Source: Candidatus Cloacimonadota bacterium
GTDB taxonomy: Bacteria; Cloacimonadota; Cloacimonadia; Cloacimonadales; JAMOQM01
Reading direction: 5' to 3'
DNA length: 43,756 nucleotides
NCBI GenBank assembly: GCA_027064005.1
Contig: JAMOQM010000083.1
Coordinates: 1-43,756, forward strand
Under the pieces are notes generated by a model. That model was not told the DNA's origin and made no database searches. It worked only from the letters and a program-made list of their open reading frames with translations. Position numbers and translations under genes: made by a program. Shown in pieces: positions 1 to 43,756 of the stretch; within the stretch, counting starts at the first letter, position 1; each line of letters opens with the position of its first letter.

Positions 1-186
1 GCAACAGAGCTAAATCTAATGACACCCCTTTTTGAGTCAACCTATTTTTTTGCCATGCACTCTTTTTTGAGACATTTTAAACCGTAAATTACCATTACAC
101 AATTAGAAAAAATTCTCAATCTTTTTTCTAGAGATTTTTTATTTTCATCAAAACTGAAAATTTTTGCTCAGGATTTAGCATGTTTG
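1..186. other. Gene-free left edge
   Basis: No convincing gene is seen here. A plus-strand frame is open from base 1 to 87 (28 codons, ending in TAA) and could be the tail of an upstream gene, but it has no recognisable motif. On the minus strand two imperfect copies of a short TGWCTCAAAAA-type sequence lie about 40 bp apart. Neither observation supports a named feature. Confidence 0.4.
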
Positions 187-217
187 AAAAAAAAAGAAAA
201 CCCGATTTCTCGGGTTT
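187..217 (-). terminator. Rho-independent terminator of the M3 peptidase gene
   Basis: An 8-bp perfect stem (198-205 with 210-217, loop TTTC) is followed, reading on the minus strand, by a run of T residues (plus-strand A run 187-195). It lies 23 bp after the stop codon of the peptidase gene, where a terminator is expected. Confidence 0.9.
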
Positions 218-240
218 CCAAAAATAGCTGTTTTATTTAA

Positions 241-2286
241 TTATAGTAATCCGTCTCTACGAAGTAAAGCATCGGCATCCGGTTCTTTTCCTCTAAATCT
301 CTTATACAATGTCATGGGATGTTCAGTATTTCCTTTGGCAAGAATATTTCTTCTAAACGATTCGGCAGTTTCTTTATTGAAAATACCATCTTGTTTAAAT
401 TTTTCAAAAGCATCCGCATCTAAAACTTCCGCCCATTTATATGAATAATAACCAGCCGAATACCCACCGGCAAAGATATGGGCGAAAGCTGTCGAAATAA
501 GAGTCCCTTTTACCGGTGGCAAAAGTCTGAGTTTTTTCAAAGTTTCTTTCTCAAATTCTGTAACATCTTCAATTCCTGACGGATCTTGATCGTGCCAAGC
601 CATATCCAACATTCCAAAATTGAGCTGACGAATATTCATAGTAGCTTTATGGAAATTTTCCGCAGCTTTTACTTTCTCTATCAATTCATCAGGAATATTT
701 TCTCCGGTTTTATAATGTTTAGCAAAAAGATGAAGAGCTTCTTTTTCGCTAACCCAATTTTCCATAATTTGAGAAGGTAGTTCTACAAAATCCCAATAGA
801 CATTTGGACTAGCCAAGGAAGTGTAAGTACAGTCTGAAAGTAAACCGTGTAAAGCATGACCAAATTCATGGAAAACCGTCTCAACTTCTCTCATCAACAT
901 TAAAGACGGGGTATCTTCTGTTGACGGAGTAAGATTTCCAACAATCATAATATGAGGGCGTTGAACTTTTCCATCTTGTAAGCCTTGAGATTTAATAGCA
1001 TTCATCCAAGCACCGCCACGTTTAGTTTTACGCGGGAATAAATCGATATAAAGAAGTCCTACAAAATCACCATTATCTTCAGTAACTTCAAATGTTCTAA
1101 CTTCTTTATGATAAGTTGGAATATCGTTCAACTCATTAAATTTTAAGCCATACAATTTATTGGCAACTTTGAAAATACCATCAATTACATTTTCAGATTT
1201 GAAATACGGTCGCAATTCTTCAGCATCAAAGTTATATAACTTTTGACGTAGTTTTTCTGAATAATATGAAGAATCCCATGCTTGTAAATCTTCAAGACCA
1301 TCAAGTTCTTTAGCTAAAGCTTTCAATTCATCAACTTCTTTTACAGCTTTTGGCATTGCAATTTTATAAATTCTTTCCAAGAAATTATGTACAGTTTCCG
1401 GAGTTTCAGCCATACGTTCTTTGATTACATATTCAGCGTGAGTTTTGAAACCTAATAATTGAGCTTTTTTAAATCTCAAGGTCGCAATTTTTTTAAGAAT
1501 TTCCTGATTATTAAATTCTTTCCCATTTCCACGAGAACCGTAAGCTTTGTGAATTTTTTCTCTTAAATCTCTATTATCAGCATATTTTAGAATCGGCATA
1601 ATACTGGTTGGTTGCAAATTAAACATCCAGCCTGATTCTTTACCTTTACTTTTTGCCAAATAAGCTGCAGCCGCTTTTGCATTTTCAGGTAAACCGGCTA
1701 ATTCATTTTCATCTTCAATATATAATTCAAAAGCATTAGTTGCATTAAGCAAATTTTGTGAAAATTGAGGAGATAATATTGATATTTCTTTGCTAATCTT
1801 TTTAAGTTCTTCTTTCTTTTCATCATCGAGAAGAGCACCATTTCTAACAAAGCTTTTATAAGAATTCTCTAAAAGTCTCATCTGTTCTTTATTCAAATCA
1901 AGAGATTCTCTATTATTATAGACAGTTTTCACTCTTTCAAAGAGAGCTTCATCCATAGAAATCATACTACCGTAATCTGATAATTTAGGTGAGAATTTTT
2001 GAGATAAGTCTTTAAATTCATTATCGGATTCAACGCCGTAAAGGTTATAATAAATCGAAGTAACGTAATTTAGAAGCTCGCCGGCAGTTTCCAAAGCAAC
2101 AATTGTATTTTCAAATGTTGGTTCTTCTTTATTTTCTTTAATTGTTTTAATTTCTTCTTTTGCTTGTTCCAAAGCATAATCAAAAGCAGGTTCAAAGTGT
2201 TCTAATTTAAATAAATCAAAAGGTACTGCTTCATATTTTCCAACTCTAGTTCCGTTTAAAAGCGGGTTTGATTTTACATCAACCAT
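241..2286 (-). CDS. dcp: M3 family peptidyl-dipeptidase (Dcp-like zinc oligopeptidase)
   Basis: Zinc metallopeptidase of family M3A, which degrades short cytoplasmic peptides. The full catalytic signature is present: HEFGHALHG at residues 473-481 (zinc ligands H473 and H477, catalytic E474) and the third ligand E502 in the FVELPSQ segment. At 681 aa it is close to Dcp/oligopeptidase A (about 680 aa). The frame could start 27 bp further upstream, but an AAGGAG sits just before the ATG at 2284-2286, so I chose that start. No signal peptide is visible, so it is probably cytosolic. It is a single-gene unit, divergent from the ABC-F gene. Dipeptidyl carboxypeptidase and oligopeptidase A cannot be separated with certainty from sequence alone. 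Confidence 0.93.
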   Translation of the reverse strand: MVDVKSNPLLNGTRVGKYEAVPFDLFKLEHFEPAFDYALEQAKEEIKTIKENKEEPTFENTIVALETAGELLNYVTSIYYNLYGVESDNEFKDLSQKFSPKLSDYGSMISMDEALFERVKTVYNNRESLDLNKEQMRLLENSYKSFVRNGALLDDEKKEELKKISKEISILSPQFSQNLLNATNAFELYIEDENELAGLPENAKAAAAYLAKSKGKESGWMFNLQPTSIMPILKYADNRDLREKIHKAYGSRGNGKEFNNQEILKKIATLRFKKAQLLGFKTHAEYVIKERMAETPETVHNFLERIYKIAMPKAVKEVDELKALAKELDGLEDLQAWDSSYYSEKLRQKLYNFDAEELRPYFKSENVIDGIFKVANKLYGLKFNELNDIPTYHKEVRTFEVTEDNGDFVGLLYIDLFPRKTKRGGAWMNAIKSQGLQDGKVQRPHIMIVGNLTPSTEDTPSLMLMREVETVFHEFGHALHGLLSDCTYTSLASPNVYWDFVELPSQIMENWVSEKEALHLFAKHYKTGENIPDELIEKVKAAENFHKATMNIRQLNFGMLDMAWHDQDPSGIEDVTEFEKETLKKLRLLPPVKGTLISTAFAHIFAGGYSAGYYSYKWAEVLDADAFEKFKQDGIFNKETAESFRRNILAKGNTEHPMTLYKRFRGKEPDADALLRRDGLL

Positions 2287-2511
2287 ATTTGACTCCTTAT
2301 AAGTTTTTTTCATTAAAGTATTTATGTATAAAAATTATCACAGGGCTATTTAGTCAAGAATATAATTATTGTGATTTAGATAACTGTCGAAACTCCTTTT
2401 CCTAAACAATCTTTCTCGTTCAGATTTATCAAAAATTTTTTCTGAATTAAATTTGACATAAACCCTATAGTTTTGAATTTATTCTGTAAATTGTAATTTT
2501 AAGGAGTAAGT

Positions 2512-4401
2512 TTGAGTAAAATTTTAATTTCATGTGAACAAATAGTAAAAAAATTTCCTGATAAAATAGTATCCAAAAACAACACATTTGGAATTCATGA
2601 AAATGATAAAATTGCTTTAATCGGAATAAATGGTTGTGGTAAAACGACTTTATTAAAAATAATTTTTGGAATTGAACCACCCGATTTTGGGAATATTACT
2701 TTTAGAAATGGCATTTCAGTTTCATATTTACCTCAAAACCCTAATCTAAACGAAGAGTTAACAATTAAAGAACAAATTTATGAAATTAACAGTCCTGAAT
2801 TTGAAATACTAAGAAAATGGCATTCAATTTCCGAACAACTTTCTTTAAAATATTCTGAAGAATTAGAAAAAGAATTAGATCAAATAAATAAAGATATGGA
2901 TCGTCTCGATGTTTGGAAATATGAAATTAACATCAACAATTATCTCACAAAATTAGGCATTAAAGATATTCATCAAAAAATTTCAACTCTTTCCGGTGGA
3001 CAGAAAAGAAGAGTTGATCTCGCCAGAGTTTTAGCGAATTCTCCAGATGTCTTAATTCTCGATGAACCAACAAATCATCTTGATATTAATACAATTGAAT
3101 GGTTACAAAATTATCTCGCCGATTACAAAGGCACTTTAATTTTTGTAACACACGACAGATATTTTTTAGATGTAATTTCTAATAAAATTATGGAAATTGA
3201 AGAAGGTGTTTTTCGATTTTATCACGGAAACTATTCTTATTATTTAGAAAAAAAACAAAATGAAGTCATTGATCTTCAAAGAAAAGAAACCCGCCGAAAT
3301 GCTCAATTGCAAAAAGAATTGAAATGGTTGCATCGTGGAGCCAAAGCCAGATCCTCAAAACCCAAAAACCACATTGACCGCGTGAAAGAACTTCTAAGTA
3401 AATCTTATCTTACAGAAAATGCAGAAATGTCAATTTCATTTCAATCACAACGTTTGGGTAAAACTATTTTAGAGTTAAAAAATGTTTCAAAATCTTATTC
3501 AAACAAAGAATTATTTAAACCGTTTTCGCATAATTTCCAAAAATTAGAAAGAATCGGTATTATTGGTGATAACGGTTCAGGAAAAACAACCCTCCTCAAA
3601 ATGATAATTGGTGAAGTAAAACCGACTTCAGGCAGTATCAAAGTAGGACTAAATACACAATTTTCATATTTCCGCCAAAATGTAAATGACTTCAAAGAAA
3701 ATATTAGTGTTGAAGATTACGTTAAGAATAAAGCGGCAAATATTAGAACAGCCGACGGTGTTTTACATTCGGCTTCTGAAATGCTACAGAAATTTCTTTT
3801 CACTCCTAAAATGCAAAGAAACAAAATATCCAGTTTATCCGGTGGTGAACAAAAACGACTTTATCTCCTTTCATCATTAATGTTCGGGGCTAATTTCATG
3901 ATCCTTGATGAACCGACAAATGATTTGGATATTAAGACTTTGGAAGTTTTAGAAGATTATTTGGATGCTTTTAAAGGCTGTCTCTTAATTGTTTCTCATG
4001 ACCGATATTTTTTAGATCGAGTAACAGATTATTTATTTATTTTTGAAGATGGAATTGTTAAAAAATTTGCGGGAAATTACTCAGATTACCTACTTGTTAA
4101 AAAATATGATAAAGAAGAAAAAGAAAAAAAAGTTAAAACTCAAATTAAATCAAAAACCAAAACAAAATTGTCATACAAAGAACAAAGAGAATTGGAAGAT
4201 TTAGAAGCTAAAATGGCATCTTTAGAAAATGAGATTGAAAAATTAAAGAATATGATGGAAACAGAAGCCCAAAATTTATCATACCGAGATTTTCAAAATT
4301 TAGCGGAAGATTTATCTAAAAAAGAAAATGAATTAGAAAACGTTTCCGAGAAGTGGTTAGAATTAGAAGAATTAAAGGAGAGTTTATCTCAAAATAAATA
4401 A
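2512..4401 (+). CDS. uup: ABC-F family ATPase, Uup-like
   Basis: Soluble ATPase with two ABC domains and no membrane segments, of the ABC-F family that acts on ribosomes or, for Uup, on branched nucleic acids. Walker A motifs lie at residues 38-46 (GINGCGKTT) and about 352-360 (GDNGSGKTT). Each has an LSGG signature and an LDEPTN Walker B. The linker carries the Uup-type ELKWLHRGAKARSSK element, and residues ~540-629 form a charged coiled coil like the Uup C-terminal DNA-binding domain. Translation starts at TTG 2512, the only start fitting the AAGGAG at 2501-2506. A TTGACA box at 2453-2458 could be part of its promoter, but no good -10 follows. Length 629 aa is normal for Uup. Assignment to Uup rather than EttA/YheS is based on the linker and C-terminal coil. 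Confidence 0.88.
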   Translation: MSKILISCEQIVKKFPDKIVSKNNTFGIHENDKIALIGINGCGKTTLLKIIFGIEPPDFGNITFRNGISVSYLPQNPNLNEELTIKEQIYEINSPEFEILRKWHSISEQLSLKYSEELEKELDQINKDMDRLDVWKYEININNYLTKLGIKDIHQKISTLSGGQKRRVDLARVLANSPDVLILDEPTNHLDINTIEWLQNYLADYKGTLIFVTHDRYFLDVISNKIMEIEEGVFRFYHGNYSYYLEKKQNEVIDLQRKETRRNAQLQKELKWLHRGAKARSSKPKNHIDRVKELLSKSYLTENAEMSISFQSQRLGKTILELKNVSKSYSNKELFKPFSHNFQKLERIGIIGDNGSGKTTLLKMIIGEVKPTSGSIKVGLNTQFSYFRQNVNDFKENISVEDYVKNKAANIRTADGVLHSASEMLQKFLFTPKMQRNKISSLSGGEQKRLYLLSSLMFGANFMILDEPTNDLDIKTLEVLEDYLDAFKGCLLIVSHDRYFLDRVTDYLFIFEDGIVKKFAGNYSDYLLVKKYDKEEKEKKVKTQIKSKTKTKLSYKEQRELEDLEAKMASLENEIEKLKNMMETEAQNLSYRDFQNLAEDLSKKENELENVSEKWLELEELKESLSQNK

Positions 4402-4430
4402 AAACGCCTGAAAAACAGGCGTTTAAATTT
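4402..4430. terminator. Bidirectional terminator between uup and pilC
   Basis: A 9-bp perfect stem (4402-4410 with 4416-4424, loop of five A) is flanked by A on the left and a T-rich tract on the right. It sits between the stop codons of two convergent genes and can terminate both the ABC-F transcript and the long pilus operon. Confidence 0.92.
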
Positions 4431-4431
4431 T

Positions 4432-5685
4432 TTATTTTAGTCCGGAACGCATAGCCATTCCCAAATAGAAAATCGGGAGATAAGTTACCACGATAACCGT
4501 ACCAACAACTGTTGCCATTATTACAATTAACAAAGGTTCAATTAAGGAAGTTAATCTTTCAATAACTGAATCCACAAGTTTTTCATAAAATTCTGCCGCT
4601 TTCAAAAGCAAAGTATCCATATCACCGGTTTCCTCACCGGTAGCAGTAAGTTGTAATAATATTGAAGGAAACGCACCTGTTTTTTTGAATGCAGACGCAA
4701 CTGAATAACCTTCCTTTATCATTATTCTACTTTTACGGATAGCTCCTTCAATAACCGCATTTTGCACAACATTTTCCGATAGTTCCAAAGTATCCATAAT
4801 TGGAACTCCGGCACCCATCAAAATACTAAATGTTCTGGCAAATTTACTTATTATCGAATTTTTCATCAAGTTTCCCACGACAGGAATTTTAAGAGCTAAA
4901 GTATCAATAACATATTTTCCTCTATCAGTTAAATAGATTATAAACATTGAAAACAGGAAAGAAATTACAACGAAAAAAGTAATAAATACGTGATTTTTCA
5001 CAACATTACTGATATGAATTGCAATTTGTGTTGCTGCAGGTAAATCGGCATGCATTCTGCCATAAACACCGGCAAACATAGGAACTATAAAATAGAAAAG
5101 TCCCCAAACAACAACTGCGAGAAAAACAAGAATAAAGATTGGATAAGCCATTGCCGACCATACTTTTTGTCTTGTATCCTGCACTTTTTCCAAATATTCA
5201 GAAAGTTGATCAAGAATAGTATGAAGAGTTCCGGAAATTTCACCGGCTTTTACCAATGAAATATACAGAGGATTAAAAATCCCCGGATGTTGTTCCATAG
5301 CTTCAGACAGACTAAAGCCTTTCTTGATATCTTCAGTCATTTTTCTCAAAACTTTCTTGAATTTCTTATTTTTTTCAACGCTTTCCAAATCGGATATTGC
5401 TTTTTCGATAGTTAATCCGGCGGCGAACATTGTTGCCAGCTGTCTTGTAAAAAAGACGAGAGTGTTTAAAGAAACTCCAGTTCTTATTTTATAAACAGTA
5501 AAAGCCAGTTTATCAAAAAGTGTCATCTTATTTTTATAAGCACTTTCCGCAGCAGCTTTTACTGAAATTATAGTTCCACCTTCTTTTGAAAGTTTGTCAA
5601 CAGCCAAATCCATTGTATCAGCTTTGACAACACCTTCAACTCTCGCACCTTTTACATCTTTAATTATATATGTAAAGGTAGCCAT
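4432..5685 (-). CDS. pilC: Type IV pilus inner-membrane platform protein PilC
   Basis: Polytopic inner-membrane protein of the GspF/PilC family that couples the PilB and PilT motors to pilin insertion and removal. The 417-aa product shows the duplicated GspF layout: two cytoplasmic helical domains (about residues 75-200 and 275-400), each followed by hydrophobic segments (IFILVFLAVVVWGLFYF, FFVVISFLFSMFIIYL, and a C-terminal LLIVIMATVVGTVIVVTYLPIF). The repeated family motifs are visible: TRQLATMFAAGL in the first half and KFARTFSILMGAGVPI in the second, each with a following GE segment. A GAAGGAT precedes the ATG. It is the last gene of the pilus operon, 24 bp after pilB, and ends at a strong bidirectional terminator. 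Confidence 0.96.
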   Translation of the reverse strand: MATFTYIIKDVKGARVEGVVKADTMDLAVDKLSKEGGTIISVKAAAESAYKNKMTLFDKLAFTVYKIRTGVSLNTLVFFTRQLATMFAAGLTIEKAISDLESVEKNKKFKKVLRKMTEDIKKGFSLSEAMEQHPGIFNPLYISLVKAGEISGTLHTILDQLSEYLEKVQDTRQKVWSAMAYPIFILVFLAVVVWGLFYFIVPMFAGVYGRMHADLPAATQIAIHISNVVKNHVFITFFVVISFLFSMFIIYLTDRGKYVIDTLALKIPVVGNLMKNSIISKFARTFSILMGAGVPIMDTLELSENVVQNAVIEGAIRKSRIMIKEGYSVASAFKKTGAFPSILLQLTATGEETGDMDTLLLKAAEFYEKLVDSVIERLTSLIEPLLIVIMATVVGTVIVVTYLPIFYLGMAMRSGLK

Positions 5686-5709
5686 AATATCATCCTTCGA
5701 ATTTTGTTT

Positions 5710-7416
5710 TTATTCATTTATTGTAAATTTAATTACTTCTTGTATTGATGTAATTCCATCTTTCATTTTTTTGATAGCACTTGCATTCAGAGTTTGCATT
5801 TTATTTCTAAGTGCAGCTTCTCGAATTTTATCTTGATTTGCACCTTCAAATATAAGTTGTCTTATTTCAGGCGTAATTTCAAGCATTTCGAAAATAGCGG
5901 TTCTTCCTGCATAGCCGGTATTTTCACAATGAACACAACCTACACCTTTTTTGAAATCAATGGTTGCAGCTTCTTCTTTAGAGATACCTGCATCACGTAA
6001 TTCCTCATCAGTAGGAGTATAACTTGCCGCACAATGCGGACAAACCTTTCTTACCAATCTTTGAGCCATCACTAAATTCAATGAAGAACCGACTAAATAA
6101 GGAGCAACTCCAATATCAATCATACGCGTAATTGTTGATGGAGCATCATTAGCATGAAGTGTTGAAAATACCAAATGACCGGTTAATGAAAATTTGATAG
6201 CGATATCGGCAGTTTCTTGATCTCGAATTTCACCAATAAGGACAACATCCGGGTCTTGACGAAGCACTGAACGAATTGCAGTACCGAAAGTCAAACCGAT
6301 TTTTTCTTTAACTTCGATTTGCGTTATTCCATCTAATCGATATTCCACAGGATCTTCAACAGTGATAATATTTGTTTCTATATCTTGGATAGTTTTTAAA
6401 GCAGCGTGTAATGAAGTAGATTTACCACTACCGGTTGGACCTGAAACAAGGATAATTCCGTAAGGTCTTTTAATCCAGTGTTTGAACATTTCCAAATTTT
6501 CACCATCTAAACCAAGTGTATTTAATGTAAAACCAAAATCTCCTTTATCAAGAAGTCTCATAACAACTTTTTCGCCGGTAACCGTTGGAGTTATAGAAAC
6601 TCTGACGTCAACAGCTTTTAAAGATGTTCGCAAAGAAATATGACCATCCTGCGGAAGTCTTCTTTCAGCAATATTCAATTTTGACATTACTTTGATAATC
6701 GAAACAATACCGGGGTGCATAGCCAAAGGGGGATTCATTACTTCACGTAAAACTCCGTCAATTCTAAAACGAACTCTGGTTTTATTACTAAGAGGTTCGA
6801 TATGAATATCTGTAGTATTTGATTTAATCGCTTCTGTAATTATTAGATTAACTAATTTTACAACAGGAGCATCAGCTTCTTTTGAACTTCCGATACTAAT
6901 TTCATTTTCATCTTCATCAACAGCAACAAAATCTAGTCCACCGACAGCATCTTCAACCTGCGAAGTAGTTCTGATACTTTTGTAATATCTTTCCAAAGTA
7001 TCAGTTAAAACGGAATCACCAATCAATAAAGTATTAATTCTTTTATTTACTATTTTTTTAAGACTATCAAGGATTTCAATGTTATCGGGATCCGTAATGG
7101 CAACCGTGATAGAATCAGGATTATTGCGAATTGCAATAACCCTGTTTTCTACAGCAAAAGGTTCCGGGATGAGAGCAACAACGCTTTCATCCAAATCCAA
7201 CAATTCTCTTTCATCGACAATATCAATTTCCAACTGCATTTTTAATGCTTCGAGAAGTTGTTGTTCGGTTATATATCCCAATTTCAATAAGGTTTCACCT
7301 ATTTTTAGTCCAAAATTATTTTGTTTGATTAAGGCTTCTTTAACTTGGTCATTGGATGCATATCCGACATGGACAAGAATTTCACCTAATCTCGCGAATT
7401 GAGGATTAAAAGCCAT
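5710..7416 (-). CDS. pilB: Type IV pilus extension ATPase PilB
   Basis: Hexameric AAA-type motor of the GspE/PilB family that powers pilus assembly. The N-terminus (about 1-150) is an MshEN/T2SSE-N domain of the kind that binds c-di-GMP or platform proteins. The catalytic half has Walker A GPTGSGKST (~326-334), an aspartate-box ITVEDPVEYR, Walker B DPDVVLIGEIRD and the His-box TGHLVFSTLHAND. A tetracysteine zinc motif (CPHC at ~458, CVHC-x2-TGY at ~491) distinguishes PilB/GspE from PilT. At 568 aa it is full length. The start ATG overlaps the stop of the upstream lipoprotein gene (TAATG), which suggests translational coupling. Confidence 0.97.
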   Translation of the reverse strand: MAFNPQFARLGEILVHVGYASNDQVKEALIKQNNFGLKIGETLLKLGYITEQQLLEALKMQLEIDIVDERELLDLDESVVALIPEPFAVENRVIAIRNNPDSITVAITDPDNIEILDSLKKIVNKRINTLLIGDSVLTDTLERYYKSIRTTSQVEDAVGGLDFVAVDEDENEISIGSSKEADAPVVKLVNLIITEAIKSNTTDIHIEPLSNKTRVRFRIDGVLREVMNPPLAMHPGIVSIIKVMSKLNIAERRLPQDGHISLRTSLKAVDVRVSITPTVTGEKVVMRLLDKGDFGFTLNTLGLDGENLEMFKHWIKRPYGIILVSGPTGSGKSTSLHAALKTIQDIETNIITVEDPVEYRLDGITQIEVKEKIGLTFGTAIRSVLRQDPDVVLIGEIRDQETADIAIKFSLTGHLVFSTLHANDAPSTITRMIDIGVAPYLVGSSLNLVMAQRLVRKVCPHCAASYTPTDEELRDAGISKEEAATIDFKKGVGCVHCENTGYAGRTAIFEMLEITPEIRQLIFEGANQDKIREAALRNKMQTLNASAIKKMKDGITSIQEVIKFTINE

Positions 7417-9512
7417 TATTTCTTACCACCTTTACTAGATGATGGATAACGAGTGGCTGTAAGTACAACAAACACGCTAACGTTCGGATGTCCTAAAATT
7501 GTAACTGTAACCGTGGCAGTTGTAGGAATGGCTACACCATTTTGAGGTGCAGGGCATTCATATCTATTTATAGAATATGTTTTATATATTAAACCAAGTT
7601 CACCGTCAATAGTGCCTGTAACCTCAGTATAAATATCATTGTCCGGTCCACCTCCCACAAAAGTTCCTTTATCGGAATAGAAAACCAAAGTTGTTCCATT
7701 AATTGGGGTATTTTGACCATCGACCAATTTTACTCTTAAATTACTGGTTAAAGTATCTTCAGGCTGATCCTCAAAGAAATCAATATGGAGAGGAGTAGCT
7801 ATAATTTGTAAGGCAGGATTTTGAATTGGTAAAACAAAATGCTCAGCAACAGTGGATATATCTCCTGTTGATACATGAATATTTACAGTATGATTAGTTA
7901 AAGATCCATGATATCTCAAGGTTGTATAAGCGATACCTGCTGCTGAATCGCCATCAGCATTTTCATTACCTGTATATGCGTCCGGAACAATTTCAACAGC
8001 TTGTTGATCGGCAGGATCATCTGCATCTACAGAAAAGAAAACAACCGTTTCATTTACCGGATTTCCATTTGTATCATAAACATAAGCTGCAACATCCATT
8101 GCCCAGTTTCCGCCGCTTACATCCGTACCTTCGTTAAATCCGGCAGGAACAATAGCAATAACTGAAGGAGCACCCGTTCTGACAACGATTTGATTTTTTA
8201 TAGCAACGATATCATTATGAGGATCATCATCAATTTTTACAGTTGCTTGTAGAGAAGCTGTACCTGCTATTGCACCACTATTAATCGTAATGGTTGCAAC
8301 ACCGTTAGCAGTCATTCCAAAGATACCATTTTCATCAGAATCGCCTGATAAAAAAGTTCCTGCGGGAGCATTCAGTAAATCAAAATAGACTTTTGTTGGA
8401 GTACTTACAAGGTTTCCAAAACTATCATAGAGATAAGTTTCTACTTGGGCAGCTTCCGTTCCACCGGTACCACTTACATCTAAGAAAATTGTCCCTTGTT
8501 CAAAAGCAATTGATTGAACATCTGAAGAACCAACTTGGATTGAAGTTGTTGCGGTAGCAGAGTCAGCTACAGCACTAATAGTAGCAATACCGGCAGTTGC
8601 ACCAGGTGAGAATATTACAGTGCTTTCACCTTCCATTGTAGTAGCTGTCGGAGGAATAGCTCCAAGATTAGTTTCAAATGTAATCGTAGTTCCATCTTTT
8701 ACTTTATTACCATATCTATCAAAAACAGAAGCGGTAATTGTATTTGTAGAATTAATATCCATTGTATAAACTTCCGGTTCCAAAGTCATACCAACTCCGG
8801 TTCCCGCTAAAATATTCATACTGGTAGAATCTGTAGCCGTACCAACAATTGCATAAATCCAGCAAATGTTAGCTTGAGTTCCGGTATTAAAGATTGTACT
8901 TGCTCTACCGTTATGAGTTTCAACTTGACTGTTAACAAAACTACCTATTTCGTTAGAAGCGAATCTAACAATTGTTCCGTCAGAAACAGGTAAATCAAGT
9001 TCATTTTTAACATAAACAGCAACTTCCACGTCTGTTCCTACTTTTGCATGAGCAGGTACATCAAGAGTTAAACCTTCTACCGAAATAACAGGAGTTTTCC
9101 TAACTAAAATATCTATAGTTGTCATTTTATCATCGACTAAAGCACTGACTTTAGCCACAATTGAATCACTAACAAGAGCGTTTGAATTAACCCAAAAATT
9201 GGTTTTAGCAATACCAAAACTATCTGTAATGGCTTCTTGCAACACACTTCCGATTGTTGTACTAAATCTAACTTTTTTATTTGATACCGGGAAAAATGTA
9301 GAGCTGGAATCTTTCTTTACATCAACTGAAATTGTAGCATAAGTATTACCATTATCAGCGTAAATTATATCTTTGTCACTTTCCATGGTAATGTTATAAT
9401 TCGGACTTACTTTCTCCGGTGGTTGGAAAGATCGCTTATCACAACCTGAAACAAGCATTAAACCTGCTATCATAATCAGAATTGCAATAAGTATAATTTT
9501 CTTTGAACTCAT
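7416..9512 (-). CDS. Lipoprotein with tandem Ig-like (invasin/Big-type) domains inside the pilus operon
   Basis: Secreted lipoprotein of 698 aa. Residues 1-24 form a lipoprotein signal peptide ending in the lipobox LVSGC (Cys24), followed by about five or six beta-rich modules of roughly 100 residues. Their repeating elements (DGTTITFETNLGAI, GIATISAVADSAT, GNPVNETVVFFSVDAD) resemble invasin/intimin Big_1-type Ig folds. An ATG lies 6 bp further upstream, but it abuts the AGGAG; the ATG at 9510-9512 has the correct 6-nt spacing and is preferred. The gene lies between pilQ and pilB (TAATG overlap with pilB), so it is co-expressed with the pilus. It could be a surface adhesin, a stalk on the secretin or a pilotin-like partner; the sequence does not decide. 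Residue +2 after the lipidated Cys is Asp, which in E. coli favours inner-membrane retention. Confidence 0.85.
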   Translation of the reverse strand: MSSKKIILIAILIMIAGLMLVSGCDKRSFQPPEKVSPNYNITMESDKDIIYADNGNTYATISVDVKKDSSSTFFPVSNKKVRFSTTIGSVLQEAITDSFGIAKTNFWVNSNALVSDSIVAKVSALVDDKMTTIDILVRKTPVISVEGLTLDVPAHAKVGTDVEVAVYVKNELDLPVSDGTIVRFASNEIGSFVNSQVETHNGRASTIFNTGTQANICWIYAIVGTATDSTSMNILAGTGVGMTLEPEVYTMDINSTNTITASVFDRYGNKVKDGTTITFETNLGAIPPTATTMEGESTVIFSPGATAGIATISAVADSATATTSIQVGSSDVQSIAFEQGTIFLDVSGTGGTEAAQVETYLYDSFGNLVSTPTKVYFDLLNAPAGTFLSGDSDENGIFGMTANGVATITINSGAIAGTASLQATVKIDDDPHNDIVAIKNQIVVRTGAPSVIAIVPAGFNEGTDVSGGNWAMDVAAYVYDTNGNPVNETVVFFSVDADDPADQQAVEIVPDAYTGNENADGDSAAGIAYTTLRYHGSLTNHTVNIHVSTGDISTVAEHFVLPIQNPALQIIATPLHIDFFEDQPEDTLTSNLRVKLVDGQNTPINGTTLVFYSDKGTFVGGGPDNDIYTEVTGTIDGELGLIYKTYSINRYECPAPQNGVAIPTTATVTVTILGHPNVSVFVVLTATRYPSSSKGGKK

Positions 9513-9521
9513 AATCATCTC

Positions 9522-10925
9522 CTATTTAAACTTAATTAAATGTCTATCCAATTTTGAATCAACATCAATAGTCTTTTGTTCATTTTTCACATCAACAATT
9601 CTTGGAGTAATTTCGATAATTAAATCTGTATTATTCACAACGTCAGCTTTATGTGTAAACAGTTTCCCAATAAAAGGAATATCACTTAAGAAAGGAATTT
9701 TGTTGGTTTTATGAGTTAAAGAAGAATTTAACAGACCACCAACAATAATTTTACTCCCATTAGGAACAGTTACTGTTGAAGTTACTTTTCTAATTTTAGT
9801 TCTTGGAACATATCCGCCAACAAGTTCAGTAACTGAGCTTACTTCGGGTTCAATTTTAGTTGTGATATCACCATCTCTATTAATTGTAGGGTGAACTTTA
9901 AGTTTAATACCAACACTTGCGCGTTCAACTTGAACTTGATTATCGTGATCAGTTACAACGTAAGGTACAATTTCACCAATGTGAATTGATGCATCTTCAC
10001 CGTTCATAGCAGTCAAACGAGTATCTGTTAAAAGCTTAGCAGCGTTATTTTCCATAAGCCAATCAACCGTAATATCAAAAGCTGTCAGTTGACGACTAAA
10101 GTGGCCGACATCGCTCCAATCACTCATTTTTTGCCAATATTGTTCGTCCGGTAATTGTTCCAAATCAGTCATATCGCCCACAGGCAATGCACCGGTTTCA
10201 TCAGTATAATTATAAGGAAGACCAACACCGTCACTATTAGTTGGATCTTCAGCAAGCAATGTTGTAAGATGATCTAATTTTGACCAATCTATTCCGAATT
10301 TTTTTGATTCCGTAAGGTTAACTTCAATTAAACGAGCACGGATTTCAATTTGTTTTTGTGGGATGTCCAAATCAGCAATTCGTTTGCTTATTTCAGCATA
10401 GGTTTCAGGGTTGGCAACTACTAAGAGTGAATTTTGACTCTCAATAGGAACAACTTTACCCGGCATTATGTCAAAAGCTTTTACTATTTTTTTAGCATCA
10501 GTGTAATTCAAATTAATTACATAACTTCTTTCACCGATTTCTTCATTAATTCTTGATTTTTTACCAACGATAAAAGTGTTATCGCCAACTAATCTATAAG
10601 AAAGCCCAACCGTTTTAACTACCATAGTCAAAGCTTGTTCGATTGGAACATCTTTAAGATGAAGCGTAACAGTTCTCATTGATTCGGGTGACTTACTTTT
10701 TCTACCTTTATCAGTATTATTTTCTACAGCTAAAACAATATTACAATTGCTAATTCTGGCCATTGTGCTTAAAACTTGAGAGACTGAACTATCTTCAGCG
10801 TCAAGAGTTACTTTTCTATTAAGTAATGCTGTCTGATCAGCAAACAAAATGGTTTGAAAAGCTAATAAAAGTATCAATAGTGAAATAACCGTACTAGCTT
10901 TTATTCTATTTATTGACAAACTCAT
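9522..10925 (-). CDS. pilQ: Type IV pilus outer-membrane secretin PilQ (short form)
   Basis: Secretin that forms the outer-membrane channel for the pilus fibre. A signal peptide (about residues 1-29, ending ILFA) is followed by an STN-like domain (about 35-115), one N1/KH-like domain (about 130-185) and the secretin core. The core has the family signature VPNGSKIIVGGLL, the KIPFLSDIPFIGKLF segment and the terminal DLIIEITPRIV strand. At 467 aa it is much shorter than proteobacterial PilQ (about 700 aa) and lacks AMIN domains. The frame extends 30 bp further upstream, but AAAGGAG lies 8 bp before the ATG at 10923-10925, so that start is used. It follows pilP, as in classical pilMNOPQ clusters. 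Confidence 0.93.
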   Translation of the reverse strand: MSLSINRIKASTVISLLILLLAFQTILFADQTALLNRKVTLDAEDSSVSQVLSTMARISNCNIVLAVENNTDKGRKSKSPESMRTVTLHLKDVPIEQALTMVVKTVGLSYRLVGDNTFIVGKKSRINEEIGERSYVINLNYTDAKKIVKAFDIMPGKVVPIESQNSLLVVANPETYAEISKRIADLDIPQKQIEIRARLIEVNLTESKKFGIDWSKLDHLTTLLAEDPTNSDGVGLPYNYTDETGALPVGDMTDLEQLPDEQYWQKMSDWSDVGHFSRQLTAFDITVDWLMENNAAKLLTDTRLTAMNGEDASIHIGEIVPYVVTDHDNQVQVERASVGIKLKVHPTINRDGDITTKIEPEVSSVTELVGGYVPRTKIRKVTSTVTVPNGSKIIVGGLLNSSLTHKTNKIPFLSDIPFIGKLFTHKADVVNNTDLIIEITPRIVDVKNEQKTIDVDSKLDRHLIKFK

Positions 10926-10948
10926 TATATTTCTCCTTTGATTATAAT

Positions 10949-11494
10949 TTACCAATTTATTTCTCGATTTTTTTGGATTGACGGATTTGTTAATTCCTTT
11001 GGTTTTTCCGGTATCGGTTGAATTTTAAGAACTTTTTCTACACCGTTAAACAGAACTTTGATATTTGCTTCACCAATTTTTGTTATTTTTTGACCGGCAA
11101 TTTTATCACCGACTTTATAAATCTTATTTTTCCCTTTATAGGAAATGGAAGCATATCGTTTACCGTCATTTGAGATAAATGTTGCTGTTAATCTTACCAT
11201 AGATTGAACTTTATCGATCCATTCCTGTTCAAGGTCTTTCCTTGTTTTAACAATTAAATTTTGTTCCAATGGATCTTTTGTAACTGTAAAAACGAAGTTT
11301 TTTCTATCATTAATAGAGGTTTCAATTCCTTGAATTTGTTTAATCTGTTTTTGACTCAAAGCCAAATTTTTATATCGTGATTGTTTAGGAATTTTAACTT
11401 CTTTATTATATAGATAATAGCTTTTCACTCCTAGAGTAATAACAGTAAACAAGATTGCAACTATGGCTAAATCTCTTAAATATTTGTTTTCCAT
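10949..11494 (-). CDS. pilP: PilP-like type IV pilus protein
   Basis: Single-pass protein of 181 aa. A short cytoplasmic N-terminus and one membrane helix (about 8-28) are followed by a periplasmic domain. Its pattern VRLTATFISNDGKRYASISYKGKNKIYKVGD, then KITKIGEANIKVLF, matches the small beta-sandwich by which PilP docks on the PilQ N-domains. Classical PilP is a lipoprotein; here a plain N-terminal anchor replaces the lipobox. The start ATG overlaps the pilO stop (TAATG), with GGAGG inside the end of pilO. Sequence similarity alone is weak, so the call leans on its position between pilO and pilQ. Confidence 0.8.
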   Translation of the reverse strand: MENKYLRDLAIVAILFTVITLGVKSYYLYNKEVKIPKQSRYKNLALSQKQIKQIQGIETSINDRKNFVFTVTKDPLEQNLIVKTRKDLEQEWIDKVQSMVRLTATFISNDGKRYASISYKGKNKIYKVGDKIAGQKITKIGEANIKVLFNGVEKVLKIQPIPEKPKELTNPSIQKNREINW

Positions 11495-12060
11495 TATCCC
11501 TCCTTCACGATTTTAACAGTTGTGAATTCTAAAGAAACTCTGTAATGAGTAACATTCTTACCTTTCTTCGTAGAATTAGAATAAACAGCAGTAGCATTTT
11601 TAATTGGTTGAACATCTAAAGTTGTAATCTTAACAATTTTATCAAGACTTTCAATAGCTGATAAAAACTGACCTAATTGGGTGTAAGTTGCATTTATTTC
11701 CATAGTATATTGTTGTTTCACAAAAGCGGATTCTTTATTATAATCAGATTTTGGAATAATAGAATACACCGGAATTTTGTAACTATCAGCCATGTCGGCA
11801 AGTTGTTTAACAAAAGCATTTACTTCTTTTACATCAATATGTTTTGACGTTACCATTGTATTTTCAATAACTTTAGAAACTTCTTTAAGTTGTTCGTTCA
11901 AAATTTTTGCACTATTTAATTTTTGTTGTGATTTTTTAATTTTTTTATCAATTCTCTTGATTTTCTTAATATTAGAATTAATCATTTGTCCACTGATAAT
12001 AAAACTAGTAACAGCAATAAGAATAGTAAGAAGAATCAATATTAGATATTTATTTTTCAT
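11494..12060 (-). CDS. pilO: PilO-like type IV pilus alignment protein
   Basis: Bitopic inner-membrane protein of 188 aa: N-terminal membrane helix (about 5-25), a lysine-rich periplasmic coiled coil (about 30-70) and a ferredoxin-like domain (about 80-188) with the PilO-type LGQFLSAIESLDKIVKITTLDVQP segment. PilO pairs with PilN to form the periplasmic ring linking PilM to PilP/PilQ. The ATG overlaps the pilN stop as ATGA, and its own stop overlaps the pilP start. The coding sequence is very AT-rich, like pilN and pilP. Identity rests on topology, the coil-plus-domain layout and gene order. Confidence 0.85.
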   Translation of the reverse strand: MKNKYLILILLTILIAVTSFIISGQMINSNIKKIKRIDKKIKKSQQKLNSAKILNEQLKEVSKVIENTMVTSKHIDVKEVNAFVKQLADMADSYKIPVYSIIPKSDYNKESAFVKQQYTMEINATYTQLGQFLSAIESLDKIVKITTLDVQPIKNATAVYSNSTKKGKNVTHYRVSLEFTTVKIVKEG

Positions 12061-12647
12061 TTTCTACCTCTTTTTGATTTTGCACTATTTTTACAATCAA
12101 TTTGGAATCTGAGAATTTCTACGTCTTTTTCTTTATCTCTATAAGATTTAACAAAACCGATATCAGGGAAGTCTCCGCTAATTTGAGGATTATCTTTGAG
12201 TTTATTAATAAATTCATTAATCAAATCGAACTCTTTTCTATTCTTATTAACTTCAGTAATTCCATACAAACTGAAAGTATTCCTAGCATAAGAAAAATGC
12301 GTAATTGCGAGTTTATTGTCTGTTTTCTCAGACAAAGCAACTAATTTTTTTGCCCAGAATATTCTATTTGTACTGATATTTGTTAGTCGGGTTAAATCTT
12401 TGGATGAGAGGTCTTGTCCGCTTCTTTTATATTTGTCTATTTCTTTATTAATATGAGTAAGAAGTGCTTTTCTAGCACTATATTTCTTATTCAATGAATT
12501 TTGAAGATAATAAACAAATCCAAGAAGTATCATTAGAAGAATCACAAAAACAGCAACAAGTGAATTGAAAAATTTTTTTTCATTTTCAATTTGTTTTTTT
12601 AATTCTCCAAATTTATTAAGGTTGATTTTGAAATAAAATTGATTCAT
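12057..12647 (-). CDS. pilN: PilN-like type IV pilus alignment protein
   Basis: Bitopic protein of 196 aa with the PilN plan: a cytoplasmic N-terminal segment containing INLN (the part that binds PilM), a membrane helix at about 28-48, a coiled coil (about 50-80) and a periplasmic domain. The conserved PilN-like WAKKLVALSEKTDNKLAITH segment is present, followed by SLYGITEV. The RBS is TAAGGAG, where TAA is the pilM stop, leaving only 9 bp between the genes. A positively charged tail (SAKSKRGRK) ends the protein. Confidence 0.87.
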   Translation of the reverse strand: MNQFYFKINLNKFGELKKQIENEKKFFNSLVAVFVILLMILLGFVYYLQNSLNKKYSARKALLTHINKEIDKYKRSGQDLSSKDLTRLTNISTNRIFWAKKLVALSEKTDNKLAITHFSYARNTFSLYGITEVNKNRKEFDLINEFINKLKDNPQISGDFPDIGFVKSYRDKEKDVEILRFQIDCKNSAKSKRGRK

Positions 12648-12656
12648 ATATGCTCC

Positions 12657-13715
12657 TTATCCCAATCTCATTGCCAAACCAAGAGCAAGAGCTAATTGAG
12701 GATCTTGTTTATCTCTAAATTTTTCCGGCATTTCAAGATTAGTAAATGGATTAAAAATCTCGGTTGGAATTTTTAATTGAGCTTCAAGATATTCAGGTAA
12801 ACCTTTCAATTTTGCGGAACCACCCATAATATAGATTTTTCTAAAATCGCTATTCCCGGCTTCCTTAACATAAAATCGTAAAGATCTTCTGATTTCTAAA
12901 GCAAGCTCTTCCTCAGTTTTCTTTTCCGTAATATCAAGAAGACTAATTTCTTTTTCTTTAGAATCTTTTTTCAATCCGTGCTCAAGTTTATATTCCTCAG
13001 CTTTCTCAAAAGTAAAATCTTCGTAATGAGTCATAACATCTTTGGTAAAATGATAACCTCCCCATGGAACATCTCTTGAGAAAAACTTAGCGTTAGGACC
13101 ATAAATAACCATATTTGTCCTTTGAGCTCCAATGTTTAAAAGAATATAAACACCTTCTTCCACAAATGTATTAAAAATAAAACTATTCGCTACACCGAGA
13201 GGCTCAACATCAACAATCCCCGGAACACAACCGGTTGACATCAATATATCGGAATGTTCTCGCATTTTTTGTTTAGTTGATGCTGCAAGAAGAATGTTCA
13301 TATTATTTGTTTTTTCTTCAATACTTAAAACTTGATAATCCAAAATCATATCTGAACCGTTAATCGGCAAATGTTTTTTTGCTTCAAAAAACAAGGCTGA
13401 TTCAAGTTCTTCATCAGGAAGAAAAATAGTTTTAATTTGTTTAATACTAATATCGTCTCCCCCGATTGAACTTACAAGATGTTTGATCTTTTTAGGATTA
13501 ATTTTAAGAGAACTAAGCATTCCTGACAATACGGGAGCAAATCTTTCGGGACGTAAATTCGAAGTTGCATATTCCATACCGGCAGGGATTGTAGAACGAA
13601 CTTCGTAATCAAGTAATTTAAATCCATCATGAAGTACTTTCAGATGAACCAATTTTATACTGTGAGTTCCGATATCGATTCCGACAGTCTCTTTTATTTT
13701 AGCTTTTTTTGCCAT
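12657..13715 (-). CDS. pilM: Actin-like type IV pilus assembly protein PilM
   Basis: Cytoplasmic actin/FtsA-fold ATPase that binds the N-terminal tail of PilN and connects the alignment complex to the motors. The 352-aa sequence has the phosphate-1 motif GIDIGTHSIKLV (residues ~13-24), the phosphate-2 region LLNIGAQRTNMVIYG and the adenosine motif IYIMGGSAKLKGLPEYL near the C-terminus. Length matches the family (about 350 aa). AAGGGG precedes the ATG. It is the first gene of the pilMNOPQ block, 24 bp after the large PilX-like gene. Confidence 0.96.
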   Translation of the reverse strand: MAKKAKIKETVGIDIGTHSIKLVHLKVLHDGFKLLDYEVRSTIPAGMEYATSNLRPERFAPVLSGMLSSLKINPKKIKHLVSSIGGDDISIKQIKTIFLPDEELESALFFEAKKHLPINGSDMILDYQVLSIEEKTNNMNILLAASTKQKMREHSDILMSTGCVPGIVDVEPLGVANSFIFNTFVEEGVYILLNIGAQRTNMVIYGPNAKFFSRDVPWGGYHFTKDVMTHYEDFTFEKAEEYKLEHGLKKDSKEKEISLLDITEKKTEEELALEIRRSLRFYVKEAGNSDFRKIYIMGGSAKLKGLPEYLEAQLKIPTEIFNPFTNLEMPEKFRDKQDPQLALALGLAMRLG

Positions 13716-13739
13716 AAATTTCCCCTTTGAAATCTATCA

Positions 13740-15617
13740 TCAATTGTGATGATTGTTTGGAGTTTGGAAACTCCAATTTTGTTTTTGAAATGAACTTAAC
13801 GCAGCCCCACCGAAACCCTGATAAATTTGAGGATAATCAGGCGGCTGGTTATATAAAAGTCTGTTGTCATATTTATAATGTTTATCATATCCTGTTGAAG
13901 GATGTGTACACGCATAATGATAATTCGGTATATCCCATGTTGACGGGCTTAAATGATTATACGGATCTTGCCCCGATCTATGAACAAATCCACGTCTTCT
14001 TTGATGAAAAGCTCCAAAAACATAAAGTCCTCCACGCTCAAAAACTATTTGACTAACTGGTTCCGGCCAAATCGGATTATACCAAGGATAATCAACGTTA
14101 TTAAAACCGTCATCCGGCGAATTACCAGGAGATGCCGGCCAAGGAGCAAAAGGGGATCCCGGAAACTTAAATAAATGTAAATCTACCCAAGTATATAAAG
14201 TATCTACTCCGGTATAAGGACTTGTTCCCCAAAAATCACTTGACGAACCATGCGGATGTTGATATTCAAAAGAAATAATTCCATCTTGATGGCAATCACC
14301 TTCTCCGTCACCTAAAGCAGCGTAAGCTCCGTAAAGATACACACCGTCATTTGGAATGCACGTACGGTTTTCTCTTTGCCCTGTCTCTGGATCATAGTAT
14401 TTATACTTTATATAAATCCTTTTTTCCGACAACAATCCAAAATAATCAGAAGTATTGATATTATCAGGATCGTCAGGTGCAGCCCCTTTGACTGTTCCGG
14501 TATATAAAATGTTACCGACAATAAATGTGGTATCGGCGCAACCAATAGTATGAGATCCGGAAACTTCTCCCCAAATCATTGTTTCATAAGGTATAAAAAC
14601 CGATGTATTCCCTGGAAATTCTATATCCGCTGAGACCCAAACAGTATCCCTAACAGACACATAATTTGTGAACAAAGAATCTCCTATAGGAGCATTGGGG
14701 TGCTCGTGTGTTGGATATGAACTATAAACAACAAATGTATCTATATATGGCTCGGTTAATGTTCCAAGATAAGCTTGTACACCACCTCCCAACATATGAA
14801 TAAATACTATTTTGTTTTCAGTTTGACCGTTACCATCCCCAAAAGGTCTTATTCCGTTTAATCTAACATCTGTCATCTGACCGTTAAATTGGATAGGAGC
14901 AACATGTTCTGTATAACCGCCTTGGAAAACATCATCCATGGGAGGAACTCCGTTAGCATGTTGGATTACTCCTGTTGTTGTAACAGCACCAAGAAATAAT
15001 GGCCAGCCCGGAGCATCAGGATTTGCTGTTCCGCTAGACTGTTTAATCCAAATATCGCTATTACTATGAACTTTTCCGTAAAGAATATCCTTACCATAGA
15101 AATATACTTTTTTAGCATCGTCATTTCCATCAGCATTTTCCGATTCATCAGTATCGGTAAAATAGAAATATTGAGCTAAACTTTCTTGATGGAGAAATTT
15201 CTCCGTGTATCGGGAAACGGGAGATTGATGTCCGCTTGTAAAATAGCCTGAACGTTTAGCAGTTGCATAAGCTCCAACAACTTCAACTCTAGAACTGATA
15301 TATGAGCCAAAAAGATTAACATTTTCGGTTCTTTTAGTTAAATCTATTCTATAAGTTGTTAATCTGTCAGCATTATTCATTTGAATCTTTCTTCCATGTA
15401 AGATATTTAGGTTCCTTGCGAGCATCATATCAGATCTTTTTGATTCCGAACGCAATAATAACTCTTCTTGAATAATATCTGTTTGAGTCTCAAAAAGAGA
15501 GCTGTCAGTTGAAATCATGTCCAATAAAGAAACTGCTGATAACGTTGCAATAGACACAGCAACCAGAGCGACAATCAAAAAACCGGCAAAGCCATCTTCA
15601 TGTAATAACTTTTTCAT
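13740..15617 (-). CDS. Large PilX/GspK-like pilus protein, putative tip component
   Basis: Protein of 625 aa with a prepilin-like N-terminus: a short charged leader ending in Gly, then FAGFLIVALVAVSIATL, a hydrophobic helix without the usual Glu at mature position 5. That is the pattern of GspK and some PilX-type minor pilins, which cap the pilus tip. The remaining ~590 residues are a Gly/Asp/Tyr/Pro-rich extracellular region with four cysteines and an aromatic- and His-rich tail ending in NNHHN. No known adhesin motif was recognised. Two adjacent ATGs overlap the upstream stop; the second (15615-15617) is 6 bp from GGAGG and is preferred. It is far larger than normal PilX (about 200 aa). With no PilY1 nearby, it may be the tip adhesin (inference). 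Confidence 0.72.
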   Translation of the reverse strand: MKKLLHEDGFAGFLIVALVAVSIATLSAVSLLDMISTDSSLFETQTDIIQEELLLRSESKRSDMMLARNLNILHGRKIQMNNADRLTTYRIDLTKRTENVNLFGSYISSRVEVVGAYATAKRSGYFTSGHQSPVSRYTEKFLHQESLAQYFYFTDTDESENADGNDDAKKVYFYGKDILYGKVHSNSDIWIKQSSGTANPDAPGWPLFLGAVTTTGVIQHANGVPPMDDVFQGGYTEHVAPIQFNGQMTDVRLNGIRPFGDGNGQTENKIVFIHMLGGGVQAYLGTLTEPYIDTFVVYSSYPTHEHPNAPIGDSLFTNYVSVRDTVWVSADIEFPGNTSVFIPYETMIWGEVSGSHTIGCADTTFIVGNILYTGTVKGAAPDDPDNINTSDYFGLLSEKRIYIKYKYYDPETGQRENRTCIPNDGVYLYGAYAALGDGEGDCHQDGIISFEYQHPHGSSSDFWGTSPYTGVDTLYTWVDLHLFKFPGSPFAPWPASPGNSPDDGFNNVDYPWYNPIWPEPVSQIVFERGGLYVFGAFHQRRRGFVHRSGQDPYNHLSPSTWDIPNYHYACTHPSTGYDKHYKYDNRLLYNQPPDYPQIYQGFGGAALSSFQKQNWSFQTPNNHHN

Positions 15618-16279
15618 CATTTACCTCCGTTAGTATTATCAGGATTCGAAGTTTGAATGTCTGAATTTTCGGCATAAACTTTTGTGTGAAATTCGATAGT
15701 TCTTGTATTTTCGATTAAATCGTCGTCAGTTGACTGGTTTCTTGCTTTCTTTCTAAATCTTACTTTGATTTTAAGATCAATTCCAACTAAGCGGACAATT
15801 CCGCTTCCGTTTGGTCTTGCATCATAAAAACGAAGATCTTCAACTTTTAATTCCGGTTCTCTTCCATACATAATATCTTCAGAGGGAAAAATCTTTTGCC
15901 TTGTTATTGCGTTATTCCCATATTGAGAATTTACCCAAATTTCATTACCATTTTGATAAAAATGTGAATAATAGTTACTCCCTATTTCGGAATTTATCGG
16001 GCGAATCGTCAACGAATTTTCCATCCCGTCAATTTTTACGCTGGATGCGGTTAATAATCCTATGAGATTTTTATCACTCGTAATATGCCCTTTTGTATAA
16101 CCGTAACGAATATCCTCAATTACGTTAAAAGCTTCATTTTGAGCCTTACGAAATATTTTATTTTCTTGGTATGATCTGGCAAATTTTATTAATGATATCG
16201 TAATAATAATAAATACAAGAACAACAACAGGAATAGCTGCAACTAATTCTATTAAAGTGTAACCTTTATTATTTTTCAT
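15617..16279 (-). CDS. Minor pilin (PilW/GspJ-like prepilin)
   Basis: Class III prepilin of 220 aa. The leader is six residues with a cleavage site G6/Y7 (GYTLIELV, Glu at mature position 5), and a long hydrophobic helix runs to about residue 35. The C-terminal domain contains repeated beta-strand patterns but no recognisable family signature. Length and its position between a PilV/GspI-like pilin and a GspK-like protein suggest the GspJ/PilW role in the initiating minor pilin complex. AAGGAG lies 5 bp before the ATG. Its stop codon overlaps the next gene's start. Confidence 0.85.
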   Translation of the reverse strand: MKNNKGYTLIELVAAIPVVVLVFIIITISLIKFARSYQENKIFRKAQNEAFNVIEDIRYGYTKGHITSDKNLIGLLTASSVKIDGMENSLTIRPINSEIGSNYYSHFYQNGNEIWVNSQYGNNAITRQKIFPSEDIMYGREPELKVEDLRFYDARPNGSGIVRLVGIDLKIKVRFRKKARNQSTDDDLIENTRTIEFHTKVYAENSDIQTSNPDNTNGGK

Positions 16280-16281
16280 TG

Positions 16282-16731
16282 TTACTCCTTGTAATAGTCT
16301 TCGCGAAGGATAACCTTCTGTACTTTCGTACTGTGATATGGGTTAAGATTCGCTTGTTGCTCTTTCCAAGAAACTTGAACTTGTACAATATCATACATAA
16401 CACCAATACCTACTTGCAAATCTTGATTATTATAAACCGGTAAAAACGAGACTGTTGCAATTAAAGGATTTGGTTTTGTTTTTGGATCAAGCACAATTGT
16501 TTTAGTCCCGGGAACCGGAGGATTATTTGTTACCGTTCTACGATATTTATATTCGTCCAATTCACCACTGGCAACCAACAATGCTTGTCTTTTATGATAA
16601 TTTAATTGTGCTTTATAATCAGCATAAATAATGGAAGTGTATAATCCAGCAAAAGCAATTGTTACAATAATTAACGCAGCCAATACTTCTATGATTGTAA
16701 AACCGGAATTACTACACACTTGCTTTTTCAT
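16282..16731 (-). CDS. Minor pilin (PilV/GspI-like prepilin)
   Basis: Class III prepilin of 149 aa: leader MKKQVCSNSG with cleavage after G10, then FTIIEVLAALIIVTIAFAGLYT (Glu5 present), and a small soluble domain. The open frame extends 24 bp into pilT, but the ATG at 16729-16731, one base after the pilT stop, gives a normal leader and is chosen. The ribosome binding site is weak (GGGGCAGGG within the end of pilT), so translation probably depends on coupling to pilT. The size and the IIEVLAAL motif fit PilV/GspI. Confidence 0.87.
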   Translation of the reverse strand: MKKQVCSNSGFTIIEVLAALIIVTIAFAGLYTSIIYADYKAQLNYHKRQALLVASGELDEYKYRRTVTNNPPVPGTKTIVLDPKTKPNPLIATVSFLPVYNNQDLQVGIGVMYDIVQVQVSWKEQQANLNPYHSTKVQKVILREDYYKE

Positions 16732-16732
16732 C

Positions 16733-17788
16733 TTAGAACCCTGCCCCGGTAGCAAACATTTTTGGATTTTCCGCTAATTCTTCAGCAGCTTTTCTATTGA
16801 TCAAACCATTCATAACGTGATTATAGAGAGATTGATCGAGAGTTTGCATTCCTTCTTTGGTCCCGGCTTGAATAACAGATGGAATTTGATATGTTTTTTC
16901 TTCACGAATCAGGTTTTTAACAGCATTATTTGCTATCATAATTTCCATTGCGGGGACACGTCCTTTCCCATCTTTTTTCTTTAGAAGTGTTTGAGCCACA
17001 ACCGCCTGAAGAGTTTCCGATAACATTGATCTAACTTGATTTTGTTGTTCTTTTGGGAACATATCAATAATACGGTCAATGGATTTTGTTGCACTGCTTG
17101 TATGAAGAGTAGAAAATACCAGATGCCCTGTTTCAGCAGCAGCTAATGCTAAGGAAACAGTTTCCAAGTCTCTCATCTCACCAACAAGAATTACGTCCGG
17201 ATCTTCACGGAGAGCAGCCCGAAGTGCGTTTGTAAAAGAAAGAGTATCATGTCCCAATTCTCTTTGATTAAGTAAACTTTGTTTACTTTTATGAACAAAT
17301 TCTATCGGGTCTTCAATTGTAATAATATGACGTTTTTTATTAACATTAATAAAGTCTATCATTGTCGCTAATGAAGTTGATTTACCGCTTCCTGTTGGAC
17401 CGGTAAAAAGAATCAAACCTTTTTGTTTTAATGCTAATTTTTTTAAAATATCAGGTAAATGTAATTCTTCAAAAGATAATATTTCATTAGGAATAACCCT
17501 GAAGGCACATCCCAAACCATTAATTTGATGAAAAGCATTCACACGAAATCTGACGTCATTACTCAATTTTGTTGAAAAGTCTAATTCTAATCTTTCTTGA
17601 AACATTTTCCATTGAGCATCGGTCATAACACTTCTAATTAAATCTTCAACTTCTTGTTTAACAAAAATGGGTAAATTTAGCCGTTTCATTTCACCATGTA
17701 CTCTAACCATAGGAAATGACCCGGCACTAATGTGGAGGTCAGATGCTCCGGCATCGGATGTAAATTTAAGTAATTCCTGTATTGTCAC
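16733..17788 (-). CDS. pilT: Type IV pilus retraction ATPase PilT
   Basis: Hexameric motor that powers pilus retraction and twitching. At 351 aa it has the typical PilT length. Motifs are Walker A GPTGSGKST at 130-138, an aspartate box ITIEDPIEF, Walker B DPDVILVGEMRD, the His box TGHLVFSTLHT, and a variant AVKNLIREEK of the PilT-specific AIRNLIRE motif. It lacks the tetracysteine found in PilB. Translation starts at GTG (17786-17788), supported by GGAGG six bases upstream. It lies 19 bp after the major pilin gene with no terminator between them, so the motor is probably transcribed from the pilin promoter. Confidence 0.97.
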   Translation of the reverse strand: MTIQELLKFTSDAGASDLHISAGSFPMVRVHGEMKRLNLPIFVKQEVEDLIRSVMTDAQWKMFQERLELDFSTKLSNDVRFRVNAFHQINGLGCAFRVIPNEILSFEELHLPDILKKLALKQKGLILFTGPTGSGKSTSLATMIDFINVNKKRHIITIEDPIEFVHKSKQSLLNQRELGHDTLSFTNALRAALREDPDVILVGEMRDLETVSLALAAAETGHLVFSTLHTSSATKSIDRIIDMFPKEQQNQVRSMLSETLQAVVAQTLLKKKDGKGRVPAMEIMIANNAVKNLIREEKTYQIPSVIQAGTKEGMQTLDQSLYNHVMNGLINRKAAEELAENPKMFATGAGF

Positions 17789-17807
17789 TATTTGCCTCCG
17801 GAATTAA

Positions 17808-18242
17808 CTATTGATTTTCGTTATTTGATTGATCATCCGTATATGAATCAATACCATAACCATGGAATTTAGATTCTTTTACATCATAAAATACTTGAAG
17901 TCCTTCTCCACCGGAGAAATCAGCTGTTGAAGTAGCAATAAATTTTTTAGGTGGGTTACCAACGACTTCGAATGTCCAATTTTTAGTAGTTGCATCACCG
18001 AGTTGAGCGTCTTTCATCGCATCTTCGATTGAATAATTTTCAGTTGAACCGTATGTTTGACGGTAAACCTGGTAAGCTGTTTTAATTCCGCTTAAAGCTG
18101 ATTGAGCTTCGGTGGATCTAGCTTGTTCTACATATCTCAAATAAACGGGTACAGCGATAGCGGCTAATATTGCCACAATAATTACTACTACAAGGATTTC
18201 AATTAATGTAAATCCCTTTTGATTTGATAAGAATTTTTTCAT
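17808..18242 (-). CDS. pilA: Major type IV pilin PilA
   Basis: Class III prepilin of 144 aa and first gene of the operon. It has a 10-residue leader ending in G10, then F11-TLIEILVVVIIVAILAAIAVPVYLRY, with Glu at mature position 5 and the hydrophobic helix that packs in the fibre core. The globular part is small and has no cysteine, so there is no disulfide-bonded D-loop. AGGAGG stands just before the ATG. Being first, having a strong RBS and a sigma-54 promoter, and having a separate retraction motor behind it all suggest this is the major subunit. A T2SS major pseudopilin (GspG) is the alternative, but pilT and pilM-Q in the same operon argue for a pilus. Confidence 0.92.
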   Translation of the reverse strand: MKKFLSNQKGFTLIEILVVVIIVAILAAIAVPVYLRYVEQARSTEAQSALSGIKTAYQVYRQTYGSTENYSIEDAMKDAQLGDATTKNWTFEVVGNPPKKFIATSTADFSGGEGLQVFYDVKESKFHGYGIDSYTDDQSNNENQ

Positions 18243-18278
18243 TCTTATTCCTCCTATAACTTTTTATACCCCCAATTA

Positions 18279-18295
18279 TGCAAATTATGTTCCAA
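18279..18295 (-). promoter_or_regulatory. Sigma-54 (RpoN) promoter of the pilus operon
   Basis: On the minus strand the sequence reads TTGGAACATAATTTGCA. GG and GC are separated by exactly 10 bases, as required for the -24/-12 elements (consensus TTGGCACG-N4-TTGCW). Counting from the -12 C places transcription start near 18268, leaving a 26-nt leader that contains the AGGAGG of pilA. Sigma-54 control of pilA is known in Pseudomonas, Myxococcus and Geobacter. The motif match is direct; activity is inferred. Confidence 0.82.
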
Positions 18296-18500
18296 TATTA
18301 ATAAATCTTTTTTATTTTTTATTACAAATTGATTTTCGAGAATTTTCGCTGTAGATTATTCAAAGTAAAAAAAAAAATTTGAAGAAATTAGGCTGATTCA
18401 AATTTTATTGACGTAAAAAAGTAAATCAAAAATTTGTAACATATTTTTATTTTTTAAGTTATAAAATAGACATAATCAAAAGATTCAAGGAGATTCAAGA

Positions 18501-20501
18501 ATGAACAAAAGAAATCAATCTATCATTTTTGCCATAATGTTGTTTTTTTCAATTCAACTTTTCGCAAAATTAGTGGACCCGCAAACCGTTATTGCCGAAT
18601 ATGATGGCGGTAAAATTATTAAAAAAGATATTGATAACAGAATTAACAAATTACCACCTATGTACCAAGCCAGATATAAAACCGTGGACGGACAGAAAAA
18701 AGTTTTAGACCTTTTGGTTACAGAAAAGTTATTCTATAAAAAAGCTCTTGAGAAAAAATTTGATAAAGACCCTGAAGTAATTCAAGACATTGAAAAAACA
18801 GCGGAACCTTATTATACAAAATTATATAAAAAGAAATATATCTCCGACAAAGTTAAAGTCTCAAAAAAACAAATCAAAAAATATTACAAAAAGAACATCA
18901 ATCAATTTTATGAAAGACCGCTTAATAAAATTTACTATTTAGTAACCAAAAGTGAAAAGAAAAGAGATAAAATTATTGAAGGTTTGAAAAACAAAACAGA
19001 TTTTTATAAACTTTTAAATAACTATTGTGATAACAATTACGTAATAAATCACAGCGGAATTATTGACGGGATTAGACATAACGGCTACATTCCGGGAGTT
19101 GGGAAAGATGCCGTATTAGACAGTTTAATCGCAATCGCTCCTCTTATGGAATGGCAAGGTCCTATCAAAACAGGTGATAATTATAGTTTCTTTAAAGTAA
19201 CAAAGCGTATCCCCGGACATTCAAGAACTTTAGACGAAGTTACCGAACAAATCAAAATGCGTCTTAAACCTTTAAATGAAAAGAAAATTTATGACAAAGT
19301 TTTGAAAAAATTAAAGAAAAAATATAAAGTTACTATAGAAAAATCTTTTATTGATAGCGTTAACTTTATTAACACTCCTAAGACAAAAGATTACAACAGC
19401 AAAAAGATAATGCATTCGAAAAAATATCCCAACTTAGATATTACTGTTGCTCAAATTAATGAAGCATTCAATAAAATGCCTGCAAAACGTAAAGCTGATT
19501 TAAACAATCCGGGTGCAATCCGATTCTGGATGTATGAATACCTTCATGACAAAGTATTTTATTTTGCTGCAAAAAATGATAAACATATAAATTTAGATAA
19601 TTCACCTGAATTTCAACAAAGTAAAGTTACCATAATTCTAAGAAAAGCTTATAAAAGTTTAGTTCTTGATTCTTTAAAAGTTAGCGAAGATGAAGCAAAA
19701 AAATTCTATGATGAGAACAAAAACCATTTCCTTGTAAAGGGTTACAGAAAAATCCAAGTATTCAAATTTGACTCGGAAAAAGTTGCCAAAAAAGCATTGG
19801 CAAAAGTAACAAAAGCTCTAAAGAAAAATGATCTCGCTGAGATTGATAAAGTTGTTGAAACAATGTCTTTATTAAAAGATAATAAAGGTGTTATTGATTA
19901 TGTTTATCAAAATAATATTGTTCCGGGAATCGGAAAAGACACGGAATTTTCAAAATTAATTTGGAATACGAAAGTCAACGGACTCAGTAAAATATTCTAT
20001 GATGCAAAATGGAAATATGTTTTTGTTAGAGTTCTTAAAGAAACACCTAATAAATATGCACCTTTTGAAAAGAAAAAAGATTTTTGCGAAAAATCAGTTA
20101 TGCGTAAAAAATCAATGGATGCGTTCAATAAAATGAAAAGTGATATTGAAAAAGAATTTCACTTAAAAAAATATGAAGATAGATTGAACGTAACCTTAAC
20201 AGCTAAAGAACTCTATGATATGGCAGTTCAATCCGCCAAAAAACATGATTATGAAAGCACTGTTCGATATTATGATCAAATTATAAAAACATATCAAAAT
20301 GGAAAAGATGATTACCGAGCACTTTTTATGAAAGCATTTACTCTTTCTGAAAATCTTGATAGAAAAGAAGAAGCTCTTAAAGTTTTCCAAAAATTCTTGA
20401 AAAAATTCCATGAAGGTGAATTGAACGAATCCGCAGAATTTATGGTAAAAGACCTTCAAGAAAAAATAAATCAAACTCAAAAAGAAACAGACCAAAAATA
20501 A
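18501..20501 (+). CDS. Exported SurA/PrsA-like parvulin-family protein with C-terminal TPRs
   Basis: Periplasmic protein of 666 aa. A signal peptide (1-22, ending QLFA) is followed by a SurA/PrsA-type N-domain (VIAEYDGGKIIKKDIDNRI). Then come two rounds of a parvulin-like module (about 130-250 and 400-520), each ending with a PGxGKD and a (W/F)xxK-type strand. A TPR-like helical tail (about 575-660) contains AKKHDYESTVRYYDQIIKTY. The parvulin domains lack most of the canonical active-site residues, so a holdase/chaperone role is more likely than isomerase activity. AAGGAG precedes the ATG. It is monocistronic, with a strong terminator 20 bp downstream, and diverges from the pilus operon. A role in outer-membrane or pilin folding is inference. 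Confidence 0.78.
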   Translation: MNKRNQSIIFAIMLFFSIQLFAKLVDPQTVIAEYDGGKIIKKDIDNRINKLPPMYQARYKTVDGQKKVLDLLVTEKLFYKKALEKKFDKDPEVIQDIEKTAEPYYTKLYKKKYISDKVKVSKKQIKKYYKKNINQFYERPLNKIYYLVTKSEKKRDKIIEGLKNKTDFYKLLNNYCDNNYVINHSGIIDGIRHNGYIPGVGKDAVLDSLIAIAPLMEWQGPIKTGDNYSFFKVTKRIPGHSRTLDEVTEQIKMRLKPLNEKKIYDKVLKKLKKKYKVTIEKSFIDSVNFINTPKTKDYNSKKIMHSKKYPNLDITVAQINEAFNKMPAKRKADLNNPGAIRFWMYEYLHDKVFYFAAKNDKHINLDNSPEFQQSKVTIILRKAYKSLVLDSLKVSEDEAKKFYDENKNHFLVKGYRKIQVFKFDSEKVAKKALAKVTKALKKNDLAEIDKVVETMSLLKDNKGVIDYVYQNNIVPGIGKDTEFSKLIWNTKVNGLSKIFYDAKWKYVFVRVLKETPNKYAPFEKKKDFCEKSVMRKKSMDAFNKMKSDIEKEFHLKKYEDRLNVTLTAKELYDMAVQSAKKHDYESTVRYYDQIIKTYQNGKDDYRALFMKAFTLSENLDRKEEALKVFQKFLKKFHEGELNESAEFMVKDLQEKINQTQKETDQK

Positions 20502-20520
20502 CCGTTCCTGCTTAAAACTA

Positions 20521-20553
20521 AAATGCGATGTGTAGCTACATCGCATTTTTTTA
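20521..20553. terminator. Terminator between the parvulin-like gene and the methyltransferase gene
   Basis: A 10-bp perfect stem (20522-20531 with 20538-20547) is followed by a run of T residues to 20552. The reverse strand also has a T-rich tail. The hairpin separates two convergent genes and can serve both. Confidence 0.92.
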
Positions 20554-20574
20554 TTCCTTAAAAATTAGAACGTT

Positions 20575-21339
20575 CTAGATTCGTTTTTTTGCCACCACCA
20601 TTATTGATGTCGCTTTCATTGGAATTTTTGTAGTGTCAAAATTAAAAATATGATTAATTAGAAAATCTTTGAATTTACCTTTTGGTAAAACATCCATCGG
20701 AGCGGTTACATATTGTACATTTAAAATCTCAAATCCGTATTTTTCTAACAACTTTACAATTCTTTTCTTTGTGTAAATTCTGGCATTAGAATATTTTTCA
20801 TGAATACTTTGAGGCAACCAAGAAAAAAAAGGGACTCTGTTCCATTTTAAAAAAGGTAACTTAGCTCCGTGAGTTTCAAAAATCCACCATTTGTTAGGAA
20901 CGGTTATCGCCAATAAACCATCTTCTTTCAGTGAATCAAAATAAAATTGCAAACCGGATTCATTAGACAAATGTTCAATTACTTCAAAACTGATAATCCT
21001 ATCAAATTTTCCTATTGGACTATCTTTAACGATATCCATAATTTTAAATTCGCAATTTTCAACACCGTTCTTTTCCTTATAATAATGAAATTCCTCTTCG
21101 TGATCTTCGTTAATCTCAACGCCAACACAATTTTTCATCTCATTTGAAAATAAAAACATTGAAGCACCATTTCCACAACCTATATCCAAAAGGCTTAAAT
21201 CTTTTCCTACAAAATTTGGAATCTGCTTCACAAGTCTAACTCTTCGTAAAACAATTCTATCCTTAAAATCCGCCGGACGACCTTTGAAATGCCCATTTTC
21301 TTCAAACAAGCCTTGCGGTATTCTTTCTTTATATCTCAT
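20575..21339 (-). CDS. Class I SAM-dependent methyltransferase
   Basis: Rossmann-fold methyltransferase of 254 aa. Motif I LLDIGCGNGA (about 49-58) binds SAM, GVEINE is the motif II acidic loop, and FDRIISFEVIEHL is the post-I/motif IV segment typical of the UbiE/Methyltransf_11 and _23 groups. The C-terminal third (YTKKRIVKLLEKYGFEI) is the usual tail of small-molecule or glycan methyltransferases. The substrate cannot be inferred. The RBS is weak (GGATA). The gene stands alone, convergent with the parvulin-like gene and divergent from the UvrC-like gene. Confidence 0.85.
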   Translation of the reverse strand: MRYKERIPQGLFEENGHFKGRPADFKDRIVLRRVRLVKQIPNFVGKDLSLLDIGCGNGASMFLFSNEMKNCVGVEINEDHEEEFHYYKEKNGVENCEFKIMDIVKDSPIGKFDRIISFEVIEHLSNESGLQFYFDSLKEDGLLAITVPNKWWIFETHGAKLPFLKWNRVPFFSWLPQSIHEKYSNARIYTKKRIVKLLEKYGFEILNVQYVTAPMDVLPKGKFKDFLINHIFNFDTTKIPMKATSIMVVAKKRI

Positions 21340-21398
21340 ATTTGGTATCCATATTTTTTCCTTAATAATTTAGATAAGATTAAGCTTGAATATAAAAG

Positions 21399-21576
21399 AT
21401 ATGTGTCAAATATTTTCTCAAGAACAAGAATTTTGGTTCCTGCTCGGTGATGCAATTGTAAAGATTAGAGATTTTTCGTAAGCAAAAATCTGATATGTCC
21501 CTCGTTGATAAAACATACTTTATAGCTACAATTTACGAGGGATGCCAGAATTTTTCCAAAACATATTGACACATAT
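21399..21576. repeat. MITE-like structured element with 11-bp inverted ends
   Basis: A 178-bp intergenic segment bounded by a perfect 11-bp inverted repeat, ATATGTGTCAA (21399-21409) and its complement (21566-21576). Each end contains an outward-facing TTGACA. Inside are two further hairpins: 8 bp at 21469-21476/21484-21491, and 8 bp at 21498-21505/21535-21542, the latter enclosing a 5-bp hairpin (21508-21512/21519-21523). No frame is open across it. The architecture suggests a miniature inverted-repeat element or a structured RNA. No target-site duplication is obvious and no second copy occurs in this window. Confidence 0.5.
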
Positions 21577-21594
21577 TCTACTCTTTTCTATTTC
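21566..21594 (+). promoter_or_regulatory. Candidate promoter giving a leaderless UvrC-like transcript
   Basis: TTGACA at 21566-21571 is a perfect -35 box; 17 bp later TATTTC (21589-21594) is a weak -10. The predicted start would be at about 21600, which is the ATG itself. No Shine-Dalgarno sequence precedes that ATG, so leaderless translation is possible. The weak -10 keeps this tentative. Confidence 0.35.
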
Positions 21595-21599
21595 GAATC

Positions 21600-22577
21600 A
21601 TGGAAAAAAAAATTGATATTTTAGCAAAAGTACCTCATTCAAGAGGTTTGTACAAATTGTATGATAATGACAAATTGCTATTTGTGGGCATTTCTTCCGA
21701 TTTAAAAAACAGAATAAAACACTTCTTGGAAATCCCTAATCTTGAAAATCCTGATAAAAAATTAGCTTGGACAAAAAATATCAACAACTTTAAATATGAA
21801 ACATCTTCATCTCTCTGGCAACTTATTTTAAAGAAAAAAGAGATAATGAAAAATGAATTTCCGATAAATCAATTTCAATATAATTTGCATGATAATTATG
21901 TTTATTTAGCGATTAATTTTGAAAATCCGCCCTTTTTGAAAATTACGGATGACACTCAAAACGATTCTTTTTATATTGGACCTTTTCGGGATAGATTTTT
22001 TCTTATGGATATTTTAACTATTTTGGAACAACAATTTGGTGCCCCAATTTGTGAGAAAGAAATTGAAAATTGCCAAAAACATAATCAAGGTTTATGTAAA
22101 GGATTTTGTCTTTCCGACAAATCAGTTTTCAAAGAATTTGTTATTAATTTTATTTTATCAAAACCGGATAAAGAAATCAAGAAATTAGAAACTCAATTTG
22201 ATAAATTTGAAGAAGAGCTCGAATTTGAAAAATCAGATGAACTGAAAATTATTCTTAAAAAATTAAATAAGTTCTATTCTTTGCTGGAAGGACTTATTCT
22301 TTCCAAACAACTTCAATATACTTGGATTGAACAAAACAAAAAATATGAAGTTGAACGAGGAAAATTGCTGAAAATTTCTTCTAACCAAATTGTACTTGAT
22401 GAGTTCAACCCCAAAACAATCGAATTTAGACCAAACGAAATTATCGCTTATGAAAAATCTGATATTGATGAAGCTCTGATTATTTATGAGCATCTGAAAA
22501 AATCATTTCCAAACGAAATTAACAAACTATTTATCGAAGCAAAAAAATATATCTTAACCAAAATTATGGAGGATTGA
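21600..22577 (+). CDS. UvrC-like protein: degenerate GIY-YIG domain, Fe-S cysteine cluster and UVR motif, no RNase H domain
   Basis: 325-aa homologue of the N-terminal half of the excision nuclease UvrC. Residues 12-95 match the GIY-YIG fold (GLY at 16-18, FVG at 28-30, Arg38 in LKNRI). FYIGPF at 124-129 matches the UvrC GPY/F segment. Cysteines 151, 158, 166 and 170 include the C-x7-C-x3-C spacing of the UvrC [4Fe-4S] motif. Residues ~190-226 resemble the UVR (UvrB-binding) helix pair. The C-terminal RNase H-like nuclease and HhH domains are absent, as in Cho. The catalytic second Tyr is Phe28, and the metal-binding Glu expected near residue 72 is missing, so nuclease activity is doubtful. 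Its stop overlaps the purC start. Confidence 0.82.
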   Translation: MEKKIDILAKVPHSRGLYKLYDNDKLLFVGISSDLKNRIKHFLEIPNLENPDKKLAWTKNINNFKYETSSSLWQLILKKKEIMKNEFPINQFQYNLHDNYVYLAINFENPPFLKITDDTQNDSFYIGPFRDRFFLMDILTILEQQFGAPICEKEIENCQKHNQGLCKGFCLSDKSVFKEFVINFILSKPDKEIKKLETQFDKFEEELEFEKSDELKIILKKLNKFYSLLEGLILSKQLQYTWIEQNKKYEVERGKLLKISSNQIVLDEFNPKTIEFRPNEIIAYEKSDIDEALIIYEHLKKSFPNEINKLFIEAKKYILTKIMED

Positions 22578-23464
22578 TGAATAAATTACAAGATTTAGAG
22601 ATCGTAAAACAAACTTATTCCGGAAAAGTTAGAGACATTTATGACCTCGGAGACAAATTATTAATTGTAACTTCCGATCGAATATCTGCATTTGACTGCG
22701 TTTTCCCAAATACCATTCCTAATAAAGGAAAAATTTTAAATCAAATTTCCGTTTTCTTTTTCAAAGCTACAAAAGATATTATACCTAATCATTTTATTAC
22801 TGATAATGTAGATGAATATCCTGAGGAATTTAAAGAATTTGAAGATGAGTTAAAAGACAGAAGTATGCTTGTAAAAAAATCAAGAGTTATCCCTTATGAA
22901 TCAATTGTCCGCGGATATATTACCGGTTCTGCCTGGAAAGAATATCAAAGAAGTAAAACAGTTGGTGGAATAATTCAAGATTCTAATTTAGAAGAAAGTC
23001 AGAAATTTCCACAACCTTTATTTACGCCTTCAACAAAAGCTGAATCCGGTCATGATGAGAATATTTCTTTTGAAGAAATGAAAAAAAGAATGGATTCATA
23101 TTTAGCTGATGAAATTAAAAAAGTTTCCCTTGCATTATATAACTTTGCGCATGATTATTTATTTTCTAAAGATATCATTTTAGCCGATACTAAATTTGAA
23201 TTTGGTACTTATGAAGGAAAATTGATTCTTATTGATGAAGTTCTCACTCCTGATTCTTCAAGATTTTGGGATAAAAATGAATATCATCTCGGAACTACTT
23301 TAAAAAGTTATGATAAACAATATATCAGAGATTTTATTTCAAATTCAGATTGGGATAAAAATCCGCCCGCTCCGGAACTCCCTCAAGATATTATTGAAAA
23401 AACTTACAAAAAATACTATAATGCCTATAAAATAATTTGCGGAGAAAACACTAAATCATGGTAA
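22577..23464 (+). CDS. purC: Phosphoribosylaminoimidazole-succinocarboxamide synthase
   Basis: ATP-dependent ligase that joins aspartate to CAIR in purine synthesis. The 295-aa protein has the N-terminal GKVRDIYDLGDKLLIVTSDRISAFD signature split by family-typical residues, SRVIPYESIVRGYITGSAWKEY, and the C-terminal ILADTKFEFG and LIDEVLTPDSSRFW motifs. It belongs to the long form (about 300 aa) rather than the 237-aa E. coli type. A TTG codon 3 bp upstream is also in frame, but GGAGG at 22568-22572 and the TGATG overlap with the UvrC-like gene favour ATG 22577. The 3' end overlaps the response regulator gene by 7 bp. It is the only purine gene here. Confidence 0.96.
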   Translation: MNKLQDLEIVKQTYSGKVRDIYDLGDKLLIVTSDRISAFDCVFPNTIPNKGKILNQISVFFFKATKDIIPNHFITDNVDEYPEEFKEFEDELKDRSMLVKKSRVIPYESIVRGYITGSAWKEYQRSKTVGGIIQDSNLEESQKFPQPLFTPSTKAESGHDENISFEEMKKRMDSYLADEIKKVSLALYNFAHDYLFSKDIILADTKFEFGTYEGKLILIDEVLTPDSSRFWDKNEYHLGTTLKSYDKQYIRDFISNSDWDKNPPAPELPQDIIEKTYKKYYNAYKIICGENTKSW

Positions 23465-23838
23465 AAAGAATTTTAATTGTAGATGATGAAGTAGATGTAA
23501 CAGACTTCTTAAGATATGAATTGGAAGATTATAATCCTAATTGGGAACTTATCTCAATTAATTCCGGATTAAAAGCATTACAATTCATTATGGAAGATAA
23601 AGTAGATCTTTTACTAACCGACATCGCCATGCCTGATATGGATGGTTATGAACTATACTCCAGAACAAAAGAAATCAGACCTAATTTGCCAATTATTATG
23701 ATGACCGGTTTTGGCTACGATCCAAATCATGCGGTGGTAAAATCCCGAAAAAAGGGACTAAAAGATATCGTTTTTAAGCCTTTTAATATGGTTGAACTAT
23801 TTACCTTAATAAGTACAAGACTGTCTGAAAATAAATAA
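23458..23838 (+). CDS. Receiver-only response regulator
   Basis: 126-aa CheY-like receiver with no output domain. The acidic pair D9/D10, the phospho-acceptor D55 (LLLTDIAMPDMDGYEL), the conserved Thr in IIMMTGFG and the Lys in VFKPFN are all present, so it should be phosphorylated. The start ATG lies inside the end of purC (ATGGTAA). Its kinase partner is not adjacent; the nearest is the membrane histidine kinase at 29.5-30.7 kb. Output would have to be by protein-protein contact. Confidence 0.92.
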   Translation: MVKRILIVDDEVDVTDFLRYELEDYNPNWELISINSGLKALQFIMEDKVDLLLTDIAMPDMDGYELYSRTKEIRPNLPIIMMTGFGYDPNHAVVKSRKKGLKDIVFKPFNMVELFTLISTRLSENK

Positions 23839-23850
23839 TTTACCCTCGTA

Positions 23851-24771
23851 ATGCGATCATTAATCTTAATAATTTTGATTTTTATCCCATTACGAGGTTT
23901 TGCTTTTAATTATACAAAAGATAATATTCACATTGTTTCTGCAAATAAAGATTCTTTAATTGCCAAAAAAATTGTTACTTTCTTAAAAACAGATATTGAT
24001 AATTTCCAAAAAAAAATAGGGTCTTATCCGGATTTAAAAACAAATATTTATGTCGCATCCAATAATCAAGATTATCGAAATCTTAATAAAAAATTCTCCA
24101 AAAAAATCGTGGAATTCAGTCAGGCTTTCTATTCAAAATCCAACAACTGCATTTACATTCACAGCCCAAAATATTTCAAAACAATAAAGAATTTGCGGAT
24201 AACTCTTCTTCATGAATACATTCATTCTTTTGTTAATCACTTTTGGAAAAATGCTCCCCTTTGGTTTCATGAAGGAATGGCAGTGTCTTTTTCTAAAAAT
24301 TCGACAGGTATAAAAGAATTTTATCTTGTGTTGTCAATATTCAATGATAAAAAATTATCTCTTAAAGATATGGAAAAATCTTACCCGAAAACTAAAACGG
24401 AATGGATTATTTTTTATGAAAAAGCAGCCTTAACTATTGAATATCTTTCTCATCATTATAAACATCAATTTAATAATTTCATTGATCACGCACAGGCAAA
24501 CGGAAATTTTTATTTTGATTTTGATAACGCCTTTAACCTTACCCAAAAGCAATTTGAGAATGATTTCCATAACTATTTAAAACGATTTGTTATTGGAGCT
24601 TTTTTCATCGGCATTTCCAGTGTTTTGTGGGGAATAATACCACTTGGATTACTCATTGCTTGGATAAGAAAAAAAGTAATTAACAGAAAAATATATAAAA
24701 ATTGGGAAGCTCAGGAATTTATAACTTTAGAAAAATCCGACCTTTCCGAAAAAAATACAAGATTAGAATAA
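23851..24771 (+). CDS. Membrane-anchored gluzincin-type (peptidase MA-like) protein
   Basis: 306-aa exported protein. An N-terminal signal segment (1-19, ending GFAF) is followed by a metallopeptidase core with HEYIH at 121-125 and WFHEG at 138-142. E141 is the likely third zinc ligand, giving the HExxH-x(15)-E arrangement of gluzincins (peptidase MA-like superfamily). A membrane helix near the C-terminus (about 250-275) is followed by a short basic and acidic cytoplasmic tail, so the peptidase domain would face the periplasm. It starts 12 bp after the response regulator without a clear RBS. Substrate unknown. All catalytic residues appear intact. Confidence 0.78.
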   Translation: MRSLILIILIFIPLRGFAFNYTKDNIHIVSANKDSLIAKKIVTFLKTDIDNFQKKIGSYPDLKTNIYVASNNQDYRNLNKKFSKKIVEFSQAFYSKSNNCIYIHSPKYFKTIKNLRITLLHEYIHSFVNHFWKNAPLWFHEGMAVSFSKNSTGIKEFYLVLSIFNDKKLSLKDMEKSYPKTKTEWIIFYEKAALTIEYLSHHYKHQFNNFIDHAQANGNFYFDFDNAFNLTQKQFENDFHNYLKRFVIGAFFIGISSVLWGIIPLGLLIAWIRKKVINRKIYKNWEAQEFITLEKSDLSEKNTRLE

Positions 24772-24779
24772 AGAATTAC

Positions 24780-24812
24780 TTTACAAAGTTATTTTAAATA
24801 ACTTTTTGTAAA
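24780..24812 (+). terminator. Hairpin between the peptidase gene and the HEAT-repeat gene
   Basis: TTTACAAAGTTATTT pairs with AAATAACTTTTTGTAAA across a 1-nt gap, with a two-base bulge (24780-24794 with 24796-24812). It begins 9 bp after the peptidase stop. The stem is AT-rich and the downstream U tract is poor, so it is a weak terminator or mRNA-processing signal rather than a strong one. Confidence 0.5.
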
Positions 24813-24845
24813 TAAAAAATTCGTAAAGATTTAAGAGGTGAATAC

Positions 24846-27800
24846 ATGGTCAATTCAATAAAATGGATGATGGTAAAAAATGACCCGGAAAAATTAATAA
24901 CTCTCTATGAAAAGGACACTCAATCGAGAGCCCAAATAATTGATCGGCTTTTGGAATTGAACGAAAAAGAAAAATTAATCCACCTTGCATCAACTGATTC
25001 CAGATATAGAGGAAAAATTCTTGATATGTTAGAAGAAAATAAAATGCTCACAATTGAAGATACAATGTTCATCCTCACTTGGCTAAATCCTTCCCAAACT
25101 CAAAATGAATTTTTAAAGATGGTTACATCTAAATATCAGAATCAGGATTTAAGAAAAATTGTCAGCAATACAAATATTAATTCAATCGCACGCACAACCA
25201 TTAAGAAATTTTTAGAAAAAAACGATAAACTTTTCAACAATAAAATCAGCAAAAACTACCTTAAACTTCAGATGATTTTAGATGAATCAAAAGATAACTT
25301 TGAAGTTCAAGAAGTTTCGAATGATTTTAACTCCTCAAAATCAATTAAAGAAAATATCACCGATTATATGTTGAAAAGAAATGATTTGGATTTTAAAACC
25401 GAATATTTATTGATAAAAAATATCCTAATCGAAGGATTAAAAAATTCAAGAGAAGACTTTAATTCCGCTCTTTCAATTCTAAGTATTTCTAAATTAGATA
25501 ATAACTATAAAACCCAGATTTTAAAAGAAATTGATTCTCCTGAATTATACTTTTTTGACAACTTCCAGATTATTACTCAAAATACGGGAATCCCATTTGA
25601 TTCTTACAAAAAATTTCTATCGGAAAACAATATTAGTTTTTGGATAAAAAAATTATTCGCAGTTCATTATATTTCTGAATTTGTTTTTTTATACACAAAT
25701 TACAATCAATTCAAATGGTTAGAAAATTACGTCAGATATTATCCGATTAAAAATATCGGAATGATGAAAGAATATGTCGGAACTTATTACATGACTAATA
25801 ATTTCGGATTTAAATTGTTGGATATTATTATTGATCCGGTTTTAACAAAAAATTTAATTAAAAGTAGTGAAGAAATCCAATCCTATCTTTTGGCAAATAT
25901 TGATTCGGATATTTTACCGATTGAGAATTATTTAAAAGCACTTTTACTTATTGGCGGAGAAAGTAATTATAAATTTTTCGCTAAAATCCTGAATATGCAA
26001 GTTGTCAAAAATATCGAACAAACTAAAAAAGATATTGAAAATAATTATTTAGAATTAAAAAAGAAAATTGATGATATTAGCGAATTAAAAGAGCTTATTA
26101 AAAATGAAATTGAAGAAAAATCAAACCTTATCTCAGAAAAAAATTATAATAAAGTTGCAAGGCTTTATTTTGGAACAATCACTAATACAGAAATTATTTT
26201 ACCTCAAATTAAATCAAATTTGCGTGCCCATATTCCTAATTTAGAAAGATTCAGATTCCAAACCGATGAAAATGGGAAAATCCTTCTTTGCCGATATATC
26301 GGAGATTTGGATTTATACGACTACCAATACATATTAACAAATTTTATTGAAGAAAAAAGCTCACCAAAATTAGAAGTTAGTGCAGTGTTAGCTTTAATAA
26401 AATTAGGAAAATCGGAAGGTTGGGATAAAATTAATTCCATGTCAAAATCTACCAATATTAAAATTAAAGAATTGGTTGCCGATTCAATGAAAATTTTGCA
26501 TCAACAAATTGATCAAGAGGCTATTACAAAATTAGCTTTAGATAAAAATTATAGTGTTGTAAAAAACGCTTTGGAAACAATTATTACTCTTCCTAACAAA
26601 TTAGCTATCTCAATTTTTAAAGTATTAGTTGAAAAATCAACCTATATTTTCCGCCCGCTTATTGCAGAATATCTTGGAAAATTAGGAATCAAACCTTGTT
26701 TGCCACTATTGGTGGAATTAATTCAAGAAGACAATTTTAATGTAATTTTAGCTGTCCTAAAAGCTTTACGTGAAATAAAACATCCTCTCAGTTACCAGAT
26801 TGCCAAAAATATAAATACCAAAAAAAGATATATCCTCGATATAGAAAAAATGGTTACTTTGATTACTCTCGGACATACAGAATATTGGGACAGATTAGAA
26901 AAGTTATCCAATCTTAATGACAATTCCGTTAAACTTTTGGCAAAATTAAAAATGATAAAACTGGCAACCGTAAGCAAAATTGATATTTTACAAAATCTTG
27001 TAAACGATTCCAATCCTTTAATTACGACTCTTGCTTCGAGTAAAATTTATAATTATTTCCCTGAAGAAGGAAAAAATCTATTAGATAAATTTTTAGTCCA
27101 CGGCAATAATCTTCATCATTATTATATTACTTTTTGGATGAAAAATCTTGATTTTGCAAAAGTTAAAAACAAATTAGCAAAATTATTCGGCGAACAAAGT
27201 TATAAGGTGAAAACCATTGTAGCCATAGTTTTAGCGGAAAAAGGCATTCAAAATTATCTAAACACAGTAGAAAAAAATATTATCAATCTTGATGATATTG
27301 AACATCTGCAAATATTAGAAACAATCAACGATTATCCTTCTAAAAAAGCAATTCCTCTTCTCGAAAAAATAGCTCTCTTCCAAAACCATAAATCTTTAAA
27401 ATTCATCGTAGAAATCTGTAAAAAATTAAATTGGGAAGATATTAAAGAAATGTATATGAGATTATGGGAAAAAAGTGAACCGCTTTCAAGAATGATTTTA
27501 GCAAGATTATTTTCTTATTTGGATGATGAGAATATCGTTAGCTTCATAAAAAAAGAAATAAAAATCCAACCGGAAACTGTTACTTCAGAATTAGCATTTG
27601 CTTTAATTGTTAACGGAGATGAGTCAGGTTGGGATTATTTCAATGAAATAATCAATAACAAAAAATTAGTTTTTAAAATTCAGGCAATAGAAAATATCGC
27701 CAAATTCAAAACAGTTGATGCCCTTAATAAATTAAAAAAGTACATTTTAACACCTAACCTTGATATTCAAATAGCAGTAATTAAAGCTGTTGGGGAAATG

Positions 27801-28754
27801 CATTTGAAAGAAGGCGTGAAATTCTTGAAAAAATATATAGATCATGATAGCCCTAAAATAAGAATAAGCGTCGCAAATGCTCTCGGTGAAATTCCTTATC
27901 AAGAATCTTTAGATTTATTAAAATATATCTCCAACGACAAAGATGAATATGTTAAAATGAGTATTGAAATGGCAATGGAAAAAATATTAAACCCTCGTCA
28001 AAAAATTGATACTGATATTAAAGATTTATTTGATTCCGTGATGTATGAAACGGAATGGAAAATAGATAAAAACCTATTTGAGCAATATTTTAATCTTTTC
28101 TCTCGTGATTATAAAAACTGTAAAATTTATGACTTGGATTATTTCGCTGATAAAATAATTTTAACCGAATCGGAAATCAATGAACGTAAAGAAGAAATTA
28201 ATAAAAAACTAACCGGTATTCTTACCGGAAGTACCGATATTGATGAAATTGTAAAAGCTAAAGAAAAAGCAAATAGCGACATTTCTAAATTGGCAAGTAT
28301 TAAAGAATTAATTAATTCCATATTAAATATTAAAGATAAAGACCTTAATCCGCAAACGTTAAAATTAATTGACGAATTAATGGATACAGGCAATAAAAAT
28401 ATCCTACAAGCAATAATTCTTGTGGCAACAAAATCCAGCAATAAAAAATGGCTATCGGTAATCGAGAAATATGTCGATGAATATTATTTGGAAAAAGATG
28501 CAGATTTAATTATCAGTTCTCTGATAAATAAAATCAGCTCTAGGATTCTTAATATTTTAATCAAAATCGGAGACAACGAACGAGCAAGATTCTATATTCT
28601 CTACACTTATAATTATCTGATTATTCATAATGACTTGATCTCTTTTTCAGATTTAAGAAACTTAAAAAAGATGATTAAAACGTCTGAATACTCAACAAAT
28701 TACAAAAATATGATTTCTTATATTATTAGAAATTTAATGGAGAATTTACTTTAA
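24846..28754 (+). CDS. Giant HEAT-repeat protein
   Basis: 1302-aa soluble protein with no signal peptide or membrane segment. Alpha-helical repeats dominate. The clearest HEAT/PBS-lyase-type units lie at about 958-1055 (IQIAVIKAVGEMHLKEGVKFLKKYI, IRISVANALGEIPYQESLDLL), with more diverged ones at about 505-650. A variant unit with the signature G-x-x-E-x-WD (GKSEGWDKI, GHTEYWDRL, GDESGWDYF) recurs three times. Residues ~388-430 form a coiled coil. The N-terminal 380 residues match nothing I recognise. GAGGTG precedes the ATG. The stop is immediately followed by the mazG ATG, so the gene leads a co-transcribed run. HEAT arrays are protein-binding scaffolds; the partner is unknown. Confidence 0.8.
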   Translation: MVNSIKWMMVKNDPEKLITLYEKDTQSRAQIIDRLLELNEKEKLIHLASTDSRYRGKILDMLEENKMLTIEDTMFILTWLNPSQTQNEFLKMVTSKYQNQDLRKIVSNTNINSIARTTIKKFLEKNDKLFNNKISKNYLKLQMILDESKDNFEVQEVSNDFNSSKSIKENITDYMLKRNDLDFKTEYLLIKNILIEGLKNSREDFNSALSILSISKLDNNYKTQILKEIDSPELYFFDNFQIITQNTGIPFDSYKKFLSENNISFWIKKLFAVHYISEFVFLYTNYNQFKWLENYVRYYPIKNIGMMKEYVGTYYMTNNFGFKLLDIIIDPVLTKNLIKSSEEIQSYLLANIDSDILPIENYLKALLLIGGESNYKFFAKILNMQVVKNIEQTKKDIENNYLELKKKIDDISELKELIKNEIEEKSNLISEKNYNKVARLYFGTITNTEIILPQIKSNLRAHIPNLERFRFQTDENGKILLCRYIGDLDLYDYQYILTNFIEEKSSPKLEVSAVLALIKLGKSEGWDKINSMSKSTNIKIKELVADSMKILHQQIDQEAITKLALDKNYSVVKNALETIITLPNKLAISIFKVLVEKSTYIFRPLIAEYLGKLGIKPCLPLLVELIQEDNFNVILAVLKALREIKHPLSYQIAKNINTKKRYILDIEKMVTLITLGHTEYWDRLEKLSNLNDNSVKLLAKLKMIKLATVSKIDILQNLVNDSNPLITTLASSKIYNYFPEEGKNLLDKFLVHGNNLHHYYITFWMKNLDFAKVKNKLAKLFGEQSYKVKTIVAIVLAEKGIQNYLNTVEKNIINLDDIEHLQILETINDYPSKKAIPLLEKIALFQNHKSLKFIVEICKKLNWEDIKEMYMRLWEKSEPLSRMILARLFSYLDDENIVSFIKKEIKIQPETVTSELAFALIVNGDESGWDYFNEIINNKKLVFKIQAIENIAKFKTVDALNKLKKYILTPNLDIQIAVIKAVGEMHLKEGVKFLKKYIDHDSPKIRISVANALGEIPYQESLDLLKYISNDKDEYVKMSIEMAMEKILNPRQKIDTDIKDLFDSVMYETEWKIDKNLFEQYFNLFSRDYKNCKIYDLDYFADKIILTESEINERKEEINKKLTGILTGSTDIDEIVKAKEKANSDISKLASIKELINSILNIKDKDLNPQTLKLIDELMDTGNKNILQAIILVATKSSNKKWLSVIEKYVDEYYLEKDADLIISSLINKISSRILNILIKIGDNERARFYILYTYNYLIIHNDLISFSDLRNLKKMIKTSEYSTNYKNMISYIIRNLMENLL

Positions 28755-29534
28755 ATGAAAGAACTTGATCGACTTGTAAACATCATCAAAGAATTAAGAA
28801 ATCCTAAAACAGGTTGCCCGTGGGATATCAAACAAACGTCAAAATCTTTAATCCCGAATTTTATCGAAGAATTATACGAAACCGTAGAAGCCATCGAATC
28901 AGGTAACAATACTGATTTAAAAGAAGAATTAGGCGATTTGTTGATGCATATTATTATGCAAATTGAAATTGCTAATGAAAAATCCGAAATGACTCTCGAA
29001 GAAATTTTGGATGGAATTTCGGATAAATTAGTGTTGAGACATCCTCATATTTTCGGTGATAAACAAAATCTATCGGTTGAAGAAATTAAAGTTAATTGGG
29101 AAAAAATAAAAAATCTGAAAGAAAAAAAATCGCGAGATTCTGTTTTAGAAGGAATCCCGATGAAAATGCCGGCAATAATTGTAGCTCAAAGAATTCAAGA
29201 AAAAGCTGCTTCTGTTGGATTTGATTGGAAAACTTTGGAACCGGTTTTTGATAAAATTGAGGAAGAAATCCAAGAATGTAAAAAAGCCATTAAGAATAAA
29301 GATCATGATAATATTGAAGAAGAAATCGGCGATATCTTATTTTCTGTAATTAATTTAAGCAGAAAGCTTGATATTGATGCCGAAACAGCATTACGAAGAA
29401 CAATCAATAAATTTAATTCAAGATTCCAATTTGTTGAAAAAAATCTAAAAAATGAAGGAAAAAATATTTATGAAACCAGTTTGGAAGAAATGGACAAACT
29501 TTGGGAAATGGCAAAAAAAGAAAAATCTGAATAG
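28755..29534 (+). CDS. mazG: Nucleoside triphosphate pyrophosphohydrolase MazG
   Basis: All-alpha NTP pyrophosphatase that clears non-canonical or excess NTPs. The 259-aa sequence has two MazG repeats: the first with GCPWDIKQT, EELYETVEAI and KEELGDLLMHIIM (Glu/Asp metal ligands), and a second with EEIQECKKAI and EEEIGDILFSVINLSR. The terminal SLEEMDKLWEMAK is a family hallmark. The ATG follows the HEAT-gene stop with no gap and no separate RBS, implying translational coupling. Its last 65-83 bases also encode the start of the histidine kinase in another frame. Confidence 0.95.
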   Translation: MKELDRLVNIIKELRNPKTGCPWDIKQTSKSLIPNFIEELYETVEAIESGNNTDLKEELGDLLMHIIMQIEIANEKSEMTLEEILDGISDKLVLRHPHIFGDKQNLSVEEIKVNWEKIKNLKEKKSRDSVLEGIPMKMPAIIVAQRIQEKAASVGFDWKTLEPVFDKIEEEIQECKKAIKNKDHDNIEEEIGDILFSVINLSRKLDIDAETALRRTINKFNSRFQFVEKNLKNEGKNIYETSLEEMDKLWEMAKKEKSE

Positions 29535-30744
29535 CGATTTACTCTTAAAATTATATTTCATTCTAGGAAGCTTATTAATCTTCTTAATGATGATTTTATA
29601 TTCTAATAACATCATCTCGGTTGCGAAGAATGAAAGTAAAATGGTACCTAACCTAATTGCCAATTTCATTCAACATTCAACTGAAGATAATTTTGATGAA
29701 ATTTTGGTACAATATATTTTAGAAGAAGTAATCCAAAAAGTTGACTATCCTTTGATTGTTACCGATGCCGACAACCGACCTCTTTATTGGAAAAATCTTG
29801 ATATCCCTGAAAATGTAGAACTATCTGCTTTGACTAAAGAAGAAAAAGCAAAACTTTATTATGAACTAAAAAAGATGCGAAAAAAACATTGGGTAATACC
29901 TCTGCGATACACAAAAAGAAATTCTAAAATACTGGGCTATACCTATTTCAGCGAATCAGCATCTATTCGTTTACTCAAATTTTTACCTTATTTGGTTGGG
30001 ATTAGCTTTTTGCTTTTTATTCTTTTAGGAATTTACGGTTTGATTTTAAAAAAACGTCAGGAAAAAAATCAATTATGGATTGGATTGGCTAAAGAAACCG
30101 CTCACCAATTCGGAACACCCATAACTTCACTGATCGGTTGGATTGATATCCTCAAATTAAAAATTAATTCCGCTGAAATAGACGAAAAAGAAAGCTTTGA
30201 TATGATGTTAAATCAAATGGCGATAGATGTTGAACAGTTGAAAAAAGTTGCCTCAAGATTTGGCAAAGTAGGTTCAACTATAAAATTAGTTGATACGGAT
30301 ATTGTCAAAGTGCTTGATGAAACCGTCGAATATTATAAATTGAGAACGCCAACACTTACAAACAAAATTAATCTCTACTTCATTACAAAAATGAAAGAAA
30401 AAATAATAAAAATAGATGAAGAACTTTTCAAATGGGCAATTGAGAATCTAATTAAAAATGCTATCGATGCGATGCAATTAAAAGGTGGAAATATAATTGT
30501 AACACTCTTGCAAGATGAGGAAAATATCGACATACTTGTCAAAGATGAAGGGAAAGGAATGCCCAAAAAAATGTTCAATAGCGTATTTAATCCGGGAATT
30601 ACAACTAAAAAAAGAGGCTGGGGTTTAGGATTAAGTTTGTCTAAAAGAATTATTGAAGAATATCATAATGGAAAGATAAAAGTTTTGGAAAGTACTATCG
30701 GAGAAGGAACAACATTTGAAATAGAAATTCCGGAGAATTTATGA
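29470..30744 (+). CDS. Membrane sensor histidine kinase
   Basis: Two-pass sensor kinase of 424 aa. Membrane helices at about 25-47 and 168-192 bracket a periplasmic sensor domain of ~120 residues. No HAMP domain is recognisable. The cytoplasmic part has the H-box LAKETAHQFGTPITSLIGW (phospho-acceptor H212), N-box ENLIKNAIDA, G1 VKDEGKGM, G2 GWGLGLSLSKRI and a final GEGTTFEIEIP. The AHQxGTPxxSLxGW box is the form common in Bacteroidota and relatives. ATG 29452 is also possible; ATG 29470, 10 bp after AAGGA, is preferred. Either way the gene starts inside mazG. It ends in ATGA shared with nnrDE. The cognate regulator is not adjacent. Confidence 0.9.
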   Translation: MKPVWKKWTNFGKWQKKKNLNSDLLLKLYFILGSLLIFLMMILYSNNIISVAKNESKMVPNLIANFIQHSTEDNFDEILVQYILEEVIQKVDYPLIVTDADNRPLYWKNLDIPENVELSALTKEEKAKLYYELKKMRKKHWVIPLRYTKRNSKILGYTYFSESASIRLLKFLPYLVGISFLLFILLGIYGLILKKRQEKNQLWIGLAKETAHQFGTPITSLIGWIDILKLKINSAEIDEKESFDMMLNQMAIDVEQLKKVASRFGKVGSTIKLVDTDIVKVLDETVEYYKLRTPTLTNKINLYFITKMKEKIIKIDEELFKWAIENLIKNAIDAMQLKGGNIIVTLLQDEENIDILVKDEGKGMPKKMFNSVFNPGITTKKRGWGLGLSLSKRIIEEYHNGKIKVLESTIGEGTTFEIEIPENL

Positions 30745-32222
30745 TTATTTTATCCAAAGAAGAAATGCGAAAAGCAGACTCCCTCACAATAAATAAAATT
30801 GGAATTCCCGGTTCAATATTGATGGAAAATGCCGGGAAATCTTGTGCTAATCTAATTTTAGAAAAATATTCTCTTGATAATAAAATCCTCGTTTTTTGCG
30901 GAAATGGCAATAATGGCGGTGATGGTTTTGTAATTTCACGTTGGTTATTCCAAAAAGGATATTCTGTAAAAATCATTGTTATTGGTAACCCGGATTTGAT
31001 GAGTCAGGAAACTAAAGACAATTACATTTTGACACAAAATTTAGAAATCCCAACAATTAATTTCAAGAATATAAAAGACATCTCAAATCTGATTGATAAA
31101 TTTAATATTGCCATTGATGCAATTTTCGGAATAGGATTTCATGGAAAAGTAAAAGAACCGTATTTATCTATTTTCAAAGCAATTAATGAATCTTCACTAA
31201 CAAAAATTTCTATCGATATTGCCAGTGGAATCAATTCAAATTCCGGTAAAATTGATACTGCCATAAAAGCAAATCAAACCTTCACCATCGCTTATCCGAA
31301 ATACGGTCAGTTAATTGGAAAAGGACGAGAATACAGTGGAGAAATTTCTGTTATCGATATTGGAATTCCTAAAAAAATAATTGCTGAGATTCAACCTAAA
31401 GGCAGATTAATCTCCGAGATTTCCCTTCCAAAAAGAAATCAATTTTCGCACAAAGGAGTGTTTGGAAAAATTGGACTGATTGCCGGATCTCCCGGATATT
31501 CCGGAGCTGGAATTATGGCTTGTAAAAGTGCTTTAAAATCCGGAGCAGGTTTGGTTACCTTGATTCATCCCAAGGAAATGAGTATGATTTTTGAAACTCA
31601 ACTTCTCGAAGCAATGACTTTTGGATATTCTGAAAAAAATTATCTTTCAGAAATTAGAAACAAAATCTCCGGAATGGATGCAATTCTTATCGGACCGGGA
31701 TTGGGTACTTCGCAAACCGCTCTAAATATTTTGAAAATGCTTTTAGATGATTGGAAAAAGCCGCTGGTTATTGATGCGGACGGCATTAATCTTCTTTCTC
31801 AAAACAAAAATTTGTTAGATTTATTAGCTGTCAAAGATGTTGTTCTCACACCCCACATTGGAGAATTTTCCCGTTTAATGGGAAAAAAAATTTCAGAAAT
31901 TAACGACAATCCTATTCAAAATATAAAAGAATTTTATGATAAATATCGTATTCCGGTTTTATTAAAATCTTTCACTTCTATCTTTTATGACGAAGATTCT
32001 CTAATTTTCAATACTTCAGGTAATGATTCTCTTTCAACCGGTGGAAGCGGAGACGTTCTCGCAGGGATAATCACTTCACTTTTGGGACAGAAAATGTCGC
32101 TAAAAAATGCTACAATCAACGCTTCATTAATTTTGGGAAAAACAGCCGAATTTGTCTCAAAAAAAATGAATTCAACTCGAAAGGTTTTGCCATCTGATAT
32201 AATTGAAAATTTACTAATTTAA
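30741..32222 (+). CDS. nnrDE: Bifunctional NAD(P)H-hydrate epimerase / ADP-dependent dehydratase
   Basis: Repairs damaged NADH/NADPH hydrates. The N-terminal epimerase (about 1-210) shows SILMENAGKS and FCGNGNNGGDGFVISRWL. The C-terminal ribokinase-like dehydratase (about 225-490) shows GSPGYSGAGIMACKSALKSGAG, IGPGLGTS, VIDADGINLL, LTPHIGEFSRL and the GGSGDVLAGI nucleotide-binding loop. At 493 aa it is the standard bacterial fusion (YjeF). It overlaps the kinase gene by 4 bp (ATGA). Confidence 0.96.
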   Translation: MIILSKEEMRKADSLTINKIGIPGSILMENAGKSCANLILEKYSLDNKILVFCGNGNNGGDGFVISRWLFQKGYSVKIIVIGNPDLMSQETKDNYILTQNLEIPTINFKNIKDISNLIDKFNIAIDAIFGIGFHGKVKEPYLSIFKAINESSLTKISIDIASGINSNSGKIDTAIKANQTFTIAYPKYGQLIGKGREYSGEISVIDIGIPKKIIAEIQPKGRLISEISLPKRNQFSHKGVFGKIGLIAGSPGYSGAGIMACKSALKSGAGLVTLIHPKEMSMIFETQLLEAMTFGYSEKNYLSEIRNKISGMDAILIGPGLGTSQTALNILKMLLDDWKKPLVIDADGINLLSQNKNLLDLLAVKDVVLTPHIGEFSRLMGKKISEINDNPIQNIKEFYDKYRIPVLLKSFTSIFYDEDSLIFNTSGNDSLSTGGSGDVLAGIITSLLGQKMSLKNATINASLILGKTAEFVSKKMNSTRKVLPSDIIENLLI

Positions 32223-32242
32223 CTTTTTACAAGAAGGGATTT

Positions 32243-34609
32243 ATGAAAAATGGGTTTATTTTAATATTATTTTTACTAACTTTTAATTTACTTTTTGCCT
32301 CATTAAAAATCAATGAATTATGTTATGATCCAGCCGGAAGCGATTCAGGTAAAGAATGGATTGAAATCATAAATCCAACTCAAGAAACCGTTCAACTTTT
32401 AGGATGGAAAATTCAGGCAGGCGGGACTCAATTTAACAATGTTTTTACCTTTTCTGAAAATTACGATATTGGAGCCGGTCAAATTTGTCTAATCGGAGAA
32501 AGTGAGATTACAAATGCGGATATTATCGCCGATCTAAATTTCCAAAATGGCGGCTCGGCAACCGATGGAGTTCGCCTCGTTTCACCTGATGAAAATTATA
32601 CAGACACGGTTCTTTATGATGAACCAAATACCAATAATCTGGTTGATGATTCCGGTAATATCGCCACGGAATTTTGTCCTGATGTTGCTCAAGGTCATTC
32701 TTTGGCTCGAGTTGAAAATGGTTTTGATACCAATTCCGCACAGGATTTTTTCGATTGTTATACACCTACCCCGGGTGGAACAAATTTATTTTCTATCGAC
32801 CTTATTTTCAGCAGTTTACATCTGTCTTACCAAAATGAATCATTGATGATAACAGCTGTTGTACACAACTTATCCACATTGACAGTGGATAAAGATTCGG
32901 TTAACATTTCCTTTTATAATGGAGAAAACCTTTTAAAAACAGATTTTTTAGACTCGATCCCTCCCAATGATTCTCTGATTTATTCCACTGATTTGGATTG
33001 GTCGGAATCCGGGTATTTTATCATTACCGGTATGATAGATTTTGCAAATGATGGTAATTCCGCCAACAACCTCAAAACAGCTTCTTTTCTTTCTGAAAAT
33101 TCCAAAATAAAATTTAATGAAATAATGTTCGCTCCATCTTCTTCCAATTCCGAATGGATTGAAATTTCTTCCAATTTAACTGATTCTAAAACCTATCCTA
33201 ATATCTGGAAAATTGTCGATGAAAGTAATGGTGAAATCAATTTTGAAAACTCTCTTAATAATGGATATTTTGTGATTTGCGAAGATTCTTTGGAATTTAT
33301 TTCAAGCTTTCCAAATTGTGATAAATCAAAAATTATTTCCGGAAAATCTTGGACAGCTTTGAACAATAGCTCTGAAAAATTATGGATAAAAGATAAATAC
33401 AACACTGTTTTTGATTCCTGTTTTTATGAAAATAATACCTACGAAAACGATGTTTCTCTTGAACGAATTTCTGTTAACTTCCCGGATTGGGATTATTCAA
33501 TTTCAACAAACGGAGCTACACCCGGAGAACGAAATTCTATTGCCAAACAAGATTACGATCTAAAAATAGATTCTGTTAAAACACTGGTATCGGACGATAA
33601 AGTTGAGCATCATATCTTTATCCAAAATGCCGGACTTTATCAAATTGAAAACGCTGAATTAATTGTTACCCAAAAAGATACTTCTGAAAATTTAGCTACA
33701 ATTTATTCTGAAAATATATCTTTGGAAGAAAATAACGAAATCTCCTTTGAATCGGAAAAGCCAAATTCCGGCTATTATCTTTATCATTATAAAATATTAA
33801 ATAATCTTGATGAAAATCCTGATAATAATGATGAAAAAGAACAGCTCGCTTTTAACTATTTACCGGTGGTGATAAACGAAATTATGAGCAATCCGAATTC
33901 TGATTGTCCGGAATGGATTGAAATAAAATGGAATAGTTTTTTTGAAGAATTCTCAACACTAAATTTTACAACTTTGACGAAAAGTATTTCTATCCAAAAA
34001 TCAAATTCACCTTTCGTCATTCTCACTTCATCAAAAGAAGATTCTTTAAGTTTGAGAGAAATAACGGATGTTCCAATTTATACGGGATTACCTGCTTTAT
34101 CAAATTCCGGACAAGAGTTATCGCTCGATTTTAAAAATCAAAATGTGGAAAATTTTACTTACCTCGATAATTGTCCAAAAGGAAAAAGTTTGGAAAGAAT
34201 ACAATCAACTCAACCGGCTTTTTCAAATAATTGGAGTGCTTCAATTTCAGATTTCGGTTCAACTTGCGGAAAAGAAAATAGCCTTTATATTCAGGAAATT
34301 CCGAAAAAAACAAGTTTGCAAATTACCCCCAATCCCTTTAATCCGAAAATAGGCGAGGTAACATCTATAAATTATAAAATACCGGAAAGATTGGCTGAAA
34401 TAAATTGTAAGATTTTTGATTTGCGAGGACGTTTAATTCGACATTTGGTAAATCAAGAAATCCTTTCTTCGACAGGTTCAATAATTTGGAATGGTAAAGA
34501 TAAAAATAATAAATATGCAAAAACAGGTATTTATATTCTTCTTATAAATGCCGTTTCTACAAACGAAAAACAATACAAATCTAAAGGTACAATCGTTATA
34601 ACTTTTTAG
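32243..34609 (+). CDS. Secreted lamin-tail-domain protein with C-terminal sorting/FlgD-like module
   Basis: 788-aa exported protein. After a signal peptide (1-19) there are three lamin-tail domain (LTD) starts: IKINEL-type at ~22 with KEWIEIINPT, FNEIMFAP with SEWIEIS at ~293, and INEIMSNP with PEWIEIKW at ~550. A CARDB-like beta domain (about 190-285) lies between the first two. The last ~90 residues (ITPNPFNP, IFDLRGRLIRHL, WNGKDKNNKYAKTGIYILLI) form the FlgD-Ig/type-A sorting module used by exported proteins of the FCB group. GAAGGG precedes the ATG. It is probably surface-displayed or released. No enzymatic motif was found; LTDs often accompany nucleases or carbohydrate enzymes, but here they stand alone. 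Confidence 0.85.
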   Translation: MKNGFILILFLLTFNLLFASLKINELCYDPAGSDSGKEWIEIINPTQETVQLLGWKIQAGGTQFNNVFTFSENYDIGAGQICLIGESEITNADIIADLNFQNGGSATDGVRLVSPDENYTDTVLYDEPNTNNLVDDSGNIATEFCPDVAQGHSLARVENGFDTNSAQDFFDCYTPTPGGTNLFSIDLIFSSLHLSYQNESLMITAVVHNLSTLTVDKDSVNISFYNGENLLKTDFLDSIPPNDSLIYSTDLDWSESGYFIITGMIDFANDGNSANNLKTASFLSENSKIKFNEIMFAPSSSNSEWIEISSNLTDSKTYPNIWKIVDESNGEINFENSLNNGYFVICEDSLEFISSFPNCDKSKIISGKSWTALNNSSEKLWIKDKYNTVFDSCFYENNTYENDVSLERISVNFPDWDYSISTNGATPGERNSIAKQDYDLKIDSVKTLVSDDKVEHHIFIQNAGLYQIENAELIVTQKDTSENLATIYSENISLEENNEISFESEKPNSGYYLYHYKILNNLDENPDNNDEKEQLAFNYLPVVINEIMSNPNSDCPEWIEIKWNSFFEEFSTLNFTTLTKSISIQKSNSPFVILTSSKEDSLSLREITDVPIYTGLPALSNSGQELSLDFKNQNVENFTYLDNCPKGKSLERIQSTQPAFSNNWSASISDFGSTCGKENSLYIQEIPKKTSLQITPNPFNPKIGEVTSINYKIPERLAEINCKIFDLRGRLIRHLVNQEILSSTGSIIWNGKDKNNKYAKTGIYILLINAVSTNEKQYKSKGTIVITF

Positions 34610-34617
34610 GAGGAAAT

Positions 34618-36159
34618 ATGTATGGAAACGCAATATCTTATGCTTTGAACGGAATCGATGCCGTACAAATCCAAGTAGAATCTGATATAAAAGGCGGTTT
34701 ATCAAAATTTAATATCGTCGGCTTGCCTTCAAATTCTATCAAAGAAAGTAGAGATCGAGTTTCGGCCGCTATAAAAAATTCAGGATTTAGATTTTCAACC
34801 CACCAATATACCGTAAATCTCGCTCCGGCTGATTTGAGAAAAGAAGGTGTCGCAATGGATTTACCAATCGCAATTTCTCTTTTATCAGCATCTAATCAAA
34901 TCAGCTCAGAAAAATTATCCAAAATCGCCCTCGTCGGAGAGTTGGCTTTAGATGGAGCTTTACGTCCGGTAAAAGGAATTTTGCCAATCGCAGTTGCAGC
35001 TTGGAAAGATAAATTGGAAGGATTAATTGTACCTCTTGAAAATGCCGAAGAAGCCGGAATTATTGAAGATTTGAATATCTTTCCGGTAAGTTCACTCAAT
35101 GAAGCAATTGAATTTTTGGAAGGATATTTGGCTATAAAACCTCACAAAGTTGATAAGAAAAAAGTCTTCCAAAATATTGAAAATAATCAAATTGATATGT
35201 TTGATGTTAAAGGGCAATTCCAAGTAAAAAGAGCTTTGGAAGTTGCTGCTGCCGGAAGTCATAATGTCCTGATGATCGGACCTCCCGGTTCCGGAAAAAC
35301 AATGCTCGCCAGAAGAATGCCGACTATTTTACCAAACATGACGATTGAGGAAGCTCTGGAAAGTACGAAAATCCATTCTGTCAGTGGTTTAATGTCCAGT
35401 GTAAAATCAGGAATTTTGACAATCAGGCCTTTTAGATCTCCTCATCATACAATTAGTGATGTTGCTTTAATTGGCGGTGGAAGTTACCCGAAACCCGGCG
35501 AAGTTTCCTTAGCTCACAACGGAATTTTATTTTTGGATGAGTTACCGGAATTTAAAAAAACAGTTTTGGAAGTAATGCGACAACCTTTGGAAGACGGGAC
35601 AGTTACTATATCTCGGGCTACCCAATCTCTCGCCTTTCCGGCAAAATTTATGCTCATCGCTTCGATGAATCCTTGTCCCTGCGGATATTACGGATATGAT
35701 ATTCCCGGACATCAATGTACTTGTAATTTGGCACAAATCCAAAGATATCGTTCACATATTTCAGGACCGCTCTTAGATAGAATTGATATTCAAGTAGAAG
35801 TAAACGCAGTAAAACACGAAGATTTAAGTTCGATGCCAACAGGCGAAAAATCTGCCGATATAAAACGAAGAGTCGATCAAGCTCGAAAAATCCAACTTGA
35901 AAGATTCCAAAAAGAAGGGATTTTCAGCAATTCTCAAATGTCACCAAAATTAATTAGAAAATATTGTCAGCTGGATAAAGATGGCAATAACCTTCTCAAA
36001 ATTGCTATGGAGAAAAAAGGATTATCCGCCCGAGCTTACGACAGAATTCTCAAAGTCGCCCGTACGATTGCAGATTTGGATAATAGTGAGGAAATTAATT
36101 CAAAACACATCAGCGAAGCTGTTCAATATAGAAGTTTGGATGGAACCGGTATTTCTTAA
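34618..36159 (+). CDS. comM: ComM/YifB-like AAA+ helicase (Mg-chelatase-like)
   Basis: 513-aa AAA+ protein, complete at both ends. The N-terminal ChlI-like lon-protease-fold domain (FNIVGLPSNSIKESRDRV, APADLRKEGVAMDLPIA) is followed by the AAA+ module with Walker A GPPGSGKT (~221-228), Walker B ILFLDELPEF, and the MNPCPCGYYG cysteine pair of the family. The C-terminal helical domain with SARAYDRILKVARTIADL ends it. ComM is a hexameric helicase that promotes branch migration during natural transformation. AGGAGG lies before the ATG, 8 bp after the LTD gene. The pilus operon in this window is compatible with competence, but no other com gene is seen. Confidence 0.95.
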   Translation: MYGNAISYALNGIDAVQIQVESDIKGGLSKFNIVGLPSNSIKESRDRVSAAIKNSGFRFSTHQYTVNLAPADLRKEGVAMDLPIAISLLSASNQISSEKLSKIALVGELALDGALRPVKGILPIAVAAWKDKLEGLIVPLENAEEAGIIEDLNIFPVSSLNEAIEFLEGYLAIKPHKVDKKKVFQNIENNQIDMFDVKGQFQVKRALEVAAAGSHNVLMIGPPGSGKTMLARRMPTILPNMTIEEALESTKIHSVSGLMSSVKSGILTIRPFRSPHHTISDVALIGGGSYPKPGEVSLAHNGILFLDELPEFKKTVLEVMRQPLEDGTVTISRATQSLAFPAKFMLIASMNPCPCGYYGYDIPGHQCTCNLAQIQRYRSHISGPLLDRIDIQVEVNAVKHEDLSSMPTGEKSADIKRRVDQARKIQLERFQKEGIFSNSQMSPKLIRKYCQLDKDGNNLLKIAMEKKGLSARAYDRILKVARTIADLDNSEEINSKHISEAVQYRSLDGTGIS

Positions 36160-36210
36160 AATATACAGAACTGAATAAATTTTTCACAAATTTTCATGAA
36201 CACAAAATGA

Positions 36211-36234
36211 AGAGACAAGGTATATCTTGTCTCT
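36211..36234 (+). terminator. Hairpin after comM
   Basis: A perfect 9-bp stem (AGAGACAAG at 36211-36219 with 36226-36234, loop GTATAT) starts 51 bp after the comM stop. The 3' side continues TATTATG, not a long U tract, so termination here may be incomplete and assisted by the C-rich tract downstream. Confidence 0.6.
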
Positions 36235-36269
36235 TATTATGCTACATCAAGCTATTGTTATTTATTGCA

Positions 36270-36281
36270 TTTTACGTAAAA
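36270..36281. promoter_or_regulatory. Perfect 12-bp palindrome, candidate operator
   Basis: TTTTACGTAAAA is fully self-complementary and lies in gene-free DNA 200 bp before pfp. It is the size of a dimeric regulator site. No regulator gene is adjacent. Confidence 0.3.
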
Positions 36282-36312
36282 CAATTGCTACTCCTGTTTG
36301 ATTTTCCGGTCG

Positions 36313-36391
36313 CATTTAACCATTTCAACCATTTTCCCAAATCCCACCATTTCCACCAATTCAACTAATCCCATCAATTTCCCCAACACCT
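36313..36391 (+). repeat. G-free, C-rich degenerate minisatellite (possible Rho loading site)
   Basis: 79 consecutive bases contain no G and 31 C (39%) in a strongly AT-rich genome. ACCATTT occurs three times (36319, 36328, 36346) within a looser CCAWTTC-type repeat. As RNA on the plus strand this has the C-rich, G-poor character of a Rho utilisation (rut) site, suitably placed after comM. The opposite strand has four GGG tracts with irregular spacing. Confidence 0.5.
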
Positions 36392-36421
36392 GTGTCGTGA
36401 TTCTCAAATAAATATAGAAAA

Positions 36422-36435
36422 TTTCTTGCAAGAAA
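36422..36435. promoter_or_regulatory. Perfect 14-bp palindrome upstream of pfp, candidate operator
   Basis: TTTCTTGCAAGAAA is fully self-complementary, centred 53 bp before the pfp ATG, where an operator overlapping the promoter would be expected. TTGCAA within it could be a weak -35 box, but no clear -10 follows. Confidence 0.4.
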
Positions 36436-36480
36436 ATAACGCTAAATATTTATTGATAAAATAATTAAATGGAGGTTTCC

Positions 36481-37701
36481 ATGAAATTGGAAGGAAAAGT
36501 TGTCATAGCTCAAGGAGGCGGACCGACAGCTGTAATTAACCAATCACTGGTTGGAGCAGCATTGGAAGCTAGAAAATTTACACAAGTGTCAAAAGTTTAT
36601 GGTGCTGTTCATGGAGTCCAAGGAATAGTTAACGAAGATTTTTTAGACTTAACTCAGGAAACAACCCATAATCTCGAACAAGTTGCCATAACTCCGTCAT
36701 CATCATTATTATCAACAAGAGATAAACCGGACAAAAAATATTGTCATGAAATTTTCAAAGTATTAAAAGCACATAACGTAAGATATTTCTATTATATTGG
36801 AGGAAATGATTCATCCGATACAGTTCGAATCGTTAATGAAGAAGCTAATTCTTCCGGTTATGAATTTAGGGCAATTCATATTCCTAAAACAATTGATAAT
36901 GATCTTGTTTTAAATGATCACACACCGGGATTTGGTTCGGCAGCGAGATTTGTAGCTCAAGCTTTTATGGGTGCAAATTTGGATAATCGAGCTTTACCGG
37001 GAGTTTATATTGGAGTTGTAATGGGAAGACACGCAGGTTTTTTAACAGCAGCTGCCAGTATTGCTCGTAAATATCCTGATGATGGACCTCATCTTATTTA
37101 TTTACCGGAAAGAGTTTTTAATCTTGATAAATTTCTAAAAGACGTTAAGCAAACTTATGAAAGATATGGACGATGTGTTATTGCCATTTCTGAAGGAATT
37201 AAAGGCAAAGACGGGCTTCCGATTATTACCAAATTAGTAAAAAACATTGAGCACGATGCTCATGGAAATATTCAGTTATCAGGAACCGGAGCTTTAGGTG
37301 ATTTATTAGCTAAAGAAATCCGCGACAAATTAAAAATCAAACGCGTTAGATCCGATACATTCGGTTACCTTCAAAGATCATTTTTGGGATGTGTTTCCGA
37401 TGTTGATCAGCATGAAGCGAGAGAAGTCGGAGAAAAAGCAGCTCATTTTTCTATTTGGCATAATATGGACGGTTCAATTGCCATAAAGAGAATCGGTTAT
37501 TATTCAGTTGATTACGAATTACTACCTCTCGGAGCAGTTGCCGGCAAAACAAAAGTTATGCCTGATAATTTTATTAATGCGGAAGGCAACAATATTACCG
37601 ATGACTTTATATATTATGTCCGACCTTTATTAGGTTCAGGATTACCTTTTGCACATAGAATTAGAGCTCCAAAAGTGGACAAGATTCTGAATAATGGATA
37701 A
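36481..37701 (+). CDS. pfp: Pyrophosphate-dependent 6-phosphofructokinase
   Basis: Group A phosphofructokinase of 406 aa that phosphorylates fructose 6-phosphate. The active site reads GGNDS (G107-S111): the residue that is Gly in ATP enzymes (GGDGS) is Asp110, the classic mark of pyrophosphate use. The catalytic loop is PKTIDND, with Lys where ATP enzymes have Gly. TPGFGSA, MGRHAGFL and LIYLPER complete the PFK core. It resembles the non-allosteric PPi type with GGGDS/PKTVDND motifs. The frame extends 12 bp upstream, but GGAGG at 36471-36475 selects ATG 36481. PPi use saves ATP in fermentation and makes the step reversible. Confidence 0.92.
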   Translation: MKLEGKVVIAQGGGPTAVINQSLVGAALEARKFTQVSKVYGAVHGVQGIVNEDFLDLTQETTHNLEQVAITPSSSLLSTRDKPDKKYCHEIFKVLKAHNVRYFYYIGGNDSSDTVRIVNEEANSSGYEFRAIHIPKTIDNDLVLNDHTPGFGSAARFVAQAFMGANLDNRALPGVYIGVVMGRHAGFLTAAASIARKYPDDGPHLIYLPERVFNLDKFLKDVKQTYERYGRCVIAISEGIKGKDGLPIITKLVKNIEHDAHGNIQLSGTGALGDLLAKEIRDKLKIKRVRSDTFGYLQRSFLGCVSDVDQHEAREVGEKAAHFSIWHNMDGSIAIKRIGYYSVDYELLPLGAVAGKTKVMPDNFINAEGNNITDDFIYYVRPLLGSGLPFAHRIRAPKVDKILNNG

Positions 37702-37802
37702 AATTTAGAATATTCTTCTCAAATAAAGAGAAAAATCTTGATTAAATATACTTTGATAAAAAATTAACATTGTAAATTAAAATTAAAAAAAAGGGAGTTT
37801 TT

Positions 37803-39131
37803 ATGGGAATAAAAACATTTCCCGGAGGAATTCATCCTCACGATTACAAAGAATTTTCTAAAGACGCTAAAATTGAGGAAATGATAATACCACAAAAAGT
37901 TGTTATTCATTTATCTCAACATATTGGTGCTCCAGCAAAACCAATTGTAAAAGTGGGAGATTTAGTTCTTGCCGGACAAAAAATTGCCGAACCGGGTGGC
38001 TTTGTATCTATTCCGATGCATTCATCTATTTCCGGTAAAGTTACCAAAATTGATAAATATCCGCACCCAAATGGTTCTGAACAGATGGGAATTGAAATTA
38101 CTTCCGACGGTAAAGACGAATGGGTGGAATTAGTTGATGAAAAAGATTATATGAATCTTTCAAATGATGAGATAAAAAAACGCATCCAAGAAGCAGGTGT
38201 TTGCGGAATGGGTGGAGCAGGATTTCCTACTCACGTAAAATTATCTCCTCCAAAAGAAAATCCAATTGACACTGTAATTCTTAACGGAGTTGAATGTGAA
38301 CCTTTTTTAACTGCCGATTATCGACTTATGCTTGAAGAAGCTGATAAAATAATTAACGGTCTTCAAATAATTATGAAAGTCGTAAATGCCAAAAACGGTT
38401 ATATCGGAATTGAGTTAAACAAACCTGATGCAATCAAATTGATGAAAGATAAAGTTAAATCCCTTCCTAATATTGAAGTTGTTTCCTTAAAAATGAAATA
38501 TCCTCAAGGAGCGGAGAAACAATTAATTTATGCAACAACCAAAAGAAAAGTCCCCAACAAAGGCGGTTTACCAATGCATGTTGGTGTTGTTGTTCAAAAT
38601 GTCGCTTCTGCAGCCTCAATTTATGAAGCGGTGAGATTTAAAAAACCGTTAATCGAAAGAATTATTTCAGTTACCGGATCTATTGTTAAAAATCCAAAAA
38701 ATCTCAAATCAAGAATCGGTACAATGTATTCTGATTTATTAGATAGTTGTGATGGTGTTACTGAAGATATAGGTAAAGCTATTTCCGGTGGTCCAATGAT
38801 GGGATTTGCTATCTCAACCTTAGATACCCCAATGACAAAAGGAAGTTCCGGACTTTTATTATTTGATAAAAAAATGGCTCGCGTTGATGAGGAACATACT
38901 TGTTTGAGATGTGGACGTTGTGTAGATGTGTGTCCCCTAAACCTTGTCCCAAGTTTCATTGCAAACGGAGTAAAATATAATGACTGGGATCTTGCTGAAA
39001 AAGCAGGAGTGATGGATTGTATGAAATGCGGCAGTTGCGTTTATGTGTGTCCCGCTCATATCAAACTTGTTCAATGGATTGATATTGGCAAAAATGTTGT
39101 CGGTGCCAAAATCCGAGCAAGAAAGAAATAA
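37803..39131 (+). CDS. rnfC: Rnf complex subunit RnfC
   Basis: Peripheral subunit of the ion-translocating ferredoxin:NAD+ oxidoreductase, carrying the NADH/FMN site and two [4Fe-4S] clusters. The 442-aa protein has the RnfC N-terminal barrel-sandwich domain (TFPGGIHPHDYKE, VGDLVLAGQKIAE). The NuoF-like core shows AGVCGMGGAGFPTHVKL and LNGVECEPFLTADYRL. Two cluster motifs follow: CLRCGRCVDVCP and CMKCGSCVYVCP. GGGAG precedes the ATG. It is the first gene of rnfCDGEAB, 101 bp after pfp. It lacks the long C-terminal repeat found in proteobacterial RnfC. Confidence 0.97.
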   Translation: MGIKTFPGGIHPHDYKEFSKDAKIEEMIIPQKVVIHLSQHIGAPAKPIVKVGDLVLAGQKIAEPGGFVSIPMHSSISGKVTKIDKYPHPNGSEQMGIEITSDGKDEWVELVDEKDYMNLSNDEIKKRIQEAGVCGMGGAGFPTHVKLSPPKENPIDTVILNGVECEPFLTADYRLMLEEADKIINGLQIIMKVVNAKNGYIGIELNKPDAIKLMKDKVKSLPNIEVVSLKMKYPQGAEKQLIYATTKRKVPNKGGLPMHVGVVVQNVASAASIYEAVRFKKPLIERIISVTGSIVKNPKNLKSRIGTMYSDLLDSCDGVTEDIGKAISGGPMMGFAISTLDTPMTKGSSGLLLFDKKMARVDEEHTCLRCGRCVDVCPLNLVPSFIANGVKYNDWDLAEKAGVMDCMKCGSCVYVCPAHIKLVQWIDIGKNVVGAKIRARKK

Positions 39132-39151
39132 CCGATATCTAAGGAGATTTT

Positions 39152-40237
39152 ATGAATAATAAATACATAGTTTCAGCTGCTCCTCATTTACACGAGAAGA
39201 TATCAGTTTCTTCAGTGATGTGGCAAGTAGTTGCAGCTCTTTTACCGGCGTTGTTTGCCAGTGTTTATTTCTTTGGCATTCAAGCACTTTTGTTAACCCT
39301 TTATTCAGTTACGGCAGCAGTTGCAACTGAAGCTTTAATCCAAAAATTACGCAAAGTTGAAATTACTGTTTCCGATGGCAGTGCTGTTGTAACCGGTATT
39401 CTTTTGGCTTTCAATATCAATGCAGGCTCACCATGGTGGTTACCGGTAGTTGGTTCTGTTTTTGCAATTGCAATCGGTAAACAAGTTTTTGGCGGTTTAG
39501 GAAATAATCCTTTAAACCCGGCTTTACTCGGTAGAGCATTTTTAATGGCATCTTGGCCTACTTTAATGACTCATTGGAGTATTAATAACCAACATTCAAT
39601 AAATGGCTTAAATGCTAACATTGCAGCCGGAAGTCAAAAAGCAATGAGCTTAATTTCTTCAGCAACTCCCCTCGGTGTTGAAAAAGCGTTAAGAGATTCT
39701 AATTTTGTAAATTCTCTTACAGATAATATTCATGCCAGTCATCAAATAGCTGATGGAATATTCAATCAATTTTCCTCATGGGGAGCAATCAGTAACGTAT
39801 TTTTCGGAAATGTTGGTGGTTGTCTCGGAGAAGTTTCGGCAGCAGCTTTACTTCTCGGTGCAGCTTGGCTTGCTTATAAACACATTATTGAATGGAGAAT
39901 TCCGGTTAGTTATATTGGAACAGTTTATGTTTTGATTTATATTTTCGGTGGAAATAACGGTCTTTTCTCAGCATCGTTATTATTGCCGGTCTTCCATATT
40001 TTTGCAGGTGGAATCATTTTAGGTGCCTTTTTTATGGCAACTGATATGGTTACTTCTCCGGTTACAAAAAAAGGAAGAATTATTTTTGGAATAGGTTTAG
40101 GCATTTTAACCGTAACTATCAGATTAGTTGGTGGTTATCCGGAAGGTGTTTCCTATTCAATATTATTAATGAATATTGTTGTACCGCTAATTGACAGAGC
40201 AACAATGCCGAAAGCATTCGGGGAGGCAAAAGCATGA
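39152..40237 (+). CDS. rnfD: Rnf complex subunit RnfD
   Basis: Polytopic membrane subunit of 361 aa in the NqrB/RnfD family, with about nine or ten hydrophobic helices and conserved DGSAVVTGILLAFN and GLGNNPLNPALLGRAFL segments. The covalent FMN site is expected at Thr172 in ISSATPLG, matching the S-x-A-T pattern of this family. AAGGAG is at a normal distance. Its stop overlaps the rnfG start (ATGA). Confidence 0.96.
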   Translation: MNNKYIVSAAPHLHEKISVSSVMWQVVAALLPALFASVYFFGIQALLLTLYSVTAAVATEALIQKLRKVEITVSDGSAVVTGILLAFNINAGSPWWLPVVGSVFAIAIGKQVFGGLGNNPLNPALLGRAFLMASWPTLMTHWSINNQHSINGLNANIAAGSQKAMSLISSATPLGVEKALRDSNFVNSLTDNIHASHQIADGIFNQFSSWGAISNVFFGNVGGCLGEVSAAALLLGAAWLAYKHIIEWRIPVSYIGTVYVLIYIFGGNNGLFSASLLLPVFHIFAGGIILGAFFMATDMVTSPVTKKGRIIFGIGLGILTVTIRLVGGYPEGVSYSILLMNIVVPLIDRATMPKAFGEAKA

Positions 40238-40788
40238 AAGAATATATAAGATTTTCTCTGGTGCTTTTTGTTATTGCCGGATTAGCCAGCGGTATTTTGG
40301 CATACGTTAATAGCATTTCAAGCCCAATCATTGCAGATAATCAAAAGAAAGCGGAAATTTTAGCCCGTAAATCTGTTCTTCCTGAAGCATCAGATTTTAC
40401 TGAAAAAAATTTAGATAATTTCAAATATTTCGTTGGAATTGACAAAAATAAAAAATCTGTCGGTTATACTTTTATTGCTTACGGACCCGGTTACAGCAGT
40501 ACTGTTCAAACAATGGTCGGTGTTAAACCTGATTTGTCAATTGAGAATATTCAAATCATTTATCAATCTGAAACTCCGGGATTAGGTGCAAACTGCGTCA
40601 AACCTGATTTTCAAAAACAATTCTCAGGTATGAAAATCCCTTCTCTCGCTGTTGATAAAGACGGTGGAAAAGTAGTAAGTTTAACCGGAGCAACTATTAG
40701 TAGTAGAGCAATCACAAAATCCATAAAAGCAGGTTTATTAGAATTACAGAAAGCTGTTAAATCCGGCAAGTCAGGAGGTTCAAAATGA
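40234..40788 (+). CDS. rnfG: Rnf complex subunit RnfG
   Basis: 184-aa subunit with one N-terminal membrane helix (about 7-26) and a periplasmic FMN-binding domain. The flavinylation motif SLTGATISS places covalent FMN on Thr154. The preceding ETPGLGANC stretch is the family core. It overlaps rnfD and rnfE by 4 bp each. No apbE-type flavin transferase, which would attach the FMN, is present in this window. Confidence 0.96.
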   Translation: MKEYIRFSLVLFVIAGLASGILAYVNSISSPIIADNQKKAEILARKSVLPEASDFTEKNLDNFKYFVGIDKNKKSVGYTFIAYGPGYSSTVQTMVGVKPDLSIENIQIIYQSETPGLGANCVKPDFQKQFSGMKIPSLAVDKDGGKVVSLTGATISSRAITKSIKAGLLELQKAVKSGKSGGSK

Positions 40789-41378
40789 GTGCTATGAAAG
40801 AATTTACAAAAGGATTCATAAAAGAAAATCCGGTTTTTGTAATGGCTTTGGGGTTATGTCCGACTTTGGCAGTAACATCTTCCGTCGCTAATGCTATTGG
40901 AATGGGTTTAGCGGCAACATTTGTTTTAGTCGCATCCAACATTTTGATTTCAATGTTAAAATCTTTCATTCCGGACAAAGTAAGAATTCCGGCTTTTATC
41001 GTAGTAATTGCATCTTTTGTAACAATTGTTGATATGATGATGCATGCTTACACTCCGGAACTTCATAAAAGTTTAGGAATATTTATTCCTTTGATTGTTG
41101 TAAATTGTATTATTTTGGGACGAGCTGAAGCTTTTGCAAGTAAAAACAGCGTATTCCTTTCATTATTAGATGGATTGGGAATGGGTTTAGGATTTACTTT
41201 AGCATTGATAGTTTTAGGAGCAGTAAGAGAGCTTTTAGGAGCCGGTCAATTGCTTGGGCATCAAGTTTTACCTCAAACCTACAAACCAATGTTAGTCGCA
41301 ATTTTGGCACCCGGTGCATTTTTCACAATGGGACTTCTTAAAGGTTTGTTAAATCTCGTAACGAATAAGAAAAAATAG
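40785..41378 (+). CDS. rnfE: Rnf complex subunit RnfE
   Basis: 197-aa integral membrane subunit with six predicted helices. Family segments GLCPTLAVTSSVANAIGMG, IFIPLIVVNCIILGRAEAFA and GAVRELLGAG are clear, including the membrane Cys of the intramembrane Fe-S cluster shared with RnfA (GLCP, VNC). AGGAGG lies 6 bp upstream, within rnfG. Confidence 0.96.
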   Translation: MSAMKEFTKGFIKENPVFVMALGLCPTLAVTSSVANAIGMGLAATFVLVASNILISMLKSFIPDKVRIPAFIVVIASFVTIVDMMMHAYTPELHKSLGIFIPLIVVNCIILGRAEAFASKNSVFLSLLDGLGMGLGFTLALIVLGAVRELLGAGQLLGHQVLPQTYKPMLVAILAPGAFFTMGLLKGLLNLVTNKKK

Positions 41379-41386
41379 GAGCAACA

Positions 41387-41974
41387 ATGGAATTTATAAG
41401 TAAAATTTTCACAATGTCTATAATGGCAATTTTTGTTCAGAACTTTGTTTTTTCCAGAGTTCTCGGACTTTGTCCATACATTGGTGTATCAAAAAAATTA
41501 GATTCTGCAACCGGAATGGGGATGGCAGTTATTTTTGTAATGACTTTAGCGTCCACATTTACTTGGTTAATAAGAACTTATTTATTAATCCCGATGCATT
41601 TGGAATATTTGCAAACAATAGCTTTTATCTTAACAATCGCTTCTTTGGTTCAATTTGTTGAAATGGCAATTCAAAAAGTAGCTCCGACACTATATAAATC
41701 ATTGGGAGTTTATCTTCCTTTAATTACAACGAACTGTGCGGTTCTCGGCGTAACATTACTAAACGTATCAAATAAATTTAATTTTATCGAATCGATTTTT
41801 AATGCCTTTTTCTCTGGAATCGGTTTTACAATGGCGTTAGTTTTGATGGCTGGAATTAGAGAACGTCTTGAAAAAGCAAATATCCCTGTTTCAATGAAAG
41901 GTATGCCAATTGCACTTATTGTTGCAGGAAGTATGGCTCTGGCATTTCTTGGATTTGCCGGGTTTAAAATTTAG
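41387..41974 (+). CDS. rnfA: Rnf complex subunit RnfA
   Basis: 195-aa integral membrane subunit, a paralogue of RnfE with inverted topology. Motifs NFVFSRVLGLCPYIGVS, YLPLITTNCAVLGVTLL and GIRERLEKANIP are diagnostic. GLCP and TNC supply the cysteines of the intramembrane [2Fe-2S] site formed with RnfE. It lies 8 bp after rnfE. Confidence 0.97.
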   Translation: MEFISKIFTMSIMAIFVQNFVFSRVLGLCPYIGVSKKLDSATGMGMAVIFVMTLASTFTWLIRTYLLIPMHLEYLQTIAFILTIASLVQFVEMAIQKVAPTLYKSLGVYLPLITTNCAVLGVTLLNVSNKFNFIESIFNAFFSGIGFTMALVLMAGIRERLEKANIPVSMKGMPIALIVAGSMALAFLGFAGFKI

Positions 41975-41985
41975 AAGGAGATACA

Positions 41986-42978
41986 ATGTCAACAATTTTA
42001 ATACCAGCATTACTTATCGGCGGACTCGGTTTAATATTTGGTTTGATTTTGGCTTTTGCATCGAAAAAATTTCATGTAGAAGTAGATGAACGAATCACAA
42101 AAATCATGGAAGTTCTCCCAGGTGCAAATTGCGGTGCCTGTGGAAAACCCGGATGTTCAGGTTATGCGGAAGCAATAGTTAATGAAAATGAAGCAATGAA
42201 TAAATGTGCTCCCGGAGGCAGTGAAGTAGCAGCAAAAATCGGTGAAATTATGGGACAAAAAGTAGAAGCCGGTGCTCGTAAAATTGCCGTAATTCATTGT
42301 CAATCAGGTGGAAAAAATAACACGTTTTTCAGATATGAATATAAAGGGATAGAATCATGTAAAGCTGCGGCAGCACTTGCAAAAAGCCCAAACTTGTGTA
42401 GTTTCGGATGTGTGTTCCAAAACGACTGCGTAAGAGCTTGTGAATTTGACGCTTTCTCAATAGACGAAAACGGAATGCGAATAATTGATCCTAAAAAATG
42501 CGTTGGTTGTGGAGCTTGCGTTGAAGCCTGTCCTCAGAATCTAATAAAATTAATTCCTGAAGATAAGCATGTTCACATTCTCTGCTCTTCTGAAGATAAA
42601 GGAGCTGTAGCTCGAAAGTCTTGTGGAAATTCAACAGCTTGTATTGCTTGCGGACTTTGCGTCAAAAAATGCCCTGTCGGAGCAATTACAATTGTTAATA
42701 ATCATGCTGTTATCGATTACACAAAATGTATTGATTGCGGTCAATGTGCATTGGTTTGTCCAACTAAAGCAATTGAAGATAAATTGAAAGGCACGAGAAA
42801 AAAAGCAAAAGTTATAGAAGATAAATGTATCGGATGTACAATTTGTGCCAGAAACTGTCCGGTCGATGCAATTGACGGAAAAGTTAAAGAAATTCATCAC
42901 GTTAATGAAGACAAGTGTATCGGATGTGGTATTTGTATTGAAAAATGCCCTAAAGATGCAATCGAATGGACTGATTAA
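41986..42978 (+). CDS. rnfB: Rnf complex subunit RnfB (polyferredoxin form)
   Basis: Electron entry subunit that accepts from reduced ferredoxin. The 330-aa sequence has an N-terminal membrane helix (about 4-25), the CGACGKPGCSGYAEAI four-cysteine domain, and a CSFGC-x5-C-x3-C segment. Five C-x2-C-x2-C-x3-CP motifs follow at about 172, 221, 250, 285 and 313. This is the long RnfB of Clostridium, Acetobacterium and Thermotoga rather than the short proteobacterial form. GAAGGAG precedes the ATG. It ends the operon, before a strong terminator. Confidence 0.96.
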   Translation: MSTILIPALLIGGLGLIFGLILAFASKKFHVEVDERITKIMEVLPGANCGACGKPGCSGYAEAIVNENEAMNKCAPGGSEVAAKIGEIMGQKVEAGARKIAVIHCQSGGKNNTFFRYEYKGIESCKAAAALAKSPNLCSFGCVFQNDCVRACEFDAFSIDENGMRIIDPKKCVGCGACVEACPQNLIKLIPEDKHVHILCSSEDKGAVARKSCGNSTACIACGLCVKKCPVGAITIVNNHAVIDYTKCIDCGQCALVCPTKAIEDKLKGTRKKAKVIEDKCIGCTICARNCPVDAIDGKVKEIHHVNEDKCIGCGICIEKCPKDAIEWTD

Positions 42979-42997
42979 TTTTCCAAAAAATGTAAAA

Positions 42998-43028
42998 AAA
43001 GACCTGTTTAATCGCGGGTCTTTTTTTT
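42998..43028 (+). terminator. Rho-independent terminator of the rnf operon
   Basis: A 9-bp stem with one G-U pair (42998-43006 with 43015-43023) runs into a T tract ending at 43028. It begins 19 bp after the rnfB stop codon. Confidence 0.93.
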
Positions 43029-43044
43029 AATTATCTTTTCCCGG

Positions 43045-43528
43045 ATGTTTTTAATGTCAAATAAAATACGCAAATTATGGATGAATAATAATACAATTGC
43101 CAGTGCAGTTAAAGAACAATCAATAACAACAAATGAGATTTCCGGAACTATTGTAGGTGTAGCAGAACAAGGAGAACAAGTTCTGGCGAATACCCAAAAT
43201 ATTGCGGAATATGTTGAAAAAGTGAAAGACAATACGGTCTTTGCTCAAGGAAGTGTCTCGGAAATTGCTTCAAGCAGTTCAGATTCAACAAACTGCAGCA
43301 AATGAAATTGCTCGAAGCTCTGCAGAAGTTTTGGAAGAATTTGAAGAGATTAAAAACAATACTATTCAAATTAATGATGAAGTACAAATCATGAAAGGCA
43401 ACGTTTCGGAAATTACAAATGCCACTCATGAAGTTGCAAATATTTCAAAAAGTACAAACGACGAAGCTTTGAATCTAGCCACATTGGCTGATAAATTAAA
43501 AAGATTGGTTTCTAAATTTAAGATTTAA
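43045..43528 (+). pseudogene. Frameshifted fragment of a methyl-accepting chemotaxis protein
   Basis: Two frames together encode the C-terminal part of a chemotaxis-receptor signalling helix. Frame one (43045-43305) has IASAVKEQSITTNEISGTI; frame two (ending at 43528) has QTAANEIARSSAEVLEEF and the terminal ATLADKLKRLVSKFKI. They join if one base is removed near 43277-43280. Missing are the sensor domain, membrane helices, HAMP and the hairpin tip (EAARAGE region) that contacts CheA/CheW. It starts only 17 bp after the rnf terminator, has no clear RBS, and looks like a decayed remnant. A sequencing error could explain the frameshift but not the missing domains. Confidence 0.82.
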
Positions 43529-43547
43529 TAAGCTTATTGGAAATAAG

Positions 43548-43580
43548 AAAAACTTCCGGAGATTCTTCGGAAGTTTTTTT
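43548..43580. terminator. Bidirectional terminator after the chemotaxis-receptor remnant
   Basis: An 11-bp stem (43548-43558 with 43568-43578, loop of nine) has A residues on its left and T residues to 43580 on its right. It lies between the receptor remnant and a convergent minus-strand gene, and can serve both. Confidence 0.9.
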
Positions 43581-43601
43581 ATATTAAACTTTTAACTTTA
43601 A

Positions 43602-43756
43602 TTAATTTATTTTAACAAGTTCTTCAACTGTAACTACTTTATATTCTTTAATATTTCTCTCGCTTTTATCAAAAGCAACACCGACGCAAAAAATTTGCCT
43701 TTCGTCACCTAAATAAGATTCATAATATTTCTTTTCTTTGATTTGTTTTAAAGCGT
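43602..43756 (-). CDS. 3' end of a PD-(D/E)XK-nuclease-type protein (AAA-ATPase-like family), partial
   Basis: A minus-strand frame is open from the window edge to a TAA at 43602-43604, giving the last 51 residues. The sequence ALKQIKEKKYYESYLG, followed by IFCVGVAFDKSERNIKEYKV, matches the C-terminal end of the PD-(D/E)XK nuclease-like domain attached to the DUF1703/AAA-ATPase-like family, usually ~500 aa. Those genes are abundant, often multicopy, in anaerobes of this kind. The active site lies outside the window, so activity cannot be judged. Confidence 0.68.
   Translation of the reverse strand, partial: ALKQIKEKKYYESYLGDERQIFCVGVAFDKSERNIKEYKVVTVEELVKIN

Follow-up and report, generated by a model that had tools for sequence, protein, structure and literature searches.

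The UvrC-like gene and its product

The window, which is the whole stretch of DNA that was analysed (43,756 nucleotides) and a whole contig of a 2.4-Mb Candidatus Cloacimonadota genome, carries a gene for a UvrC/Cho-like protein, followed on the same strand by purC, by the gene of a response-regulator receiver and by a peptidase-like gene (Table 1). The end of purC overlaps the start of the receiver gene, and genes of a wider cluster are found further downstream. A 1302-residue HEAT-repeat protein, encoded between the peptidase-like gene and mazG (24846-28754), was not seen at this position among the named relatives.

Table 1. Coordinates of the UvrC-like gene, of the features of its product and of the downstream genes (positions of the window)
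Feature	Position	Strand	Details
UvrC/Cho-like protein gene, predicted non-catalytic	21600..22577	+	325 aa, ATG start, stop included
GIY-YIG fold (predicted), residues 8-98	21621..21893	+	alignment with 30 UvrCs; Foldseek match to UvrC GIY-YIG domains
Codon starts of the catalytic positions	Y18 21651, F28 21681, I31 21690, R38 21711, K79 21834, Q91 21870	+	
GPF motif (127-129) and four-cysteine Fe-S type domain	21894..22115	+	invariant or near-invariant in the family
Fe-S type cysteines	C151 22050-22052, C158 22071-22073, C166 22095-22097, C170 22107-22109	+	alignment
UVR-like helical hairpin, residues 190-237	22167..22310	+	AlphaFold helices; consensus comparison
C-terminal domain, residues 238-325	22311..22574	+	family invariants G254, E280, E291
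purC (SAICAR synthetase)	22577..23464	+	E 3.4e-76; start overlaps the stop of the UvrC-like gene (TGATG)
Single-domain response-regulator receiver, 126 aa	23458..23838	+	Pfam Response_reg E 5.3e-23
Peptidase-MA-like protein	23851..24771	+	adjacent cluster member in many relatives too
MazG nucleotide pyrophosphohydrolase, wider cluster	28755..29534	+	synteny
HATPase_c histidine kinase, wider cluster	29452..30744	+	synteny; overlaps mazG, start codon uncertain
NAD(P)HX repair enzyme (YjeF_N + Carb_kinase), wider cluster	30741..32222	+	synteny

It is confirmed that the gene encodes a homologue of the N-terminal half of UvrC. The NCBIfam uvrC model TIGR00194 aligns to residues 8-227 (E 4.4e-17, 62 bits), and the best NCBIfam match is PRK07883, which covers residues 6-225 (E 2.3e-19); the Pfam GIY-YIG model remains below its cut-off (E 0.09), and a phmmer comparison of the protein with the PDB sequences gives a chance match only. 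Past residue 228 there is no Pfam or NCBIfam match and the protein ends at residue 325, such that the RNase H/EndoV and HhH domains are absent, as the sequence-only reading of this DNA had proposed for the RNase H-like second nuclease. The GIY-YIG α/β fold, also proposed in that reading, is predicted by the AlphaFold model, which was calculated from 24 aligned family sequences (mean pLDDT 87.7, pTM 0.86). In agreement with this prediction, the best PDB matches of the model, obtained with Foldseek, are the GIY-YIG domains of the UvrCs of B. caldotenax and T. maritima (1yd6 and 1ycz/1yd2-1yd5), with TM scores of 0.74-0.80 on the target and sequence identities of 14-23%.

In the AlphaFold model, helices 190-205 and 209-237 form a hairpin, which includes the invariant F209. 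The UVR helices of the sequence-only reading are thus recovered as a structural element, but not as a canonical motif: Pfam UVR has no match in this protein, and comparison with the consensus shows that the hairpin is divergent and that the R-D of the UVR motif is gone. As both the R-D and the recognition by Pfam are lost, UvrB binding may be lost as well, and binding of UvrB via this divergent UVR-like hairpin is uncertain.

Active site and iron-sulfur cysteines

The residue correspondence with the catalytic positions of UvrC was obtained from the sequence alignment together with agreeing secondary-structure elements, and the catalytic counts given below are mapped on the genome's own UvrC; a sequence of the N-terminal region of T. 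maritima UvrC has only been used for orienting an early alignment. In T. maritima UvrC numbering, the six catalytic positions are Y19, Y29, K32, R39, E76 and N88. When compared with the genome's own UvrC, Y18 of the window protein is at the position of the tyrosine of GIY, F28 at that of the tyrosine of YIG, I31 at that of the lysine, R38 at that of the arginine, K79 at that of the glutamate and Q91 at that of the asparagine. Of the YYKREN set only two of the six residues (Y18 and R38) are therefore kept, the window protein having YFIRKQ, and the catalytic set of GIY-YIG nucleases is incomplete. In the predicted structure, F28 is located within strand 25-32, R38 within helix 35-44 and K79 within helix 72-85. 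The loss of the nuclease site had been proposed from F28 and from the absence of a glutamate near residue 72; both substitutions are confirmed, but the glutamate position is occupied by K79, and the replacements of the lysine by isoleucine and of the asparagine by glutamine are to be added.

The complete YYKREN set is found in none of the 51 aligned family members, and at most four of the six residues are kept (zero residues in 2 members, one in 16, two in 18, three in 11 and four in 4). The set is complete in 28 of the 30 UvrCs from the same genomes, the other two being gapped in this region, and it is also intact in both Cho-like proteins of the Cloacimonadales and in E. coli Cho. The glutamate position of the family has E, Y, Q, F, K, L or H, with no fixed substitute. 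At position 28, tyrosine is present in 25 members, followed by F (15), W (5), H (3), M (2) and L (1); the expectation that F28 would be fixed in the clade is consequently not borne out. Because F28 is not fixed, the case for inactivity rests on the combined loss, above all of the glutamate and the asparagine. In ANKLE1, activity is undetectable for the Y453F, E551A and N565D variants, and the Y486F variant is 3500-fold slower; a glutamate mutant of UvrC is also inactive (PMC10287932). From their order, Y453 and Y486 of ANKLE1 would be the tyrosines of GIY and YIG. Given these mutant data, inactivity of the window protein is argued more strongly by the loss of the glutamate and the asparagine. 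The loss of the nuclease site, the lack of a second nuclease and the retention of the Fe-S ligands are well supported; they apply clade-wide and are no quirk of a single genome.

The four cysteines, which the sequence-only reading had described as intact, form the complete UvrC pattern, C151-x6-C158-x7-C166-x3-C170, and align with the cysteines of UvrC and Cho. All four are kept in 49 of the 51 members. In two members, L047 (genome G011) and L048 (genome G010), these cysteines are lost too, such that the cluster domain is dispensable in some genera. UvrC has a [4Fe-4S] cluster (cited in PMC8837605), and the window protein, having the same cysteines, presumably also binds one. The most conserved positions of the family are not the catalytic ones: invariant or near-invariant are Y102, G127, P128, P149, the cysteines, F209, G254, E280 and E291, of which the C-terminal, invariant E291 is family-specific.

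Purifying selection is shown for close pairs of the family, in which dN is well below dS (for example 0.08/0.37 and 0.10/0.87); the cysteine region is the slowest-evolving region in most of these pairs. Because the window copy has no such close relative, its identity to the nearest one sampled being about 36%, the selection on this copy itself is what we infer from the family.

Distribution, phylogeny and gene neighbourhood

The family is carried by about 92 of the 107 Cloacimonadales genomes, and this recurrence across the order shows that the pattern is not due to chance. The named relatives are nearly all from Candidatus Cloacimonadota, one record being labelled Armatimonadetes. The 23 named loci were found by a profile search of contigs with a closer family alignment (A2); a contig scan queried with the single window protein gave no matches. 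In the four order genomes without the family gene that were checked (G050, G080, G071 and G014), the receiver gene and purC are absent too at the thresholds used, which suggests that the locus is unsequenced there. In the sister lineage of the class, the family profile matches full UvrC only. A small open reading frame upstream of purC in this lineage was considered as a UvrC-like remnant and rejected, as it encodes OsmC.

In the tree, the family is one clade with support of 100/99; the branches are long, and the root and the exact sister group are not fixed by this tree. Two Cloacimonadales genomes have a third UvrC-type gene, encoding Cho-like proteins of 310-323 residues (L107, G007:C15, and L108, G042:C77) with the full catalytic set and the four cysteines, which coexist with UvrC and the pseudonuclease. 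In hhalign, the family aligns with these intact-site proteins over 292 columns, including the C-terminal part, with a probability of 99.7. As the family is a single clade and is homologous to intact-site Cho-like proteins, it is best described as a pseudonuclease branch of the UvrC/Cho group, catalytically dead as judged from its sequences.

The constant partnership with the receiver gene is a new observation of this study. In 47 of the 49 loci of the order genomes, the UvrC-like gene is followed by the receiver gene, with a gap of at most a few tens of bases or with purC in between; L007 (identical with locus L086) has a larger insertion before the receiver gene, and L017 is an exception. The receiver gene also follows in all 23 named loci, a set that partly overlaps with the 49 loci. 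The arrangement of the window, with purC between the two genes, is shared by 29 of 49 relatives. The phosphoacceptor region of the receiver is conserved (VDD, TDIAMPDM and KPF). Some members of the order have, further downstream, the peptidase-like gene and the genes of MazG, the HATPase kinase and the NAD(P)HX repair enzyme; the linkage with the kinase and MazG is not order-wide.

The sister lineage has an orthologous receiver (E about 1e-36 to 1e-40); in 7 of the 11 loci examined (L153-L157, L159 and L163), its gene and full-length uvrC are in convergent orientation, with purC being present in most of them. This lineage is without the pseudonuclease, and the receiver gene thus has a UvrC-family gene close by in either lineage. 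Between the receiver gene and uvrC of these seven loci there is an open reading frame of 109-112 aa. In 13 genomes of one family of the order (f8), the UvrC-like gene and mfd are transcribed divergently, no more than 3 kb apart; this adjacency is confined to that family and is absent in the genome of the window. At one locus (L083, G049:C15:27429-30134, of a metagenome-assembled genome), the mfd gene beside the pseudonuclease gene is, as assembled, broken by two in-frame TAA codons.

The genome of the window has one complete UvrC (574 bits), as the sequence-only reading had asked to be checked, and also UvrB (1024 bits), UvrA (1418 bits) and Mfd (1005 bits), and a full UvrC over the cut-off is present in 58 of 59 genomes. 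The window protein is thus an extra protein and not a replacement, since the genome has its own UvrA, UvrB, UvrC and Mfd. A lexA gene over the cut-off was not found in this genome; two adjacent open reading frames (G000:C59:388-1249) resemble LexA in its S24 peptidase portion alone, with scores under this cut-off.

Possible function and comparison with known systems

The family probably regulates or supports DNA repair instead of cutting DNA. The preferred reading, for which the probability is estimated to be about 0.5, is that it is a non-cutting Fe-S paralogue of UvrC/Cho, kept by selection beside UvrABC-Mfd and regulating or scaffolding repair together with the receiver. The retained non-catalytic parts would bind DNA and/or UvrB, no 3' incision would be made, and the protein would regulate nucleotide excision repair, or serve there as an adaptor or competitor; the Fe-S cluster, the phosphorylated receiver protein or both might set its state. 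It is from ancestry and gene neighbourhood that we infer the assignment to nucleotide excision repair and the partnership with the receiver. The earlier suggestion that the protein may be a regulator or damage sensor agrees with these findings and gains from the conserved pairing with the receiver gene. Against this reading, neighbouring genes may stay linked without any functional tie, and purC, which is purely metabolic, is part of the same linkage. The diverged UVR motif and the two members without the cysteines also count against it, and the adjacency to mfd concerns one family only, and not the genome of the window.

It is a modest possibility that the protein has left repair and that the UvrC-like scaffold is now an Fe-S sensor, of redox state or of nucleic acids, which serves the receiver and kinase signalling genes of the cluster. 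The constancy of the receiver partner, the kinase, MazG and NAD(P)HX repair enzyme genes that follow in part of the order, the diverged UVR motif and the family-specific E291 fit with such a sensor, but the orthologous receiver next to full-length uvrC and the 13 genomes with divergent mfd point to repair, and the kinase/MazG linkage is found in part of the order only. The collinearity with the N-terminal half of UvrC and with the Cho-like proteins, catalysis being removed, is what would be expected of a structural, dominant-negative brake, which would sit on UvrB or on lesion DNA and thereby prevent incision by UvrC, with no signalling role for the cluster or the receiver; such a brake alone would not explain the conserved linkage with the receiver gene, and it is considered to be unlikely. 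That the family is still a Cho-type 3'-incision nuclease with altered residues is quite unlikely: the fold is kept, the window protein has the GIY tyrosine and the arginine, and some members retain the glutamate and the asparagine, but no member has all six residues, the glutamate has no fixed substitute, and its loss or that of the asparagine abolishes the activity of related enzymes (PMC10287932). The high divergence, with the low identity of the window protein to its nearest relative, might indicate a decaying, functionless paralogue; this is very improbable when considering the order-wide retention with open frames, the dN/dS ratios well below 1 in close pairs and the invariant cysteines and C-terminal residues.

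Returning to the non-cutting repair paralogue, the retention of the cluster ligands together with the order-wide loss of the nuclease suggests that the cluster domain does something besides supporting cutting. What the Fe-S cluster does in UvrC is, to our knowledge, unsettled, and the family is a natural construct for testing the role of this domain. A more specific proposal, which is doubtful at present, is that the protein is a natural separation-of-function UvrC, which in the Cloacimonadales would, together with the receiver, connect nucleotide excision repair or transcription-coupled repair with two-component signalling of redox or stress. Should the link with the receiver prove functional, two-component signals would have a path to excision repair; we know of no two-component control of bacterial nucleotide excision repair.

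Dunin-Horkawicz 2006 (PMC1564403) describes a Cho-like subfamily of UvrC-like GIY-YIG proteins with the C4-UvrBb architecture and with neither ExoIII nor EndoV; an inactive branch is not described in the passages concerned. Within the open-access literature, and with subscription papers outside the scope, no description of an inactive UvrC paralogue was found. When compared with UvrC (TIGR00194), the window protein shares the GIY-YIG fold, the GPF motif, the four cysteines and a UVR-like hairpin, but it is without the RNase H/HhH half, the catalytic set and the UVR R-D, and its score is far below the cut-off of 285.45 bits. The fusions of a DEDD exonuclease with GIY-YIG (PRK07883, Cho-like plus Exo) are matched by all 26 of 26 family members, whereas the window protein starts at the GIY-YIG domain, has no exonuclease domain and obtains 69 of 495 bits, which is below the cut-off. 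The Cho model NF007833 has no match in the window protein and weak matches in 8 of 26 relatives. E. coli Cho is likewise a standalone GIY-YIG plus C4 protein that occurs beside UvrC, but it keeps YYKREN and is without the UVR-like segment in this alignment, unlike the window family. The Cho-like proteins L107 and L108 have, over nearly their full length, the same order of GIY-YIG, C4, UVR-like segment and short C-terminal domain, with the same four cysteines; these proteins keep the six catalytic residues, whereas the window family, a clade of its own, has lost them.
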